A stretch of 64,000 nt of DNA from Alkalispirochaeta americana (GTDB lineage Bacteria > Spirochaetota > Spirochaetia > DSM-27196 > Alkalispirochaetaceae). A program made the translations under genes and the position numbers. Where the stretch lies: contig NZ_FTMS01000009.1 in assembly GCF_900156105.1 (NCBI RefSeq), forward strand, positions 62,001 through 126,000, written 5' to 3'. The number at the start of each line of letters is the position of its first letter. The stretch's first letter is position 1. The notes under the pieces are model-generated. The model saw only the letters and a program-made list of their open reading frames with translations. It did not search any database and had not been told where the DNA came from. Below, piece after piece: positions 1-64,000 of the stretch.

Positions 1-416
1 GGCCCGAAGACACCGCTTCCTCCGGCTGCGATCGCTCCGGCGCAAAAGGTCACCACAAGACCATTATCGAGAACCTGGCCGGTGCGAAAGCGATCGTTTT
101 TGCTCTCCCGGCGTTCCCTGCCGTAGCGCCTGCTGGCAAGAGCCTGAACTCCCGAGGAAAGAGGCCAGAGGAGGGTCATGAGAATCCACGTGGCAAGCCC
201 GGCGATCCCTACCGCAGCCAGTTCCAGGCTGTCGTCCCCAAAATGGCCCAGCATCGCCGAGTCAGCGATTTGATGGAAATAATGCGTCACTTGCCCCAAA
301 AGGAGCGGTCCGCCGAGGAGAATTATCTTTCGTGCGTGCGAGCCGATCCCCTGCGGGGAAGCCAAAGCCCCCCCGCAGGGTACCAATCGGCGATAGAAAA
401 TCCTGTTGCGTATCAT
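1..416 (-). CDS. MATE family efflux protein, N-terminal part (runs off the left edge)
   Basis: Reading the minus strand from the ATG at 416 gives an open frame to the window edge, about 138 residues, so the C-terminal two thirds lie outside. After a short basic N-terminus comes a stretch with the MATE-like pattern GGPLLLGQ ... ADSAMLGHFG ... ELAAVGIAGLATW ... LASRRYG, typical of the first two membrane helices of multidrug and toxic compound extrusion proteins. These inner-membrane pumps export cationic drugs using Na+ or H+. An in-frame stop lies shortly upstream of 416, so this ATG is the first possible one, but no good Shine-Dalgarno sequence precedes it. A run of seven G (coding strand) lies near the start codon. 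The upstream hydrolase on the same strand may be co-transcribed. The family call is fairly firm; substrate is unknown. Confidence 0.72.
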   Translation of the reverse strand, partial: MIRNRIFYRRLVPCGGALASPQGIGSHARKIILLGGPLLLGQVTHYFHQIADSAMLGHFGDDSLELAAVGIAGLATWILMTLLWPLSSGVQALASRRYGRERRESKNDRFRTGQVLDNGLVVTFCAGAIAAGGSGVFG

Positions 417-569
417 CTTTACTGTCCGGCCTGCACAGTATCACCGGAACGCATAAATATCTACGCTCCGAAAAGTGGTCTCCGAAGAGGGATTGCCGTG
501 GCCGGAGGCCCTCCGTTCACAGCGAATCCCTGGAGACGGGGGTCTTGCGAGCGGGATCGGGACTCGTCG

Positions 570-1892
570 CTATTCACCGCTTTGAAGAAACTCCAGGCGG
601 GTTCCCCGGGGAACCTCGGGGAAAGACGCAACCTGATCATCATCACCAGGCTGTTCCCGAAGAAAGCGGGTCATCGAAGCGTCACCCTTCAGCTCCTGGC
701 CGAAGAAAGCTGCCACAAAATGCTGGGCAATGTTGTTCATTGTGACCGTATCCCAGACGGGATCAGCGTAATGACCAAATCCGGTTCTGCCAGCCCATAC
801 CCAGGCAGGGACGGGAATGGGGGCAGCCACAGCGTGACCAGCCAGTTCGTAGGAGAGAAGATAGCGCGAGGTTGCCCTGGTTTTCAGAAACGCAGCCCGG
901 GGCCCCTCCTGATAACCCGAGACAGAATCGCTGGTGCCTGCCATGAAAAAGAGGGGGACGCTGATCTTCTCAAAGGAGGGAGCATCCCAGAGTCCTGCCT
1001 GAGCCCCCCAGGGAGCAATCACTACAGCAGCCCGGATTCTGGGGTCTATGGTCTGTGCGTACTCAGGATGAGAGGCCAGCCGCTCGTCCAGAACACCCGG
1101 AAGGGAAAAATCAGCGTCCAGAACACGATCGCTCAACCCCGCACCGAGGGCATTGAGCGCTCCGTAGCCACCCATGGAGTAGCCAATGAGACCCGTTCTA
1201 TCAGGATCGGCTAATCTTTCCAGGAAACTTCCCGACCCCTCTTTGCTCAGTCTGGCCGTTTCCTGGAGAACAAAAACCTGATCCAGGGCGCGATTGCGCA
1301 GAGTTCCTGCGAAAGCTCCCTGATCGGTATAGGTGCTGTCCTTGTGGTCGATAGAAACCACCACGTAGCCAAGGCCCGCGAGAAACTCCCCAAAATGGCT
1401 CATGAGAAAGCGGTTTCCCGGATAGCCGTGGGAAAGAATCACCAGAGGAAACGGCCCTCGGGAATAATCTGCGGGAGCATCACGATGAGCAGCCCCCCGA
1501 AGAAGCAGAGGATCCCCGTCTCGTCCGGTCACCTCGTACACGGTGTTTCCCTCTCTCCTGGCAGCAGGATACCAGATCTCCACCGGAAGGATGCGATCCG
1601 ATCGCTCCCCGATGTTTCCCCGGCTCACCTCCTCTACATCCAGCTGATCGGGGTTGCTGAACTCCAGAGTCCGAACCCCGACGAACCCGCGTTGAAGCCG
1701 GGCCAGCTCGGGCGCATCGGACCGCACCGTATCAATCGGAACGGCTTCCATCCTCTCCTGACTTCCAGGGATCTCTCTCCCAACATGACGAAAGAGCAGC
1801 ATCGCCACCAGGAAGGCCAAAAGCGCAACAACACAAAGGATTACCAGACTCACCCAGACGCGCAGAGTAATGCATTTCACAAACCAGGCCAC
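570..1892 (-). CDS. Membrane-anchored alpha/beta hydrolase (PAF-acetylhydrolase/dienelactone hydrolase-like)
   Basis: About 440 residues. I place the start at the GTG at 1892 because AAGGAG lies 6 nt upstream of it; a longer reading from 1922 is possible but puts that SD inside the gene. A single hydrophobic segment near residues 12-35 should anchor the protein in the inner membrane with the catalytic domain outside. The catalytic domain shows an oxyanion-type HGYPG, the nucleophile elbow GYSMGG (Ser about 239), an acidic candidate in GTSDSV and a C-terminal GHAVAAP that may hold the histidine. This layout resembles platelet-activating-factor acetylhydrolase-like and dienelactone hydrolase-like esterases. 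The substrate cannot be told. It is divergent from the NADH oxidase and could share a transcript with the MATE gene downstream. Confidence 0.78.
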   Translation of the reverse strand: MAWFVKCITLRVWVSLVILCVVALLAFLVAMLLFRHVGREIPGSQERMEAVPIDTVRSDAPELARLQRGFVGVRTLEFSNPDQLDVEEVSRGNIGERSDRILPVEIWYPAARREGNTVYEVTGRDGDPLLLRGAAHRDAPADYSRGPFPLVILSHGYPGNRFLMSHFGEFLAGLGYVVVSIDHKDSTYTDQGAFAGTLRNRALDQVFVLQETARLSKEGSGSFLERLADPDRTGLIGYSMGGYGALNALGAGLSDRVLDADFSLPGVLDERLASHPEYAQTIDPRIRAAVVIAPWGAQAGLWDAPSFEKISVPLFFMAGTSDSVSGYQEGPRAAFLKTRATSRYLLSYELAGHAVAAPIPVPAWVWAGRTGFGHYADPVWDTVTMNNIAQHFVAAFFGQELKGDASMTRFLREQPGDDDQVASFPEVPRGTRLEFLQSGE

Positions 1893-1991
1893 ATAAAACT
1901 CCTTGGCGATACTATGCAACACACCCTCGGCCCAGGGTCAACCGGGCCCAGGGATATTTCGGAAAAACTGATAAAAGAACTTTGCTTTTTC

Positions 1992-2020
1992 TTGACTTCG
2001 CGCTTTTGCAAACCTAAATT
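1992..2020 (+). promoter_or_regulatory. Sigma-70-type promoter for the NADH oxidase gene
   Basis: TTGACT (1992-1997), a 17-bp spacer and TAAATT (2015-2020) lie about 40 bp before the nox start codon. A clear SD (GAAGGAG, around 2045-2051) follows. Spacing and strength fit a housekeeping promoter; this is an inference from sequence only. Confidence 0.6.
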
Positions 2021-2060
2021 ATCGATACTGACACCTCATCATCTGAAGGAGCAACACCCC

Positions 2061-3515
2061 ATGACAAGTGAAACTACACGAAAAAAAACCACGGAAAAAA
2101 TCGTCGTGGTAGGCATAAATCACGCGGGAACATCGGCGATCCGAACTCTCCTTGCCCAGGATCCGGAGCTGGAGATCAACGCCTACGACAGAAACAGTAA
2201 TATCAGCTTTCTCGGCTGCGGAATAGCCCTGGCCGTGGGAGGAACAGTAAAAAATCCCGAGGATCTCTTTTACTGCGACCAGGTCCAGCTTGATGCTCTG
2301 GGAGCAAAGGTCTTCATGGAACACGACGTTCTTGCCATCGACACACAAAAAAAGACGATCCGGGTCCGGGACCTCAAAACCGGAAGGGAGTTCCAGGATA
2401 GCTATGACAAGCTGGTCTATGCCGCCGGATCCTGGCCACTGGACATTCCTGGCGTCCCCCCTGAAAAAGCACGCTTGAAGAACATCATGCTCTGCAAACT
2501 CTACCAACACGCTCAGGAGCTGATAAAAAAGGCAGACGAGCCGGAAATCTCCTCGGTGGCAGTGATCGGAGCAGGGTATATTGGTATCGAACTGGCCGAG
2601 GCCTACCGCCAGAAGGGCAAAAACGTAACACTCATCGATTACGAGACCCGGGTTATTCCCCGCTACTTTGACACGGAGTTTACCCGACTTCTGGAGGACG
2701 ATATGCGACGCGCCGGGATAACCCTGGCTCTGGGAGAAAAAGTGATCGATTTTGCGCCATCTCCCCAGAAACCCGATCACGTGGGGCAGGTTATAACCGA
2801 CAAAGGCCACTACCCGGCTGATCTGGTGATCACTGCTGTGGGGTTTCGCCCCAATACCGATCTCCTGTCCGAGGCCGAAAAGACCGGAAACGGGGCCTTG
2901 ATAGTAGATGGCGCCATGAAAACAAGCATTCCCGATGTGTGGGCCGTGGGAGACTCTGTGGCCATGTACCACGCAGCACTTGATCGGCACCAGCAGGTAG
3001 CACTGGCCACAAACGCTGTGAAATCGGGGATCGCCGCCGCCAGTTCGATTAACGGGATTCCCGGCGTGACCGTTGAGAGCATGGCAGGAACAAACGCAAT
3101 CTGCGTGTTTGAAAACAACCTCGCCTCGACCGGGCTAAGCGAGGCTGCCGCCAGGGAACTGGGCCTCCCCGTGGCATCGAGCTACATTGAAGACGCTGAC
3201 CGCCCGGAGTTCATGAACGACTACGGCATAACCCGCATAAAGCTGGTCTACCACGAGAAGACCTTCCGCCTCCTGGGGGCGCAAATTGGGAGCCACGGCG
3301 AGATAAACCATACCGAGGTTATATACTTCCTTGCCCTGGCCATCCAGAAGAAGATGGCCCTTCCCGAGATAGCCTTCACCGATGTCTACTTTTTGCCCCA
3401 CTTCAACAAGCCCTTTAATTTTATCCTCACAGCGATTCTCAAGGCTATCGGGCTGGATTATGAGGCAGCAGCAGGGAAATCCCTGGAGAGGCGGCCTTCC
3501 CTGGAGGGGAAATAA
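2061..3515 (+). CDS. nox: NADH oxidase (H2O-forming type), FAD-dependent pyridine nucleotide-disulfide oxidoreductase
   Basis: 484 residues. The start ATG at 2061 has the SD GAAGGAG about 9 nt upstream; the frame is open further upstream but that part is antisense to the hydrolase. Residues 14-22 form the FAD-binding GxNHAG fingerprint, followed by SFLGCGIAL, whose single cysteine (about Cys53) matches the redox-active cysteine that cycles through a sulfenic acid in NADH oxidases and CoA-disulfide reductases. A second nucleotide-binding fold (VIGAGYIGIE) binds NADH and VWAVGDS is the second FAD motif; a C-terminal dimerisation domain follows. The enzyme would reduce O2 to water in the cytoplasm, protecting an anaerobe or facultative anaerobe and recycling NAD+. 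CoA-disulfide reductase or polysulfide reductase activity cannot be excluded. The GNAT gene starts 4 nt after its stop. Confidence 0.88.
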   Translation: MTSETTRKKTTEKIVVVGINHAGTSAIRTLLAQDPELEINAYDRNSNISFLGCGIALAVGGTVKNPEDLFYCDQVQLDALGAKVFMEHDVLAIDTQKKTIRVRDLKTGREFQDSYDKLVYAAGSWPLDIPGVPPEKARLKNIMLCKLYQHAQELIKKADEPEISSVAVIGAGYIGIELAEAYRQKGKNVTLIDYETRVIPRYFDTEFTRLLEDDMRRAGITLALGEKVIDFAPSPQKPDHVGQVITDKGHYPADLVITAVGFRPNTDLLSEAEKTGNGALIVDGAMKTSIPDVWAVGDSVAMYHAALDRHQQVALATNAVKSGIAAASSINGIPGVTVESMAGTNAICVFENNLASTGLSEAAARELGLPVASSYIEDADRPEFMNDYGITRIKLVYHEKTFRLLGAQIGSHGEINHTEVIYFLALAIQKKMALPEIAFTDVYFLPHFNKPFNFILTAILKAIGLDYEAAAGKSLERRPSLEGK

Positions 3516-3519
3516 CACC

Positions 3520-3948
3520 ATGGAGGTTCGGATAGTTCCCTTCACAGAAGCTGAGACGGAGATCCGCAGTATCCGGGACCAGGTCTTTGGCTCTGAGCAG
3601 GGGGTTCCCAGGGATATTGACTGGGATGGAGAAGACTGTTTTTGCACCCATGCCCTGGCCATGCAGGATGCCACAACCCCCGTGGGAACGGGCCGGCTGC
3701 AACGGGACGGCAAGATCGGCCGCATGGCCGTTCTTCCGGCCTGGCGAGGCCGCGGTACGGGAGGTCTGATCCTGACGGCGCTCCTTGAAGCGGCACGACA
3801 CCAGGGGCTGGACCAGGTCTATCTCCACGCTCAGCTACGGGCGGTTTCCTTCTACAGGAGTTACGGCTTCCAGCCCGAGGGACCGGAGTTTACCGAGGCC
3901 GATCTTCAGCACATCAGGATGACCAGAACCATCGCGGAGAGATCCTGA
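3520..3948 (+). CDS. GNAT family N-acetyltransferase (ElaA/YjcF-like)
   Basis: 142 residues, the usual size of a single GNAT domain. The start ATG at 3520 has the SD GGAGGGGA, which overlaps the end of the NADH oxidase gene, so the two are almost certainly one operon. The N-terminal pattern IRxxVFxxEQGVPxxxDxD is characteristic of the ElaA/YjcF branch. The acetyl-CoA-binding motif appears as RMAVLPAWRGRGTGGLIL, and FYRSYGF is the usual C-terminal motif. It would transfer an acetyl group from acetyl-CoA to an unidentified small-molecule or protein amine. Its coupling to the oxidase may be functional or only positional. Confidence 0.82.
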   Translation: MEVRIVPFTEAETEIRSIRDQVFGSEQGVPRDIDWDGEDCFCTHALAMQDATTPVGTGRLQRDGKIGRMAVLPAWRGRGTGGLILTALLEAARHQGLDQVYLHAQLRAVSFYRSYGFQPEGPEFTEADLQHIRMTRTIAERS

Positions 3949-3966
3949 TCACCCTGGTGGCTGTTG

Positions 3967-4335
3967 TTATTTCGCAACCCGCCGGGCTCGTATCGAAGCG
4001 ACCCAGGCGGTCAGGGTCCCTTCCAGAAGAAATCCCCCGTCGCGGAGAGTTATCAGGGGGTCCTTGATATAGGCTTCGAAGCGTTTCAGAGGCCCCTGAT
4101 CCTGATCGTCCGGTATGGATGAATCGGAGAGTCCTCCGTGAAAAGAGAAACGCAGAACCATTTCATCTCCTTCCCGGGAAGGTTCCAGATGATAGTGTCC
4201 CTGCGCCCCCTGGAAGCCTGCTTCATTTCGGGGAAGGACCCCGGAAAACTGGAGCACCTCATCGGCATCGGTAATGGTGACAAGGATCTCCTCTTCCGTC
4301 TCCACCAGGCGTATCTTCTTGCTCTTCTCTGACAT
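3967..4335 (-). CDS. Small acidic protein of unknown function
   Basis: 122 residues. I choose the ATG at 4335 because AAGGAG lies 7 nt upstream; a longer reading to 4449 has no such signal. The product is acidic and hydrophilic, begins MSEKSKKIRLVETEEE, lacks a signal peptide or membrane segment, and has alternating polar and hydrophobic residues suggesting a beta-rich fold. I do not recognise a family. It lies about 150 bp downstream of cysA on the same strand, so it may be a distal member of the sulfate-transport transcript, but no shared function is evident. It converges with the GNAT gene, 18 bp away. Confidence 0.6.
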   Translation of the reverse strand: MSEKSKKIRLVETEEEILVTITDADEVLQFSGVLPRNEAGFQGAQGHYHLEPSREGDEMVLRFSFHGGLSDSSIPDDQDQGPLKRFEAYIKDPLITLRDGGFLLEGTLTAWVASIRARRVAK

Positions 4336-4488
4336 GACGAACTCCTTCCTGGACAAGAAGGATAGAACCTCACAATTGCCGTTCCCTGTCGGGATCATTA
4401 CAAGTTCGTAATATTCGTTGCTATGTCCGTCCCATGCCCGAAAGCCCACGGAGGCCCCCTGCGTGAAATTCGCAAGAAAGGGGATGCC

Positions 4489-5589
4489 TCAACGGTGGAG
4501 AAGATTTGAAAAAACTCTGGCCCTTTTCAGCTCTGCAAATACCAGAGAGTCGGGACGAAAGATATCTTCCCTGAACTTGTCGTGGGATATCTCGGCCATC
4601 AAAGGCTCTCCCTTTTCTGTACGGAGCTCTATCCTCACCAGGGCTCCCGCCGGCTGAACCCGGACTATGCGAACCGGAATCGAGAGAGGCCCGGCGACTT
4701 TTTCCTGCAGTTCGATCTCGTGGGGACGAACAAACATCTCCGCAGGGACATCTTTTCCCTCCATGGACGGATACCCCCCGGGAAAATTCTGGCGATCAAC
4801 CGTGAGAGACCCGAAAACTCCTCGGGATCCGTTCAAACTCCCCCGGAAAATATTCACATTTCCAATAAACCCCATCACAAAGGGAGTTTCCGGAGCATGA
4901 AATACATCGTAGGGAGTACCGTCTTGCTCGATCCTTCCTTTGTTCATAATAATGACCCGGTCAGCGATCTCCAGGGCCTCCTCTTGATCATGGGTCACAA
5001 ATACACTGGTTACATTAATCTCGTTGTGGAGCTTCCTCAGCCAGGTGCGCAAATCTACCCGCACTTGGGCATCGAGCGCTCCGAAGGGTTCATCCAGAAG
5101 CAACACTTGGGGTTCCACCGCCAGCGCCCGTGCCAGAGCAACCCGTTGCCGTTGCCCCCCCGAAAGCTGATGCGGGTACCGGCCAGCCAGACTCTGGAGC
5201 TGAATCAGCTCCAGAAGGGTCCGGACCTTTTTATCGATTTCTCCTCGGGCAGGGCGAACTTTCCCGGGCCTGACACGCAAACCGAAAGCCACGTTCTCAA
5301 AGACCGTCATATGGCGGAAAAGAGAATAATGTTGGAACACAAAACCGACTCCCCGTTTTCGCACAGGCTTGTGTCCCACGGGAACTCCTTCAAAGAGAAC
5401 TTCCGGCTGGATCAAATCCGAATTGTCAGGCTTTTCCAGACCTGCAATCATGCGCAGAAGGGTGCTCTTTCCCGATCCCGACGGCCCCAGGAGCGCTACC
5501 AGCTGACCCGTCTCGATCTTGAGCGAGACATCTCGCACGGCGGGAAACGTTCCAAAGGTCTTGTTCAGGTTTCGTATCTCAATGCTCAC
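4489..5589 (-). CDS. cysA: Sulfate/thiosulfate ABC transporter ATP-binding protein
   Basis: 366 residues from the GTG at 5589, which has AAAGGAG 8 nt upstream; starting at the ATG at 5613 would add eight residues and ignore the SD. Walker A is GPSGSGKST, the signature is [15 protein letters not shown], and Walker B is [11 protein letters not shown] with the H-loop [12 protein letters not shown]-terminal TOBE-like regulatory domain (from about residue 240) is present as in CysA and MalK-type ATPases. It would hydrolyse ATP at the cytoplasmic face to power sulfate uptake by CysT/CysW. Its 5' end overlaps cysW by 11 bp, indicating translational coupling in the operon sbp-cysT-cysW-cysA. Confidence 0.92.
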
Positions 5590-6433
5590 GATAATTCTCC
5601 TTTGACTCTGCAAATCCCTTTACAAACAGCGTGAGAAGCCCCAGAAAAACCAGGAGGGAGGCCATGGCAAAGGATGCAGCAAATTGATAATCATTAAAGA
5701 GGATCTCTACATGAAGCGGAATGGTGTTCGTCTGCCCCCGAATATGCCCGGAGACAACCGATACCGCTCCAAACTCACCAAAGGACCGGGCATTGCTGAG
5801 CAGCACCCCGTAGAGCAGTCCCCACTTGATGCCGGGCAAGGTTACGCGGAAAAACGTCTGGAACCCTGTGGCTCCCAACGTCAGAGATGAAATCTCCGCT
5901 TCCGTCCCCTGGGCATGCATCAAGGGAATCAACTCCCGCGCCACAAAGGGGAGAGTTACAAAGAGGGTGGCTAGAACAATTCCGGGGCGGGCAAAGACGA
6001 TCCGTATCCCCGTCTCCTGCAGCCAGGGACCTAACAACCCTCGCGACCCAAAGAGGAGAAGCAACATCATTCCTGCTATTACCGGCGAGACTGCAAAGGG
6101 AACATCCAGAAGTGTGAGGAGGATATTCTTCCCCCGGAACTCGAACTTTGCTATAGCCCAGGCCATGATAATACCAAAGACGGCATTGACCGGCACCACG
6201 ATCAGGGCAGTAAAAACACTTAGCGCCAGGGCAGACCGGGCATCTCGGGTCAGAAAAGACTGGAGATACGCAGCAAGTCCAAGAGAGAAGGCGTAGCGGA
6301 AGACAAGAATAACGGGCAGAATCAAAAAGACCGAGAGAAAAATCCAGGTGACTCCGATCAATCCTCTCTTCACCCATATTTCTTCGTCGATCCCCTGAAG
6401 GAAAACTCCAAGGGTCCTTGCTATATCGCTCAT
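5579..6433 (-). CDS. cysW: Sulfate ABC transporter permease
   Basis: 284 residues with about six hydrophobic segments. The ATG at 6433 follows a GGGGAGG-type SD. The cytoplasmic coupling loop (EAA motif) appears as [18 protein letters not shown], where the ATPase docks. It pairs with CysT as a heterodimer in the inner membrane. The gap to cysT is 82 bp and the 3' end overlaps cysA, so it is clearly within one operon. Assignment as CysW rather than CysT rests on gene order (second permease, next to cysA) and similarity of the loop. Confidence 0.9.
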
Positions 6434-6515
6434 ATCCCTCGACCTCCCCTCTCCCGAAAGTTCATTCTCTGGCTCAGTGCCTCCGGATTTAGTGTATCTA
6501 GTATTTTCAGGATCT

Positions 6516-7349
6516 TCATAATGTACTCCTGCGACTCAACCACTGCAGCATATTCACGGCCAGAAGCAAGAGAAACGAAACCAGCAGCATCACTACGCCG
6601 ATAGCAGTAGCCCCCTGGTAATCGTACTGTTCAAGCTTCATTACAATTAAAAGAGGAGCTATCTCTGTTCTCATTGGCAAGTTGCCGGCAATAAAATAGA
6701 CTGAACCGAACTCACCTATTCCCCGAGCCAGGGCAAGAGAGAACCCCGTAAGCACCGCAGGCATAAGCGTCGGAAGGGTCACCTTAAAAAAAGTCTTGGC
6801 GGGGGACGCTCCGAGGCTCAAAGCAGCCTCTTCGACTTCCATATCAAGCTCTTGAAGCGCCGGCTGGAGGGTCCTTACCGTAAAAGGAAGACTCACCACA
6901 ATCAGGGCTAACACTATTCCGGGACGGGCGTAAGCAATCTGGATTCCCAGGGGGGCCAAAAACTGGCCGATCCATCCGGTTGACGCATAGAGGGTGGTCA
7001 AGGCAATCCCCGATACCGCCGTGGGCAACGCAAAAGGAATATCCACCAGGGCATCAAGAAATCGTCGGCCGGGAAACTGATAGCGCACAAGTACCCAAGC
7101 CACGATGAACCCGAAAAAGGCATTGATCAGGGCAGCGATCAGGGCCGAACCAAAACTCAGACGATAGGAAGCAAGGACTCGGGGATCCTGAACCGCTGCA
7201 GCCAGAAAGTCCCTGAAACTCATCTGAAAGGCTGAAATCACGAGTCCTCCCAGAGGGATCATCACGACAAGGCCCAAATAGGTTAAGGAGATTCCCAGAG
7301 ACAAGCCAAATCCAGGAAGGGGGGAGGAAGAAACGTTCTTCAAGACCAT
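6516..7349 (-). CDS. cysT: Sulfate ABC transporter permease
   Basis: 277 residues, about six transmembrane segments and the coupling motif EEAALSLGASPAKTFFKVTLP at the ATPase interface. The ATG at 7349 is preceded one codon earlier by a GTG at 7352 that overlaps the sbp stop codon; either could be used, so translation is coupled to sbp. It forms the transmembrane channel with CysW. It sits first of the two permeases in the operon, the standard order for sulfate/thiosulfate transporters. Confidence 0.9.
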   Translation of the reverse strand: MVLKNVSSSPLPGFGLSLGISLTYLGLVVMIPLGGLVISAFQMSFRDFLAAAVQDPRVLASYRLSFGSALIAALINAFFGFIVAWVLVRYQFPGRRFLDALVDIPFALPTAVSGIALTTLYASTGWIGQFLAPLGIQIAYARPGIVLALIVVSLPFTVRTLQPALQELDMEVEEAALSLGASPAKTFFKVTLPTLMPAVLTGFSLALARGIGEFGSVYFIAGNLPMRTEIAPLLIVMKLEQYDYQGATAIGVVMLLVSFLLLLAVNMLQWLSRRSTL

Positions 7350-7351
7350 CA

Positions 7352-8455
7352 CTATTGTTCCAAATAGAGCTGATCGAAGGTTCCGCCATCCACAAAATGA
7401 AGGCGATTTGCCTCTCCCCAGCCTCCAAAAACATCGGCGATGGTAAATAACTCAAGATCAGGAAAGGTCTGCCGATGACGCTCCAGAATATTTTGATCCC
7501 AAGGTCGATAGTAATTACGGGCTATGATTTCCTGACTCTCATGGTCGTACAGGTAGCGAAGATACGCCTCAGCCAGATCCGAACCCCCCCGGCGATCCGA
7601 GTTCTTGCGAACCACCGCCACTGTGGGCTCCGCCAGAATACTCACAGAAGGAATAACCACCTCAAGTCCTGCTTCATCGAGTTCCCGAGAACCCAGAAGT
7701 ATTTCATTTTCCCAGTTGATTAGAACATCGCCGATCTTTCGCTGAATGAATGTGTTCGTTGCAGCTCGAGCTGCTCTATCCAGGACAGGAACGTTTCTGT
7801 ACAGGGCATGGACAAAATCAAAGGCTCTTTCCTGAGCCCTCCCGGCTTCTTCTTTTCGTTCTGGGTGTCGAAGGATCTCCACAAAATCCGGTCCCAGATC
7901 CTTGCGGAGGGAATAACCCCAGGCAGCAAGGTAGTTCCAGCGAGCCACACCCGACGTCTTGGGATTCGGAGTGATAACCGATACCCCTTCGCGGACAAGA
8001 TCGTCCCAATCTGTTATGTTTTTGGGATTCCCTTTTCGCACTAAAAAGGCTAGGGCCGATACATAGGGGGCGTTATTGTTGGGCAGGGTCCCGATCCAGT
8101 CCTGAGAGAGCAGTTGGCCGTGCAAAGCGATGGCATCTATATCGTGGGCCAAGGCCAGGGTAACCACATCGGCCTCAAGACCATCGATGACTGCCCTAGC
8201 CTGGCTTCCTGATCCCCCGTGGGACATGGTGATAGCCACGTCCTCGCCGGTGGTCTCTTTCCAGTGTTCGACAAATCGCTCGTTATATTCCCGGTAAAAT
8301 TCCCGGGTAGGATCGTAGGAAACGTTCAGAATTGTCCTTCGTGAATCTTCCTGCTGTCCGCACGAACCAAGTGTCAGGGCGAGCGTTGTCAGGATCCCCG
8401 TCAGGATTATCGAAGTTGCCGCAGGACTAATCCTGCTTCTCAAGGAATGCTTCAT
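7352..8455 (-). CDS. sbp: Sulfate-binding lipoprotein of the ABC transporter
   Basis: 367 residues. A signal peptide ends in LTLGSC, so Cys32 is probably lipidated and the protein tethered rather than freely periplasmic. The mature part starts LNVSYDPTREFYREYN and contains MSHGGSGSQARAV and LALAHDID, conserved in Sbp/CysP sulfate and thiosulfate binders. It captures the anion and delivers it to CysT/CysW. The ATG at 8455 has GGAGG 10 nt upstream. The SD is reached directly from the sigma-54 promoter, giving a predicted leader of only about 15 nt. Sulfate versus thiosulfate preference is not decidable here. Confidence 0.92.
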   Translation of the reverse strand: MKHSLRSRISPAATSIILTGILTTLALTLGSCGQQEDSRRTILNVSYDPTREFYREYNERFVEHWKETTGEDVAITMSHGGSGSQARAVIDGLEADVVTLALAHDIDAIALHGQLLSQDWIGTLPNNNAPYVSALAFLVRKGNPKNITDWDDLVREGVSVITPNPKTSGVARWNYLAAWGYSLRKDLGPDFVEILRHPERKEEAGRAQERAFDFVHALYRNVPVLDRAARAATNTFIQRKIGDVLINWENEILLGSRELDEAGLEVVIPSVSILAEPTVAVVRKNSDRRGGSDLAEAYLRYLYDHESQEIIARNYYRPWDQNILERHRQTFPDLELFTIADVFGGWGEANRLHFVDGGTFDQLYLEQ

Positions 8456-8480
8456 GTTTCATATACCTCCACATGTAGTA

Positions 8481-8496
8481 AGCAATTTCCGTGCCA
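8481..8496 (-). promoter_or_regulatory. Sigma-54 (-24/-12) promoter of the sulfate transport operon
   Basis: On the minus strand the sequence reads TGGCACGGAAATTGCT, matching the sigma-54 consensus TGGCACG-N4-TTGCW. The GG (-24) and GC (-12) are 10 bp apart, the required spacing. It lies 26 bp before the sbp start codon, and the neighbouring divergent gene encodes a sigma-54 activator with a GAFTGA loop. Confidence 0.85.
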
Positions 8497-8540
8497 AAAA
8501 CCACCAAAGAAGGTAGGTAAATAACCTGTAATGATTTGAG

Positions 8541-8565
8541 GAATCATCCATGACGCGGATGAATC
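8541..8565. promoter_or_regulatory. Imperfect dyad, probable upstream activator site for the enhancer-binding protein
   Basis: GAATCATCC - 7 bp - GGATGAATC is an inverted repeat with 8 of 9 arm positions matching. Its centre is about 83 bp upstream of the predicted sigma-54 start site and about 100 bp upstream of the divergent activator gene. Distance and symmetry fit the binding site of a Fis-type helix-turn-helix dimer. Confidence 0.55.
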
Positions 8566-8651
8566 AAAGCTCCTGCTATATCCCGTCATATAAGACAGAT
8601 AAACATCAATAAACCATGGCATTTCACGGAAACCCGTTATATAATACAGCC

Positions 8652-10346
8652 ATGAACCAGACACCCCCGTCAATCCTTACAGATCTGTGGGAGGAAGCTT
8701 GCCGGAGCAGCTCCTTTCCCCAGGGAGAAGAAAAAGCCCTTGAATCCTTGCTCTTCAACACCTTCTCAAAGATTGCTCGGGAAAACCTTCCCGGGATTCA
8801 GAAAAATTTTTCCTGCACAGAGCTCGCGCTGATACTCTTCCCGTCCGGAAAGGAGTTCCGTCACGGCAGCGAGGGGATTCAGATCTACCGGATATCCCGG
8901 AACACACCCTCCCCGGAAGTGGAAATCACAACTTCCAAGGGCCCTGAAGCCCTGCTGATAATCGAGGGAGCACACCTGGAGGGACGAATCGCTCGGACCC
9001 TGTCATATCTGCCAGGATACCCATCGTGGTCCCAAGGGATTCTCATCCCACTAACGGGGTCCACCGGAGACACCCCGGAGGAGACACTTCTGGGGGCACT
9101 TCTGGTTATTCCTGCCGGAACACGCGAGACGAAAACCGATACCGATACCGATACCGACCACAGGAAAAAGCTGAAGAGCTATATCGAAGCAACCTTGGCG
9201 CCCCCCTTCGCGGGGCTACTTGAAAACGCCCGGATTTATCGCCATGCCCATCGCCCACCCCGCATCGTTACCTCTCACAGCAAGCCCCGGAACCCCCAGG
9301 AACAGAACGATCAGGCCGAGACCCTTGTGGGCACCCGGGGAGGCCTTCGAAACGTCCTAGATCGAATAGAATCGGTTGTCCCTTCTTCCCTCCCCGTCCT
9401 TCTCCTGGGGGAAAGCGGCACCGGGAAAGAGGTAATAGCCAGGAGAATTCACCACCTCTCGCCCCGCCATGAGAAACCCTTCATTCGAATAAACTGTGGT
9501 GCGATCGCTCCGGAATTGATCGATTCAGAACTTTTTGGTCATGAACGAGGGGCTTTTACAGGCGCGATCAAACGAAAGCGTGGCTGGTTCGAGCGTGCCC
9601 ACGGGGGAACGTTGCTTCTCGACGAGGTTGGCGATCTTCCCCTGCCCGCTCAGGTACGGCTTTTGCGAGTCCTCCAGGAAGGAACTTTCGAGCGTGTCGG
9701 AGGTGAGGAGGAGATTTCTGTAGACGTGCGCATCATTGCTGCGACCCACCGGGATCTTCCCGGAATGATTCAGCAAGGAGCCTTCAGGGAAGATCTCTGG
9801 TATCGGCTCAGCGGATACCCCATCGTGATACCACCCTTGCGCGAGCGACAACAGGATATTCCCGCCCTGGCGCATCACTTCTGTCAGCGCTCTTCCCGAA
9901 GATTCGGGATAAAAACACAGTCCATAACTGAGGGCGATGTGGATATCTTGCGTGCCTATCAATGGCCGGGAAACATCCGCGAGCTTGCATCGGTAATGGA
10001 CCGGGCTGTTCTCTTGAGCGAGGGCGGATCCCTGGACTTTCACAAAGCTCTGGAGCGAATCGTCCCCTTGGGGCCCGAGCCGTCGCACAATATCAACCCC
10101 TCCTCCGGAGGATGCCACACGGAGCCTCTCTGTTTTTTTACGCTCGACGAAGCGATCGAGGAGCACATCCGAAGGGCACTACGCAGGACATCCGGAAAGA
10201 TTGAGGGGCCGGGAGGAGCAGCCCGACTTCTGGCAGTCAACCCTCATACGCTGCGCGCGCGCATGCGGCGCCAGGGAATCAACTGGAACGAGTATCGCCC
10301 GGGCCAGACGCTCCCCGATCGGGGGGGAACACCACCTCCACCGTAA
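8652..10346 (+). CDS. Sigma-54-dependent transcriptional activator (enhancer-binding protein)
   Basis: 564 residues from the ATG at 8652. The first 190 residues look like a GAF-type sensor domain. The AAA+ domain has Walker A GESGTGKE (about residue 253), the sigma-54-contacting loop GAFTGA (about 300) and Walker B GGTLLLDEVGDLP. A Fis-type helix-turn-helix lies at the C-terminus (GPGGAARLLAVNPHTLRARM). It would hydrolyse ATP to remodel sigma-54 RNA polymerase. There is no receiver domain, so it probably senses a ligand directly. Divergence from the sulfate operon and the sigma-54 promoter beside it identify its probable target. The linker near residue 165 carries a TD repeat from four copies of a 6-bp unit. 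No SD precedes the start; TATAAT lies 6 nt before the ATG. The 3' end overlaps the sensor kinase gene by 68 bp. Confidence 0.9.
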   Translation: MNQTPPSILTDLWEEACRSSSFPQGEEKALESLLFNTFSKIARENLPGIQKNFSCTELALILFPSGKEFRHGSEGIQIYRISRNTPSPEVEITTSKGPEALLIIEGAHLEGRIARTLSYLPGYPSWSQGILIPLTGSTGDTPEETLLGALLVIPAGTRETKTDTDTDTDHRKKLKSYIEATLAPPFAGLLENARIYRHAHRPPRIVTSHSKPRNPQEQNDQAETLVGTRGGLRNVLDRIESVVPSSLPVLLLGESGTGKEVIARRIHHLSPRHEKPFIRINCGAIAPELIDSELFGHERGAFTGAIKRKRGWFERAHGGTLLLDEVGDLPLPAQVRLLRVLQEGTFERVGGEEEISVDVRIIAATHRDLPGMIQQGAFREDLWYRLSGYPIVIPPLRERQQDIPALAHHFCQRSSRRFGIKTQSITEGDVDILRAYQWPGNIRELASVMDRAVLLSEGGSLDFHKALERIVPLGPEPSHNINPSSGGCHTEPLCFFTLDEAIEEHIRRALRRTSGKIEGPGGAARLLAVNPHTLRARMRRQGINWNEYRPGQTLPDRGGTPPPP

Positions 10347-12033
10347 CGCCTGCCTCGCCGGTTACCCGCAAGCTCCCTTTCAACTGCGATGCAAAGGCCA
10401 TTACCAGTTCCGTCCCGAGCCCCTGACTCCGGGAATCGGCCGCTCCCAGACCGACTCCGTTGTCGCTTATCAGAAGGATACACTGATCTTCGCGAAGGCC
10501 CATGTGTATCCTGACTGCCGGTTTTCCCAACTTCGACCGTTCCCGGGGAAAAGCGTATTTCAGCGAGTTTGTCACCACTTCGGTCACAATGAAACCACAG
10601 GAGATCGCTTGCTCCAGGGGCAGGGAGAGCCCGGCCGCACTCACCGAGACCTCTGCCGCATCAGAGGTTTCCAGGAGCCCGCTCTGGAGAGAAGCGCACA
10701 ATTCCTGGAGGTAGTTATCCATGGGAACCCGGGAAAAGTCCGACGACTTGTACGAACATTCGTGAACCGCCGCGATCGCATGGATTCGGTTCTCGCACTC
10801 CCGCAAGGCTTCGCGGGCCATCGGATCAACCAGAGTGTCCCCCTGCAGACTGAGTATACTCGAGACGATTTGCAGGTTATTTTTTACGCGATGGTGAACC
10901 TCCTTGAGCAGGAGATCCTTTTCGCGAAGCGCGTCTTGAATGTGCCGATAATCATGGAGGATTCGCTCGTTCATCCCGAGCACAGCCTGCGCAAGAAGAC
11001 CGATCTCATTACGTTGCCGCACCAGAGGAGCAAAGGATTCAGAGATCACGGGGTCGTTCAGATCAATGGCAGCCACGGCCCGGTGAAGACCAAGAATGGG
11101 CGCGGCTATGTAGTTCGCCGAGACCACCGCTGTGGTCACCACTCCCAAAATTGCCACCAAGACAAAGACCATGGAAGTACCCACAATCCGCCAGACCGGA
11201 CCCACAATGTCCGACTGAGGCATAAGATAGGCCACGCTCCAGTTGGGAGAGTCCGGGACAGGAGCGAAAATTGCGTGGCGCCGGATTCCCTGGGGAGTTC
11301 GATAATCGTGGGAGCCTGCCTCGCCAGCAATCATTCGGATACCCAACTCCCTTACCCCCTTCCAGTCGGGGGCATTGAGGGTGTCCATACGCATTACCAG
11401 GGCAGGATCGGGATGCCCGACAACCAGTCCCTGGCCATCAACGATCGCGCCGTACCCTTCTGTGCCGAACTCCATGCTCCGGGTAAGCTGACTGAAGGCT
11501 TGAAGTGTGACCGAAGCGCCGATGATCCCCCTTCTCTCGCCGGAGGGGGTCAGAATCTCCCGAGCCACGGCCACAATCGGATTTCCCGTTCCCAGGCTCA
11601 GAAGACCGTCGCTGACAGTAGCAGATTGCCGGCCCGTGAGGATATCCCGAATGTACTGGCGCTTCAGCAAACTCCCGCTGCGGGCGTCGCTGGTAATAAA
11701 GTTGCCGTCAAGGTCAACAAAAAAAATGTTTTCCTGTTCCGGGTTTATCTCGGCATGATGCTCCTGCAGGTGGGCCGATATCTCTGCCAGCGAACCGGTT
11801 CTGAATACCTCAAAGCGACTCAGTATCCTGACCTCGTTCCGGTGCCCCTCAAGCCAGCGCCCTACCTCGGCACTCCGGGCCTCAACAATCTGGCGGGCCA
11901 TGGCATCAACCGTTTCCCGTTGAAGCCTCCCCGTTTCAAACAGGGAGATCCCTCCGGCTGCAATCAAGAGCAACGTCGACACACCGCCAAAGGCAAGAAC
12001 CATCCTGGCGCGCAACGAGAAAAACCGGTTCAC
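10279..12033 (-). CDS. Cache-domain sensor histidine kinase (HisKA_2 type)
   Basis: 584 residues from a GTG at 12033 with a GGGAGG SD. An N-terminal membrane helix (about 10-30) and a second near 285-310 bracket a periplasmic double-Cache-like sensor region (FFVDLDGNFITSD ... YGAIVDGQGLVVGHPD). A HAMP-like linker leads to the phosphoacceptor motif EVHHRVKNNLQ, diagnostic of HisKA_2 kinases, and a HATPase domain (ISDNGVGLG). It would autophosphorylate in response to an external small molecule, but no response regulator is adjacent. It lies downstream of lysS on the same strand (23 bp) only by position. Its 3' end overlaps the sigma-54 activator gene tail-to-tail. Confidence 0.88.
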   Translation of the reverse strand: MNRFFSLRARMVLAFGGVSTLLLIAAGGISLFETGRLQRETVDAMARQIVEARSAEVGRWLEGHRNEVRILSRFEVFRTGSLAEISAHLQEHHAEINPEQENIFFVDLDGNFITSDARSGSLLKRQYIRDILTGRQSATVSDGLLSLGTGNPIVAVAREILTPSGERRGIIGASVTLQAFSQLTRSMEFGTEGYGAIVDGQGLVVGHPDPALVMRMDTLNAPDWKGVRELGIRMIAGEAGSHDYRTPQGIRRHAIFAPVPDSPNWSVAYLMPQSDIVGPVWRIVGTSMVFVLVAILGVVTTAVVSANYIAAPILGLHRAVAAIDLNDPVISESFAPLVRQRNEIGLLAQAVLGMNERILHDYRHIQDALREKDLLLKEVHHRVKNNLQIVSSILSLQGDTLVDPMAREALRECENRIHAIAAVHECSYKSSDFSRVPMDNYLQELCASLQSGLLETSDAAEVSVSAAGLSLPLEQAISCGFIVTEVVTNSLKYAFPRERSKLGKPAVRIHMGLREDQCILLISDNGVGLGAADSRSQGLGTELVMAFASQLKGSLRVTGEAGVTVEVVFPPDRGASGPGDTRSS

Positions 12034-12056
12034 CGGAACCTCCCTACCCTGTTATA

Positions 12057-13673
12057 TCATCCGGGCCCATAAAATTCCAGGATATCCAGAAGCCGTCGCT
12101 GCCCCAGGGTTTTCAGGAACCCTCCCAGACGGGGACCCTTTTCTTTTCTGATCAGTATCCGGTAGAGGACTGCAAAGAAATCCTTCGGCTCGAGCCCGGC
12201 ATCTCGGGCAATCTGATAGATCTCGTCCTGAACACCCTTTTCATCAAGGATATCAAGCCGCTCTGCCACAAGATTTCGCAGGCCTGCCACGGCAGTTCTC
12301 TCGGCAGACGGGAGGTCGATGGCCTGATCACGGTGAGGATCCACCACGGAAAAACGGAACTCCTCGGGGGCGAAGGTGGTGATCCACTCCCAGGCGCACT
12401 GGGCCCGCTGTCGTGCCCGGCGGCGCAGTTCCTCGTCGAACCCTTCGTACCCGGGCATCGCACCCAGGGCAGCCTCCAGGAGACCGTCATGAATGAGAAG
12501 GAGGTTGCAGAGATGCCGAAACGGGACCTGACCAGGAAGTTCCCGGGGCACCGATTGCACCTGGGACAACTCGTAGATTCTGCGTTCCTTCTCGGCCCGT
12601 TTCTCGTTTACCTGATCCTGGCCAAAATAGATGCGCTCGCACCGGTCGTAATCCTCGTAGATCTTGATCACGTCGAGGTCGAAGGAGATGGCAAACTCCG
12701 AGTTTGGCCGGGTGCCGGCAAAGAGATAGCGCACAACTTCGGGTTGATAGACCTGCAGAACATCGCGCAGACTGATAACCTCGCCCGAGGAACTGGACAT
12801 CTTCCCGCCACGGCCCTTGATACTGATAAAGTCGTACTGAAAGGTCACGGGAGGATCAAAGCCGTAGATCTCCTTCGAGACCAGACGGGCCGTGTCAAAG
12901 CTGCCCCCCTCGCTGTGATGATCCTTCCCTGCGGGCTCGAAATCGACGCCTTCTACGCTCCAGCGCATGGGCCAATCGATTCGCCAGGGCAACTTTGCGC
13001 ATCCCGTCTCACGAAGATCAACAGTGTCTTCCTGGCTTGTCTCGTCGCAGCGATACGTTACAGCCCATTCTCCGTCCCATCCGAGAATTGTCGTGGTATC
13101 ACGGTTGGTAAAGCGGCTGAAGACGCTCAGGGGCCACCAATCCTGTGGCAGCGGTGTGGTACGAAAGCGGTTCAGAGCATCCCTGATCTCTTCACGTCGC
13201 TCCAGGGCGGTGCGCATTCCCGGAGCGTAGCGGGATGCCTGGTACTGCCCGGCCTGATAGATGTATTCCGGCTCTATGCCTACGCGCTCCAGCTGTCCCT
13301 CAAGCTCCGCCTCGTTAGCCCGGGCATAGCTCGCTTCGGTCCCTGCCGGATCGGGCACGCTGGTTATTGGCTGGCGCAGGTACTGCTGCCACCCCTGGGG
13401 ATCCGGAACGTTCCCGGGCACTTTTCGGAAGACGTCGTAATCATCCCAGGAGTAAAGAAAGCGAACGTTCTTCCCCAGATCCCGCAGGGCTCGAACCACC
13501 AGGTCCACCGAGATGATCTCCCGAAAATTGCCCACGTGGACGGTCCCCGAGGGAGTTATGCCCGAGGCACAGGTATAGCGATCTTTTTCGCCCTTCTCGC
13601 GTATAATCCTGGCAGCGTTGATGTCCGCCCAATGTGTGCTTGCTGGTTGTGTGTGTCCCGTAGAATGTCCCAT
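12057..13673 (-). CDS. lysS: Lysyl-tRNA synthetase, class I (archaeal type)
   Basis: 538 residues from the ATG at 13673 (an alternative ATG is at 13682). The HIGH-like motif is SGTVHVGN within ASGITPSGTVHVGNFRE, and KMSSSSG is the KMSKS-like loop, both diagnostic of the class I fold found in archaea and spirochaetes instead of the usual class II enzyme. It charges tRNA-Lys with lysine. The frame stays open far upstream, but that part is antisense to rlpA and is not coding. No SD precedes the start; a -10-like TATAGT ends 9 nt before the ATG, suggesting a leaderless mRNA. The class I enzyme supports a spirochaete origin. Confidence 0.93.
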   Translation of the reverse strand: MGHSTGHTQPASTHWADINAARIIREKGEKDRYTCASGITPSGTVHVGNFREIISVDLVVRALRDLGKNVRFLYSWDDYDVFRKVPGNVPDPQGWQQYLRQPITSVPDPAGTEASYARANEAELEGQLERVGIEPEYIYQAGQYQASRYAPGMRTALERREEIRDALNRFRTTPLPQDWWPLSVFSRFTNRDTTTILGWDGEWAVTYRCDETSQEDTVDLRETGCAKLPWRIDWPMRWSVEGVDFEPAGKDHHSEGGSFDTARLVSKEIYGFDPPVTFQYDFISIKGRGGKMSSSSGEVISLRDVLQVYQPEVVRYLFAGTRPNSEFAISFDLDVIKIYEDYDRCERIYFGQDQVNEKRAEKERRIYELSQVQSVPRELPGQVPFRHLCNLLLIHDGLLEAALGAMPGYEGFDEELRRRARQRAQCAWEWITTFAPEEFRFSVVDPHRDQAIDLPSAERTAVAGLRNLVAERLDILDEKGVQDEIYQIARDAGLEPKDFFAVLYRILIRKEKGPRLGGFLKTLGQRRLLDILEFYGPG

Positions 13674-13682
13674 AGAACGCAT

Positions 13683-13732
13683 ACTATACTCGGGAGCGAG
13701 GTAAATTGACAACGCCGACGGGCCGATACAGT
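13683..13732. promoter_or_regulatory. Divergent lysS/rlpA promoter region with shared -35 sequence
   Basis: Toward lysS: TTGTCA (complement of 13707-13712), 18-bp spacer, TATAGT (complement of 13683-13688). Toward rlpA: TTGACA (13706-13711), 15-bp spacer, TACAGT (13727-13732). The two -35 elements lie on opposite strands of the same 7 bp (TTGACAA). Both -10 elements sit almost on the start codons and neither gene has an SD. The 15-bp rlpA spacer is short, so that half is weaker. Confidence 0.5.
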
Positions 13733-13736
13733 CCTC

Positions 13737-14549
13737 ATGAAGCGATATACTTCTCGTGCAGCAATAATCGCGGCCCTTGCCGTGGCGGGCCTTTCGCTTC
13801 CGCCCCTCGGTGCCGGTGCGGATCCTCAAGGTGATGTCTACGGGATACCGCCCCTCCCCTCTTTTGTCGCTCCTGGAGCAAGAGAACCAGGGGCGGCTTC
13901 TTCCGGAACACCTCAGACGACGCCCCTGACCACAGCTTCCCAGGAAGAATCCCGCGATGAGAGCCCCGATCTTGCCCTGCCCGATAGTTCTTCCCCCGAA
14001 CCTTCCAGAGAGTATCAGCTTGAGGGGATTGCTTCCTGGTACGGAGGAAAGTTCCAGGGGCGGCTCACGGCGAACGGCGAGGTTTTCGACACCCACCAGA
14101 TCAGCGCAGCCCATCGGGAACTGCCCTTTGGCACCATCGTGCGGGTGACAAACCAAAGGAACCAGAGAAGTGTCGATGTTCGAATCAACGATCGCGGCCC
14201 CTTTGTTGACAACCGGGTTATCGATCTTTCCCGGGCCGCTGCCGATGCCATTGATATGACCTCGGCAGGAATCGCCCCGGTGACACTCGAAATAATCCAC
14301 TATGAGCCGGAGTGCACCCTCCGGACGGTGCAGATAGCATCCTTCTCGACCCGCGCGGGCGCCCGATCCCTTCACGACACCCTGGCCCGGGCCGGACTCT
14401 CACCCGCAATCGAGGATGTTCCGAATCAAAGCGTGTATCGGGTAATCATCCCCTCCGTACCCGAGGAGGAACTTCCCGAAGTCCGTCGACGCCTTGCCTC
14501 AATCGGCCATCAGAACGTCCTCATACGCCGTCACAGGCCCCAATCGTAA
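13737..14549 (+). CDS. rlpA: RlpA-like septal/peptidoglycan protein with DPBB and SPOR domains
   Basis: 270 residues. A signal peptide (about 1-28, ending GAGA) is followed by a low-complexity Pro/Ser/Thr linker, a double-psi beta-barrel domain (GIASWYGGKFQGRLTANGE ... RVTNQRNQRSVDVRINDRGPF ... VIDLSRAAA) and a C-terminal SPOR domain (about 195-270) that binds glycan strands lacking side peptides. RlpA proteins are lytic transglycosylases or structural factors at the division septum. There is no lipobox cysteine, so it should be a soluble periplasmic form rather than a lipoprotein. The gene is divergent from lysS and its start lacks an SD. Confidence 0.88.
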   Translation: MKRYTSRAAIIAALAVAGLSLPPLGAGADPQGDVYGIPPLPSFVAPGAREPGAASSGTPQTTPLTTASQEESRDESPDLALPDSSSPEPSREYQLEGIASWYGGKFQGRLTANGEVFDTHQISAAHRELPFGTIVRVTNQRNQRSVDVRINDRGPFVDNRVIDLSRAAADAIDMTSAGIAPVTLEIIHYEPECTLRTVQIASFSTRAGARSLHDTLARAGLSPAIEDVPNQSVYRVIIPSVPEEELPEVRRRLASIGHQNVLIRRHRPQS

Positions 14550-14615
14550 TACCCGGCCAGTAAAACCTGACGCCCGATGGATACCGGCGCGAGTCGACAC
14601 AGATTGGCCTGGGGC

Positions 14616-14644
14616 TTGACGCAGAACGTCCGCCATGGCATTAT
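14616..14644 (+). promoter_or_regulatory. Probable promoter of the CAU tRNA gene
   Basis: TTGACG (14616-14621), a 17-bp spacer and CATTAT (14639-14644), about 77 bp ahead of the tRNA. The leader would be removed by processing. Confidence 0.5.
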
Positions 14645-14721
14645 CAGCTCCAATAACTTTGTAGGCTTGAACACGCGCCGTTTTTCATCACAGCTGGTCT
14701 CCGTGTGTTCAGGCCTCTTTC

Positions 14722-14795
<74 letters not shown>

Positions 14796-14916
14796 TACCC
14801 GGATCTTCCCGGCAACACCTTGCCCGGACCTGTTGCTGGTGCCGGGGACTGCTCCCCGGCGTCACGCCACACATCTCCCCAGCGAGCATGCATCCTTTCC
14901 TGGCAGAGGAACATCA

Positions 14917-15333
14917 ATGCGAAGAGCACCAAAATTGATCTTGATAACATCGGGAGCATTTTTTCTCCTGGCACTCCTCTTTTTTGTCGGGGGCACCAGG
15001 GGGATGAGAGAAATGCGTTCCCACGAGATCGCCGAAATCGATATGACTCTGGTAGAAGACGGAACACACTACGGCTCAAGCTCCATCCACCGATGGGCCG
15101 TCGACGTAGCGGTCATGGTCAGGAACCATCAGATAGTCGAGATTCAGGTGCTCGATACGAGTCGTTCGAATCTTCCCGACGATATAACGTCAAAAATCAA
15201 CAGGAACCTGATCGCACAGGAACAGCCCCTCTTTGATGCTGTCTCGGGAGCAACCATGACCAGCAAGGGATATCTGATCGCAGTCGCTGATGCTCTTGGC
15301 AGCGGGCGACGCCCCTCTTCTCCGTCCAGATAG
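14917..15333 (+). CDS. Membrane-anchored FMN-binding domain protein
   Basis: 138 residues from the ATG at 14917, with AGAGGA 8 nt upstream. One N-terminal hydrophobic segment (about 7-26) anchors it; the rest is an FMN_bind domain. The motif SGATMTSK (Ser110-Gly-Ala-Thr113) matches the sequence in which a threonine is covalently flavinylated by ApbE, as in NqrC and RnfG. It could therefore be an extracytoplasmic flavin carrier in a small redox chain. No nqr, rnf or apbE gene is present in the window, so partners are unknown. It is followed closely by a hydrolase remnant and a DUF2284 gene. Confidence 0.8.
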   Translation: MRRAPKLILITSGAFFLLALLFFVGGTRGMREMRSHEIAEIDMTLVEDGTHYGSSSIHRWAVDVAVMVRNHQIVEIQVLDTSRSNLPDDITSKINRNLIAQEQPLFDAVSGATMTSKGYLIAVADALGSGRRPSSPSR

Positions 15334-15337
15334 CGCC

Positions 15338-15457
15338 ATGCCCCTGGAGTCACCCCGGCACCCCGACAAGCAGACAGCCCCGGCGATTGTTCTCCTTCAT
15401 GGGTTCAACAAGGACAGCAGGAACATGACCTTTCTGGAGAAGACCGAAGATGAGTGA
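15338..15457 (+). pseudogene. N-terminal remnant of an alpha/beta hydrolase
   Basis: A 39-codon frame from the ATG at 15338 reads PAIVLLHGFNKDSRNM followed by TFLEKTEDE and stops inside the start of the next gene. The HGFNKDSRNM pattern is the N-terminal beta-strand and oxyanion region of esterases in the alpha/beta hydrolase superfamily, but nucleophile elbow, acid and histidine are all missing. It looks like a gene truncated by a deletion that fused its 5' end to the DUF2284 start. It could still be translated as a leader peptide coupled to that gene, since stop and start overlap. Confidence 0.5.
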
Positions 15458-16013
15458 CCGTGACTACATAACCCAACGCCATGTCCATCTTACTTCCCCG
15501 GAAGAGCTCTTCAGGTATTACGCTCCCCACCGGGTGGAAGGATACTGTCGAGAGTGTCCCTTGTACGGACGGTTCTGGTCCTGCCCGCCGCACCCCTTCT
15601 CGGGAAGGGCCTACCTGAGCCCCTTTTCACAGGCTCTTTTACTGGCAGAGCGGATCACCCGCAACCCTGCTGTTCCGGCAACACGCACTCTGGAGGAAAT
15701 CTTTCAGGAAGCGCGTCGCCTCCTGGGAGAGGAACTGCGGATCTTCGTCGAAGGAAAAGAAAACCTGGAGGTTCTCATTGCCGGGAACTGCTACCACTGC
15801 CCGCGGTGTAGCCGCGAAGAGGGTCAGCCCTGCCGGTTTCCCGAAAAAAGAAGATACTCCCTTGAATCGCTGGGGTTTCTCGTTTCCGACATGATTCAGG
15901 AGAAGCTGGCCCTTCCTCTGGAATGGCCCTCCCAAGGCCAGGAACCGGCCGCTCTTGTCGCCGTGGCACTTGTGGTGGCAAAGGATGGCGAGGTTTTACG
16001 AGAGCTTCTGTGA
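15450..16013 (+). CDS. DUF2284 cysteine-rich predicted metal-binding protein
   Basis: 187 residues. Two cysteine clusters are visible: YCRECPLYGRFWSCPPH (Cys33, 36, 45) and NCYHCPRCSREEGQPC (about residues 112-127). This arrangement is the hallmark of the DUF2284 family, small cytoplasmic proteins of anaerobes thought to bind zinc or an iron-sulfur cluster, with no established reaction. Weak SD (GGAG, 10 nt upstream). Its start overlaps the end of the hydrolase remnant and its 3' end overlaps the convergent diguanylate cyclase gene by 18 bp. Confidence 0.8.
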   Translation: MSDRDYITQRHVHLTSPEELFRYYAPHRVEGYCRECPLYGRFWSCPPHPFSGRAYLSPFSQALLLAERITRNPAVPATRTLEEIFQEARRLLGEELRIFVEGKENLEVLIAGNCYHCPRCSREEGQPCRFPEKRRYSLESLGFLVSDMIQEKLALPLEWPSQGQEPAALVAVALVVAKDGEVLRELL

Positions 16014-17414
16014 ATTGCCGCACGCCCAGGGGGTGTCAGCCAGGACCACCCGGTCCCGGCCGGATTTTTTCGCCTCATAGAGGGCCTCGTCAGCCAATGA
16101 CAAGACCACATCCAGCCCGGGGCAGTCCTGAGCCGGATCACCCGGGATGACTGCAACGCCCACGCTACAGGTTATCCTGCGGCCAATTGAGGATATCTGG
16201 AGTTCGCGCACCTTCTGGCGAACCCGCTCTGCTGCAGCACGACAGGCCTCTTCTCCGGCGCCGGGGAGAAGAGCCGAAAACTCTTCTCCACCGTAACGAC
16301 CTATCAAATCGTCATCCCTGAGGCAGGATTTGATCGCTCCAGCCACCTCCCGAAGCGCCTGATCGCCAGCCAGATGCCCCCAGGTATCGTTGATTTCCTT
16401 GAAGAAATCCAGATCTATCAGAAGGCAACTCAGAGTCTGACCACGTCGCCAGGACTCATCCAGCATGATCTGCGCTTCAAGAAAGAAGGCATGGCGGTTT
16501 GCAAGGCCGCTTAACTGATCGGTCGTTGCCAGAACGCTCATGCCTTCATAGAGCCGGCCATTATTGAGCGCCAGGGCAAGGAAATCGGCAATCCCCAGGG
16601 CTTTTCGTATCTCGGCCTCGGAGAAGATCTCACCGTCCCTTCGGCTGAGGGCGCATACCCCCTCCAGGCCACCCCGGATCACCAGCGGAACGGCAAGCCA
16701 GGAGCGTGACTCGGTCTCTGTATCCCGAAACTGTTCCGGCAGGGCCGATCGCAGGCATCGCAGGAGCGCGTCGTAACCGGCACCCCGCTCAAAGAACGCT
16801 AACGGAAGAAGCGTTGTTTCCCGATCGACCAGGGCACTCAACTCCCGTCCTGACCGCTCAAAGACGATGGAATACTCCAGGGGGATAAGCCTTCGAAGCT
16901 GGTGAGCCACCCGCAAGACCATTTCCCGCTTGTCCAGGCTGGCCGCGATGATTGCTCCGGCATAGCGCAAAGACTCCGCCTCGGAAGCACGCTCTTCTGC
17001 AAGGGCCCGGGCCTCCTCAGCTTCCCGTTGCAGTTCTTTTAGATAGGTTACATCCTGGACATGGCCTACATAAAGGATCTCTCCTGCGGGGAAGTCGCCA
17101 TCAAGCATGGCCGAGGCGACACACCACCGCCACTCTCCCCGGGCGGAGCGTACCCGACAGATCAGACGGCCATGATCGCGCTTGCCCGCCAGAAGATCAG
17201 CCTGAAGAAGTCGGGCCTCTTCCTGATCGTCGGGGTGAAGGCAATCTATCCAGGAGTCTCCCTGGAGATCTTCCTCGCCGTAGCCAAGATCTGCCCAGAA
17301 GCGGCTCACAAAGAGAGGAGTACCAGCCTGATTTTTTACAAAGAGCCCCATTCGGGCCAGAGTCGAGCGGGAAAGTGCCAGCGTGTCGGCCTGGTTTTCC
17401 CGAAAACCATTCAT
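15996..17414 (-). CDS. Diguanylate cyclase with PAS and GAF sensor domains
   Basis: 472 residues from the ATG at 17414. No membrane segment is seen, so it should be cytoplasmic. Order: PAS-like domain (about 1-120, ending in the PAC-type HVQDVTYLKEL), a coiled coil (about 120-150), a GAF domain (about 150-290) and a GGDEF domain. The active-site loop is intact as GGEEF, and an RxxD product-inhibition site (RDDD) lies five residues before it, so it should synthesise cyclic di-GMP and be feedback-inhibited. It lies 46 bp downstream of the MCE gene but probably has its own promoter. The window also encodes an EAL protein, so both halves of c-di-GMP turnover are present. Confidence 0.88.
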   Translation of the reverse strand: MNGFRENQADTLALSRSTLARMGLFVKNQAGTPLFVSRFWADLGYGEEDLQGDSWIDCLHPDDQEEARLLQADLLAGKRDHGRLICRVRSARGEWRWCVASAMLDGDFPAGEILYVGHVQDVTYLKELQREAEEARALAEERASEAESLRYAGAIIAASLDKREMVLRVAHQLRRLIPLEYSIVFERSGRELSALVDRETTLLPLAFFERGAGYDALLRCLRSALPEQFRDTETESRSWLAVPLVIRGGLEGVCALSRRDGEIFSEAEIRKALGIADFLALALNNGRLYEGMSVLATTDQLSGLANRHAFFLEAQIMLDESWRRGQTLSCLLIDLDFFKEINDTWGHLAGDQALREVAGAIKSCLRDDDLIGRYGGEEFSALLPGAGEEACRAAAERVRQKVRELQISSIGRRITCSVGVAVIPGDPAQDCPGLDVVLSLADEALYEAKKSGRDRVVLADTPWACGNSQKLS

Positions 17415-17460
17415 GATCTCACAATATAACACCCCTGACAGGAAAAACCACCCTGGAGCC

Positions 17461-18972
17461 TTATTGCACCGGAATGAATCCCACAAGTCCCCGCAGATCG
17501 TGATCGGTGAAACGAACTCCCGCTCCAAGGAAAAAATCCCGGTGATATACGTCCATGGCATCGTCCACCCCGCCAGTAAAATAGAGCCACTGCAGGGGAT
17601 TGTTGCTTTCGGGATCATAGAACGGATAAAACTGCCCGAAGGCGCGTAAATAGATACCATCGTCGGCGCCAAAATCGAAGGCCTCGCCGCTGAGCATCAC
17701 CCGTTTCACCGGCGATATATCGATTCCGATTCCGGGGGTGCTCTCCATTACCCCGGCGCGGATCGTCAGAGGCCCCCAGACCCGGGCCATCTGAAGGTTA
17801 AACTTCATCTCGTCTTCCTGTTTTACCGTGCGCGTTACCGTCTGTTCGGGGGATGTTCCGCCAGTTCCGGTGACATCGCGCTCAACGGTCTTCTCGGTTG
17901 TGACGGGAACAGGAGTATTGATCAGACCAAAGGTATAATAGCGGTCTCCCGTGCGGGGGACCAGCCGAAGATCAAAACGATCTTTGGTCTCCACCTGATC
18001 CATGAGCAACTCCGATCGGAAGTCAACCTGAACACCCATGCCCACGGTAGCGTCGAGGAACTCCTCGGCCTTTTCGGTAATTCGCACAGCCCGGGTATAG
18101 AGCTCGTCATCGTGAATGAGCTGACCCAGGTTGCCTTCGCCGTCGCGAACCACCCCGGTGATATGCGAGACGTTGTCAGCGCTTCCTTGCACAGAGGCGA
18201 TGACGTCCCGAAGTGCCACCAGGTTTGCCTCAACCTCTTCGATGCTTCGAACAATGCCGCTTTCGTTTTCTCCCACCATCCGGTCCAGCCGCGCTGTGAG
18301 TTGCGCGGTAGACTCCAGGATCTGCTGCACCATCGCCAGTTTGTCGTCGGCCCCGGCATCAACCCGACCGGTCATGGACTGGATCGTGAGCAGGGTGTCG
18401 CGGGCGATGGTGAGGTTTTCCTGCAGTAGCATGCTCACGGAAAAGGCAGTTTCCCTGGCAACGGCTACGATATCGTTCAGAGCGTCCACGGTTTCCCCAT
18501 CTTGCAAGAATGTGTGGAACTCGTCGACCAGACGGGTTGCACTGGTGGCGAGCTGGTTGGCGCTCTCCACGGCATCGGCCACGTTTGCCATCTGGCGCAC
18601 GTGCTGAACCTGATGACCATCCTGCAAAAGAGCTCCCTGGCCGCTTCCGGCATTGATCGAGACCGTGGCTGTACCAAGAATGCTCTCGGTTGCTTTCGAG
18701 ACCACAGCATCCTCGTACAACTGGACGCCCCGGCGTATCCGCAAGGCAAGGCGAGCCTGGTTACCGTCGAGCTCGATTGATGCAAGGCGTCCTACATCGA
18801 CCCCGGCGAGGCGCACCACCGAGTCCACCAGAAGCCCGCTGGCGTCGTCCACATAGGCGTAGACGGTGTAGGTTTCGCCCAGGCCGATGGTGCTCGATGT
18901 TCGGAGCACGTAAAAAACGGTGGCTGTGGCGATAAGGGTGACAAAAAGGCCGATGCTCAGATATCTGGACAT
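17461..18972 (-). CDS. mlaD: MCE-domain protein of a Mla-type lipid transporter, with a C-terminal barrel-like domain
   Basis: 503 residues, much longer than E. coli MlaD (about 180). One N-terminal helix anchors it in the inner membrane; an MCE domain (about 30-125) follows with VRLAGVDVGRLASIEL. Residues about 130-300 are a long helical or coiled-coil tract. The last 170 residues alternate polar and hydrophobic residues and contain blocks such as LQWLYFTGGV and FFLGAGVRF, resembling an outer-membrane barrel or a beta-rich cap. This suggests a periplasm-spanning lipid conduit. It overlaps mlaF by 16 bp and is last in the mlaEFD order. Transport direction is unknown. Confidence 0.85.
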   Translation of the reverse strand: MSRYLSIGLFVTLIATATVFYVLRTSSTIGLGETYTVYAYVDDASGLLVDSVVRLAGVDVGRLASIELDGNQARLALRIRRGVQLYEDAVVSKATESILGTATVSINAGSGQGALLQDGHQVQHVRQMANVADAVESANQLATSATRLVDEFHTFLQDGETVDALNDIVAVARETAFSVSMLLQENLTIARDTLLTIQSMTGRVDAGADDKLAMVQQILESTAQLTARLDRMVGENESGIVRSIEEVEANLVALRDVIASVQGSADNVSHITGVVRDGEGNLGQLIHDDELYTRAVRITEKAEEFLDATVGMGVQVDFRSELLMDQVETKDRFDLRLVPRTGDRYYTFGLINTPVPVTTEKTVERDVTGTGGTSPEQTVTRTVKQEDEMKFNLQMARVWGPLTIRAGVMESTPGIGIDISPVKRVMLSGEAFDFGADDGIYLRAFGQFYPFYDPESNNPLQWLYFTGGVDDAMDVYHRDFFLGAGVRFTDHDLRGLVGFIPVQ

Positions 18973-19748
18973 GGGGTGACCTCAACCTCCAGGGGTGTGG
19001 AAAAGGAATTATCGATAAACTTCTTTAGCACGGGGTGATCCGTGTTGACAAGGTCTGCGGGAACGCCTTGCTCCTGAATAACGCCGTCGTAGAGAAATCC
19101 TATGTAATCGGAGATGCGAAAGGTGGCCTGGATATCGTGGGTGATGAGGATGCAGGTGATCCCAAACTCCTGATTGACCCGCACAATAAGGTCGTTGATG
19201 CTCTCGGCAAGGACCGGATCAAGGCCGGTGGTGGGTTCATCAAAGAGAAGCACCGATGGTTGCAGCGCGAGTGTCCGGGCCAGCCCCACACGCTTGCGCA
19301 TCCCCCCCGAAAGCTCCGACGGCAATTTTCGCTCTATCCCGGGCAACCCTATCCACTCGAGCTTCTCCTCCACGATAGTGCGTATCTTGCGCTTGTCCTT
19401 CATGCGGAGTGTTTCCACCAGGGGGAAGGCTATGTTGTCATAGACATTCATGGAATCGAAAAGGGCCGAATCCTGGAAAAGGTACCCGAAGTTTCGCCGG
19501 ATCAAGCGTCTCCGCTCCGGCGGGGCTGCGGTGATCTCTTCACCTTCGTAGAAAATTTGTCCCCGGTCGGCGGTGAGCACTCCGATGATTGTCTTGATGA
19601 GGACGCTTTTGCCGGTTCCGCTCTGGCCGATGATCGCAGTGATCTTTCCCTTCGGGAAGGAGATGGTAGCGCCTTGCAAGACCTTGTTCTCGCCGAAACG
19701 CTTGTGCATGTCATGAACCGAGACGATCGTTCTATCCACTATTCTCAT
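18957..19748 (-). CDS. mlaF: ABC transporter ATP-binding protein of the Mla-type lipid transporter
   Basis: 263 residues. Walker A GQSGTGKS, signature LSGGMRKRVGLART, Walker B LLFDEPTTGLDP and the switch histidine in ILITHD are all intact. The KRVGLART signature is typical of the MlaF/Mkl family that drives MCE lipid transporters. It would power phospholipid movement between membranes together with MlaE and the MCE protein. A 149-bp gap separates it from mlaE, unusually long for this otherwise tight cluster; I saw no clear promoter or terminator in it. The SD at 19748 is weak. Confidence 0.9.
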   Translation of the reverse strand: MRIVDRTIVSVHDMHKRFGENKVLQGATISFPKGKITAIIGQSGTGKSVLIKTIIGVLTADRGQIFYEGEEITAAPPERRRLIRRNFGYLFQDSALFDSMNVYDNIAFPLVETLRMKDKRKIRTIVEEKLEWIGLPGIERKLPSELSGGMRKRVGLARTLALQPSVLLFDEPTTGLDPVLAESINDLIVRVNQEFGITCILITHDIQATFRISDYIGFLYDGVIQEQGVPADLVNTDHPVLKKFIDNSFSTPLEVEVTPCPDI

Positions 19749-19897
19749 CCTATCCGATGATCCTACCCGATATGGGAAAAAGATACACGTCAGGAGGAAA
19801 AAATCAACCGCTCCTTTGCAGGGCTCTGCACGGCCTCTCCACGGGATTCATCGTTTCCCGCCAGTCCCACAGGCCAGCCAACACGCAAGGTGACAGG

Positions 19898-20725
19898 TTA
19901 ATAGAGAAACTGGAGCATGAGATCGGCCATAATGTAATCGGCAATAAGAATACCCACCGACGAGGCCACCACCGCCCGGGTTGCAGACTCGCCCACCCCC
20001 TTGGAACCACCGGCGGAATAAAACCCGTAGTAGGCGCAGATCACGCTCATCATGAAGCCCATAACAGCGGCCTTAATGAGCCCCGAAATCACATCGATGG
20101 GATTTACCAGGGAGTACAGCTGTTCTACAAACCCCCCAGGATCAACTCCCAGCATTTCCACCGCCACAAGGTAGGCCCCCAGAATCCCCACGAGGTTCGC
20201 CAGTCCGGTAAGGATGGGAAAAACGATAACGCTGGCCACGAGCCGGGGAACCACCAGGTAGTGGATTGGATCCACCGACATGGTTTCCATAGCATCGATC
20301 TGTTCGGTCACGCGCATCGTTCCCAGCTCGGCGGTCATGGAAGAACCGTTCTTTGCAATAAGCATCAGGGTGGTCACAACCGGCGCCAGCTCCCTGGCCA
20401 GAGTAAGGCCCACAGCGGCCCCAACCATGGCCTCGGCCTGAAACATGGCCATTACCATGGTCATTTGCAAGGAAAAGATCATACCGATGGCAGCGCTTGA
20501 AAGTGCAATGATAGCTACAGAGCGAACCCCGATCCGCTCCATTTGCTCTGCGTAGAGACGCCACCGGACAGGAGGCATGAAAAGCCCCCGTAACGTGTGC
20601 CCCAGGAAAACATAGAAGCGGCCCAGCTCCTCCAGGTTCTGAACCACCCGTCTTCCCAGGTTTTCTATCGGGAGCAACACCAGGGGCGTGTTCTGCTCCC
20701 GGATATCCTCACGAGGGTCCTGCAC
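19898..20725 (-). CDS. mlaE: MlaE-type lipid transporter permease
   Basis: 275 residues from a GTG at 20725 with AGGAGG 7 nt upstream, inside the end of the exonuclease gene. The conserved MlaE (YrbE) core is visible: GMIFSLQMTM, GAAVGLTLARELAPVVTTLML and AELGTMRVTEQIDAME, with about five or six membrane segments. It forms the dimeric membrane core of the MCE lipid transporter. Its position between a nuclease gene and mlaF shows the transporter is read from the upstream gph-mutase transcript. Confidence 0.9.
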   Translation of the reverse strand: MQDPREDIREQNTPLVLLPIENLGRRVVQNLEELGRFYVFLGHTLRGLFMPPVRWRLYAEQMERIGVRSVAIIALSSAAIGMIFSLQMTMVMAMFQAEAMVGAAVGLTLARELAPVVTTLMLIAKNGSSMTAELGTMRVTEQIDAMETMSVDPIHYLVVPRLVASVIVFPILTGLANLVGILGAYLVAVEMLGVDPGGFVEQLYSLVNPIDVISGLIKAAVMGFMMSVICAYYGFYSAGGSKGVGESATRAVVASSVGILIADYIMADLMLQFLY

Positions 20726-20737
20726 CGGGCCTCCTGG

Positions 20738-21310
20738 TCACGTAAGGACCTCCGAGAGCTCAAGATCACCCATAAAGCTCAGGGCGCCGACGCAGTGTTC
20801 AAAGAGGCGCGCGCACTGCCGGGCATCGTCCCGGGCCCGGTGCGCTGTGTTCGCGGGGATACCAAGCATCTCCACCAGGTTTTGCAAGGCGTAGCTTTTC
20901 TTTCCGGGGAAGGCCCGCTTTGCCAGAACCTGGGTATCAATAATGAGGTTCGGCACCGTGGGCATCCCGGCCCGCTGCAGCTCCGCCCGGAGAAAGGCCG
21001 TATCAAACCCGGCATTGTGAGCAACAAGTATCGATTCCCCCACAAAATCCATGAACCGGGGCAGGATCACCGCTGCCAGGGGCTTGTCGGCCACCATGGC
21101 GTCGGTGATTCCACTTACCCGGGACGCCTCGGGATGGATCGCCATCTCCGGGTTGCAGAGTTCATTGAAATCAGCAATCTCCTTCCCTGGCATGAACCGC
21201 ACCGCGCCAAACTCTACCACCCGGTCTACAGCGGGATACAGCCCCGTGGTCTCGAAATCGAAAGCCACGAAGGTACAGGAGGAAACGGAGAGGGTGGGAT
21301 CTATTATCAT
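20738..21310 (-). CDS. DnaQ-like 3'-5' exonuclease (DEDDh family)
   Basis: 190 residues. Catalytic motifs in order: Exo I FDFETTGL, Exo II HNAGFDTAFL, and Exo III HRARDDARQC, giving the D-E-D-D set with the histidine of the DEDDh subtype. It matches stand-alone DnaQ/PolC-type proofreading exonucleases or RNase T-like enzymes; no polymerase domain is attached. It may trim DNA or RNA 3' ends. Its ATG overlaps the mutase stop codon (ATGA), so translation is coupled to the mutase. Confidence 0.88.
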   Translation of the reverse strand: MIIDPTLSVSSCTFVAFDFETTGLYPAVDRVVEFGAVRFMPGKEIADFNELCNPEMAIHPEASRVSGITDAMVADKPLAAVILPRFMDFVGESILVAHNAGFDTAFLRAELQRAGMPTVPNLIIDTQVLAKRAFPGKKSYALQNLVEMLGIPANTAHRARDDARQCARLFEHCVGALSFMGDLELSEVLT

Positions 21311-23082
21311 CGGGAAGCCTCCTGGATGATGGCGAGAATATCCTCTTCTATTGCAGCGATGCGGCCACTTACAGCTTTCTGAAGAGCCGGAAGATCACGC
21401 GAGGGCTCACTGCAGGCGCTTATGTAGAACTTGATCTTGGGCTCTGTCCCCGAAGGGCGGGCGCTCACTCGTGTTCCATCGGCAAGGAAGAACTGGATCA
21501 CGTTCGATGAACCCAGTCCCGGCCCGGCCTCACTGGACCCCCGGGCCGGATAGAAAATCTGATCGGTTTTGACGTCGTAGATCCGCTCTACCGCTGTGCC
21601 TCCCAGAGAAGCGGGCGGAGCCGTCCGGAGCTGTTGCATCAAACCGTCCATGGTGGCCTTTCCCGCCTGGCCTTCGAAATATTTCGAGATTGTCTGCTCT
21701 TCGTAATAACCGAAATTCTGCCAGATCTGGCGTAGCCGGTCCATCACGGAGATCCCCTGGTTTCGCCAGTGCAGGGCCATTTCCACGGTGAGCATCGTGG
21801 CCGTTATGGCATCCTTGTCGCGAACTTCCGTGCCGATCAGATAGCCATAGCTCTCTTCATCGCCCAGAACAAACTGGGGACCGGCGGGGTCTTTTTCAAG
21901 ATCCCGCATGATCGATGCGATGTGCTTGAAGCCTGTGAGGGTCTCGTAGACCTGTGCCCCGTAATGCTCTGCCACGGCACGCTGCAGGGCCGTGGTGACG
22001 ATGGTTGTCACGAAGACCGGCTCCTGGGGAAGCGTGCCCAGGGCCTGGCGCTGACCAAGAACATAATCGGCCAGAAGAACTCCCAACTGGTTGCCCGTAA
22101 CGAGAGTCAGATCGTCGCCATCGGGGACAGCAATACCCAGGCGATCGGCGTCGGGATCGGTGCCAATCACGATATCGGCACTCTCCCGCCGACCCAGGGC
22201 AAGAGCCATCTCCAGCGCGCTTGCCTCTTCGGGATTTGGAAACGCCACGGTGGGGAACTCCGTGTCCGGGGCGCGTTGCTCGGGAACGGTAATGACCTGG
22301 ACACCCAGCTCGCCCAGAACGCGCTCCACCAGGGGAGCACCCGTGCCATGGAGGGGCGTAAAAACAGCCTTCACCTCACCGCCTTTCTCGCGGAGTAGTT
22401 CGGGCTGCACCGACTGACGCTTTACCATAGCAACAAAGGCATCGTCTATGTCGGCACCGATATACTCCAGCAGCCCCTGGCGCAGGGCATCATCCTTCTC
22501 CAGGAGGCGAATCTCCCCGGGTTTTACAGCCATCACCTCCTGGATAATGTTTGTATCGTCCGGCGAGACCACCTGGGCGCCGTCGTCCCAGTAGACCTTG
22601 TAGCCGTTGTATTGAGGCGGGTTATGACTTGCCGTGACCATTATTCCCACCGACGCCTTATAGTAACGCACGGCAAAGGAGAGAAGCGGCGTGGGCCGCA
22701 GATCATCTACCAGATAGGCCTTGATGCCGTGAGCAGCAAACACCAGCGCTGCCGAGAGTGCAAACTCCCGGGAATAGCGGCGGTTATCGTGGGAAATAAC
22801 AGCAGCCCGGGTTCCATCGTTGCGAAGGGAGCCCGCCTGGGCGGTATATCGGGCCAGACCCGTCGTTGCCCGGGCTATCACAAAGGGGTTCATCCGATTG
22901 AACCCTCCGCCAATCACACCGCGCAACCCTCCGGTGCCAAACTCAAGATCTGTATAGAAGCGGTCGGAGAGCTCCTCCCATTTTCCCGTTTCAAGGAGAA
23001 CTTCTACTTCCCTGGCAAAGACGGCATCCTGCTCTGCATCAATGTAGGTCCGGGCCGCGGCTTTTATCTCGTTCTGCGTCAT
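21307..23082 (-). CDS. Phosphohexomutase (phosphoglucomutase/phosphomannomutase)
   Basis: 591 residues from the ATG at 23082, with GGGAG 8 nt upstream; longer readings enter the gph gene. The phosphoserine loop is VTASHNPPQYNGYK, the metal-binding loop is IGTDPDADRLGIAV, the sugar-binding loop is DEESYGYL and the C-terminal phosphate-binding loop is RPSGTEPKIKFY. The length and DEESYG fit the PgcA/YhxB-type alpha-phosphoglucomutase of bacteria. It interconverts hexose-1- and hexose-6-phosphates for glycan precursor supply. Start and stop codons overlap gph and the exonuclease gene, so all three are co-translated. Confidence 0.92.
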   Translation of the reverse strand: MTQNEIKAAARTYIDAEQDAVFAREVEVLLETGKWEELSDRFYTDLEFGTGGLRGVIGGGFNRMNPFVIARATTGLARYTAQAGSLRNDGTRAAVISHDNRRYSREFALSAALVFAAHGIKAYLVDDLRPTPLLSFAVRYYKASVGIMVTASHNPPQYNGYKVYWDDGAQVVSPDDTNIIQEVMAVKPGEIRLLEKDDALRQGLLEYIGADIDDAFVAMVKRQSVQPELLREKGGEVKAVFTPLHGTGAPLVERVLGELGVQVITVPEQRAPDTEFPTVAFPNPEEASALEMALALGRRESADIVIGTDPDADRLGIAVPDGDDLTLVTGNQLGVLLADYVLGQRQALGTLPQEPVFVTTIVTTALQRAVAEHYGAQVYETLTGFKHIASIMRDLEKDPAGPQFVLGDEESYGYLIGTEVRDKDAITATMLTVEMALHWRNQGISVMDRLRQIWQNFGYYEEQTISKYFEGQAGKATMDGLMQQLRTAPPASLGGTAVERIYDVKTDQIFYPARGSSEAGPGLGSSNVIQFFLADGTRVSARPSGTEPKIKFYISACSEPSRDLPALQKAVSGRIAAIEEDILAIIQEASR

Positions 23083-23759
23083 CACGTTTTCTCCCTTCTT
23101 CTTTCCTGAAGCCCCACGAACTCTCGAAGGCTCTCGACACTGTGGCAAATCTGAAGAGCCCCCGCTTGCCGAAGGGTCTTTTCATCGCGAAATCCCCAGG
23201 ACACCCCTACAGGGACACATCCGGCGCTACGGGCAGTTTCCATGTCCACCTCGGAATCTCCCACAAACAGGCATTCCTCGGGTTGCACCTCCAGAGAGAG
23301 AAGAATCTCCCGGGTGCTCTGAGGATTCGGCTTGTGCGCCACGCCAGGCCGGTTGCCCAGAACACGACCGAACCAGTTTCTTCCAAGCGTTTGCTCCACA
23401 ATAACCTGAACCAGGGGGTCGGGCTTGTTGGACAAGACAGCCATTTTTATTGTAGCGTCTCTCATGTCTCTGATCAATGCAGGCACACCGGGATACGGTG
23501 CGGTTTTGACCACGGGACGTCGCTGATACTCAGCCTCCACGGCCTGGGTCATCCGGTCAATCAGGGCATCATCGGCCCCTTCTTCCAGACTGCGGCGAAC
23601 CAGTTCCCGCATGCCCCAGCCCACACGGCGACGGCATTGTTCAATCGAAAGCGGAGCGTACCCGTGATGAGCCAGGACTCGATTCAGGGCATCGGCGATA
23701 TCAGCCAGGGAATCCAGAAGGGTTCCATCAAGATCAAAGATTACAGCTTTTTGGCCCAT
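23082..23759 (-). CDS. gph: HAD-superfamily phosphatase, phosphoglycolate phosphatase-like
   Basis: 225 residues. HAD motif I DLDGTLLDS, motif II VLSNKPDP and motif III/IV KPNPQSTREIL ... FVGDSEVDMETA are intact, with a helical cap typical of the Gph/PpaC branch. It would hydrolyse 2-phosphoglycolate or another small phosphate ester. It is the first gene of the minus-strand run. A promoter TTGACC, 17-bp spacer, TACCGT ends 8 nt before the ATG, and no SD exists, so the mRNA may start at or near the ATG. Confidence 0.87.
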   Translation of the reverse strand: MGQKAVIFDLDGTLLDSLADIADALNRVLAHHGYAPLSIEQCRRRVGWGMRELVRRSLEEGADDALIDRMTQAVEAEYQRRPVVKTAPYPGVPALIRDMRDATIKMAVLSNKPDPLVQVIVEQTLGRNWFGRVLGNRPGVAHKPNPQSTREILLSLEVQPEECLFVGDSEVDMETARSAGCVPVGVSWGFRDEKTLRQAGALQICHSVESLREFVGLQERRREKT

Positions 23760-23800
23760 ACCACAGGACGGTATCGGCGGGAGGCAGAAAGGTCAATGCG

Positions 23801-24616
23801 GTGCCCTCAAAACAACCTCGAGGAGAAGCCCTCTTTCACGGGTATTACCAGGATCTCTTTGGTGATCGCTGGCCTGCGCTCCAGCAGGCCCTGGAGGGAG
23901 AAGCTCTGCGAATTCCCGTGAACGATCCCCCCTATTACCTGGACCCTGCCTCGGCAGCGGTGGCCCGTCTTCTCCCGCTGGGACAAAGAAACCTTGATCT
24001 TTGCGCTGCTCCCGGGGGAAAAACCCTTGTTCTGGCAGGGCGGCTTGAAGAACAGGCCACACTGACAGCCAACGAGCGTTCCCAGGCCCGTCGGGATCGG
24101 CTCCGACGAGTTCTGAAAGAGCATCTGCCTCGGGACGTGCAGCAGCGTCTGCGCGTAACCAGCCACGACGCCCGGCGCTGGGGGCTCCACGAACCGGACC
24201 AATACGACGCAATCCTGGCCGACGTGCCCTGTTCATCGGAACGGCACGTCCTGGCGGACCCGACAGAACTTGCCCGCTGGAACCCTCGGCGCATAGACAG
24301 AATTGCCATCACCCAATTTGCCATCCTGGCAGCAGCGATCGACAGCGCCAAACCGGGAGGGTACGTCCTTTATGTTACCTGCGCGCTTGCAAACCGGGAG
24401 AATGACCTCCTTCTGGAACGAACTCTTGCCCGACGGGGCCATCGGGTGGAAGTCTTGCCGCTTGATCCGGAATCGCTGGCCAGGGAAGGGATCAGAGGTG
24501 CCGAGAAGACCACCTGGGGGCTACACATCCTGCCGGACCGCTGCAACGGGGCAGGCCCGCTTTACTGCTCGTTGCTACGGCGTCGCCAACCATCCTCGGC
24601 AGACGTGCCGGAATAG
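23801..24616 (+). CDS. RsmB/NSUN-type RNA cytosine-5 methyltransferase
   Basis: 271 residues from a GTG at 23801 (AAAGG upstream). The SAM-binding motif I is LDLCAAPGGKTL, the catalytic cysteine motif IV is ADVPCSSERHV, and the second cysteine motif VI is VTCALANRENDLLLER. This two-cysteine arrangement defines the m5C RNA methyltransferases. There is no N-terminal NusB-like domain, so it is shorter than E. coli RsmB and closer to the minimal NSUN type; the RNA target is unknown. Its 3' end overlaps fetB by 55 bp on the opposite strand. Confidence 0.85.
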   Translation: MPSKQPRGEALFHGYYQDLFGDRWPALQQALEGEALRIPVNDPPYYLDPASAAVARLLPLGQRNLDLCAAPGGKTLVLAGRLEEQATLTANERSQARRDRLRRVLKEHLPRDVQQRLRVTSHDARRWGLHEPDQYDAILADVPCSSERHVLADPTELARWNPRRIDRIAITQFAILAAAIDSAKPGGYVLYVTCALANRENDLLLERTLARRGHRVEVLPLDPESLAREGIRGAEKTTWGLHILPDRCNGAGPLYCSLLRRRQPSSADVPE

Positions 24617-25395
24617 ATCACAAGCCGCTTGTCGGCTGTAAAAAAGGTGCGATACCCTGCATCGGTAACCACATAGACCGTTATGGCCACCGAGGCCAGG
24701 ATCCCCAGCATTATTGCGATCTGGTACCGGATTGCCTGGGCAGGAGCACTCCCCGAGAGGATCTGCCCCGTCATCATGCCGGGAAGAAAAACAATACCCA
24801 TGCCAACCATGGAGTTTATGGTGGGAACCAGGGCGGCTCCAAAGGCTTCCCGGGCATAGCGCTGACCGGCAGCACCCGGTGAGGCGCCCAGCATGAGGGC
24901 TCCCTCGATTCGTTCCGCGTTGGAGCTGATTCCTGTCACCAGGCGTTCGACCCCCAAGGTGATCCCGGTCATGGCGTTTCCCACAAGCATCCCTGCAATC
25001 GGAATGAAATAGCGCGGTGCGTACCAGGGATCAACCCCAAGGATGAGGACCATGAAAAATATCACCACCGTGACCGTTCCGGCACAGAGCCCCGCCGTGA
25101 TGACCCGGCGCAGTTCGGGAGAGAGCGGCACTCCCACCCGGGAAAAGATATTTCCGACGGCAAAGCCCTCCATTATCAGAAAGACCAGAAGGGTAAACAC
25201 CCAGGAGGGCTTCGCGAAGAGCATCTCCAGAATGTACCCGGCCGCAACGAGTTGCACAGTCATCCGAAGGGTGGCCAGGAATATCTCCACCCTTCGGCTC
25301 CGGTGCCCCAGACGCCCCGCCAGAACAAGAACGCCCAGAACCAGCACGTACGAAAGAGCAAGACGAGGCAGGGATATCTCGGCAGCTCCCGTCAT
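24562..25395 (-). CDS. fetB: FetB-like ABC exporter permease
   Basis: 277 residues from the ATG at 25395, which overlaps the upstream ATPase stop codon and has a GGGGGTGG SD. About seven membrane segments. Conserved blocks include LRMTVQLVAAGYIL, GMLVGNAMTGITLG, GASPGAAGQRYAREAFGAALVPTINSM and GIVFLPGMMTGQILSG, which identify the FetB/YbbM (UPF0014) family. In E. coli FetAB exports iron and helps resist oxidative stress. The 3' end overlaps the RNA methyltransferase gene tail-to-tail. Confidence 0.9.
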   Translation of the reverse strand: MTGAAEISLPRLALSYVLVLGVLVLAGRLGHRSRRVEIFLATLRMTVQLVAAGYILEMLFAKPSWVFTLLVFLIMEGFAVGNIFSRVGVPLSPELRRVITAGLCAGTVTVVIFFMVLILGVDPWYAPRYFIPIAGMLVGNAMTGITLGVERLVTGISSNAERIEGALMLGASPGAAGQRYAREAFGAALVPTINSMVGMGIVFLPGMMTGQILSGSAPAQAIRYQIAIMLGILASVAITVYVVTDAGYRTFFTADKRLVIYSGTSAEDGWRRRSNEQ

Positions 25396-26042
25396 GATAC
25401 CACCCCCTGGCGAAAGATTCGGGTCTGGACCACTCCAAGACTGGAAAGATCCCGGGCGTGAGTTGCCAGGATCACCGTCTTTCCCGAGGCAGCCCACTGG
25501 CTCAAGATGGAAAAGATTACCTCCTCCGTCGACGAATCCAGCCCTGCCGAGGGCTCGTCCAGAAGGACCGCAGAAGCATCCATAAGAGCAATCCGTGCCA
25601 AGGCGAGACGCTGTTGCTCTCCTCCCGAAAATCTGCGCGGGTCATCGGTCAAACTTTTCTCCAGGTTCACCGCTTTCAGAGCCCTCTTCAGAGTCCCATC
25701 ATCGGGCAGGGGACGATCGGCCAGCAAACACCCTGCCAGAAGTTCGTCGCGCAGACGCTCCGTAAAAAGCACGGGACGCTGGGCAAGCATCACTACCTCC
25801 CGGCGCAGTTGTACCGGATCCCTTTCTTTCAGAGGGCGTCCCTTGTAGGAAATTTCCCCTTCCTCCACAGGTGTCATTCGATTCAGAAGGCGCAAGAAGG
25901 TCGTTTTTCCACACCCGCTGGGCCCCTGAAGCACTGTAATGCTTTCGCAGGGGATGCTCATCGGTTCCACCGAGAAAAGATCACGAACCAGGACCCCCTG
26001 GAGACGAAAAAGGTCCTGTTGTGACTCCGAAGAATATTTCAT
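25392..26042 (-). CDS. fetA: FetA-like ABC exporter ATP-binding protein
   Basis: 216 residues from the ATG at 26042. Walker A GPSGCGKTT, signature FSGGEQQRLALARI, Walker B VLLDEPSAGLD and the H-loop ILATHAR are intact; the short length fits FetA/YbbL. It pairs with FetB (ATGA overlap) as an exporter, probably of iron. Promoter TGGACA (complement of 26074-26079), 17-bp spacer, TATTGT (complement of 26051-26056) ends 8 nt before the ATG and there is no SD, another leaderless candidate. Confidence 0.88.
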   Translation of the reverse strand: MKYSSESQQDLFRLQGVLVRDLFSVEPMSIPCESITVLQGPSGCGKTTFLRLLNRMTPVEEGEISYKGRPLKERDPVQLRREVVMLAQRPVLFTERLRDELLAGCLLADRPLPDDGTLKRALKAVNLEKSLTDDPRRFSGGEQQRLALARIALMDASAVLLDEPSAGLDSSTEEVIFSILSQWAASGKTVILATHARDLSSLGVVQTRIFRQGVVS

Positions 26043-26167
26043 GGATAAATACAATACGAAGCCTGTCAGAAACTGTCCAGAAGCTCCTCGTATAACCATA
26101 ATTACCCCCAGCCGGACAACAATAATTGAGGAAGTGGAATAAAAAATTTTCCCCTCCCCCTACCCAC

Positions 26168-26184
26168 AGCGAAGACGCTTCGCT
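26168..26184. promoter_or_regulatory. Perfect inverted repeat at the uvrD promoter
   Basis: AGCGAAG-ACG-CTTCGCT is a perfect 7-bp-arm palindrome. It ends at the first base of the -10-like TACACT (26184-26189), 10 nt before the uvrD ATG. Its position fits a repressor operator; an SOS (LexA) role is only a guess. Confidence 0.45.
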
Positions 26185-26199
26185 ACACTGGCGCTCCCG

Positions 26200-28281
26200 A
26201 TGGATCACCTATTAGAACGACTGAACCCACAACAGCGCGATGCTGTACTCACCATAGATGGCCCTCTGCTGATCATTGCAGGTGCGGGGAGCGGGAAGAC
26301 CGGCGTTATCACCACACGCATCTCCTATATGCTTTCCCAGGGAATTCCGCCTGAATCGATTCTGGCCATGACCTTTACCAACAAGGCCGCCGGCGAGATG
26401 AAGGAGCGTATAAAAGAACTCCTGGGAGGGAACGGAGGGAAAACAGCCGCAGCTCTCACAATCAGCACCTTTCACGCCTTCGGACTGGCCGTTCTTCGAC
26501 GTTACGGCCGACTCCTGGGATACCGCCCCAACTTCACCGTCTACGACACAGGGGACCAGGTAGCGCTTCTGAAAGAGGCAGCCCGGGAACTCCGGATAGA
26601 TCCGGAAGAGCTGGAAATATACAATCTGCTGCAACTCTTCTCCGGAGTAAAGACTGAACGCATAACCTGGCAGGATGAACGCTGGTACGCCATGCTGAAC
26701 CCCTCAAGTTCAGAGAAAGAAGAAAAGTCCGCCGGAGTCCGGGGAATATCAACCTTTCAGGATCTGTACCGCAGCTACCAGGAACACCTGATTACCTTTA
26801 ATGCCGTGGACTTCGATGACCTGATCATGCAGCCCCTGACCCTCTTCCGGGAGCATCCCAAGGTACGCGGCCACTATGCCGATCTCTATCGGTACGTTCT
26901 GGTGGACGAGTTTCAGGATACCAGCACCCCCCAGTATAATCTGCTCTACCAGATTGCCCAGGAGTGGAAGAACGTCTGTGTTGTGGGTGACGACGATCAG
27001 TCGATCTATAGCTGGCGCGGGGCAGACTATTCGAACATAGAGCGCTTCGAGAAGGACTTTCCCCAGGTTCGGGAGATCAAACTCGAGCGTAATTACCGGT
27101 CCACGGGGGGAATCCTCTCGGCAGCCAACGCCGTGATCGCCAATAACACAAACCGCAAGGAAAAAGCTCTCTGGACCCAGATAGACGGCGGAAATCCCCT
27201 GGAGCTCTCGTTCCCCGACGATGACGGCGCCGAAGCATCGTTCATCGCCGAAAAGATCAAGCTTGCAGCCTATCAGGAGAGCCTTGCCTACGATTCCTTC
27301 GGAATTCTCATCCGTACCAACAGCCAGGCCCGGGTGATCGAGGAAGCCCTCCTGGAGGCTGACATTCCCTACCGCATGTCCGGCGGTCAGAGCTTCTTCC
27401 AGCGCAAGGAGATCAAGGACATCGCGGGATATCTGAGAATCGTCCTGAACCCCGACGACGATGTGAGTCTCCTGCGCACGATCAACACACCCCGCCGGGG
27501 AATCGGCCGGCGCACTGTGGAAGCCCTCCACCAGATCGCCGACGAGCGCAAAATATCGCTCTATTCGGCGATTACCCTGGCGGTCCACAACGAGGCAGAG
27601 CACACGATAGGAAAAGGCCCCCTGGGTGCCCTTCAGGAGTATCTGGAACTTATTGAAAGCTACCAGGAACGGTTTTCCGAAAGCAAACACCTGGCAGCAA
27701 CGACAGAACGCCTGGCCACGGAGGTTGATTACTGGGGCTACCTGGTACAGGAGTTTCAGAAGAGCGAACGGGCAGCCAAGGCCAAGTGGAAAAATATCGG
27801 GTTTTTTATTCGGTCCATCGATCGCTACGAGCAGAACCCCGACGTGCTGGAACCCACCCTCCAGGGATACCTGAACAGGATCAGTCTGCAGACCCGGGAC
27901 GAACTTTCGCCCGAGGAAGCAGCCGGGAAGGTGAACCTCATGACGATCCACGCCGCGAAGGGGCTTGAGTTCGATGTGGTCTTTCTGGCAGGAGTGGAAG
28001 AGGGAATTATTCCTCACCAGCGGGCCGTAGAAGAAAGCGAAGGGAACCTGGAGGAGGAGCGCAGGCTCTTTTACGTGGCGATCACCCGGGCCCGTCAACA
28101 GCTCTATATGACCAGTTGTCGTCGGCGCCAGGTCCAGGGCGAGATGATCGAGGCCCTGCCGTCGCCCTTTATCGAGGAGATCCCGGCAGAATTAATGATA
28201 AAAACTGTGGCCGACCCGGCCGCAGGAATGGAAATACCCGAAGACCCCTTTGCGGCCCTGAAAGCCCAGTTCGGGGCCTGA
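26200..28281 (+). CDS. UvrD/PcrA/Rep-family DNA helicase
   Basis: 693 residues, the normal length for PcrA/UvrD/Rep. Superfamily 1 motifs: Q-motif LNPQQRDAV, motif I AGAGSGKT, Ia TFTNKAAGEMKER, II VDEFQDTS, III GDDDQSIYSWRGA, IV LERNYRST, V MTIHAAKGLEFDVVF, VI FYVAITRARQQL. It unwinds DNA 3' to 5' in nucleotide excision repair, mismatch repair or replication restart. The variant GDDDQSIYSWRGA and TIHAAKG are typical of the Rep/PcrA branch. No SD; the -10-like TACACT is 10 nt before the ATG. Confidence 0.93.
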   Translation: MDHLLERLNPQQRDAVLTIDGPLLIIAGAGSGKTGVITTRISYMLSQGIPPESILAMTFTNKAAGEMKERIKELLGGNGGKTAAALTISTFHAFGLAVLRRYGRLLGYRPNFTVYDTGDQVALLKEAARELRIDPEELEIYNLLQLFSGVKTERITWQDERWYAMLNPSSSEKEEKSAGVRGISTFQDLYRSYQEHLITFNAVDFDDLIMQPLTLFREHPKVRGHYADLYRYVLVDEFQDTSTPQYNLLYQIAQEWKNVCVVGDDDQSIYSWRGADYSNIERFEKDFPQVREIKLERNYRSTGGILSAANAVIANNTNRKEKALWTQIDGGNPLELSFPDDDGAEASFIAEKIKLAAYQESLAYDSFGILIRTNSQARVIEEALLEADIPYRMSGGQSFFQRKEIKDIAGYLRIVLNPDDDVSLLRTINTPRRGIGRRTVEALHQIADERKISLYSAITLAVHNEAEHTIGKGPLGALQEYLELIESYQERFSESKHLAATTERLATEVDYWGYLVQEFQKSERAAKAKWKNIGFFIRSIDRYEQNPDVLEPTLQGYLNRISLQTRDELSPEEAAGKVNLMTIHAAKGLEFDVVFLAGVEEGIIPHQRAVEESEGNLEEERRLFYVAITRARQQLYMTSCRRRQVQGEMIEALPSPFIEEIPAELMIKTVADPAAGMEIPEDPFAALKAQFGA

Positions 28282-28286
28282 ATGCA

Positions 28287-28305
28287 GGGGAGAGATCGTC
28301 TCCCC
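28287..28305. terminator. Hairpin between convergent helicase and cyclophilin genes
   Basis: GGGGAGA - 5-nt loop - TCTCCCC, a perfect 7-bp stem lying 6 bp after the helicase stop and 13 bp after the cyclophilin stop. There is no strong T-run, so it may stop transcription weakly in both directions. Confidence 0.45.
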
Positions 28306-28317
28306 CGCGTTCTCTCG

Positions 28318-28797
28318 TCAGCTTACGGAAAGCGCCGTAATCCGATCGCCCTGCTCGATAGCGTCCACCACATCAGCACCGGCAGTGACCTTTCCAAAGA
28401 CGGTATGCTTGCCGTCCAGGTGGGGCTGGGGTGCGTGGGTGATAAAAAACTGGCTTCCGTTTGTGTTCGGGCCAGCGTTCGCCATGGATATTACCTTTGC
28501 CTCGTGGCGCAGGGGGTTTCCCCTGGTCTCATCGGCGAAGCGGTACCCCGGGCCTCCCCGGCCAGTACCGGTGGGATCACCCCCCTGAATCATGAAGTTG
28601 CTGATCACCCGGTGGAAAGCTACATCGGTATAGAAGCCTTCGCTGGCCAGAAAGAGAAAGTTGTTCACCGTTACCGGGGCATGCTCGGGGCACAGTTCCA
28701 GGGTGATGGAACCTTTGCTGGTTTCCATCGTTACCGTGTACACGCGATCGGTTTCGATCGTCATCGCGGGAGCAGAGTCCCATTGTTGTATGCTCAT
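28318..28797 (-). CDS. Cyclophilin-type peptidyl-prolyl cis-trans isomerase
   Basis: 159 residues from the ATG at 28797. Active-site blocks are visible: [27 protein letters not shown] contains the catalytic Arg and QGGD, and [17 protein letters not shown] and LDGKHTVFG follow. No signal peptide, so it is cytoplasmic. It catalyses proline isomerisation during folding. The start is chosen from a promoter TTGTCC (complement of 28826-28831), 17-bp spacer, TACGGT (complement of 28803-28808) that ends 5 nt before it; there is no SD, so the message is probably leaderless. Alternative downstream ATG is at 28764. Confidence 0.92.
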
Positions 28798-28859
28798 GCT
28801 GTACCGTACCAGCTTCGACGGTTCCGGACAAGCTTTTCGGCCTGGTTCGAACTCTTTCC

Positions 28860-28889
28860 TTGACCTGCACAAGCTGGCCGGAATAGAAT
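28860..28889 (+). promoter_or_regulatory. Promoter of tRNA-Leu
   Basis: TTGACC (28860-28865), 18-bp spacer, TAGAAT (28884-28889). The tRNA begins 9 nt after the -10 element, so transcription would start almost at the mature 5' end. Confidence 0.6.
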
Positions 28890-28898
28890 CCCTCTGTT

Positions 28899-28983
28899 GC
28901 CGGAGTGGTGGAACTGGTAGACACAGGGGACTTAAAATCCCCCGGCTATTGCAGCTGTACGGGTTCAAGTCCCGTCTCCGGCA
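28899..28983 (+). tRNA. tRNA-Leu (UAA anticodon)
   Basis: 85 nt, class II. The acceptor GCCGGAG pairs with CTCCGGC, discriminator A. The anticodon loop contains TTAAAA with anticodon TAA, a long variable arm follows (about CGGCTATTGCAGCTG) and the T-arm has GGTTCAAGTCC. CCA is not encoded. Confidence 0.95.
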
Positions 28984-29081
28984 GAATAAATCCCGGGAAG
29001 TTTTCTCTTTTCCGGTTCCTTTCTTCTTCAGGTCGCCGTAAAATCATCCTTTGACCCCAGACCTATGACCGGAGGCTGAAG

Positions 29082-30209
29082 ATGAAGATCGGTTCTGTTA
29101 CCGAAGTGAAGCGACAAGAGTACCGGGTGGGCATGACCCCCGGCTGTGCAGGGGCCTACACCAGGGCGGGACACCATGTTCTGATTCAGGCAGGAGCAGG
29201 CCTGGGAGCCGGTTTTACCGATCAGGAATACACCCGGGCCGGCGCACATATCTGTGACACCCCTGAAGAAATCTATGCATCCTGCGAGATGATCGTGAAA
29301 GTAAAAGAGCCCATGCCCTCAGAAGTCCCTCTGCTGCGGGACGGGCAAATTCTTTTTACCTACCTTCACCTGGCCGCAGAAGAGACACTCACCTCGGCGT
29401 TGCTGGAACAAGGCGTATCGGGAGTTGCCTACGAAACGGTAGAACCCAGGCCGGGCCAGCTCCCGCTTCTGCGACCCATGAGCGAGATCGCCGGAAGACT
29501 CAGCGTTCAGGAAGGAGCCCGCTTTCTGGAGCGCCCCCAGGGAGGACGAGGAGTGCTTCTGGGCGGGATTCCCGGTGTGGAAAAAGGAAAGATCGCCATC
29601 CTGGGCGGTGGTGTGGTGGGAACCAACGCAGCCAAGATCGCCCTTGGACTGGGAGCCCAGGTTTCCATCCTCGATGTGCATATGGAGCGCCTGGGCTACC
29701 TGGACGATATCTTCCAGGGGCGTCTGACTACCCTCTCGAGCAACAGATCACACTTGGAGATGGTCCTCGGAGAGAGCGATCTCGTTATCGGGGCGGTTTT
29801 AGTTACGGGGGCCCGGGCTCCCCGACTCATCACCCGCAGTGACCTGCAGCACATGAAACGAGGCGCGGTCATTGTTGACGTCGCAATTGACCAGGGAGGG
29901 TGCGTGGAGACGGCTCGCGCGACAACCCACGATGATCCCGTCTATGAAGTTGACGGAGTACTTCACTACTGTGTGGCCAATATGCCGGGGGCGGTCTCGC
30001 GAACCTCCACCCAGGCCCTTACCGCGGTTACTCTGCCCTACGGCCTGGAGATCGCCAGCCTGGGCCTGAAAGAGGCCGCCCGAAGGAGTCGGGGAATCGC
30101 CCTGGGCGTGAATACCTATCGGCATCACCTGACCTGCCCGGGCGTGGCGCAAGCTTTTGACCTGCCCCACCGGGATATCCAGGAACTCCTTGACGAAGAA
30201 GGTTCGTGA
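29082..30209 (+). CDS. ald: Alanine dehydrogenase
   Basis: 375 residues from the ATG at 29082 with GGAGG 8 nt upstream. The N-terminus MKIGSVTEVKRQEYRVGMTP, the substrate-binding KVKEPMPSE, the NAD-binding fold ILGGGVVGTNAAKIALGLGA and the catalytic region VIVDVAIDQGG, with HYCVANMPGAVSRTST, are diagnostic of alanine dehydrogenase. It interconverts L-alanine and pyruvate plus ammonia with NAD+/NADH, allowing alanine catabolism or NADH disposal. A weak -10 (TAAAAT, 29031-29036) precedes the gene. It is followed by the M-box promoter region and is not part of the Mg2+ operon. Confidence 0.94.
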   Translation: MKIGSVTEVKRQEYRVGMTPGCAGAYTRAGHHVLIQAGAGLGAGFTDQEYTRAGAHICDTPEEIYASCEMIVKVKEPMPSEVPLLRDGQILFTYLHLAAEETLTSALLEQGVSGVAYETVEPRPGQLPLLRPMSEIAGRLSVQEGARFLERPQGGRGVLLGGIPGVEKGKIAILGGGVVGTNAAKIALGLGAQVSILDVHMERLGYLDDIFQGRLTTLSSNRSHLEMVLGESDLVIGAVLVTGARAPRLITRSDLQHMKRGAVIVDVAIDQGGCVETARATTHDDPVYEVDGVLHYCVANMPGAVSRTSTQALTAVTLPYGLEIASLGLKEAARRSRGIALGVNTYRHHLTCPGVAQAFDLPHRDIQELLDEEGS

Positions 30210-30240
30210 TATCTGCGCCAGGGCAGGAAAAATCGCAAGG

Positions 30241-30278
30241 CTTTTCCGGAAAAGAGCCGGAAAAGAGCCGGAAAAGAA
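30241..30278. repeat. Palindrome plus three direct repeats upstream of the M-box promoter
   Basis: CTTTTCCGGAAAAG (30241-30254) is a perfect 14-bp palindrome. Its right half starts three tandem copies of an 11-bp unit, CCGGAAAAGAG (the last copy ends GAA). The array ends 2 bp before the -35 element of the M-box promoter. It could be an operator array or a slippage product; it may also help terminate ald. Confidence 0.6.
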
Positions 30279-30279
30279 C

Positions 30280-30308
30280 TTGACACAGACAAATCGCCTG
30301 TGTATGTT
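30280..30308 (+). promoter_or_regulatory. Promoter of the Mg2+ transport operon
   Basis: TTGACA (30280-30285), a 17-bp spacer and TATGTT (30303-30308). Transcription would begin a few nucleotides before the M-box aptamer, which is the expected order. Confidence 0.7.
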
Positions 30309-30317
30309 GGCCATGCC

Positions 30318-30475
30318 TTTGTGAGGTGAGGCTCCTGCGTGGATATACGCCGCTGCCCCGAAATGTCGAGAGACGCCAAGGGGTTGAACAGGCAGATTCG
30401 GATTAAGGATCTGCATAACGCGGCTCAAGCGAAACCCTGAGAGGTTTCCAAACGCCCCGCAGTGCTAAAACCGCA
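30318..30475 (+). promoter_or_regulatory. M-box (ykoK-type) magnesium riboswitch aptamer
   Basis: Conserved M-box blocks in order: GTGAGGTGAGGCTCCTGCG, GATATACGCCGCTGCCCCG, AAATGTCGAGAGACGCCAAG, GGGGTTGAACAG, a variable GATTCGG/GGATCTG hairpin, GCATAACGCGGC and finally CGCAGTGCTAAAA. M-boxes fold when Mg2+ is plentiful. The downstream genes are mgtC- and mgtE-type Mg2+ transport genes and a terminator follows, so high Mg2+ should switch the operon off. Confidence 0.9.
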
Positions 30476-30552
30476 ACGAGGAAGGCCTGTCTTGTCGGAA
30501 TCCGGCAAGGCGCTCCGCCTGGTCTCTCCATGAGAGGTCGTGCGCAGCAACC

Positions 30553-30590
30553 AAAGGCCTTCCCGGATTTTCCGGGGAAGGCCTTTTTTT
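30553..30590 (+). terminator. Riboswitch-controlled intrinsic terminator
   Basis: AAAGGCCTTCCCGGA and TCCGGGGAAGGCCTTT pair with one bulged base around a TTT loop, followed by a T-run. GGAAGGCCT at 30480-30488, just after the aptamer, is complementary to AGGCCTTCC at 30555-30563 in the terminator's left arm and can serve as the antiterminator. Confidence 0.88.
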
Positions 30591-30813
30591 ATCGGTGGTG
30601 CCTGGGTTCTCTCGCGAGTTCTCATCTGGCCGGCACCAAACCCCGCCGATATTACACCAGGAAGGAGGATGAATGGACAGCGATCCTTTACCGGATTTAA
30701 GGGATTTCACACATGCCCACACAACCATCCTCCAGCGTACCTGTCTTCCGAAAACCTCCCCGTAGGTATCTCCTGGACATGTACCCGCGAGGGTGATGAA
30801 CAAGGGGGTGCCC

Positions 30814-31497
30814 ATGGCACTACACATTTTCACAATACGAGTTATCTCAGCGCTCCTGCTGGGGATACTGATCGGCGCCGAGCGGCAATGGAGAAACCGC
30901 ACCGCAGGAATCCGGACCAATGGTCTGGTGGCAACAGGCTCAGCTCTTTTTGTCCTCCTGTCGGTGATGGTTGAAGGTGATACCAGCCCCACCCGGATAC
31001 CCGCCCAGATTGTTTCGGGAATCGGTTTCCTTGGTGCCGGGGTAATCTTCAAGGAAGGGTATTCCATCTCCGGACTGAACACCGCCGCAACGATCTGGTC
31101 CGCAGCAGCGATCGGCTCTTTGGCCGGCTTTGGCTTTCTGGCTCCGGCAGCTCTGGGGACTGCCGTAATTGTGGGGGTCAACACCGTCCTGCGCTTCTCC
31201 ATTGGGGCGAACGGAGCGAACGGAGCGAACCGGGAAGAACCATTTCTCGAGTATCAGCTCTCGGTTCTCTGTGGAGTCGCCGAAGAACCCCACATTCGAA
31301 GCGTGCTGCACGCCATGATGAGCGCCGAAGCGATCTCGCTCCGGGGAGTTTCCCGGGAAGAGTCGGATCAGGATGGCCGTATAGCTATTACAGCTCGTGT
31401 GATGATGAAGAGGAACGAGGCAGCAAAGCTGGAACAAATCATTTCCAGAATCGGTCTGGAGGAATCGGTGCAGGCGATCCACTGGGACGCCGCGTAA
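30814..31497 (+). CDS. mgtC: MgtC/SapB family membrane protein
   Basis: 227 residues from the ATG at 30814, with an AGGGGG SD 6 nt upstream; upstream GTG/ATG at 30793-30796 are less likely. Several membrane helices carry the MgtC signature blocks LLGILIGAERQWRNRTAGIRTN, SGIGFLGAGVIF and ISGLNTAATIWSAAAIG. A cytoplasmic ACT-like C-terminal domain follows. Between them sits GANGANGAN, encoded by three tandem 9-bp units. MgtC proteins modulate Mg2+ homeostasis and F-ATPase and do not usually transport Mg2+ themselves. The gene is the first after the M-box terminator and about 100 bp ahead of mgtE, so both are controlled by Mg2+. Confidence 0.9.
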   Translation: MALHIFTIRVISALLLGILIGAERQWRNRTAGIRTNGLVATGSALFVLLSVMVEGDTSPTRIPAQIVSGIGFLGAGVIFKEGYSISGLNTAATIWSAAAIGSLAGFGFLAPAALGTAVIVGVNTVLRFSIGANGANGANREEPFLEYQLSVLCGVAEEPHIRSVLHAMMSAEAISLRGVSREESDQDGRIAITARVMMKRNEAAKLEQIISRIGLEESVQAIHWDAA

Positions 31498-31598
31498 CCG
31501 AAAGCGCGATGGAGCGCTCACACCAGATTCACAACAAACCGCGTGCGGGAAACTGCTTCCACAGGAATGGAAGAACCGCCGAAAAAAGGGAGAAGAGA

Positions 31599-32981
31599 AT
31601 GAACATAACAGACAACTTTGCAGATTTTGCACATGACCACATAAAGTCCCAAAATCTTGAACCGCTGAAGGCAGAAATGCAGGGCATGACGCCTGCGGAA
31701 CTACTCTACGGACTCCAGGACTGTGAAGAACACGACCGGGCTGTGGTATTCAGGCTTCTCGACAAAAACGTGGCCATCGATGTTTTCGAAATGATGGACC
31801 CGGTGATGCAAAAAGACCTGGTGGTGTCCTTCACAAAGGAAGAAACACTCCAGCTTCTCACGGAGCTTGACCCCGACGATCAGGTTCGCTTTCTGGATGA
31901 GCTTCCGGCAAAAGTGGCCAAGCGGCTCATGGAAGGCCTTCCCAGGGAGCAGCGTCAGGCGGCATCGCAGCTAATGGGCTACGCCGATGGCACGGTGGGA
32001 CGAATCATGTCACCGGTCCATTTTCAGGTAACCAAAGCCATGACCGTGGAGGAAGCACTCAACAGACTGCGAATGAAGAAAAAAGAGATCGACTTTCCCG
32101 TGACCATGCTCTACGTGACCGATGAAACACGGCATATCGAGGGGATGATTCCTGTGAGCAGACTGGTGGTGGCAGACCCGGCCACAGAGATTTCCCAACT
32201 GCTGGGCAGCTACGATCTGGACGTGCTCAACACCAGCGATGACCAGGAGGATGCGGCCCGTTTTCTTCAACGGGCCGATGCGTTTGAACTCCCCGTGGTG
32301 GATCGGGAGAATCGTCTGGTAGGCGTTCTGACCGCCGATGACGCCATGGATGTTATCAGGGAAGAGACAACCGACGATATGTACGACAAGGTGGGATTGA
32401 TTGATATCACCAAGAGGGAATCGGACCGAAGCCATAACATGATCAACGGCAGTTTTGGCCACGTCCTGCGGGTCCGCCTGCCCTTTCTGCTCATAACCCT
32501 GGCCGGTGGAATGCTTGCCGGAGCGGTGATCGGGGTATTCGAAGAGCTTCTTGAGGCGGTGGCTGCCACGGCTATCTTCATCCCGGTCATCATGGATATG
32601 GGAGGGAACGTAGGGACTCAATCGTCCACGATCTTCACCCGTGGCCTGGTACTGGGACAGATCAGCATGGGGAACTTCTTCCGCCAGTGGCTGAAAGAGC
32701 TCAGAAACGGCGTGGGAATGGGCATCGCCCTGGGAATCTGCGGCGGGATCATCGCGGGTCTCTGGATGGGAATACCAGCCTTGGGAGTCGCCGTAGGCAT
32801 CTCGCTGGCCTTGACCATCTCAATTGCTGTGGGATTGGGCTTTATCGTTCCCTGGATCTTGGTGAAACTCGGCTTTGATCAGGCTGCAGGTGCAGACCCC
32901 ATCATCACCACGATCAAGGATGTCAGTGGACTGATGATCTACTTCACGGCCGTAACGATCTTCCTGCCCCAGGTTCTCTAG
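31599..32981 (+). CDS. mgtE: MgtE-type magnesium transporter
   Basis: 460 residues from the ATG at 31599, preceded by an AAGGGAGAAGAG SD. Domains: MgtE N-domain (about 15-125; LLTELDPDDQVRFLDELP), two CBS domains (about 130-255) and a five-helix channel domain with FIPVIMDMGGNVGTQSSTIFTRGLVLG, where the Asp/Asn-rich pore sequence binds Mg2+. It imports Mg2+ across the inner membrane; the N- and CBS domains close the pore at high Mg2+. Together with the upstream M-box, Mg2+ gates both synthesis and activity. A hairpin follows the stop. Confidence 0.94.
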   Translation: MNITDNFADFAHDHIKSQNLEPLKAEMQGMTPAELLYGLQDCEEHDRAVVFRLLDKNVAIDVFEMMDPVMQKDLVVSFTKEETLQLLTELDPDDQVRFLDELPAKVAKRLMEGLPREQRQAASQLMGYADGTVGRIMSPVHFQVTKAMTVEEALNRLRMKKKEIDFPVTMLYVTDETRHIEGMIPVSRLVVADPATEISQLLGSYDLDVLNTSDDQEDAARFLQRADAFELPVVDRENRLVGVLTADDAMDVIREETTDDMYDKVGLIDITKRESDRSHNMINGSFGHVLRVRLPFLLITLAGGMLAGAVIGVFEELLEAVAATAIFIPVIMDMGGNVGTQSSTIFTRGLVLGQISMGNFFRQWLKELRNGVGMGIALGICGGIIAGLWMGIPALGVAVGISLALTISIAVGLGFIVPWILVKLGFDQAAGADPIITTIKDVSGLMIYFTAVTIFLPQVL

Positions 32982-33016
32982 GACCGGGCCGGAACCGGGT
33001 CTCCTGGAGATCATGG

Positions 33017-33043
33017 CCCGGGTGTCCCCTGTGGGCACCCGGG
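33017..33043. terminator. Hairpin between mgtE and the convergent outer-membrane protein gene
   Basis: CCCGGGTG and CACCCGGG form an 8-bp stem, extended inward by CCC/GGG past one bulge, loop CTGT. It lies 36 bp after mgtE and just after the end of the convergent gene. No T-run is present. Confidence 0.5.
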
Positions 33044-33046
33044 TCA

Positions 33047-33545
33047 CTACAGGCGGAATCCGGCGATGCAAAAGATCCGGATCACCGTTGCATCGATATC
33101 GACATCCAGGGTACTCCCTCCTGCCAGACCCTCGCTGAACCGGTTCTGACGGGAGATGAATCCCAGACCAAACCCGATGTCCAAAGGGGATAATCCCCGG
33201 TAGAGAATGTTCAGATATCCTCCTGCCTCGACAACGTAGCCCTCCATTGTGGTAGAGAGCGATCCTGCCTCGAAGGAAAGACGACTGTGACCGACCCCGA
33301 TAAAGGGAAGAACCTCGACAGCCACTTCGGGACGGTTCAGAATGGCCCAGGCAGAATCCCAGGAAGCACTGGAAGACCCCAAGTGGAAATCACCCACACC
33401 GGTAGACACCTTGGAGTTCAGGGAGTAATCCCGGCTCTCGGGACCGAGGATCAGGCGCAACGACCGGTATCCCGAGGTCTCACCAAACAATCCCCCCCCC
33501 ACAAATCAGGAGAAGGAACAAAACAGAACCTTTCCTGAAACTCAT
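33047..33545 (-). CDS. Small outer-membrane beta-barrel protein, out of frame through a G9 tract (probable phase-variable gene)
   Basis: Promoter, SD (GGAGGG) and ATG at 33545 are all present and open a signal peptide beginning MSFRKGSVLFLLLICGG. At the homopolymer of nine G (coding strand, 33492-33500) the frame breaks and meets a TGA at 33480-33482. Reading on in the next frame gives about 150 residues of alternating amphipathic strands ending in an aromatic/Leu terminus (IFCIAGFRL), as in small outer-membrane barrels. With eight G (or eleven) the whole would be one 165-residue protein. This is what a slipped-strand on/off switch looks like; a single-base sequencing error is the alternative. 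Family not identified beyond the barrel-like pattern. Confidence 0.72.
33492..33500 (-). repeat. Homopolymer G9 tract (coding strand) inside a signal-peptide coding region
   Basis: Nine consecutive C on the plus strand, bounded by T and A. It lies about 45 nt after the start codon of the outer-membrane protein gene; eight copies would restore the frame. Confidence 0.9.
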
Positions 33546-33562
33546 CGCGCCCTCCACCCTGA

Positions 33563-33591
33563 ATTATCGCTTTCTGGAAACAGCAATTCAA
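33563..33591 (-). promoter_or_regulatory. Promoter of the phase-variable outer-membrane protein gene
   Basis: On the minus strand TTGAAT (33591-33586), a 17-bp spacer and GATAAT (33568-33563). The SD GGAGGG (33555-33550) follows 7 bp later. An intact promoter argues that the frameshifted gene is still expressed. Confidence 0.62.
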
Positions 33592-33642
33592 CAAAAGAGC
33601 AAAATACGCACCAGGCGCCCCCAGGCGCGAGATCGTCGACGG

Positions 33643-34497
33643 TTACAAAGTGAGCATCAAGCCGTCATAGGCGATGTTGTACCCCCTCTCCAGAGCCCAC
33701 CGCTCCATCTGGTTGTGCTCCAGAATTCCCTCGTGCGAAAGATGAGTGGCGAAAACACAGCTTCCGGGAGCAAGAAGACCAAGCTCTCTGAAGCGGCTCA
33801 CGGCGGCAGCGGTTCCTTCGGCCGACAAATGATCCGATGAAGGAAACCCCAAGCCGTAGGTCTGGTCCAGGACCACCGCATCGAAGGCCCTGCCCCTGGC
33901 AACCATATGGTCCCAGACCTCGCTGTCGATCCCGGCGGTATCGGTTCCGTAGAACAGACTTTTTTCCCCGTCGGAAACGGCGTAGACCAGGGAATCAAAC
34001 TCGCGGGCATGGTTCGCCGGGTAGGGAATAATCGAATATCGTCCCCGGGATATTTCCCGGAAGGGCTCCAGCTCTGTGATTTCGAGCGAAAGCACCTCCT
34101 GCACAGGCTTCTCCAGAAGCGATCCGTAGTCGCACTGTCGCTGAAAAACCGCATCCAGCGCTTCCAGCGTCTTGCGGGACCCGGCAAAGACCAGGGGGGC
34201 CCGCACGGCCCCTCCCCACTCGGGGTGGCGGGATATGAGCAGCTCCGGGTCAAAATGGTCGGCGTGGGGATGAGTCTGAAGGCAGAGTTCTACCCTGGTG
34301 AGGGACCAGCCCCGGGAGGCAGCTGCCGAGGGAACGTCCGGCCCGAGATCCAGCAGAAGATCGGTGTTGACCAGACAGGCTGAACGGCGACGGACATTCT
34401 TGCCCCCCTCTTTCCGGGCTGTCTTGCAACCGGCACACACACAAAACGGGAGGGGCATCGCCGGTGATGCCGCCGTTCCAAGAAACCTGATATCCAT
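33643..34497 (-). CDS. Metallo-beta-lactamase-fold hydrolase (PhnP-like)
   Basis: 284 residues from the ATG at 34497, with an AGGGGGC SD. The metal motif is THPHADHFD (HxHxDH), further ligands are in YPANHAREFD, YGTDTAGID and ATHLSHEG. The N-terminus MDIRFLGTAASPAMP, with the CVCAGCKTARKEGGKNVRRRSAC cysteine block that may bind structural zinc, resembles PhnP-type cyclic phosphodiesterases. It probably hydrolyses a phosphodiester in the cytoplasm; no phn genes are nearby. It is divergent from the radical SAM gene, with 47 bp between start codons. Confidence 0.82.
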   Translation of the reverse strand: MDIRFLGTAASPAMPLPFCVCAGCKTARKEGGKNVRRRSACLVNTDLLLDLGPDVPSAAASRGWSLTRVELCLQTHPHADHFDPELLISRHPEWGGAVRAPLVFAGSRKTLEALDAVFQRQCDYGSLLEKPVQEVLSLEITELEPFREISRGRYSIIPYPANHAREFDSLVYAVSDGEKSLFYGTDTAGIDSEVWDHMVARGRAFDAVVLDQTYGLGFPSSDHLSAEGTAAAVSRFRELGLLAPGSCVFATHLSHEGILEHNQMERWALERGYNIAYDGLMLTL

Positions 34498-34544
34498 GAA
34501 GCCCCCTGGCAGAAGATGGTCTCCATGATACACTTCAAAGCGCG

Positions 34545-35873
34545 ATGGGAAAACCTTTTTCCGAGTCTTCTGAACCTCCCGAGGAATCCTCCGGTCTCAC
34601 GAGGATTTCCGCTGACCGGGCGGGGCTTTCCAATGATCAGGATCTCTCGCCTCGCCCCTGCCTGCGTCGCGGCCGCAAGGCCCTGGTTACGTCTCCTCTG
34701 CCCAGCACCTTTTCCATGGCACGGTACCGCTTTTCGCCCTATCAGGGTTGCAGTCATGGATGCATCTACTGCGACGGTCGCGCCGAACGATATCACGTGG
34801 AGGGCGACTTTTCCCGGGATATCATTGTGAAGGAGAACACCCCCGATCTTCTTGAGAAAGAGCTGCCACGGCTACGGGAAAAGGGAATCATCTCCATAGG
34901 AAGCGGAATCACCGACTGCTACCAGCCCTTGGAGAAAGAACTCCTCCTGACCAGGCGGTGTGCTGACCTTCTGGGCTATTACCGGTTTCCCGTGATGATC
35001 ATGACAAAATCAACTCTGATAGAGCGGGATATAGACCTCTGGAAAAAGCTGAATGAGGAAGCAGGCTTTTTGCTGCTCATGACGATCACTACCCTGAACG
35101 ACGGGACAGCAGCTATCCTCGAGCCAGGGGCGCCCTCCTCTACCCAGCGCCTCAAAACCCTGGAACGATTCTCCCGGGCCGGTTTTGCCACGGGCGTTCT
35201 TGCCATGCCCCTTCTGCCGGAACTGACCGACTCATCCCGGGCCCTGGGGGCCCTTGCCCGAACCGTGGGGGACACCGGCGCCCAATGCCTCATTCCGGGA
35301 GGACTCACCCTGCGCCCGGGGCGACAGAAAGATTTTTTCCTCTCCAGACTGTCCCCCCTGACTAACCTGTCCCCCCTGACTAACCCGGACAACCCGGTCG
35401 ATCCGAATGGTCCAGGCAAGTCGGCCATCAGAAGCCCCCTGGACCTGCAGGAGCTCTACCACGATCTCTACGGCAGGAATTCTCCGGCAGGAACAGTCAA
35501 AACCTCCTACGGGAACGATCTCTTCCAGCGCTTTCGCAGGGTCGCCCGGGAATACCGCCTTCCCCCGTTTATTCCTCACCGTATCTACCGACAGTATGTA
35601 ACCCGGGCCGACGAAATCTATCTGGTCCTCCACCAGATGCTCCAGTGGTATCAGCAGGAGGGGGTTTCCACACAGCGCCTGGACCGGGCAATCACGGCCT
35701 ACCAGAACTGGCTGAAAACTGAAAGACGATCTTCCTCCTTTGATGGAGACCAGGCGATCAGCGATGCGCTCCGGGAAGATCGTTTAAGCCAGATCCTGGA
35801 AAATCCCCGGCTTGTTCACTTCCTTCACCGGCTCCTGGAGGAAGACCGAGCCTTTGAACCCTGGCTTGATTAA
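34545..35873 (+). CDS. SPL-like radical SAM protein
   Basis: 442 residues. The radical SAM cluster motif is CSHGCIYC (Cys69, 73, 76), preceded by YRFSPYQG, as in the spore photoproduct lyase/Rv2578c-like branch of radical SAM proteins often annotated as DNA repair photolyase. In Bacillus that enzyme repairs a thymine dimer, but here there are no spores and no conserved C-terminal Cys context I can identify, so the substrate is open. Residues near 265-278 contain a duplicated SPLTN unit from an 18-bp tandem repeat. No SD; TACACT (34529-34534) lies 10 nt before the ATG. Confidence 0.82.
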   Translation: MGKPFSESSEPPEESSGLTRISADRAGLSNDQDLSPRPCLRRGRKALVTSPLPSTFSMARYRFSPYQGCSHGCIYCDGRAERYHVEGDFSRDIIVKENTPDLLEKELPRLREKGIISIGSGITDCYQPLEKELLLTRRCADLLGYYRFPVMIMTKSTLIERDIDLWKKLNEEAGFLLLMTITTLNDGTAAILEPGAPSSTQRLKTLERFSRAGFATGVLAMPLLPELTDSSRALGALARTVGDTGAQCLIPGGLTLRPGRQKDFFLSRLSPLTNLSPLTNPDNPVDPNGPGKSAIRSPLDLQELYHDLYGRNSPAGTVKTSYGNDLFQRFRRVAREYRLPPFIPHRIYRQYVTRADEIYLVLHQMLQWYQQEGVSTQRLDRAITAYQNWLKTERRSSSFDGDQAISDALREDRLSQILENPRLVHFLHRLLEEDRAFEPWLD

Positions 35874-35980
35874 AATCTCCAAAAACCACCTCATTTATCT
35901 CAAGAAAATCCGTGAAAAGCTTTTCTGCTTGTGTTTGATGTGGTATAGTGGGATTTCTATTCCACTCAGGAGGTGAATAT

Positions 35981-37525
35981 ATGATACGACGACAGACGAT
36001 TGTAGCCCAGCTACTCACTCTTGGCCTTGTGCTGGCCACGGCTTTCTCCCTGGCAATGTGCGGAACAGCACCAGAACCCCGAGAACCCGCAAGCGGATCC
36101 TTTACCATTCTGCACACCAACGACATGCACGGCCGCATTGAGGAAGGCCGGTTTGACGGCATGGGCACGGACCGCCTGGCTGCGCTCATAGAAGCCCAGC
36201 GACAGGAAAAAGGAGCCGTCCTGCTTCTTGATGCCGGCGATACCGTTCACGGCCTTCCCATAACCAACATTGAACGCGGAGCAAGCATGGTAGAGGTTAT
36301 GAACCTTATCGGCTACGACGCCATGGTAGCGGGAAACCACGAGTTCAACTACGGCCAGGACCGTCTTCTGGAACTGGCTGAACTGGCAGAGTTTCCGATC
36401 CTGGCAGCAAACGTCACCGTCGAAGCCGACGGATCATCGCTCCTGCCGGAATACGTGATCAAGGAATCGGGCGGAGTCACCGTGGCGATCTTTGGCCTGG
36501 CTACACCGGAAACGCTCTGGAAAAGCCATCCCGGCGGCACCCAGGGGCTTGCCTTCGGCCATCCCATCGAGGCATCGCAGCGAATGGTGGATCATCTCCA
36601 GGGCCGTGCCGACGTGATCGTTGCCTTGGCTCACCTGGGGTTCGAGGGCGACTACGACAGCCGACTCGTGGCCGAGGCTGTGCCGGGAATCGATATCATC
36701 GTGGACGGCCATTCCCATACCCTCCTCCCCGAGGGATACCGCGTGGGCAATACCCTGATCGTCCAGACCGAGGAATACAACAAAAACCTGGGCGTGGTTG
36801 ATATCGTGGTAGAAGACGGTGTTGTGGTGAGCGCCACCGCCTCGCTGATCACCAAAGAAGAGGCCCAGAACGTGGAACCTCATCCCGGGGTTGTGGCCCT
36901 GATTGAGACAATCAAGGAGCGCCAGGGCGACATTCTGAACGAGATTGTGGGAGAGACAGCGGTCTTTCTGGACGGCGAACGCGAAAGCGTGCGGGTTCGG
37001 GAAACGGCTTTTGCAAACCTGGTGATAGACTCCATGAGAGACGTGGCCGACTCCGATCTTGCTTTCAGCAACGGCGGGGGAATCCGGGCATCGATCCCTG
37101 TGGGAGAGATCACCCGTGGTCAGACAATCCAGGTCATGCCGTTTGGCAACCAGGTTGTATCGGTGGAGCTCACGGGAGCGCAGGTACTCGAGGTTATCGA
37201 AATTGGTGTAGCAGCCTACCCCGAAGCAGCCGGCGCTTTCATGCACTGGTCGGGCCTGACCTTCTCCTATGATCCTTCCCGGCCCGCCGGAGAGCGTGTT
37301 GATCCTGCCGATGTCCGTGTGAACGGCAATTCTCTGGACCTCGCCGCAACCTACAGCGTTGCCACCAACGATTTCCTCCACGCCGGAGGTGATGGTCTGG
37401 ATATGTTGCCCGAGCTCGATTACTCGACCTTTGGAAGCATGGATGAGGTCTTTGCCAATTACATCGGTGAGCGGAGCCCCGTGGCCCCCGAAATCGAAGG
37501 CCGCATCACCGTGATCGGTGAATAA
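35981..37525 (+). CDS. 5'-nucleotidase/UshA-family metallophosphatase lipoprotein
   Basis: 514 residues from the ATG at 35981, preceded by AGGAGGTG. The signal peptide ends FSLAMC, a relaxed spirochaete-type lipobox with Cys27. The metallophosphatase domain shows HTNDMHGR, LLDAGDTVHG, GNHEFNYGQD, ALAHLGFEG and DGHSHTLLP; the C-terminal substrate domain has SNGGGIRASIP and ATNDFLHAGGDG. It would hydrolyse nucleotides outside the inner membrane for nucleoside and phosphate salvage. An extended -10 promoter (TGGTATAGT, ending 35949) and a strong terminator bracket it, so it is monocistronic. Confidence 0.9.
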   Translation: MIRRQTIVAQLLTLGLVLATAFSLAMCGTAPEPREPASGSFTILHTNDMHGRIEEGRFDGMGTDRLAALIEAQRQEKGAVLLLDAGDTVHGLPITNIERGASMVEVMNLIGYDAMVAGNHEFNYGQDRLLELAELAEFPILAANVTVEADGSSLLPEYVIKESGGVTVAIFGLATPETLWKSHPGGTQGLAFGHPIEASQRMVDHLQGRADVIVALAHLGFEGDYDSRLVAEAVPGIDIIVDGHSHTLLPEGYRVGNTLIVQTEEYNKNLGVVDIVVEDGVVVSATASLITKEEAQNVEPHPGVVALIETIKERQGDILNEIVGETAVFLDGERESVRVRETAFANLVIDSMRDVADSDLAFSNGGGIRASIPVGEITRGQTIQVMPFGNQVVSVELTGAQVLEVIEIGVAAYPEAAGAFMHWSGLTFSYDPSRPAGERVDPADVRVNGNSLDLAATYSVATNDFLHAGGDGLDMLPELDYSTFGSMDEVFANYIGERSPVAPEIEGRITVIGE

Positions 37526-37536
37526 CGCTACTCCCG

Positions 37537-37587
37537 GGGCACCCTAAAGGTGCCCTGCCGGGGGCTGTCCTGGCCCCCGGCTTATTT
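37537..37587. terminator. Double hairpin terminator between convergent nucleotidase and MerR genes
   Basis: First hairpin GGGCACC/GGTGCCC (37537-37555, loop CTAAA). Second hairpin GCCGGGGGC/GCCCCCGGC (37557-37581, perfect 9-bp stem), followed by TTATTT. It lies about 30 bp past the nucleotidase stop and at the 3' end of the MerR gene. Confidence 0.72.
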
Positions 37588-38394
37588 CTCTCTGACAGGG
37601 ATCTGGATCTCGGTGATAAACTCTTCCTCGCGAGATGTGCCGTGGATATCCAGTCGGTAGATCTCCAGCGCGCTCCCCCCAATCTCCAGATCGCGATCCC
37701 CCATGAACTTCAGAATCCTCTCGAAACAGTCCGGGCTTTTCCGGTAGCTTCCCCTGTATACCAGGATTGCATAGGTGCCGCCGGGAATCGTCCCGGCCCG
37801 AGGGAAATCCCGGGAATCGACAAAGAAAAATGCCTTTTGATACCGTGTATAGACACCCTGCCGAAGCCCCTCCTCGGGGACAACCACGCCCATATCATTA
37901 TTTGCAAAGAGAAACAGGGTTTCATCATCCTGACCCTGGAGTGTCCGAAAGGCCAGGTCGACCTCCTGATCGGTGGAGAGGGTGTCTTCCAGAAAGAGCA
38001 CGGGCCGATCGGGAAGCTCCTGAAGGGAGATCTCTTCACGCACCGCCTCGGTTGAAAAACGCTCCAGGACCTGAATTCTCTCGGAGAGGCGGTCCCGCAG
38101 TGCCGCCAGGGGCATGATTTCCCGCTCGATCAGGTCGAGCTCCTGCCGCATCAGATCAATCGTTGTTCCAATAGAACGCTTCTGGAGATAGCCTTTTATC
38201 TGATCAACTGAAAAGTCAAGTTTGCGAAGATCCTTGATGATATTGAGGCGCCAGATATCATCGAGGGTGTAGACCCTGTAGCCGTTCTCCCTCCTCTTTG
38301 GAGAGATCAAGCCCTTTCGCTCGTAGTAGCGCAACGAGTCGGGGCCGATTCGGTAAAGCGCACAGATCTCGCCAATCCGGTATTCTTTTTTCAT
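37582..38394 (-). CDS. MerR-family regulator with GyrI-like effector domain (BmrR-like)
   Basis: 270 residues from the ATG at 38394. The N-terminal MerR helix-turn-helix reads IGEICALYRIGPDSLRYYERKGLISPKRRENGYRVY, followed by a dimerisation coiled coil (about 75-120) and a C-terminal effector domain (about 125-270) of the GyrI/AraC-binding type, as in BmrR. Such proteins bind cationic drugs and activate a multidrug pump. The divergent neighbour is a MATE pump, and one perfect dyad lies between their promoters. A promoter TTGAGA, 17-bp spacer, TACAAT drives it and overlaps the dyad, so it should also control itself. Confidence 0.87.
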   Translation of the reverse strand: MKKEYRIGEICALYRIGPDSLRYYERKGLISPKRRENGYRVYTLDDIWRLNIIKDLRKLDFSVDQIKGYLQKRSIGTTIDLMRQELDLIEREIMPLAALRDRLSERIQVLERFSTEAVREEISLQELPDRPVLFLEDTLSTDQEVDLAFRTLQGQDDETLFLFANNDMGVVVPEEGLRQGVYTRYQKAFFFVDSRDFPRAGTIPGGTYAILVYRGSYRKSPDCFERILKFMGDRDLEIGGSALEIYRLDIHGTSREEEFITEIQIPVREK

Positions 38395-38411
38395 TTTTTG
38401 TCCAGCCTTCC

Positions 38412-38451
38412 TTGACCTTGGCATTGTACCAAGGTTTAGAGTCCTTCTCAA
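38412..38451. promoter_or_regulatory. Divergent MerR/MATE promoter region with a shared operator
   Basis: The dyad CCTTGG-7 bp-CCAAGG spans 38416-38434. Toward the MATE gene: TTGACC (38412-38417), a 19-bp spacer and TAGAGT (38437-38442), the long-spacer MerR architecture with the dyad inside the spacer. Toward merR: TTGAGA (complement of 38446-38451), 17 bp, TACAAT (complement of 38423-38428), with the dyad covering the -10. Confidence 0.72.
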
Positions 38452-38505
38452 GGTTGTTTTTCCCGGCAAGACCGGGCAAAACTCGCACATTTCAGGAGTA
38501 TTGGT

Positions 38506-39897
38506 ATGCGTAACGTTTTTTCATCTCTTTCGCCGGTAACCCGGCAATTTTTACGATACTTGGTGCCGTCGGTGAGCGCCATGTGGTTTTTCTCTATTTA
38601 TACAATGATCGACGGAATCTTTGTGGGCCGCGGTGTGGGGCCCCTGGCACTGGCAGCAGTAAATACCGCCATGCCCTATATCAACACCATCTTTGCTGTG
38701 TCACTCCTGGCTGCAGTGGGGTCCTCTACAATGATCACCTTTGCCATGGGCCGAGAAGAATGGGATCGGTGCAACCACTACTTCACCCTGAACGTGGTGG
38801 TTCTCACCGTCCTGGGCGTGGTCATCACGGGCCTCTCGCTCCTGTTCCTGAATGAGATCGCCCTCTTTCTGGGGGCAACCCCCGAGACGATGCAGGATGT
38901 GAAGGACTATCTCAGGATAATCATCATCTTCAGCACCTTCTTCATGGTGGCCTACTCCCTGGAGGTCCTGGTGAAGGCTGATGGCTTTCCTGTCTATTCC
39001 ACAGTCTTCGTGGTGGTGGCAGCGGTGACAAACATCGTCCTGGACTACTTCCTGGTCATTCTCTTTCCCCTTGGAGTACGGGGGGCGGCCATAGCAACCG
39101 GCATGTCCCAAGCCGTGGCCTGCGTGGGCTGCCTGGTGCATTTTCTCGGGAGAAAATCGAATCTTAAGCTTGTACGACCCCGCTGGGACTGGCACGCCCT
39201 CAAAAGGATGTTCGTCATAGGATTCCCCGAGGCCCTGACAGAACTCTCGGCAGCGTTCTGTATATTTTTCTTCAACTTGACGATCGTGAGAACCCTGGGG
39301 GCCTACGGCCTTGCCGCCTTTGGTGTCATCATGTACCTGAACAACCTGGTTCTCATGACGATGATCGGAATCAATCAGGGAATGCAGCCTCTGGTAAGCT
39401 ATTACAACGGCCGGCAGGAACCCTGGAACTTTCGCAGGATTCTCTCCCTGGGGAATCGTACTGCGGTATTCTTTTCCCTGGCCTTTCTGGCTATAGCCCA
39501 ACTGGCGCCGGGATTTCTGGTGGCACTCTTTCTTGACCCCCGGAACAGCGAGGTCTTTGCTCTTTCTCTACGGGGACTCAGGATGTTCAGTCTGGGGTTT
39601 CTCCTCTGCGGGTTTAACGTAATCCTGGCAGGATACTTTACCGCTCTTAAAGAGACGCTGCGGGCCACGGTGATCTGTCTGCTTCGGGGATATCTGTTGA
39701 TAGCACTGGTGCTTCTGGCTCTCCCGCCCCTCCTGGGCGAGCCCGGCATCTGGATGGCTCCTGTGGTCTACGAGGCCATCACCCTTGTGGCCGCGCTTGG
39801 CCTGTATGCCCAATACGCCAGAGCTCACCACAGGGAAAAGCCCGCTAGAGGCCCTGCCAGGCCTGCTCCAAGAGGCACTCCAGCTCTTGAACATTAA
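38506..39897 (+). CDS. MATE family multidrug efflux transporter (MepA-like)
   Basis: 463 residues from the ATG at 38506, with CAGGAG 7 nt upstream. About twelve hydrophobic segments; the N-terminus MIDGIFVGRGVGPLALAAVN and GVRGAAIATGMSQ are characteristic of the MepA/NorM-like MATE family. It would export cationic compounds through the inner membrane using an ion gradient. The MerR/GyrI regulator gene is divergent and shares an operator with it, so drug-inducible expression is likely. Its last 53 bp overlap the alcohol dehydrogenase gene on the other strand; the C-terminal tail is Pro/Arg-rich. Confidence 0.9.
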   Translation: MRNVFSSLSPVTRQFLRYLVPSVSAMWFFSIYTMIDGIFVGRGVGPLALAAVNTAMPYINTIFAVSLLAAVGSSTMITFAMGREEWDRCNHYFTLNVVVLTVLGVVITGLSLLFLNEIALFLGATPETMQDVKDYLRIIIIFSTFFMVAYSLEVLVKADGFPVYSTVFVVVAAVTNIVLDYFLVILFPLGVRGAAIATGMSQAVACVGCLVHFLGRKSNLKLVRPRWDWHALKRMFVIGFPEALTELSAAFCIFFFNLTIVRTLGAYGLAAFGVIMYLNNLVLMTMIGINQGMQPLVSYYNGRQEPWNFRRILSLGNRTAVFFSLAFLAIAQLAPGFLVALFLDPRNSEVFALSLRGLRMFSLGFLLCGFNVILAGYFTALKETLRATVICLLRGYLLIALVLLALPPLLGEPGIWMAPVVYEAITLVAALGLYAQYARAHHREKPARGPARPAPRGTPALEH

Positions 39898-41002
39898 CGG
39901 GCCGGGGGTTTGTGGTGGTACAGACATCCTCCATCGCCTTGGCTGCCAGCACGGGAAGGGCCTGACGAAAGGCATCCTCCTGGATGCCCAGGGCCGCAAA
40001 GGAAGGAGGAATTTTCAGGGCCTGGTTGAAGCGCTGCACCAGCGTCACCAGCGCCCGCAGCCGTTCGGCAGATGTTGGCAGATCGAGGCGGAAGAGATGT
40101 GTCAGGCGATCATATTTGTGCCCGAACTCCTCTTCCCGGCCGTCGAGAGCTCCCGAGTTGAAGGCGATCACCAGGGGCAGAAGGATCGCGTTGGTCCGGC
40201 CGTGGCTGATCTTGAAGCGCCCCCCCACAGCGTGGGCCAGGCTGTGATTGATCCCCAGACCAGCGTTGGTAAAGGCGATACCCGCCAGACAGGAGGCTTC
40301 GTGCATGAACTGCCGAGCCTCACGGCACTGGCCGTCCCGGAAGGCCTGCTGGAGGTTATGAAAGGCGATCTCCAGGGCCTGCTGCGCCAGGATGTCGCTA
40401 AAGGTACTGGCTTCGGTTGAAACGTAGGCTTCGAAGGCGTGGGTTATCACATCAACGCCGGTGTCGGCCGTGACGGCAGGAGGAACGCTCATGGTAAATC
40501 GGGCATCCAGGATCGCCACATCGGGCACCATCAGAGGATCAGTCAGGGCAATTTTGGTCTGTCTTGCCGTGTCTGTGACAACCGAAAAGGAGGTTACCTC
40601 CGATCCCGTTCCACTGGTTGTGGGGATGGCCACAAAATGGGGTTTGAAGATCTCCGTCTTGTGCAGGAGCCGTTCCTTGGTTTTGATGCAGAAATACATG
40701 ATTGCCTTGGCAGCATCGATCACTGATCCGCCACCCACGGCGATCACAGCATCAGGCTTGGTCTCGATAATATGGGAAAGACCGGTCTGAACCGTTTCGA
40801 GGCTCGGATCTGCCTCGACCGAATCAAAGACCCGGTATGAGATACCTTCTTCGTCAAGCAGAGTTGTTACCAGCTCCGTGATCCCCAGGGAAACCATGGT
40901 AGCGTCGGTGACTACACAGACTGTATCGGCTTTCAGGTCTCGAAGGTAGTTCAGGCTCTCCGAACCCGACAGAATTTTTGTTCCCAAGGTAAAGGTAGTC
41001 AT
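39845..41002 (-). CDS. Iron-type (group III) alcohol dehydrogenase
   Basis: 385 residues from the ATG at 41002 with an AGGAGGGG SD. NAD-binding loop GGGSVIDAAK, substrate/metal region PTTSGTGSEVTSFSVVTD, and metal ligands in GINHSLAHAVGG and SHGRTNAILLP (aspartate and histidines). This fits the PduQ/EutG/AdhB branch of iron- or zinc-dependent alcohol dehydrogenases that reduce aldehydes to alcohols with NADH in fermentation. The specific alcohol is unknown; no pdu or eut genes are near. It is monocistronic, with its 3' end overlapping the MATE gene. Confidence 0.88.
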   Translation of the reverse strand: MTTFTLGTKILSGSESLNYLRDLKADTVCVVTDATMVSLGITELVTTLLDEEGISYRVFDSVEADPSLETVQTGLSHIIETKPDAVIAVGGGSVIDAAKAIMYFCIKTKERLLHKTEIFKPHFVAIPTTSGTGSEVTSFSVVTDTARQTKIALTDPLMVPDVAILDARFTMSVPPAVTADTGVDVITHAFEAYVSTEASTFSDILAQQALEIAFHNLQQAFRDGQCREARQFMHEASCLAGIAFTNAGLGINHSLAHAVGGRFKISHGRTNAILLPLVIAFNSGALDGREEEFGHKYDRLTHLFRLDLPTSAERLRALVTLVQRFNQALKIPPSFAALGIQEDAFRQALPVLAAKAMEDVCTTTNPRPVNVQELECLLEQAWQGL

Positions 41003-41267
41003 GGCCCCTCCTGACGAAGTTCAATGAGGCGTTTCCTGGATTGTTCCGCACTCCAGCATATACCAGAATCGCTGAATTTCTCCGAATGCCCAGTTTTGAT
41101 TATCGCATCACCCCTTCCCTCAGGCAAGACCTTCCATCCACGATCTTTCATGCAGGAAAAATCGCGGATCTTACAATGTTACAATGATTGAGCACTGATA
41201 ATACGCCCCCTCCTTCACCCGGGAGAAGGCCTGATCAGGATCAGAAAAAATGCTATTCTTGCGGGCC

Positions 41268-42146
41268 ATGATCACCGAAGAAATCAGCCGCCTCCTGGAG
41301 ATCGATCCGCTCCAGGCCTTGCCGATCCGGGGGTTTTTTGCAACCAGGCCGATCAGGCATGTCCTTCGCCAGGGGAACTCCCTGGTTCTTTTCGGCAAAA
41401 GCGACTATCTCTGGGGATACCTCTATTCTGCGGAGCCTGCAGTTTCCACGCCTTGGTCAGTCTCGCCGGGTGCAACCACTACCCCGGCAACGGCCCTTCC
41501 CGAAACACACCAGAAGGCCGGAAAAGAAGAACTGACGGAACTTCTCCGGGAGTGTCGGAGGATAACACCCTATTTTGCAAATGTGCAGCCCTGGATGGCG
41601 AACGTTCTTGCAGCTTCAGGATCCTTTGAATGGAAAATGGACACCCGGAGACTCTATTTCCCCTTCTCCTCTCGGGAACCGGCCTCTGGAGACATCGTTC
41701 ATCAGAGCGATCCCTGGAAGACAGGATCCTGGCAGGGAGAAGATCCCTCCGGCCTGACGGGGCTGCTCCCCTCGATAGATCCCGGGAAAGCCCGGTTTAT
41801 CCAGGACAACTCCGATTATAAGGAGTACACCTCGACGGAATATATCCAGGAGCGGCTTGAAGAAGATATTTCGTCGGGGATACTCCGGCAGGGCGAACTG
41901 GTCGCCTGGGGACTCACCCACGATGACCGATCCCTGGGATTTCTTCACGTTCTTTCATCCTGCCGCCGCCAGGGTCTGGCCGAAGGGGTTCTGCGAGACC
42001 TGGTACGAAAACGGTGTGCTCGGGGAGAGACTCCCTTCCTGAATGTGGAGCCCCGGAACCAGGCATCCATGAAGCTGGTGGAAAAAATCGGGTTTCTTCC
42101 GGACCGGACCGTCTCGTGGGTGAAGATGAATCCCCCCTGGGAGTGA
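41268..42146 (+). CDS. GNAT-family acetyltransferase
   Basis: About 292 residues from the ATG at 41268; the frame is open from an ATG at 41250. The conserved acetyl-CoA-binding half is C-terminal: GFLHVLSSCRRQGLAEGVLRDLVRKR and LNVEPRNQASMKLVEKIGF are the motif A and B regions of the GNAT fold. The N-terminal 170 residues do not resemble a second GNAT domain I can name and include FFATRPIRHVLRQGN. No target can be inferred. A -10-like TATTCT is 8 nt before 41268 with no SD there; at 41250 a weak AGGA exists. It converges with the MDR-CobT fusion gene. Confidence 0.75.
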   Translation: MITEEISRLLEIDPLQALPIRGFFATRPIRHVLRQGNSLVLFGKSDYLWGYLYSAEPAVSTPWSVSPGATTTPATALPETHQKAGKEELTELLRECRRITPYFANVQPWMANVLAASGSFEWKMDTRRLYFPFSSREPASGDIVHQSDPWKTGSWQGEDPSGLTGLLPSIDPGKARFIQDNSDYKEYTSTEYIQERLEEDISSGILRQGELVAWGLTHDDRSLGFLHVLSSCRRQGLAEGVLRDLVRKRCARGETPFLNVEPRNQASMKLVEKIGFLPDRTVSWVKMNPPWE

Positions 42147-42179
42147 TGCGCTCCCAGCCGGAACTTTCATGGAAAACCT

Positions 42180-44285
42180 TCAGGATCGGGCGCGATCTCC
42201 CGGCGGAACCACTCCCGCCTCCTCCAGGGAAGCCATGTCTCTCATGACGGCAGCAGCGCTCTCTATCAGAGGCATTGCCAGGGCAGCTCCTGATCCTTCA
42301 CCAAGGCGCAGGGAGAGATCGACCAGAGGCTTCACCCCGAGAAAACCACACGCCGCCCTGTGGCCCGGCTCCACCGAAGCGTGGGATACAATAATATAGT
42401 CCTTCACTGCCGGTTCGATCATGGCGGCTATTATACCGGCGGCAGTCGAGATAAGCCCGTCCAGAACCACCAGAGTTCGTGCGGAAGCTGCCGCAAGAAG
42501 AGCTCCGGCGATTCCACCGATCTCGAATCCTCCCACAGAACGGAGGATATCAAGACCATCCGGGCCCTCCTCCTGGCCTCCTCGGTGGAGCGCTATAATT
42601 TTTTCCAGAACCTCGATCTTTCGCCGCAGTCCTTCGTCGTCCAGACCGGTACCACGGCCTGCCACCTCCTGGGCAGTTTTCCCCGTGGCCAGGGCGATAA
42701 TCGCCGAGGCCGCCGTGGTGTTGCCGATTCCCATCTCCCCGAATCCTGCCAGATCTATCGGTCCATGACGGTCCATCAGTTCCAAAAAGACCTCCCGGCC
42801 CCGCTTGAGCGATTCCATGGCCTGCCGGGAGGTCATGGCTGGCTGGAGAGCGCTGTTTCTGGTGCCCGGGCCGATCCATTTGTTCATGATTTTCCTGTGA
42901 GAGGCGACTGCTCCCCTTACACCCATGTCGACCACGGTCAGATCAAGGCCATGAAGGCGGGAGAGAACGTTGATAGCGGCCCCGCCCCGGGCGAAGGTAT
43001 CTACCATTCGAGCGGTCACCTCGGGCGGATACGCCGAAACGCCCTCCTCGGCCACACCGTGATCGGCAGCAAAGATCACCATAACTTTCCGTCTGACCTG
43101 GGGGTCCAAGGTATTCTGAACCGCGCAGAGCTGGACCGCCAGATCTTCCAGGTCTCCCAGAGCCCCCAGGGGCTTGGCCTTGCGGTCCATGCGGTGCCGT
43201 GCAGCACTTCGGATCGACGCAGACACGGGGAAGATTTTCTGCCCCTCCAAAATATCCCGCGCGCCCGGGCGTTGCTCCGGCGAACCTTCACAGGATATCG
43301 GGCCAACCGGGGGATCGGAGAAAGAATCCCCACAACGTGCCCGGCCAGGCTGAAGAATGTACTTGAGCCTCGTTCCCTGGTACACATCCCGGGCGAGTCG
43401 CGGAAAATCCTCCGGGGAAATCACCTCTTCCACCAGGAGGGCAAAAAACTCTTCCTCCCGGGCAATAAACGCCACGGCCCGTTCCATATCCCGGGGGTGC
43501 AATCCGTAAGTTCCCGCCAGAGCAAGCTCTTTGTAGTGGATGATATTGAGCAGATTTGTGGAAACTGTCTCGTTCTTTGTTATTCCGCTAAAATGGAGGA
43601 GAATTCCTCCTTTCGCAAGCTTGGTGATCCCCGAACAGAACGCCTGATAGTCGGAACAGGCACACACTACTGCCCCGTACCGGCTATTCTGCAGCTCCTT
43701 TCGCACCGGCACCGCAGGAAACCGTCGGGCCACCAGATCTATCTTTTCCTGGCTTCGTTCCAGAATCACCGCTGGAATACCTCGATCCCGAGCCAGGCGC
43801 CAGGCCATGAGACCCAGCGTTCCCGCACCGTAGACCAGCACGCTTCGCTCATCCCCCCTCAGATTATCAAAGGCGTGGAAGATACACCCCAGAGGTTCTG
43901 CAAACGTATAGAGCTCGGGATGCTCCGTGGGAGGAACCGGGATCGTGATAAACGATGACCCCCGGGGAGGGTCAAGAGAGGATGCGAAAGCACCGTCGAA
44001 GTGGAACCCCATGATCCTGATCGTCCGGCACCGCTGCTCCTTTCCCTGACGGCAGTCCCGGCAGTTGCCGCAGGCGATACCCGGCCAAAGTACAAAGCGT
44101 TGCCCCCCTTCCCGGTCCCGCACCACCGCTTCGTGGCCTGGCACGCGAGGCAGGTGAAGATCACGCTGTCCCTCGAGGTAGAGTTTTCCATCGGTACGGC
44201 AAACACCGCAGTACTCCACTTCCAGGGCACCCTGAGGGCACTCGTCCATCTCGGCCTGACCGATCCCCGTCATGACAAGTCTCAT
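42180..44285 (-). CDS. Fusion of a zinc-dependent (MDR) alcohol dehydrogenase with CobT
   Basis: 701 residues in one uninterrupted frame. Residues 1-315 are a medium-chain dehydrogenase: catalytic-zinc site CGVC (Cys26/29) and GHE (51-52), structural-zinc cysteines at about 72, 75, 78 and 86 (ACGNCRDCRQG), and NAD-binding GAGTLG (about 153). Residues 320-701 are CobT, which moves phosphoribose from nicotinate mononucleotide to the lower-ligand base of cobamides: KPLGALGDLEDLAVQL, FAADHGVAEEGVSAYP, ARGGAAINVLSR, GNTTAASA, ASVEPGHRAA and catalytic Glu663 in GEGSG. ATGA overlap with the upstream TrpD-like gene shows coupling. The fusion suggests that the dehydrogenase works on the ligand base or its alcohol precursor, which is inference. 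Confidence 0.87.
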   Translation of the reverse strand: MRLVMTGIGQAEMDECPQGALEVEYCGVCRTDGKLYLEGQRDLHLPRVPGHEAVVRDREGGQRFVLWPGIACGNCRDCRQGKEQRCRTIRIMGFHFDGAFASSLDPPRGSSFITIPVPPTEHPELYTFAEPLGCIFHAFDNLRGDERSVLVYGAGTLGLMAWRLARDRGIPAVILERSQEKIDLVARRFPAVPVRKELQNSRYGAVVCACSDYQAFCSGITKLAKGGILLHFSGITKNETVSTNLLNIIHYKELALAGTYGLHPRDMERAVAFIAREEEFFALLVEEVISPEDFPRLARDVYQGTRLKYILQPGRARCGDSFSDPPVGPISCEGSPEQRPGARDILEGQKIFPVSASIRSAARHRMDRKAKPLGALGDLEDLAVQLCAVQNTLDPQVRRKVMVIFAADHGVAEEGVSAYPPEVTARMVDTFARGGAAINVLSRLHGLDLTVVDMGVRGAVASHRKIMNKWIGPGTRNSALQPAMTSRQAMESLKRGREVFLELMDRHGPIDLAGFGEMGIGNTTAASAIIALATGKTAQEVAGRGTGLDDEGLRRKIEVLEKIIALHRGGQEEGPDGLDILRSVGGFEIGGIAGALLAAASARTLVVLDGLISTAAGIIAAMIEPAVKDYIIVSHASVEPGHRAACGFLGVKPLVDLSLRLGEGSGAALAMPLIESAAAVMRDMASLEEAGVVPPGDRARS

Positions 44286-45520
44286 GGTCTTTCTCCCGAA
44301 GCAAGGCCTGCCAAGGTGCGAAGTCTTCGGAGTCTGGCAGCACCCCTCTGAGGATCGCTGTTCTGGGCGCGGACCCAGGAATCAAGCCGATCGAAGGCAG
44401 CTCCGGACTCGATCGCCTCCCGGGCCAGTATGACTCCTTTCGAAAGATCCCGGGCTTTTCCGGCAACGTAGAGAAGGCACGAGGCGTTCAGAAGAACTGC
44501 TTCAATTCTGGCTGAAACATCGACTCCCAGAATGGTTCGAACAAAGCGGCCCGCCTCCTGGGAAAGGTCCCCCGAGGGAGCAATCTCCCGGGGGTCGTGC
44601 ACGGCCAGGCCAGCATCTCCGGGCCGAAAGGAATAGACCTTCAGGGGGCCCTGGTCACTGAACTCGGCACACCAGGTTGTTCCACACACCGAGGCCTCGT
44701 CCATGCCGTGAAAAGAGTTATCGATTTCTCCGTATAGAACCATCCCCCGGTGATATCCGATTTGCCGCATCAGCTCGGCCACGGGTTCCACCAGTTCCCG
44801 GGCGTAGACACCGCGCACCCCGATTTTCGGCATCACGGGGTTACAGAGGGACGCCGCAATGTTCAGGCAAGAACCGAAGGAAATTTGCGAGAGAATCCTC
44901 CCCAGCGCCTGGGGGTGTATGGCGGGGCTCATTCCGTTAAAGAGGCCAATGCCGGCTGTGGTGACACTACGGAGGACCATCGAAACAGGCACATCGGGAT
45001 CGACCCCCAAGGCTTCGGCGATATCTACCGTTCCGCAACGGGAGGTAATGGACCGCGCGCCGTGGCGGGCCAGAGAAACTCCACAGGCGGCAGCCACTAC
45101 TGAGGCGGCCGTACTGATGTTGAACGTCTTGAAGGAATCCATTCCCGTACCGCAGTTCTCTACCACCTTCAGGCTGAGGAAATGCTGCTGAACGTCAGGA
45201 GGCTCTTTCTCCAGGGGCTTTACCGTATCCAGTTCGTAGATAACCTGCCAGGCCGCCGCCAACTCCTGCAAAGCCTCTCCCTTGGCCGCCAGGGCACCAA
45301 GAAAAGCGCCTTGATGCATCTCGGTCACCCGGGAAGAGAGGACTTCCCGAAAGGCCTCCCGGGCCGTCCCGAAGTCCAGATCTTCCCGGCCGATCAACCG
45401 GGAGACGAGCGCTCCAAAGGCCCGGTCTCCCATGGGTGCACCCTCCAGACCCTCGAGACCCTCCGACATCTTGATTACATCTGTCATGGCCGACTCCATC
45501 GGCCCTTCTATCTTCTCCAT
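44282..45520 (-). CDS. TrpD-like phosphoribosyltransferase with altered acceptor site
   Basis: 412 residues from the ATG at 45520, chosen because GGAGAA lies 6 nt upstream. The fold of anthranilate phosphoribosyltransferase is clear: PRPP loop CGTGMDSFKTFNIST (124-137; TrpD has GTGGD), RHGARSITSRCG (152-163), and the region GVYARELVEP. The anthranilate-binding arginine of TrpD (in PVRR or PVRQ) aligns with Leu210, and the following GPL of NxLGPL is AAS. This argues against anthranilate as acceptor. No other trp gene is near. It is translationally coupled to the MDR-CobT fusion, so it may make a phosphoribosylated or other precursor for that enzyme. An EGL repeat near residue 20 comes from a tandem 9-bp unit. 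Confidence 0.82.
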   Translation of the reverse strand: MEKIEGPMESAMTDVIKMSEGLEGLEGAPMGDRAFGALVSRLIGREDLDFGTAREAFREVLSSRVTEMHQGAFLGALAAKGEALQELAAAWQVIYELDTVKPLEKEPPDVQQHFLSLKVVENCGTGMDSFKTFNISTAASVVAAACGVSLARHGARSITSRCGTVDIAEALGVDPDVPVSMVLRSVTTAGIGLFNGMSPAIHPQALGRILSQISFGSCLNIAASLCNPVMPKIGVRGVYARELVEPVAELMRQIGYHRGMVLYGEIDNSFHGMDEASVCGTTWCAEFSDQGPLKVYSFRPGDAGLAVHDPREIAPSGDLSQEAGRFVRTILGVDVSARIEAVLLNASCLLYVAGKARDLSKGVILAREAIESGAAFDRLDSWVRAQNSDPQRGAARLRRLRTLAGLASGERP

Positions 45521-45657
45521 GGCTGCTTCTCCATAGCTGACTCCCCGGGTTGACACTGTAGTGGATAAACCCCAAGAAGGCCAGAAGATCCTCCTCGAAA
45601 ACACGGCCGACGTCACGACAGATTGTCCACCCCGGGAATGAGTGATAATCTTCCGGT

Positions 45658-48156
45658 ATGAAACAGGTTGCACCCACCCTGGCCCTTCTTCTGGGGCTGA
45701 CAGTTTTTTTCCCCTGGGTGGCCCCGGCATCCCCGGGCTATTCTCTCTATAATCCAGCCTGGGGCGGGCCAGCCCTTCAGGATGAACTCTTTACGCCACT
45801 GATAAATCCCGCTGCCCTGGCACAGGGCAAGGCCAGCGGATTCGGCTTCGCCCTGCCCCTGAACGAGAATGATGCTCCGGGGCAGAAAGACTTCGGAGAA
45901 GAGTACCACCTGCTTCTGAATGCGTCCTTCGGAGGTTATGCCCTGGGCTACCAGGATTCAACCTTTACCCATCTAATCTCGGGAGCCCTCCCTCTGGGGC
46001 CCTACCTCTCTCTGGGCTATTCCTGGTCCTGGGAAGAGTCCTCGTTCACCGACGGTCATTACCAGGCAGGGATGCTCCTGCGCCCGGGCAAGGCCCTCTC
46101 GCTGGGTGCGGTCTACCGGGATCTCCCCGATGATCCACTTCTGGAAGCGGGGCTGGGGTTCCGCCCTCTCTGGTTCAACGATCACTGGGGTACACGCCTT
46201 ACCCTGGATGGGAATATCCGGTGGATTCCGGACCAGAGTGACTTTGACGTCTCAACAGCATCCATCACGGTGGAGGTTCTTGACGGTCTGCGGCTCTCGG
46301 CCGGTTACGACCACCAGGAAGAGACCCTTTCGCTGGGGGCCCGCTTCAACCTTCGCCAAAGCGAGACCGGAACCTCTGCTGCCGTGAAGAACTCCGGGAA
46401 GGAACTCTCGAACAGTATGGGTTACGGTTTCTTTCGCGCAACCCGGCGCCACACCGTCCTGGAGAGAAGGGGTTCCGAGGTGATCGAATACGACCGAACA
46501 GGCACAATCACTTCCCATCCCCGGGTCCACCGTTTCTCCCAGCCCCATCTGCCTCTGGAGACTCTCATAAACGATCTTGAACGGTTCCGGGATGATCCTT
46601 CCGTGGGGGCAATTCTTGTGAACGGCACCTATCTTCAGGCTCCTCTGGCCTATGTGAGCGAATTGCTGGAGGCGTTCAACCGACTGCGCCTCCAGGGCAC
46701 GCAGATTTTCTTCTACTTTGACTGGGCCGATCCCGTGGCCTATCTTCTTGCTGCGGCAGTGTCGGATCAGGTCTTTTTTCACCCCACGGCAGTGCTGGAT
46801 CTGCGAGGTTTTGCCTACAGCGGCGTCTACCTGGGACAGTTTTTGCAAAATTACGGCATCCAGATTTACAACTATCGCAGTCACGAGCACAAAACAGCCG
46901 GAGATAGCCTCAGCGAAGCGGCCATGACAGAAGCAGAACGCGAGGGTTGGGAAATTCTCCTGGAAGACCTGGCAGATATGTACAACGAACTTCTGGCGGC
47001 GGCACGAAAACCACACCTTCCGAAGGATGCGGAGGAAATTGTTGCGGACGGCCCCTATCTCACGGCTCAGGGAGCCCTCGAGGCGGGATTGATCGACGGG
47101 ATACTCTATCCCGACCAATTGCAGGAAACAATTTTTCTGGCCGCGCCGGGAACAGAGCGATGGCGAAAGCCGGACAGAACTCGCCGCCCCCCCCTGGCTT
47201 GGGGCCCAGAGGGCGGTGCTCTTATCCAGGTCATTCACGGTGTGGGGCCTATCATTCCGGGAGAGGCAATTGCGGGAGAGTCCATCGGAGGAGAATCATT
47301 CTCCCGGGCGATTCGTGAGGCCCGGGAGAACCCTTTTGTTCAGGGTATTATTCTCCGCATTGAGACAGGAGGGGGCGCGATTACTGCCTCGGATCAAATT
47401 GCCCGGGAGGTTTCCCTGGCCCGTGCCGCAGGAAAGCCCGTGGTGGTATCCATGGGAAGCATTGCCGCCTCGGGGGGCTATTACATCTCGGCCCCGGCAT
47501 CGCATATCGTGGCGAACCCCGCTACCATCACCGGATCTATCGGCGTTGTGGCGATACAAGCCGACATGGAAGCTCTCCTGGAGCGCTTTGCAATTGGAAC
47601 CGGCACGGTACGTACTGCTCCAAAGGCTGATTTCGGTTCGATCCTGCGGGCTCCCTCACCGGAGGAGCAAGACCTCTGGCGGGCCTACATCGACGACGGC
47701 TACCAACGCTTTATCGATATTGTAGCTGATTCGCGCCCCCTTTCACGGGAGGAGGTTCACCAGGTTGCCCAAGGAAAAGTCTGGACGGGACGCCAGGCTC
47801 TGGATCAAGGGTTGGTCGATTCCCTGGGGGGGCTCTCCCAGGCGGAGCGGGTCATGGCCCAACTTCTGGACTCGTCCCTGCCCCTGCGGAGCATTCACAC
47901 CGTCCCGGGAAACACCCGGTTTGATCTCAACCAGGCCCTGGGCGTCGCCGGAGGAGGCGGGTCCTCCAGTCTTGGACGAAACAGCCTGGCAGGGTTGAGC
48001 CCGGCACGCATACCACCAGTCCGACTGGGACCTGGCCGCCCGCTCTCGAGAGAGCTGGCCGAGACACTGGCGGAGCTGCAATTACTGGCAGCCCTGGAGG
48101 GGGCACCCCTGTATCTCATGCCCTACGGTGTGCCAGGGGTCACATCACCGCGCTAG
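45658..48156 (+). CDS. SppA-type S49 protease with an N-terminal outer-membrane-like barrel
   Basis: 832 residues. A signal peptide (1-25) is followed by about 210 residues of alternating amphipathic strands (SFGGYALGYQDSTFT, LSLGYSWSWEESSF, LDGLRLSAGYD) resembling an outer-membrane or PorV-like barrel. From about 285 two S49 domains follow. The catalytic lysine is Lys412 (YRSHEHKTAG) and the nucleophile Ser605 (MGSIAASGGYYIS), 193 residues apart, as in E. coli SppA (200). It would cleave signal peptides or misfolded envelope proteins, perhaps at the outer membrane instead of the inner. A GGGS-like linker and about 70-residue tail end it. An eight-C tract lies at about 47187-47194. No SD; GATAAT ends 8 nt before the ATG. 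Confidence 0.85.
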   Translation: MKQVAPTLALLLGLTVFFPWVAPASPGYSLYNPAWGGPALQDELFTPLINPAALAQGKASGFGFALPLNENDAPGQKDFGEEYHLLLNASFGGYALGYQDSTFTHLISGALPLGPYLSLGYSWSWEESSFTDGHYQAGMLLRPGKALSLGAVYRDLPDDPLLEAGLGFRPLWFNDHWGTRLTLDGNIRWIPDQSDFDVSTASITVEVLDGLRLSAGYDHQEETLSLGARFNLRQSETGTSAAVKNSGKELSNSMGYGFFRATRRHTVLERRGSEVIEYDRTGTITSHPRVHRFSQPHLPLETLINDLERFRDDPSVGAILVNGTYLQAPLAYVSELLEAFNRLRLQGTQIFFYFDWADPVAYLLAAAVSDQVFFHPTAVLDLRGFAYSGVYLGQFLQNYGIQIYNYRSHEHKTAGDSLSEAAMTEAEREGWEILLEDLADMYNELLAAARKPHLPKDAEEIVADGPYLTAQGALEAGLIDGILYPDQLQETIFLAAPGTERWRKPDRTRRPPLAWGPEGGALIQVIHGVGPIIPGEAIAGESIGGESFSRAIREARENPFVQGIILRIETGGGAITASDQIAREVSLARAAGKPVVVSMGSIAASGGYYISAPASHIVANPATITGSIGVVAIQADMEALLERFAIGTGTVRTAPKADFGSILRAPSPEEQDLWRAYIDDGYQRFIDIVADSRPLSREEVHQVAQGKVWTGRQALDQGLVDSLGGLSQAERVMAQLLDSSLPLRSIHTVPGNTRFDLNQALGVAGGGGSSSLGRNSLAGLSPARIPPVRLGPGRPLSRELAETLAELQLLAALEGAPLYLMPYGVPGVTSPR

Positions 48157-48171
48157 GTGTGCCGGGTAGCA

Positions 48172-50214
48172 TCACCTGATCTTGAACTGCCTGACCATGG
48201 CCCGAAGTTGCTCGGCCTGGGCGTTGAGCTCTTCCGATGCGGCGGCGCTTTCTTCGGCCGTGGCGGCGTTCTTCTGAACCACCAGGTCCAGATCCCGGAT
48301 CGTCCTGGCGATCTGGGCCGCCCCGCTATCCTGTTCTGCTGATGCCGTACTGATCCCCTGGACCAGTTCCGAAGTCTGCAGGATATCAGGCAGCATCTGC
48401 TCAAGCATTGCACCGGCCCGTTCTGCAACATCCACCGAGACCCTTGCCAGGTCGGTGATCTCGCCCGCTGCGTTCTGGCTTCGCTCTGCCAGCTTTCGGA
48501 CTTCCGATGCCACCACGGCGAATCCTTTACCCATATCGCCTGCCCGGGCTGCCTCGATAGCTGCATTCAAAGCAAGCAGATTGGTCTGGCGGGCAATCTC
48601 CTGGATGATCATTATTTTTTCGGCAATGCTCCGCATGGCTCCAACGGTCTCCCGCACCGAAGCAGCACCCTCCCGGGCGAGGTCTGCAGAATTGACTGCG
48701 GCCTCTTCGGTTTTTCGTGCACTTTCGGCGTTTTTCCTGATAAGGGAGGTCATCTCCGCGATGGAAGCAGAAACTTCCTCCACCGACGCAGCCTGTTCTG
48801 TGGCACCCCGAGAGGTCTGGTCCGCAACAGCGCTCATCTGCGTGCTGGCCGAGGCTATCCCCTCGGCGTTGGTAAAAATTGCGCTGATAAGGGTCTGCAA
48901 TTTCCCGACAAAAATATTAAAGTGCCTTGCCATTTCCCCGGTTTCATCGCCACTCGTTGCAAGGAGCCTCCTGGTCAGATCCCCTCCACCCGAAGAGATA
49001 TCCTTGAGAATTTCTACAGTTCGGCCGATAGGCTGTACGATACCGTGGGAAAGGACAAACCAGATGAGGGTCACGCCAGCCATAGACAGAGCCAGCACCA
49101 GGACCATCACAGATCGACTCCTGGCGTTGGCCGCCTGAATTGCGTGAACGCTCTTCAGGAACTCGTCGTCCCAGGTTCCTGCGCCGATTATCCACTGCCA
49201 GGGCTCAAAGAATCCAAGGCTTACTGTTTTCTGCCGGGGGTGGGGATCTCCCGGATTCTGCCAGGGATAATGGGCCTGCGTAAAATCCCCTGGATCCAGA
49301 CCCAGACTGCTTCGGACCATGTCCTGGATGAAAAAGTTTCCCTCGGCATCCCTGGCTTCCCAGAGATTCTCGCCGTCTCGCTCTCCGTTATGAGAGATAA
49401 CGTAGGTGCCCTGGGGATCAATGACAAAGACGTAGCCCGTCTCGCCGACGGTGATGTCCATGATCTCTCTGCGCAGACTTGCTGCGCTCTCCTCCGGTAC
49501 CCCGACATAGAGGACACCGATCACGTCTCCGGTACTATCCAGGATAGGCTCATAGGCGGTCACATACCACCTGTTAACCACGAAGGCCCGGCCAGTATAG
49601 GGTTCTCCGGCCAGGACTGCGGCCAGAACAGGGTTCTGCACCCCGTCAGGACCAATAGCAGGAATATAGGTGCCAATAGCTCGCTTGTTCTCCAGGGTTT
49701 CCACGTTGGTGGCGACACGCAACATATCGCCCCTTTCGTTCATCCGCTGAAAGATGGTACAGGTCCCCCCCACGAGCTCACGCACCCGGTCCACCACAGG
49801 CGAAAGTCTGGCAATGTCGGCGTTCTGGCCCAACCAGACATCACCGACCATCATTTTTGGAAGAATCTCGATGGACTGTGCCCGGGCAAGCTGGTTGCTG
49901 GCCTGCCATGTCACGGTTTCCTCAGCAAAATGAACCTCCCCGGCCTGTGCAAGAATATCGCGAGCCACGTTCAGGTCGTAGGAGACTTTTTCCTCCAGAA
50001 CTTCCTGCTGGGTGGCAAGCATGGCAATGACCCCGGATACGATGGCTTCCTGTCCCTCCTGAGCCAGCCGGAAGGTCTCCTCCTGGGCAATCCCTTCCAC
50101 CTCTGCGGCCTGCCAAAGTGCAACGCCACCGATGGACAGGGCCGTGAGAACCGTCGTGACCACGCCAGAAAGAACAAGCTTCCTGCCAATGCCCATATTT
50201 TTCCAGATCACCAT
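48172..50214 (-). CDS. Methyl-accepting chemotaxis protein with Cache sensor
   Basis: 680 residues from the ATG at 50214 with AAAGGAGG. Transmembrane helices at about 12-32 and 375-398 flank a large Cache_3-Cache_2-type periplasmic sensor with [19 protein letters not shown] and [20 protein letters not shown] domain and a methyl-accepting signalling domain follow, with the kinase-binding hairpin tip [27 protein letters not shown]. It should sense a small organic ligand and control CheA, and so flagellar reversal. The C-terminus ends without a CheR-docking pentapeptide. No che gene is present in the window. Confidence 0.92.
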
Positions 50215-50391
50215 AGTCTCTGTCCTCCTTTATTGGTTGCCTCTTGCCTCGCCAGGCACCAGAAGTCAGGATATTACATGCAGATGCAGAGACAATGCGA
50301 TTGTACCTGAACAGTGTCGTCGAATTACTCCAATAGTGCAACATATGGAGCGTTTCACAGGCAAAAAACTCAAATTCTTTCTAACCCATTA

Positions 50392-51690
50392 CTAATCAAG
50401 CCCCTTCCCCGGAGATGGTTCCGAAGGATTTTCGGAATCTTCCACAGACGGTTCTTTGCGAGGACGGAGCCCTCCTGCATGACAGCGACCGTGGAAAAAA
50501 GAGAGGCCTCCCTGGGAGGTCTCTCGGTAGCGTTCGTTCATATCCCGACCAGTCTGGGCCATGGTCTGCACCACCTCGTCGAAGGTAATCCGGTGACGCC
50601 CGTCGGAGAGAAGCACGTAAGAAGCACAATCCAGCGCCCGAACCGAGGCGATCGCATTCCGCTCTATGCAGGGGATCTGGACAAGCCCTGCCACAGGATC
50701 ACAAGTCAGCCCCAGATGGTGCTCCATCCCCATCTCGGCGGCGTACTCAATCTGGTGAGGCGTGCCTCCCAGCAATTGCGCTGCCGCTCCAGCTGCCATA
50801 GCGCAGGCTGTACCGACCTCACCCTGGCACCCTACTTCAGCCCCCGAGATTGAGGCGTTTTGTTTTACGATGTTACCGATAATCCCTGCCGTTGCGAGGG
50901 CGTTCAGGATACGTTCATCGCTCAGGCGGTTTTGTTTCTTCAGATAGTAGAGGACCGCCGGAAGAACTCCCGCCGAGCCGCAGGTGGGGGCAGTGACGAT
51001 CTGGCTACAGGCAGCGTTCTCCTCGGAGACAGCAAGGGCATAGGCAAAAAGCTGCCCTGTGACATTCAGGTAACCCTTGGCGCTTTGGGCGCGAGCGTAA
51101 TAGGCTGCGGCTTTTCGCGGAAGCCTGAGTCCTCCCGGAAGGGGCCCCTCCGTTTCAAGACCCCGGCGGATCGCCTCCTGCATCACCTGCCAGACCCGAG
51201 CCAAATGGTCGCGGATTCCGCTCTCCTCATGACGATCCACGTATTCCCACAGCTGGGCCCCTTCCTGATCCGCCATAGCCAGGACCTCTTCCATGGACAA
51301 GAAAGGATAGACCGGAACAGAAGGATTTGCTTCATGAGCAGAGCCGGGGTCTTCGACCACAGCTCCGCCACCGATGCTGAAGACAGTCCGCGTTCTCAGA
51401 AGGTCTCCCTGAGGCGAAAGCGCCTCCAGGGTCATCCCGTTGGGGTGTTGTGCCAGGACAACCTGGGGTTTCCAAAGAAGTTCTGTTCGTTCCCGCCCGA
51501 GAGCATCCAGGATTGCAGCATCGGTCATATGCCCCTTTCCCGTGGCCGCCAGACTTCCGTAGAGCGTTACCCGGTACCGCTCACGAGGGGCCCCTTCGAG
51601 ACAAAAGCTCTCCGCCGCCGACCGGGGCCCCATGGTGTGACTGCTGGACGGCCCGTAGCCGATCCGGTATAGTTCTCGTAGTGATTGCAT
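50392..51690 (-). CDS. sdaA: L-serine dehydratase, iron-sulfur type (single chain)
   Basis: 432 residues from the ATG at 51690 (AAGGG 5 nt before). The beta-type N-terminal half begins with YRIGYGPSSSHTMGP and the alpha half includes TAPTCGSAGVLPA, NASISGAEVGCQGEVG and MEHHLGLTCDPVAGLVQIPCIERNA, with the three cysteines that hold the [4Fe-4S] cluster. It deaminates L-serine to pyruvate and ammonia in the cytoplasm. It is the fused two-domain form as in E. coli. It overlaps no neighbour and is 76 bp from the divergent YgiQ start. Confidence 0.93.
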   Translation of the reverse strand: MQSLRELYRIGYGPSSSHTMGPRSAAESFCLEGAPRERYRVTLYGSLAATGKGHMTDAAILDALGRERTELLWKPQVVLAQHPNGMTLEALSPQGDLLRTRTVFSIGGGAVVEDPGSAHEANPSVPVYPFLSMEEVLAMADQEGAQLWEYVDRHEESGIRDHLARVWQVMQEAIRRGLETEGPLPGGLRLPRKAAAYYARAQSAKGYLNVTGQLFAYALAVSEENAACSQIVTAPTCGSAGVLPAVLYYLKKQNRLSDERILNALATAGIIGNIVKQNASISGAEVGCQGEVGTACAMAAGAAAQLLGGTPHQIEYAAEMGMEHHLGLTCDPVAGLVQIPCIERNAIASVRALDCASYVLLSDGRHRITFDEVVQTMAQTGRDMNERYRETSQGGLSFFHGRCHAGGLRPRKEPSVEDSENPSEPSPGKGLD

Positions 51691-51766
51691 CCTTTCCCTT
51701 TCTGAAGGAGACCCCTGAAGCCGGGAGAGAGCCTGAGGCCCTTCTGGAATCGGATTATACCACTTC

Positions 51767-53770
51767 ATGACAAACCTCATCGACTATAAAGCTCCACGAG
51801 ACCGTTTTCTCTCGGTAGATCATCTCCCGGGAAAACAGTTTGATTTTATTTTTGTCACCGGTGACGCCTACGTGGACCACCCCTCCTTCGGGCCAGCTCT
51901 GCTGGGACGACTTCTGGAAGACCAGGGATACCGCGTGGGCGTGCTTGCACAACCCGACTGGCATTCCTGCGATGACTTCCGTCGCCTGGGGCGTCCCCGC
52001 CTGGCCTTTCTGGTGAGCGCCGGCAATATGGATTCTCTTGTGGCCAACTATACCGTCACGGGGAAACCCCGCCGTCAGGATGCCTATAGCCCCAGCGGAG
52101 TCGGGGGAAAGCGGCCCGACCGGGCAACCCTGGTCTACTGCACCCGATTGAGAGAGGCTTTCAAGGATATAGATATTATTCTGGGCGGGATCGAGGCATC
52201 GCTACGCCGATTTGCCCATTACGACTACTGGTCTGATTCATTGAGACGCTCCATCTTGATCGATTCCAAGGCAGATCTGCTGCTTTACGGGATGGGGGAA
52301 CGGGCTCTTCTGGAAGTTGCCCGGCAACTGGACCGGGGAACACGGGCCCGCAATATCACCAACGTGGCGGGAACAGCCTGGAAATACCGCACCACCAATA
52401 CGGACCTGCAGGAGCACCTGAAGGCCTTTCCCGGCAGAGCCTTGCACGATTTGCCCTCCTGGGATGATCTGAAAGATTCCGCGATGGGCACAGAGGCCTA
52501 CGCCAGGTCCTTCCGGGAGCAGCACCGGAATACCGATGCGCTCAACGCGGACATTCTTGCTGAGAGTTACGGCCCCTGGAGGGTGATTCAGAACCCTCCT
52601 GCTCTCCCCCTGGAAGAAGAATCCTTTGACCGGCTCTACGAACTGCCCTACACACGAACGTTCCACCCCGATTATCTGGACCAGGGAGGCGTTCCTGCCA
52701 TTGAAGAGGTCCGATTCAGCCTGGTTTCCAACCGGGGATGTTTTGGCGGGTGCACCTTCTGTGCCCTTACCTACCATCAGGGACGGCGCATACAATCCCG
52801 AAGCACCGCCAGTCTTTTAAGAGAAGCCCGCCTGCTCACCAGCCTGCCCGGTTTCAAAGGGTATATTCACGATGTAGGAGGCCCGACGGCAAACTTTTTC
52901 CGCCCTGCCTGCGAGAAGCAGCTCCACCGGGGAGTTTGCAAGGATCGGCAGTGCCTGGTACCAAAACCCTGCCGGGAGCTCCGGGCCGATCACCGGGATT
53001 ACCTGGAGGTATTACGCGCGCTCAGAGCGGTGGCGGGTGTAAAAAAGGTCTTTGTCCGCTCGGGCCTCCGCTTTGATTATGTCCTGCTTGACCGGGATGA
53101 GACATTCCTGAAAGAACTCTGCTCCAGCCACATCAGCGGCCGACTGAAAGTTGCGCCGGAGCACATATCAGCCCACGCCCTGGAAGCTATGGGAAAACCG
53201 GGAGCAGCCGTGTATCAGCGATTTCAGGAGCGCTACCGGGAGATCAATCGTTCTCTGGGGCTTCCCCAACAGCTGATCCCCTACTTTATCTCGAGTCACC
53301 CCGGAACATCTTTGGCTGACGCCGTCGAGCTGGCGGAGTACTTCCATGCATCCCGGATATCTCCCGAGCAAGTCCAGGATTTTTACCCCACCCCGGGCAC
53401 CCCGGCAACCTGCATGTACTACACAGGCATAGACCCCCGCACAGGCAAGAAAGTTCCTTCAGCAAAAACTCCCCGGGAGAAGGCGATGCAACGGGCCCTG
53501 CTGCAGTACCGGGACCCCAAAAACTGGCACCGCGTCCGGGAAGCACTCCAGGAAGCGCACCGGGAAGACCTGATCGGATGGAAAAAACACTGTCTCATTC
53601 CGCCCGAGCCGCCAGGAAAAAACCAGAGAACGGGCAAGCCCCCGGGAGGAAGCTCTCCGCCCGGGCAAGGAAGGCGCACTAAACCAGGCCCTGAGCCAAC
53701 CCAAAAAGGCAAGGCAAAAAAGACTCACTCCCCCCGCAGAAGCTCTTCCAGGGGGCGGGGACGGCCGTAG
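51767..53770 (+). CDS. ygiQ: YgiQ-family radical SAM protein
   Basis: 667 residues. The N-terminus [37 protein letters not shown] and the radical SAM motif [11 protein letters not shown] (Cys325, 329, 332) identify the widespread UPF0313/YgiQ family, whose reaction is not established. [35 protein letters not shown] and [18 protein letters not shown] are the usual downstream blocks. A basic Gly/Pro/Lys/Arg tail of about 60 residues is longer than usual and may bind nucleic acid. No SD; TATACC lies 5 nt before the ATG. Its last 46 bp overlap the receiver-EAL gene. Confidence 0.9.
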
Positions 53771-55380
53771 TAAAACCCCTGGCCAATACCAACCCCCATC
53801 TTTAGAAGCTGGTCCCGATGTTCCGCCGTTTCTACAAACTCGGCGATCAGCTCCACCCTGGCCTGATCGGCAAAGCTCACAACCCAATCCACAAGCCGCC
53901 GGGCCCGATCACTCACGACAATATCGCGCACCAGCGTGCCATCAATCTTGACGAAATGAAAATCCAGTTCGCTTAACCTCCGCAAGTTGGAATAGCCGCT
54001 ACCGAAATCGTCGATAGCAGCCCGGGCTCCGCAGGAACTGATATTCTCAAGAAAACGTCTGATCTGGGAGAAGTCGCTCCCCTCCTCCTGCTCGACAAGT
54101 TCGATTACCAGATTCCGGGCAAAGGCGGTATCCTCGGAAAGGATCTTCAAGGTGTGTTTCACCACCTGGGGATTCTCAATATCGACGCTTGAAAAGTTCA
54201 AGGAATAGAGACTGGGATGAGCCCGGAAGGCGCTGTACACCTGATCAAGCATGGCCATGGTCAGTTCAGGATAATAGCGGCTGCTTTTTGCTACCTTCAG
54301 GAACGATCCAGGCAGAAGGATCTGGCCGGCCGAGTCCCTGATGCGCATGAGACACTCATAGCCAATGACGGCCTCCGTCTTGAGATCAACCAGAGGCTGG
54401 GCGTAGGCCGCGACCTGGTCTTCCCGGAGAGAGTTTCTGATAGACGTGAGAGTCTGGAGATTGCTTCTGATCACCTCACGGTGCTGGGCCACTACCTCTC
54501 CGGCAAAGACCAGGGTGGGGGCCGTTCCGGGGGCCTGGCTATCTGAAAACGCGATCAGACCATCGTCCAGAACACCTTCCCCCGGCAAACTCACCACAAG
54601 GCGAAACTCGCAGGTAAAAAGAAGATTCTCCACCTCAAACTCTTCTGCCACCAGGTAGCGCTCAAAGGCCCTCATGATCATGGGAGCAGATTCGCTATCA
54701 ATGTAATTTTCGGCGTCCAGGAAACGGAGAACCAGTTCCCCCCTGTCGATCACGTATAAACAACACTCCACCTTGAAAATTGACCGGGCTATTTTCTCGA
54801 TCCGGGCGCAGAGTGCCCGTTCCAGTTTATCCCCTATTCCTGCACCGTAAAGATGACGGACCTCTACCACCTGACGAGACCGGATGAACAGAAGCGGGTT
54901 TGCTCCGTCCTCATTCTCCACATCCTCCTGGAGGGCCATCACGTTAGGCCGCTCCGTCACGCGATCTATGGTGGCAAGAACAAACCGCCGGTTTATCTCG
55001 GCCAGGCGGAGATAGCTTGCAACCTGGGCCTTTAGCTGCACCGGATCAAAGGGTTTGTGTATGAAATCCAGAACTCCCGATTGAAAAGAGGAGAGCATTT
55101 TTTCAGGAGCCGTCTCCCCGGTGATCATGAGAATCGGGATTCGCGCTGCCAGTGGATGCTGGCGGATCACCTCCACCGCTTCGGGACCTTCCATAACAGG
55201 CATTCTGTAATCCATGAGGATCAGGTCGGGAACATGCTCCAGGGCTGCATCGGCCCCCTCTTGACCATTTTCCGCCTCAATCACCTCGACGGAGAGATCC
55301 CTTAGCATATCTACCAGGAGAGATCGCGACGATTTACTATCATCAACAACAAGCACAACCTGTTTTGCGGAACGCGACAT
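53725..55380 (-). CDS. Response regulator with EAL (c-di-GMP phosphodiesterase) output
   Basis: 551 residues from the ATG at 55380. An N-terminal receiver domain (about 5-125) has VVDDSKSS acidic residues, the phosphoacceptor in LILMDYRMP and the conserved lysine in IHKPFD. About 180 residues with no family I recognise follow. The EAL domain (about 310-545) shows ECLMRI in place of EAL, with the catalytic glutamates, [20 protein letters not shown] and [11 protein letters not shown] present, so it should hydrolyse c-di-GMP. It could be the partner of an orphan kinase in the region. No SD; TATAAG ends 4 nt before the start. Confidence 0.88.
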
Positions 55381-55524
55381 AACTCTTATAGAGTAATCCA
55401 AGGTCAGGACCGTGCGCCAGAGCAAATGACCAGAGCAATCACCCCGAGGGAAGAAACTCCCGGAACAAACCGGTGAACCCAGGGGTAAAGATCAATCTCG
55501 CCTTTTGCGGTAGACTCATGGACC

Positions 55525-56706
55525 ATGAAAGACTGGGACGTAATTATCATCGGTGCCGGAGCATCGGGCCTCATGTGTGCCGCCCAGGCGGGTCAGCGGG
55601 GAAGATCGGTCCTTGTTCTCGATGCAGGCAAGAGACCGGGACGGAAAATTCTCATTGCCGGCGGCGGGGCCTGCAATTTCACGAACCTTCGGATTGATTC
55701 AAGCAACTATATCTCCCACAACCCCCATTTTTGCAAGTCCTCCTTGAGCCGCTATACCCAGTTTGATTTTATCGATCTGGTGGAGCGCTACGGCATTCCC
55801 TACCACGAGCGACAGGAGGGGCAACTTTTCTGCGATCATTCCTCGAGAGATATTCTGGACATGCTTCTCCAGGAGGCTCGAGCAGGAGGCGCGGTAACAC
55901 GCATGAACCAAACGGTCCGGACGGTTTCAAGTCAGGAGAGTCGGTACCGTGTGGAGACTTCTTCGGAGACTTTCAGCGCTGATTCGGTGGTGGTGGCTAC
56001 GGGAGGGATTTCCCTTCCGACTGCCGGAGTATCGCCCTTGGGCTTCCGGATTGCCGAACACTTTGGCCTTCCACTGGTCCCTCCGGCCCCGGCCCTGGTT
56101 CCCCTCACATGGCAAACAAAAGAAAAATCGCTCTTTCTGCCACTCAGCGGCATCTCCATCCTCGTTACCGCCCACTGTGGAGACGTATCATTCACGGGGG
56201 ATCTGCTCTTCACGCACCGAGGTGTAAGCGGTCCCGTAGCCCTGCAACTATCTACCTACTGGGAGCAGGGGCGGGAGGTTATTCTTGATTTTCTGCCCCG
56301 AAAAAACATGGGGCACCTTCTTGAAACGGCCCAAAGAAAAAACCCGGGGAAAACCGCTCTGAACACTCTGGCCCTGCACCTCCCCCGGCGCCTGGCTGAA
56401 ACGCTCCTTGAGAGGAGCGGCCTGGCATCGGTCCCGGTCAAGGACGTTTCCCCAAAACAGGCAAAACAACTCACCGAAGAGATCCAGTCCTTTCGGTTCA
56501 CGCCCCAGGGAACTGAAGGGTACCGCACCGCCGAGGCAACCCGGGGCGGCGTCAGCACTGAAGCCCTCTCGTCGAAGACCATGGAAGCAGCGGGAAGACA
56601 AGGCCTCTACTTTATCGGTGAAGTGGTAGATGTAACAGGGCAACTGGGCGGATATAACCTGCAATGGGCCTGGAGTTCCGGCTGGGCTGCAGGGCAATGC
56701 TGCTAG
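55525..56706 (+). CDS. BaiN/YhiN (HI0933-type) flavoprotein
   Basis: 393 residues. FAD-binding fingerprint IIIGAGASGLMCAAQAGQRG at the N-terminus, then the family-specific KILIAGGGACNFTN, followed by FTHRGVSGPVALQLS and a C-terminal FIGEVVDVTGQLGGYNLQWAWSSG. These match the HI0933/YhiN/BaiN flavoproteins, NAD(P)H-linked reductases of uncertain substrate (3-dehydro-bile-acid reductase has been assigned to BaiN). Cytoplasmic. No SD; TAGACT lies 8 nt before the ATG. It is followed by the second chemoreceptor 80 bp later. Confidence 0.88.
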   Translation: MKDWDVIIIGAGASGLMCAAQAGQRGRSVLVLDAGKRPGRKILIAGGGACNFTNLRIDSSNYISHNPHFCKSSLSRYTQFDFIDLVERYGIPYHERQEGQLFCDHSSRDILDMLLQEARAGGAVTRMNQTVRTVSSQESRYRVETSSETFSADSVVVATGGISLPTAGVSPLGFRIAEHFGLPLVPPAPALVPLTWQTKEKSLFLPLSGISILVTAHCGDVSFTGDLLFTHRGVSGPVALQLSTYWEQGREVILDFLPRKNMGHLLETAQRKNPGKTALNTLALHLPRRLAETLLERSGLASVPVKDVSPKQAKQLTEEIQSFRFTPQGTEGYRTAEATRGGVSTEALSSKTMEAAGRQGLYFIGEVVDVTGQLGGYNLQWAWSSGWAAGQCC

Positions 56707-56786
56707 CATCAAGAAGGAAAGTAAAACAGTCCGGTTTTTTCCATTCTTCCCTGGAAATCTCCCAAGCCATATCTTAGGATTTATTC

Positions 56787-59033
56787 ATGTTTGGTCAAAA
56801 GAAAGCTCGTCCCTCCCCCGAGAACCCCCATCAGGGTTCTCCCCAGGACCTTGCCCGGGATCACCAGCGGGTGCATCCCCTTCACAGCATCAAGACACGA
56901 CTTGTTCTTGCCTTTGTCTCTCTTACGTTCTTGTCGTCGGTTGTGATAGGAGGCTCCGTGGCGCTGCGTGTCATATCGCAAACCCGCAACGACTACCAGG
57001 AAATGGTGGAGCAGCAACTGGGTATCACAAACCAGGCGTTGAACAATTATATCAATAACATCAGCTACAACACCGAAATGATGGCCTCGCTTCCCCTGGT
57101 CCGTCAGGCGGACACCCGGATAACTTCCTACGTGGACAAGACAGGGCCTGGAGGGAGCATTCCCATGCTTCCCCTGGAGGGAGACCCCTACCAGGCCGAT
57201 CTGTACCGGATCTTCGAGACCTTTGTCACGGCCCACCCGGCGGTATTCACGGCAAGCCTGGGCGTAGAGGAGCACGGCGGTTTCGTGCAGTACCCTGCTC
57301 GAAACCGGGGAGACGGCTACGATGCCCGGACCCGTTCCTGGTATCGCCAGGCTGCAGCAAACCGCCGGGAGGTATCATTTTCGAACGCCTACACAACCTC
57401 TACGGGCGAACTGGTTATTTTCGTGGTACGGGCCGTCCACGATCAGAATGATCATTTTGTCGGAGTTTTGAGCATCGACATCGATTTGCGGGATCTCTCT
57501 GACATGGTCAGCAATATTCGCATCGGTCAATCGGGCTATGTGGCGATCACCGACAGAGAGGGGAATATTCTGGCCCACCCCCACAGACCCGAGCTGGCAG
57601 GAGAACACATCTCGCGGCTGGAGATTCCCCGGTTTGCCGATTTTGGTTCGATCGATGAAGAGCCCTTCTCAGCTTCCCTGGAGGAGGGGTCTAACTACTG
57701 GATACGGGTTCGTGCCTCGGATAACCGGCAGTTCCCCGTGCAGTTTGTTGTCTTTATCGAAGAAGCAGAGTTCTATATTACGGCCAACGCGATCGTGAGA
57801 AGAATTATCCTTATCAGCACGCTTTTCCTTCTGGCAGCCTTCGGGATTGCCTATTTCATCTCCTCCCGAGTACTGGCCCGAAACATTCTCCAGGCCACCC
57901 GGGCCATGGGGGAGCTCGCCCAGGGCGACGCCGATCTCACCCGGGGACTGGCCATCGAATCCCGGGACGAGATCGGTCTGCTCGCCCGGGAGTTCAACCT
58001 CTTCCTGGGGAAACTGCGGAATCTTGTTGCCGATGTCCGGACCGCCGTGGACGAGACGGAACGTATCGAATCCACCATGGGGAGTTCCACCGAAGAGACC
58101 TCGTCGGCTATCGAAGAGATCAGCGCCACCATGACAAATATTTCGCGCCAAATCCAGGAGATGGACAACCAGGTGGACCAATCAGCCTCATCGATGAAAC
58201 TGATCAACACCAACCTGCAGAACATGGATGAGCGGATCACCGATCAGGCGGCCATGGTGGAACAGAGCACCGCTGCCATAACCCAGATGATAGCCTCTTT
58301 GGGGAACGTGGCTCAAATCACCCAGACCAAGCTCAAGAGCACCGAAAACCTGGCCCAACAAACCGAGATCGGCCGCGCCAGCATCGAGGAAACCGCCTCG
58401 ATCTTCCAGAGCGTGGTGGTCCACATCGGCTCGATCCAGGAAATGGCCGAGACGATAAACAATATCTCCAGCCAGACAAACCTGCTCTCCATGAATGCCG
58501 CGATTGAGGCGGCCCATGCGGGAGAGGCCGGCCGGGGGTTTTCCGTGGTAGCCGAGGAGATCCGCAAGCTTGCGGAATCCAGCGCCGAGTCCTCCACCAG
58601 GATAAGCAAGTTGATTCAGGAAATCACCGGCGCCGTCCAGCGTACCAGCGAGACCGTCAGTAATACCACCACCGTGCTGGACGCCATATCCCAGGATGCG
58701 CGTGACACGGTGAACGCCTTTAGCGAGATCAATCACTCTATCAGCGAGCTGAACACAGGGGGGCGGCAGGTCCTGGAGGCGAGCGAGGAGATCAACGAGA
58801 TAACCATCCAGATTCGCGAAGGGAGCCGTGAGATCAGCCAGGGGGCCGAGCAATCACTCGCTGTAGCAGCCAGGGTTCAGACAATCTCTACAGAGGTTAC
58901 GGGAGGCGTAGCAGAGGTCAAGATTGGCACCGACGAGATTGTCCTGGCGATTCAGGAGATCGTGGAACTTTCGAAGAAGCTCTCCGAAGTAATCGGAAAA
59001 GTCAAGGAAGGCTTCGGTCAGTTTCACATCTAG
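56787..59033 (+). CDS. Methyl-accepting chemotaxis protein with double-Cache sensor
   Basis: 748 residues. Transmembrane segments at about 35-58 and 335-360 frame a dCache_1 domain with [49 protein letters not shown] and VQFVVFIEE. dCache receptors commonly bind amino acids or small organic acids. HAMP and a long signalling domain follow, with tip [29 protein letters not shown]. No SD; TAGGAT lies 6 nt before the ATG. A strong bidirectional terminator follows the stop. Confidence 0.92.
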
Positions 59034-59102
59034 CGTCTTTTGATGCGGTGCGCCCCCGGGGGCGTCTTCCAGCACGGAACATCCTTACGGCCTGTACACA
59101 TC

Positions 59103-59141
59103 AGGAGTCTGCCGGCCAGAACGCCCCGGCAGACTCCTTTT
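59103..59141. terminator. Bidirectional terminator between the chemoreceptor and purK
   Basis: AGGAGTCTGCCGG pairs perfectly with CCGGCAGACTCCT (13-bp stem, loop about 10 nt) and is followed by TTTT on the plus strand and preceded by a short A-containing stretch on the minus side. It sits between convergent genes. Confidence 0.82.
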
Positions 59142-59153
59142 GCTCGACGGGGT

Positions 59154-60260
59154 CTAGCGCACCAGCGGGGCCAGCGGGGCCAGCGGGGCCAGCGCCAGAA
59201 GGTGCTCCAGGCCCCTGAGCATCTCCTCTTTTGAGGGAGCGCAGATCGTTCCGTGGCCGATTTTCCGCCCCGGCCGGGGGGATTTCCCGTAACTGTGGTA
59301 ATGTGAATGGGGTATCTTCAGCACGGCCTCCTGCGCCGGAGCAGCTCCGATGAAGTTTACCATGGCGGAGTGCCCCCTCCGGGAGGTGTCACCCAGGGGA
59401 AACCCGGCCACCGCGCGAAGATGATTCTCAAACTGGCTGACCCCGGCCCCCTCGATCGTCCAGTGGCCTGTGTTGTGGACACGGGGAGCCATCTCGTTGG
59501 CCACCAGCCCTTGGGGTGTTACAAAGAGCTCCAGCGCCAGGGTCCCCACGTAGCAAAGCCGTTCCAAAAGCAATCCTGCCATCGCTTCGGCCTCCTGCTG
59601 GAGCGGATCAGCCTCACAGCTGCAGGAATAATGGAGAATACCTCCCTGGTGGGTATTCTCGCTCAGGGGATAACAGGCGATCTCCCCTGATCGTGAACGA
59701 ACCGCAACAATCGAGACCTCCCGGGAGAATTCCGCAAAACCCTCAAGTATGCAGGGAACACCTCCCAGGGATTCCCAGGCCCGAGAAATATCTTTCCGGG
59801 ATCGTATCAGCACTTGCCCTTTGCCGTCGTACCCCAGGCAGCGTGTTTTCACCAGGGCCGGGAGCCCCAGAGATTCCACAGCCTCCACGAGGGCTTCACG
59901 GGAATCCACCGCTGCAAAGGGAACTGTTGGAATCCCCAGATCCCGAAAGAGCCCTTTCTCGGTGAGTCGGTCCCGGGAGAGGGCAAGTGCCTCGGCAGGA
60001 GGATATACAGGGATCTGCTCTTCAAGAAAGCGGACGCTCTGCGAGGGAACGTTCTCGAACTCATAGGTTACTACCTGTGTCGACCGGACCAGCCGCTCCA
60101 GGGATGCGTTATCTTCGTAGGAGCCAATGATGTGGGAGGTTGCCACCTGCGCGCAGGCATCGGGGGAAGGATCCAGCACAACGCACTCGATTCCCAGGGG
60201 ATGGCCGGCCAGAGCGAGCATTCTGGCCAGCTGGCCCCCGCCGAGAATACCGACCTTCAT
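59154..60260 (-). CDS. purK: 5-(carboxyamino)imidazole ribonucleotide synthase
   Basis: 368 residues. N-terminal [16 protein letters not shown], then TYEFENVPS and ATP-grasp blocks [30 protein letters not shown] and [14 protein letters not shown]-type (here [14 protein letters not shown]) match PurK. It carboxylates AIR with ATP and bicarbonate to N5-CAIR. ATG overlaps the purE stop (ATGA). The last residues form a [10 protein letters not shown] repeat from three 9-bp tandem units, dispensable-looking and possibly unstable. Confidence 0.93.
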
Positions 60261-60751
60261 GACTCATCCCGGGGGTCGGGGTGAGCCAGAACCTGCTCGG
60301 TCTGGCGGAGACGGAACTCTTCCAGCGAAGCACGAATCTGGGGATTGCCGATCGCCAGAATTGAAGCAGCCAGGAGCGCTGCGTTCACCGCTCCAGCCCG
60401 ACCAATCGCCATGGTCCCCACGGGAATTCCTGCGGGCATCTGAACGATCGAGAGCAGGGAATCCACCCCCTGGAGCGTTCTGGACTGAACAGGAACACCC
60501 AGCACGGGAAGAGCTGTCTTGGCTGCGGTCATGCCGGGAAGATGGGCAGCACCACCGGCACCGGCGATGATCACCTTGATCCCTCTTCCTTCGGCTTCTT
60601 CGGCGTAGCGAAACAGCTTGTCCGGTGTCCGGTGTGCCGAGACCACCTCCACCTCGCAGGGAACATTCAGCGTTTCCAGAGTCTCTGCCGTGTGACGGAG
60701 AGTATCCCAATCAGAACGCGACCCCATTATCAGTCCCACCAACGGCTTCAT
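60257..60751 (-). CDS. purE: N5-carboxyaminoimidazole ribonucleotide mutase
   Basis: 164 residues, class I PurE. Motifs [21 protein letters not shown] and [17 protein letters not shown] are intact with the catalytic histidine in SAHRTP and the second active-site histidine in GGAAHLPG. It converts N5-CAIR to CAIR in purine synthesis, using the PurK product. SD GAGGAGGAG. A TATAAT (complement of 60825-60830) 75 bp upstream may be the -10; no clear -35. No purine riboswitch was seen in the leader. Confidence 0.95.
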
Positions 60752-60891
60752 AGCTCCTCCTCGGCCGAATCACCCTCTTGTTCCACCCACCGGTCAGGGT
60801 GAACCATCTACAAGAATTTTCACGATTATAGACCGTTCCAGGGGAATGGGGGAAGATCGCGCCTCTTCAGAACAGAGCCCGGTACAGGATC

Positions 60892-62580
60892 TCAGGACGA
60901 GGCCGCTGTCAGAGGAAATCGAAGCGTTGTTACGGTTCCTTCCGAAGATGTGACAGAGAGATCTCCTTTCAATTGCCGGGCCAGTTGCTGCACCAGAGTC
61001 TTGCCCAGGGAGAACTCGCCCTGCTCCGACAGCGAGGCCCCTACTCCCCGATCCCACACAACAAGCTCGGCCTCCTGTTTCCGGACTCTGTGGAAGCGGA
61101 TTCCCAGAGATTTTTCTCCTGTGAACCCCGGTGGGTAGGCGTGTTTGAGAACATTCGTGACGAGTTCGTTCAGGATGAGTCCGCAGGGAATCGCTTCGTT
61201 GATTGAAAGGTCTACCTCTTCCACGTGAGAATCCAGGGAGATTCCCTGGTCCTGCGCCGAGTAGGCCAAATAGAGTTCCTCCAGGATATCACCGATGTAA
61301 CTCCCGAAATCAATGCGGGAGAGACTATCGGAACGGTAAATTTTTTCATGAACCAGCGCCATGGAGCGTATTCGCCCTTCTGCTTCAATAAAGGCCTCCT
61401 GCGCATCCTCCTGGGGAGTCTGAAGCATTTGAAGATTCAGGAGGCTGATAATCATTTGAAAGTTATTCTTCACCCGATGGTGTACTTCCTGGAGAAGAAC
61501 CTCCTTTTCCCGCAGAGAGTCCCGCAACGCTCCTTCCCGGGCCTCCAGAACTCCCCCCATGGCGACAAAGGCGTGGTGGAGCGCCTCAACCTCCCGAAAA
61601 CTGGCTTCGGTCTCCCCGAACCGATAAACTCCCGAACTGATCTGTCCCGTCTGTTCCACCAGACGTTTCACTGGTTTCAGAATGCGCCAGTACAAGGAAA
61701 AAGAGATCAGAGTCCCCAAAAGGAGGACACAGGCAAGAACGACCAGGATCGTCGTCAGAATCGTCCTTACCGGAGCAAGCGCTTCAGCCCTCTCCTGAAG
61801 AAGGGAAAGAGACCAGCCCGAAGGTTCCACAGAAACCGACAGCCCCTGATATGCCCGCCCATCCAGATAAAACTGCCGGGTTTCACCATAGCCGTCTCCG
61901 GGATCACCGGGGTCAGGTAGTTGGGTCATGTTCCTCATTTCCTGAACATACCGGGGGTCAGGATGAGCGATAACGGTCTGAACCTGATCCCTGATCAGGG
62001 CGAACCCCGTCTCTCCCAGGCGGATTCCCGAAACAATGGATCCCAGAACCGAAAGATCAAGAAACCCCACCAGGACGGACTCCCCCAGGGGCACCGAGAG
62101 GGTCGCCGTGGGAGATCCCGTCTCGAGGGACACAAAGGCTCGCGACCAGAGCGGAAGATCTCCCTTTCCCCGTTCCAGAAAAAACTGCTGCCGGGACATA
62201 TCCAGGCCCATCTGCTCGGGGCTTGCAGGGACGGAGAGGGTCACTCTTCCGGTTTCGTCAAGAAGCGTCAGTCGCTTGAAGAAATCGTAGTTCTCAACCA
62301 GACGTGCCAGAAGATTCTGAACCTCCCGGGAAGACTGTTTCCCTGCAGCGTCCCGCAAAATAGCCCGGGCGTAGTTCAGGACACTCTCCGCTTCGAAGGC
62401 CACCCGCGAAACCCGGCTTGCCATCTCCCGCGAGAGAAGATGTTGCGTCGCCACAACCTCCTCTTCGAGGACCCCGCGCAAGGTTGAATAACTCACCCCT
62501 CCCAGGAAGAGCAAAGGAATCACCGTGGAAAAGAGATATAGAAACAGGAGGATCTGCTTCAGGCTGGAGAAAATCTTCAC
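60892..62580 (-). CDS. Sensor histidine kinase (HisKA_2) coupled to a binding lipoprotein
   Basis: 562 residues from a GTG at 62580 that overlaps the stop of the upstream lipoprotein gene (GTGA). Transmembrane helices at about 8-28 and 275-300 bracket a Cache-like periplasmic domain; a HAMP-like linker leads to EVHHRVKNNFQ, the HisKA_2 phosphoacceptor, and a HATPase domain (LILNELVTN ... VVWDRGVGASL). It would sense input through the neighbouring binding protein. No response regulator gene is adjacent, so output partner is unknown. The downstream gene purE is unrelated. Confidence 0.88.
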   Translation of the reverse strand: MKIFSSLKQILLFLYLFSTVIPLLFLGGVSYSTLRGVLEEEVVATQHLLSREMASRVSRVAFEAESVLNYARAILRDAAGKQSSREVQNLLARLVENYDFFKRLTLLDETGRVTLSVPASPEQMGLDMSRQQFFLERGKGDLPLWSRAFVSLETGSPTATLSVPLGESVLVGFLDLSVLGSIVSGIRLGETGFALIRDQVQTVIAHPDPRYVQEMRNMTQLPDPGDPGDGYGETRQFYLDGRAYQGLSVSVEPSGWSLSLLQERAEALAPVRTILTTILVVLACVLLLGTLISFSLYWRILKPVKRLVEQTGQISSGVYRFGETEASFREVEALHHAFVAMGGVLEAREGALRDSLREKEVLLQEVHHRVKNNFQMIISLLNLQMLQTPQEDAQEAFIEAEGRIRSMALVHEKIYRSDSLSRIDFGSYIGDILEELYLAYSAQDQGISLDSHVEEVDLSINEAIPCGLILNELVTNVLKHAYPPGFTGEKSLGIRFHRVRKQEAELVVWDRGVGASLSEQGEFSLGKTLVQQLARQLKGDLSVTSSEGTVTTLRFPLTAASS

Positions 62581-63776
62581 TCCTTCTCCTCATCGCTGGA
62601 AAATCCCACGATCCGGAAAGCCCCGTCCCTGACCTTAATGCGGTACAACTGGCGCAATACATCGCCATAGGAATCAAACACAATGGGACCCAGAACCCCC
62701 GGAAACTCCCGACGGGCCAGAAGGGCAGGTTTGATCTCCTCCCGTTTTCGGGTATCCTCCAGAAGGGAAATCAGCACCCGGGCCGCTTCATAGGAGAAGG
62801 TTGCGGCAAAACTGGGCTCCTCGGAAAACCGCTGGCGATAGGCCTCGCGGAACCGGGCTCCTTCCGCGCTTGAAGGGTCCGGCATGTAGCGGTTAAAGAA
62901 GACCATCCCTTCCACAGCATTTCCCCCGTGGGCAATCAACTCCTCGGTCATTGCCCAACTGCTGGAAAGAAGCGGCACCTGCGGAGCCTTAAGACGAACC
63001 TGCTGGGAGATTCGGGCTGCATCGTGTGCGCCCGTTATCAGGAAGATTCCATCGACGCCAGACTCCACAAGGCGTTCCACAACCCCCGAGAAGCGCGTCC
63101 CCGATCCCGAGCGATAGGATTCGACAAGGATTATCTCTCCACCCAGAGTCTCGAAATGATCCCTCACTTTCTGGTAAAAAGGTTCAGCGTAGCCCTCGTT
63201 CGCCTCGTCATAGATCACGGCGGCTCTCCGGAATCCTTCTGCGTCATAACTGTGTTCCGCCAGAGACAGGGCTTCTTTAACGTTCGTCTCCATGACGCGG
63301 AAGAAAAAATCATCCACCCCTGTGAGAGCATCACCACTTACGGTGGGAGAGATCAGAACCAGGCCGCGTTGCCGGGATGGGTCCTGGAGGGCCAGAGCAA
63401 TTTCTGTTGTCATGGGGCCAATCACCGCTACCACGCCCGCATCGGCCAGGGCGTGCATGCGCGCGATCGCCGTTTCGCGATTCTGCTTCGTATCCCTGGC
63501 GAGGACCTCCAGAGACCGTCCCTTGATGCCGCCCCGGGCATTCTGTTCTTCCACAGCCAGGATCACCGCGTTGCGCCCCGCCCTGCCCAGATCGGAGAGG
63601 CTCCCCGTGAGGCTTCCCAAAAACCCGATAGTGATCGTATCCTGCCTGGCGCAACCAGAAAAAAGAGGAGCCAGAGAAACAATGAGGATCAGCAGGAGTA
63701 TCCTGACGAATGACCAGGGACTCCTCCGCCCCTTGCACCAACGGTTCTGCCGGGAATGCTCGAAAAATTGCGCCAT
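62577..63776 (-). CDS. Branched-chain-type periplasmic binding lipoprotein (Peripla_BP_6), sensor partner
   Basis: 399 residues. An N-terminal basic stretch, hydrophobic core and FSGC lipobox (Cys42) predict a lipoprotein. The mature part ITIGFLGSLTGSLSDLGRAGRNAVILAVEEQNARGGIKG, VAVIGPMTTEIALAL and SYEAARVLISLL belongs to the LivK/ANF-receptor-like family. No ABC permease or ATPase gene accompanies it; instead it is translationally coupled to a histidine kinase, so it probably supplies a signal rather than substrate for uptake. A run of eight G lies immediately before its start codon. Confidence 0.87.
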   Translation of the reverse strand: MAQFFEHSRQNRWCKGRRSPWSFVRILLLILIVSLAPLFSGCARQDTITIGFLGSLTGSLSDLGRAGRNAVILAVEEQNARGGIKGRSLEVLARDTKQNRETAIARMHALADAGVVAVIGPMTTEIALALQDPSRQRGLVLISPTVSGDALTGVDDFFFRVMETNVKEALSLAEHSYDAEGFRRAAVIYDEANEGYAEPFYQKVRDHFETLGGEIILVESYRSGSGTRFSGVVERLVESGVDGIFLITGAHDAARISQQVRLKAPQVPLLSSSWAMTEELIAHGGNAVEGMVFFNRYMPDPSSAEGARFREAYRQRFSEEPSFAATFSYEAARVLISLLEDTRKREEIKPALLARREFPGVLGPIVFDSYGDVLRQLYRIKVRDGAFRIVGFSSDEEKE

Positions 63777-63779
63777 TAG

Positions 63780-63787
63780 CCCCCCCC
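63780..63787 (-). repeat. Homopolymer G8 tract between SD and start codon
   Basis: Coding strand reads AAGGAAGGT-G8-CTA-ATG. Eight G separate a GGAAGG SD from the ATG of the binding lipoprotein gene. Gain or loss of a base would alter SD spacing; the G-run may also serve as part of the SD itself. Confidence 0.8.
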
Positions 63788-63850
63788 ACCTTCCTTAATG
63801 GTAAGACTCCGGGGAAGACAGGTCAATGGATGCGCCTGAGGATCGTGAAG

Positions 63851-64000
63851 TCAGGACATGCGGTGGTGACACCCTGCGGATGCTTTGTTTCGCAAGGCTC
63901 CCTTCACAATAAGAGATGCGCTCACCACGGCGTTTCGAAGTTCCAGAATTCTGCGGTTTACCCGGGCCTGACGATAGAACTTCATGATTCGGTGAGTGTG
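63851..64000 (-). CDS. C-terminus of a NadB-like (L-aspartate oxidase/fumarate reductase flavoprotein family) protein
   Basis: The minus strand is open from the right edge to a TGA at 63851-63853, about 49 residues. ILELRNAVVSASLIVKGALRNKASAGCHHR resembles the helical C-terminal domain of L-aspartate oxidase (NadB), where a conserved helical segment ends in SRGxHYR-like sequence. If correct the enzyme makes iminoaspartate for NAD synthesis. The bulk lies outside the window, so this is a partial call. It reads into the G8 leader of the lipoprotein gene 75 bp downstream. Confidence 0.6.
   Translation of the reverse strand, partial: HTHRIMKFYRQARVNRRILELRNAVVSASLIVKGALRNKASAGCHHRMS

Follow-up and report, generated by a model that had tools for sequence, protein, structure and literature searches.

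The locus analysed here raises the question of whether a run of nine guanines, located directly behind the signal-peptide-like start of a gene of Alkalispirochaeta americana, is a slipped-strand switch caught in its OFF phase, as a preliminary description had proposed, or whether the gene has been broken by a mutation with no such role. In one genome, a switch in its OFF phase cannot be told apart from a null allele of recent origin. The window, i.e. the whole 64-kb stretch of DNA that was analysed, was compared with the genomes of relatives. The nearest genome is that of Alkalispirochaeta alkalica DSM 8900, a member of the same genus, with a local DNA identity of 79-81% near the broken gene and a genome-wide ANI of 81.2% (PMC13286283). 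The named members of Alkalispirochaeta were isolated from alkaline lakes and insect guts (PMC13286283).

The gene is located on the minus strand. Its sigma-70-like promoter, TTGAAT-17-GATAAT (33563-33591; scan score 9/12), is formed by the hexamers TTGAAT at 33591-33586 and GATAAT at 33568-33563 and a 17-nt spacer, all of them free of poly-G. A Shine-Dalgarno region (GTGGAGGG, 33550-33557) and the ATG at 33545 follow, and the ATG opens 15 codons for a signal-peptide-like N terminus (MSFRKGSVLFLLLIC, 33501-33545). The G9 tract (33492-33500), at which the frame is broken, comes next. Beyond it the signal-peptide frame ends with a TGA at codon 22, while the 147-codon downstream frame (33047-33491), coding for a probable exported, possibly outer-membrane protein, is out of register with it across G9 and stays open until the TAG at 33047; the ORF called in this frame starts with a GTG at the tract edge and comprises 151 aa. 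The intact promoter, Shine-Dalgarno sequence and start codon, as well as the break after 15 codons, were thus found as previously described, and the arrangement is compatible with slippage. The broken gene is flanked by a convergent mgtE on one side and by a gene for an MBL-fold hydrolase on the other. Where the broken gene and mgtE converge, a strong hairpin (33017-33043, without strand assignment; -24.9 kcal/mol, z -2.4) was found between their ends, probably a terminator-like element. Besides, an MgtC-family gene was observed next to the gene for the MgtE magnesium transporter, directly downstream of the broken gene (window positions 30793-32981).

In A. alkalica a syntenic orthologue with an intact reading frame is present, in which the promoter with its 17-nt spacer, the Shine-Dalgarno sequence and the 17-nt gap to the ATG are kept. 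Judged by eye, the N termini of both species have the RK, the hydrophobic core and the Gly-rich end of a signal-peptide-like sequence, in line with the earlier reading. A. alkalica is the sole source of a homologue among the 60 relatives covered by protein search and the 394 genomes of the class covered by profile search (own genome counted); both searches found none in the other five Alkalispirochaeta genomes. Two class-level matches (E 0.006 and 0.05) were very weak and were rejected as homologues. By these sequence searches, the gene is specific to the Alkalispirochaeta lineage; it codes for a small, probably exported protein. In the A. alkalica assembly many isolated single N bases were noticed, so that the orthologue contains codons which could not be read.

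For the protein, no match worth naming was obtained in Pfam, NCBIfam or PDB, and the Pfam search with the A. alkalica orthologue, extended up to E 10, was likewise empty; homology to OmpW or Tpr was found neither there nor in PDB. The C terminus carries an alternating hydrophobic stretch, and 9 and 11 amphipathic strand candidates were counted, with shuffle fractions of 0.09 and 0.14, which is not significant. Two AlphaFold models had pLDDT values of 24 and 29, too low for use. The barrel-like protein of the preliminary description was consequently not borne out by these analyses, and an outer-membrane barrel is a reasonable guess that is plausible from the sequence.

Over 142 codons behind the tract, the comparison of A. 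americana with A. alkalica gave a dN/dS of 0.176, with 24, 9 and 47 differences at the first, second and third codon positions. For the neighbouring genes of the same species pair, the values were 0.134 (MBL gene), to which that of the broken gene is similar, and 0.032 (MgtE). The low ratio indicates that the gene worked during most of the time since the two species diverged, and such purifying selection on the downstream frame implies that the break is recent, or that it is switchable and reversible, or that it is an error.

The error would consist in a miscalled homopolymer during sequencing or assembly, the real tract being in frame and the gene intact and expressed. G9 is the longest G/C run of the window and so belongs to the most error-prone type of site, and the downstream frame has no other stops and is under normal constraint, as expected of an intact gene. 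The remainder of the window argues against this. When the 64 kb were compared with the A. alkalica region, 12 frame-change pairs were obtained; three large ones besides the G9 site were checked closely and turned out to be antisense frames and a pair of neighbouring sulfate-permease-like genes, and the remaining pairs look like antisense or pre-start frames. The break at G9 is the only convincing coding frameshift found, so the assembly is not indel-rich. An error of this kind is regarded as unlikely, and as less likely than phase variation.

The tract itself differs between the two species. The glycine run of A. alkalica is spelled GGTGGAGGGGGG (GGT GGA GGG GGG), with six as its longest G run, and thus conservation does not extend to the unbroken slippery tract. 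As only a single relative has the gene, the conservation of the tract is decided by one lineage. To the explanation which we prefer, namely that a strand slip at a run of glycine codons of incidental origin has recently shifted the frame and made the allele of the sequenced clone null, we assign an even chance. The starting point would be a glycine-rich stretch in the signal peptide of a small exported, possibly outer-membrane protein, whose glycines are in A. americana almost all encoded by GGG codons and thereby form an unbroken poly-G run, mutable because it is long. A slip of replication at this run would throw the frame, and the ribosome would run out of the signal-peptide frame and terminate at codon 22, so that no exported product would be made in the sequenced clone. 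The run would owe its existence to coding and codon choice and would not have been selected as a switch. We infer slippage as the cause of the break, the loss of the product and the absence of selection for switching.

This null-allele explanation is also consistent with a second difference between the orthologues. The A. alkalica gene is longer by 141 nt (47 codons, in frame) than the A. americana copy, in which the junction was placed by alignment at 33340-33341 on the minus strand, and such a difference fits a gene tolerant of change or loss. As two sequences were compared, it is either a deletion in A. americana or an insertion in A. alkalica. A direct repeat of a simple kind that would account for it was not found, and when the 47 residues present only in A. 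alkalica were searched against the two genomes, no donor and no paralogous cassette turned up besides the gene itself. A likeness of the 47-codon segment to the next hairpin was discarded as an artefact, since the compared stretches overlapped.

With two lesions relative to A. alkalica, the frame break and the 141 nt, the gene could also be a decaying pseudogene that is being lost, in which the loss of 141 nt hit the fold first and the frameshift came later. That no homologue was found in the five remaining Alkalispirochaeta genomes would agree with a dispensable gene. However, the 141 nt keep the frame and may have been inserted in A. alkalica, further stops are missing and the dN/dS is 0.18, so that decay is considered improbable. 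Still less credit is given to the reading that the G run would make transcription or translation slip and so yield some full-length product despite the frame of the DNA. Polymerase can slip on long homopolymers, as reported for the poly(A) tracts of Buchnera (PMC2831843), but this precedent concerns A/T tracts, and the proposal is highly improbable here.

A counterweight to the null allele is the position of the tract right after codon 15 of a gene for an exported protein. The 5' end of the coding region of an exported protein is the classic site for a contingency tract. Selected phase variation, by which slipped-strand mispairing at the poly-G of the signal peptide would toggle translation of a surface protein, the sequenced clone being OFF, would in addition agree with the conserved promoter and Shine-Dalgarno sequence and with the downstream coding sequence held under selection. 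It could further draw on the poly-G length variation of Treponema pallidum (PMC7864442) and on the 5' homopolymer switches of swrA and inlA (PMC2831843). The interrupted tract of the only orthologue and the 47-codon difference, however, count against it, as does MutS, which is encoded in the A. americana genome and by which single-base loops are presumably repaired.

The distribution of long G runs also does not favour a switch. A run of nine G is by itself no more than chance would give: one was observed in the window while 4.4 were expected from dinucleotide shuffles, 93 of 100 of which held at least one G9 run, and tracts of at least nine G are hence rarer in the window than in the shuffles. 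In the whole A. americana genome there are 189 G8 positions and 23 distinct tracts of at least nine G, and in A. alkalica there are 43 such tracts; not one orthologous position is common to the two sets. Several of the A. americana tracts are situated within or next to genes for peptidyl-tRNA hydrolase, an NADH:quinone/Mrp (proton) antiporter subunit, a family 4 glycosyltransferase, phosphoglucose isomerase and histidine kinases, among them housekeeping genes, and this distribution is not what a maintained set of switches for surface genes would show. The lack of a common site, together with the interruption in A. alkalica, argues against a maintained switch. The preliminary description was borne out in part; the comparison of tract length in relatives that it had proposed led to the single interrupted run described above. 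Selected phase variation is retained as a doubtful second reading, and the full claim that a soda-lake spirochaete switches a surface protein via poly-G slippage in the signal peptide is held to be slightly more doubtful.

Some other G runs were noted in the course of the genome scans. In front of a long PAS/histidine-kinase ORF, 17 nt before its first start codon, a G10 run (G000:C15:86162-86171) adjoins an AGGAGAG sequence resembling a Shine-Dalgarno motif, where it might produce variants of leader length. A G9 run with the C strand coding (G000:C3:113643-113651) is found close to the N terminus, or just upstream of the true start, of a POTRA-domain (BamA/TamA-like) protein. In A. alkalica, a G13 run (G006:C35:169793-169805), the longest such run seen in the genome, occupies the gap between two genes that were named by eye as beta-ketoacyl-synthase-like and fumarase/aspartase-like. 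In two related genomes, contigs start with 50 G (G003:C6:1-50) and 21 G (G005:C11:1-21); both have the look of artefacts, from assembly or from sequencing, and they inflate poly-G counts.

The two main readings differ in what they would mean. A true switch would mean that an environmental spirochaete, too, phase-varies exported proteins through poly-G tracts, host immunity not being the driver, and would suggest that poly-G phase variation of spirochaetes is not confined to vertebrate pathogens. If there is no switch, the locus is a clear case in which one genome in the OFF phase is no evidence of switching: position and geometry fit, yet the relative lacks the long tract, and the turnover of such tracts between two species is complete.

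Among known systems, the poly-G tracts of T. pallidum are similar in several respects. Of 17 tested tracts of at least eight G, 76% were variable in length; some lie in ORFs near the start, as the tract at +56 in tp0969, and others are found near outer-membrane protein genes, namely tprE/G/J, tprL and tp0126, an OmpW homologue (PMC7864442). The A. americana run resembles them in being a spirochaetal poly-G of roughly 8-10 close to the 5' end of a gene whose product is probably exported. However, promoters are where the best-studied tracts of treponemes act, whereas here the run lies in the ORF and the promoter is free of a tract; moreover, A. americana belongs to another genus, its protein has no match to the OmpW family and the tract is known here from one genome. 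As the organism is an Alkalispirochaeta and not a treponeme, the precedent cited in the preliminary description gains no support from kinship. In Bacillus subtilis swrA, a length change of one unit between A8 and A9 near the start toggles the frame, and reversible switching was measured (PMC2831843). The alteration of the frame by one unit near the start is alike, although swrA is a swarming gene and does not encode an exported protein. In Listeria inlA, the 5' poly(A) occurs as A6/A7 or as A2GA4, of which the interrupted version is stable and the uninterrupted one slips (PMC2831843). Here as well a homopolymer near the start breaks a gene for a surface protein while another lineage has an interrupted version; unlike the G9 run of A. 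americana, the inlA tract is poly(A) and is backed by population data. Judged by analogy, Listeria inlA and the poly-G tracts of T. pallidum are the closest precedents for the broken gene.

Follow-up and report, generated by a model that had tools for sequence, protein, structure and literature searches.

Genes at the locus

The window, that is, the whole stretch of 64,000 nucleotides that was analyzed, lies in contig C9 of the Alkalispirochaeta americana genome (G000; 3.3 Mb, 95.6% complete). It harbors an intact two-gene operon (42180-45520, minus strand), in which a TrpD-like gene comes first and is followed by a gene fusing a zinc alcohol dehydrogenase-type (MDR) domain to CobT. The original prediction had described one MDR-CobT frame with its zinc cysteines and catalytic glutamate, preceded by a TrpD-like gene with an ATGA overlap. 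Profile searches confirmed the frame, the residues were invariant in relatives, and the overlap was found at 44282-44285. The start of the TrpD-like gene was placed at the ATG at 45520, while the longest mechanical open reading frame would begin at 45730. The features of the operon are as follows.

42180-44285, minus strand: MDR-CobT fusion gene, 701 amino acids, a single 701-codon frame with homologous fusions elsewhere
42180-43235, minus strand: CobT (NaMN:base phosphoribosyltransferase) domain, residues 351-701; PF02277 409 bits, TIGR03160 above cut-off
42297-42299, minus strand: predicted catalytic Glu663 of CobT in RLGEGSGA, from sequence; invariant in the aligned fusions
43236-43349, minus strand: inter-domain linker, residues 313-350; dN/dS 0.69, 24% identity to A. 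alkalica
43350-44285, minus strand: MDR domain, residues 1-312; ADH_N Pfam match, zinc ligands, GxGxxG, dN/dS 0.08
44028-44072, minus strand: structural-zinc cysteine lobe C72-x2-C75-x2-C78-x7-C86; invariant in five MDR homologues
44282-45520, minus strand: TrpD-like phosphoribosyltransferase, 412 amino acids; ATGA overlap, clade apart from canonical TrpD
44696-44701, minus strand: Asp-Glu pair of the TrpD-like protein, presumed to bind Mg-PRPP; invariant in the TrpD-like and canonical sets
44891-44893, minus strand: Leu of the TrpD-like protein at the position of M. tuberculosis TrpD Arg193 (anthranilate carboxylate), by alignment (PMC9835598, PMC5537072)
45056-45058, minus strand: Ala of the TrpD-like protein at the position of M. 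tuberculosis TrpD Asn138 (anthranilate contact), by alignment (PMC9835598)
45137-45151, minus strand: GTGMD motif of the TrpD-like protein (GTGGD in canonical TrpD)

The neighborhood of the operon is syntenic in Alkalispirochaeta alkalica DSM 8900 (G006; further G numbers denote the other spirochaete genomes compared). In agreement with the original prediction, no cob gene other than the fused cobT was found in the examined part of the window. The cobS gene of A. americana is located on a different contig, C3, where it adjoins HydF and two radical-SAM genes resembling the hydrogenase maturases HydE/HydG (this gene group spans L117 9601-15318, minus strand). Elsewhere in the window, an ordinary M-box magnesium riboswitch (30311-30490, plus strand) precedes MgtC-like and MgtE-like genes.

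The MDR-CobT fusion protein

Pfam and NCBIfam searches of the fusion identified ADH_N (residues 21-102), a weak NAD-binding domain up to about residue 294 and a complete CobT domain (residues 353-692), which gave 409 bits with PF02277 and a full-length match to TIGR03160 (408.6 bits, cut-off 319.3). Cys29 in CRTD, the GHE motif, C72/C75/C78/C86 and the Glu of the CobT motif RLGEGSGA are all present in the fusion and invariant in its relatives. Conservation in the MDR domain comprises C29, H51-E52, E130, C72/75/78/86 and G153xG155xxG158, the copy of G080 deviating with GEE. Glu176, which follows the second strand of this domain, is likewise invariant, suggesting that NAD may be the cofactor. 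The domain fits no named dehydrogenase equivalog, for instance threonine dehydrogenase, as the best named profiles scored 59-64 bits against cut-offs of 328-458, and its closest relative of solved structure is an uncharacterised zinc dehydrogenase.

Within CobT, E663 (GEG motif) and E517 (GEMG) are both invariant in the fusions; the catalytic role of Glu663 is one that we carry over from Salmonella CobT. The pocket motifs are ordinary, and no clear pocket change was seen among the residues common to the clade of fused CobTs, so that CobT itself gives no hint of an unusual ligand. In Alkalispirochaeta the fused CobT is the sole CobT of the genome and hence no extra specialised copy; in G163 the fused CobT occurs alongside a second, standalone one.

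Comparison of A. americana with A. alkalica gave dN/dS values of 0.08 for MDR, 0.12 for CobT, 0.16 for the TrpD-like protein and 0.69 for the linker. The MDR and CobT domains are under purifying selection and the linker is not, so that the fusion consists of two domains under constraint joined by a linker that is free to vary. The AlphaFold models had too little confidence to be of use (mean pLDDT 63.7 for the TrpD-like protein and 52.3 for the fusion), the underlying alignments being shallow.

Distribution of the fusion and of the TrpD-like/MDR pair

The fusion of A. alkalica is 79% identical to that of A. americana, and two more fusions are present in other, distant families, which shows that the fusion is no sequencing artefact. 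The two Alkalispirochaeta species belong to family f1, and the other fusions were found in G151 (f54) and G163 (f73). A TrpD-like gene lies upstream of every fusion, in G151 broken across contig ends, and in G205 the MDR gene is unfused. A scan of genome contigs recovered the fusion in A. alkalica only, the one further genome of the genus, among those searched, that carries it. A tblastn search of plasmids returned only canonical TrpD (at most 36% identity) and unfused CobT, with no fusion. An apparent CobT frame of 830 residues in G243 was rejected, as it seems to be a spurious frame of the kind that GC-rich sequence leaves open.

A search of genomes for the MDR-CobT architecture and its co-occurrence with TrpD-like proteins had been suggested with the original prediction; it yielded the fusion in the three families named and both subfamilies in exactly the same five genomes of a sample of 393 spirochaetes. 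The MDR subfamily scored at least 546 bits in G000, G006, G151, G163 and G205 (next best 162). The TrpD-like subfamily scored at least 504 bits in G000, G006, G163 and G205 and in G151 its sequence is divided between the ends of two contigs; the next-best TrpD reached 217 bits. CobT is found in all five genomes and in 112 of the 393 overall; the chance of this for five random genomes is about 0.002, or about 0.02 if counted by the three families.

Outside this sample, G080 carries a pair (MDR 36% and TrpD-like 43% identity). Its MDR homologue (L033 9600-10546, minus strand) contains one in-frame TAA, and GEE replaces GHE; decay, assembly error or divergence are possible reasons. As no CobT lies beside the pair in G205 and G080, the essential link does not consist in the fusion. 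In a CobT tree, the fused CobTs and the standalone CobT of G090, which adjoins an apparent end of cobS, formed one clade (support 100/99); the CobTs of G205 and G080 and the additional copy of G163 fell outside it. Between the TrpD-like and MDR genes of G151, G163 and G205, a protein of 68-71 residues with a KASV motif is conserved (L105 10865-11071; L106 about 10470-10679; L108 about 543-758); the one copy searched had no Pfam match.

Cobalamin riboswitches and pathway context

In G205, G151 and G163 the operon is immediately preceded by a cobalamin riboswitch (Rfam RF00174), and in G080 one immediately precedes MDR. Since the operons of G205 and G080 contain no CobT, the pair itself appears to be tied to cobamide metabolism or status. 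Searches of the window and of A. alkalica gave no RF00174 match. Two more cobalamin riboswitches of G163 (L106 4342-4672 and 16345-16635) precede a TonB-receptor-like gene and the standalone cobT. The coupling between the TrpD-like gene and the MDR-CobT gene claimed by the original prediction has held up: it is conserved in three families, co-inherited, and has a riboswitch upstream in four genomes.

The pathway census, carried out by single-family searches, detected CobS and CobT in all six genomes with the pair, and in none of six genus or family genomes that do not carry it (G001-G005, G007). CbiC was found in G080, G151, G163 and G205 and not in G000 and G006. As the pair persists in Alkalispirochaeta without CbiC, a marker of the ring synthesis that these genomes appear to lack, a role in ring synthesis is unlikely and one in base attachment is favored. 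BluB (TIGR02476) was not found in G000, G006, G151, G163 and G205, and the ThiC family (PF01964) was not found in G000, G006 and G080; the ThiC-family enzymes of G151, G163 and G205 score as ThiC and not as BzaB. Alkalispirochaeta, with CobS and CobT and with no CbiC, BluB or ThiC/Bza homologue found, thus points to the base-attachment branch, and the nucleotide-loop/base-attachment branch is fairly well supported as the place of the module.

Within this branch, MDR could make the nucleotide-loop linker, aminopropanol or another, in the manner of threonine dehydrogenase, whose profiles are among the top MDR matches. This role is weakened by a CobD-like aminotransferase and a CbiB-like gene located beside cobS in G163 and G080, and it leaves the TrpD-like partner unexplained, so that we regard it as quite improbable. 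A job outside lower-ligand chemistry, for example in bypassing a reaction that needs B12 or in another B12-repressed pathway, would make the CobT fusion incidental. B12-independent bypass enzymes can also be under cobalamin riboswitch control, and the pair of G080 is surrounded by URO-D family and sugar-type genes. Against this stand the retention of the fusion in three families with conserved gene order, the purifying selection on both domains, and the presence of CobT and CobS in all genomes with the pair; we consider such a job unlikely.

Active site and ancestry of the TrpD-like protein

The TrpD-like protein scored 217.6 with TIGR01245 (cut-off 199.05). The six TrpD-like proteins were compared with 53 spirochaete sequences (52 canonical TrpDs and one further TrpD-like copy), residue numbers being transferred from M. 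tuberculosis TrpD through the alignment. All six retain GTG-D, NxS, the His and the Asp-Glu pair, which we take to bind Mg-PRPP. They read GTGMD, with Met for the second Gly of GTGGD, carry a two-residue insertion and have Arg in place of a Lys, except one that keeps Lys. Asn138 is replaced by Ala or Ser and Arg193 by Leu; Arg193 is present in 52 of the 53 comparison sequences, the exception being the further TrpD-like copy. In M. tuberculosis TrpD, Arg193 and Asn138 hold the carboxylate of anthranilate (PMC9835598; PMC5537072 for Arg193). Retention of the PRPP/Mg residues and loss of the anthranilate-binding Arg and Asn suggest a PRPP-dependent enzyme that uses an acceptor other than anthranilate.

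By its score above the TrpD cut-off, the protein could be taken for an ordinary tryptophan enzyme that lies beside cobT by chance. However, canonical TrpDs, mostly of TrpG-fused length, are encoded elsewhere in G000, G006, G151, G163 and G205, and the six TrpD-like proteins form a single clade apart from them (SH-aLRT 100). Together with the lost anthranilate residues, the conserved linkage and the riboswitch, this makes a tryptophan enzyme highly improbable.

The retained PRPP/Mg residues and the tight linkage to CobT would also fit a supply of the phosphoribosyl donor of CobT (NaMN or an equivalent beta-ribotide) and not of the base, the TrpD-like enzyme combining a pyridine with PRPP to give the donor, for instance so as to recycle the product released by CobT. 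Nicotinate, however, has a carboxylate, and the carboxylate-binding Arg is lost; the dehydrogenase would be left without a role, and NaMN is normally a product of NAD synthesis. We hold donor supply to be rather improbable.

Comparison with known systems and proposed function

In line with the original prediction, which knew of no described system with this gene set, no MDR-CobT or TrpD-cobamide system was found in the open-licence literature. The nearest likeness is the BluB-CobT2 fusion of Propionibacterium freudenreichii, in which CobT is also fused to an oxidoreductase; this partner produces DMB as the base and channels it on to its CobT (PMC4657239). Here a zinc MDR takes the place of BluB, which destroys a flavin, and there is a TrpD-like enzyme in addition. 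Among the spirochaetes, G118, G185, G195, G249, G274 and G282 have BluB and CobT matches side by side within a single open frame (583-672 codons), apparent BluB-CobT fusions in several families.

With TrpD, the TrpD-like protein shares the fold family, the PRPP/Mg residues and the score above the TIGR01245 cut-off, and it differs in GTGMD, Ala/Ser at 138, Leu at 193, the insertion, its status as a second copy and its B12-linked context. The fusion has the complete domain and catalytic motifs of CobT (EC 2.4.2.21), the difference being its N-terminal MDR domain. ArsAB is defined by a tandem pair of CobT homologues, whereas G000, G006 and G151 have a single CobT; ArsA also matches the CobT profile at the level of Salmonella CobT. 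The anaerobic bza pathway likewise consists of dedicated lower-ligand genes in anaerobes (background knowledge and PMC6461909), but the genomes with the pair have no BzaB-like ThiC homologue and the chemistry would differ.

By analogy with BluB-CobT2 and from the context evidence, we consider it somewhat better than an even call that the TrpD-like protein and MDR form a cobalamin-controlled module that provides CobT with the lower-ligand base or its ribotide, or processes either of them for it. The TrpD-like enzyme would ribosylate, with PRPP, an acceptor that lacks the carboxylate of anthranilate; the NAD-dependent MDR would oxidise or reduce a hydroxyl or carbonyl of that product or its precursor; the fusion would hand the product to CobT, and CobT would form the alpha-ribotide for CobS. 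We count in favor of this module the exact co-inheritance, the riboswitch in four genomes, the fusion in three families, the missing CbiC in Alkalispirochaeta, BluB and Bza not being found where searched, the lost anthranilate residues and the BluB-CobT2 precedent. Counted against it are the riboswitch not found in Alkalispirochaeta, the ordinary CobT pocket, the second CobT of G163, the in-frame stop and GEE in the MDR of G080 and the restriction to four lineages; in organisms that lack base genes, adenine or bases taken up from outside may also simply suffice. We rank the supply of the donor, a B12-regulated job unrelated to the lower ligand and the synthesis of the linker as less likely alternatives. 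Of the dedicated lower-ligand pathway originally predicted, the coupling, the riboswitch and BluB/Bza not being found where searched lend support, while the unusual base made via an alcohol or aldehyde did not gain any.

BluB requires oxygen. A bolder form of the base/ribotide module, which we put forward only tentatively and hold to be doubtful, would be a third, oxygen-independent route to the lower ligand, distinct from BluB and Bza, in which the repurposed TrpD would act with PRPP on an aromatic amine, the product would be transformed by the zinc dehydrogenase, and the base or ribotide so formed would be channelled to CobT.

In one survey, a lower-ligand prediction was possible for just 58% of the organisms predicted to produce cobamides (PMC6461909). 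The others may rely on purines or on different bases. A module under cobalamin control that is attached to CobT, and that occurs in genomes where neither BluB nor Bza was detected, is a concrete and testable candidate for the missing base chemistry, and with it a descendant of TrpD has apparently been recruited out of tryptophan synthesis.
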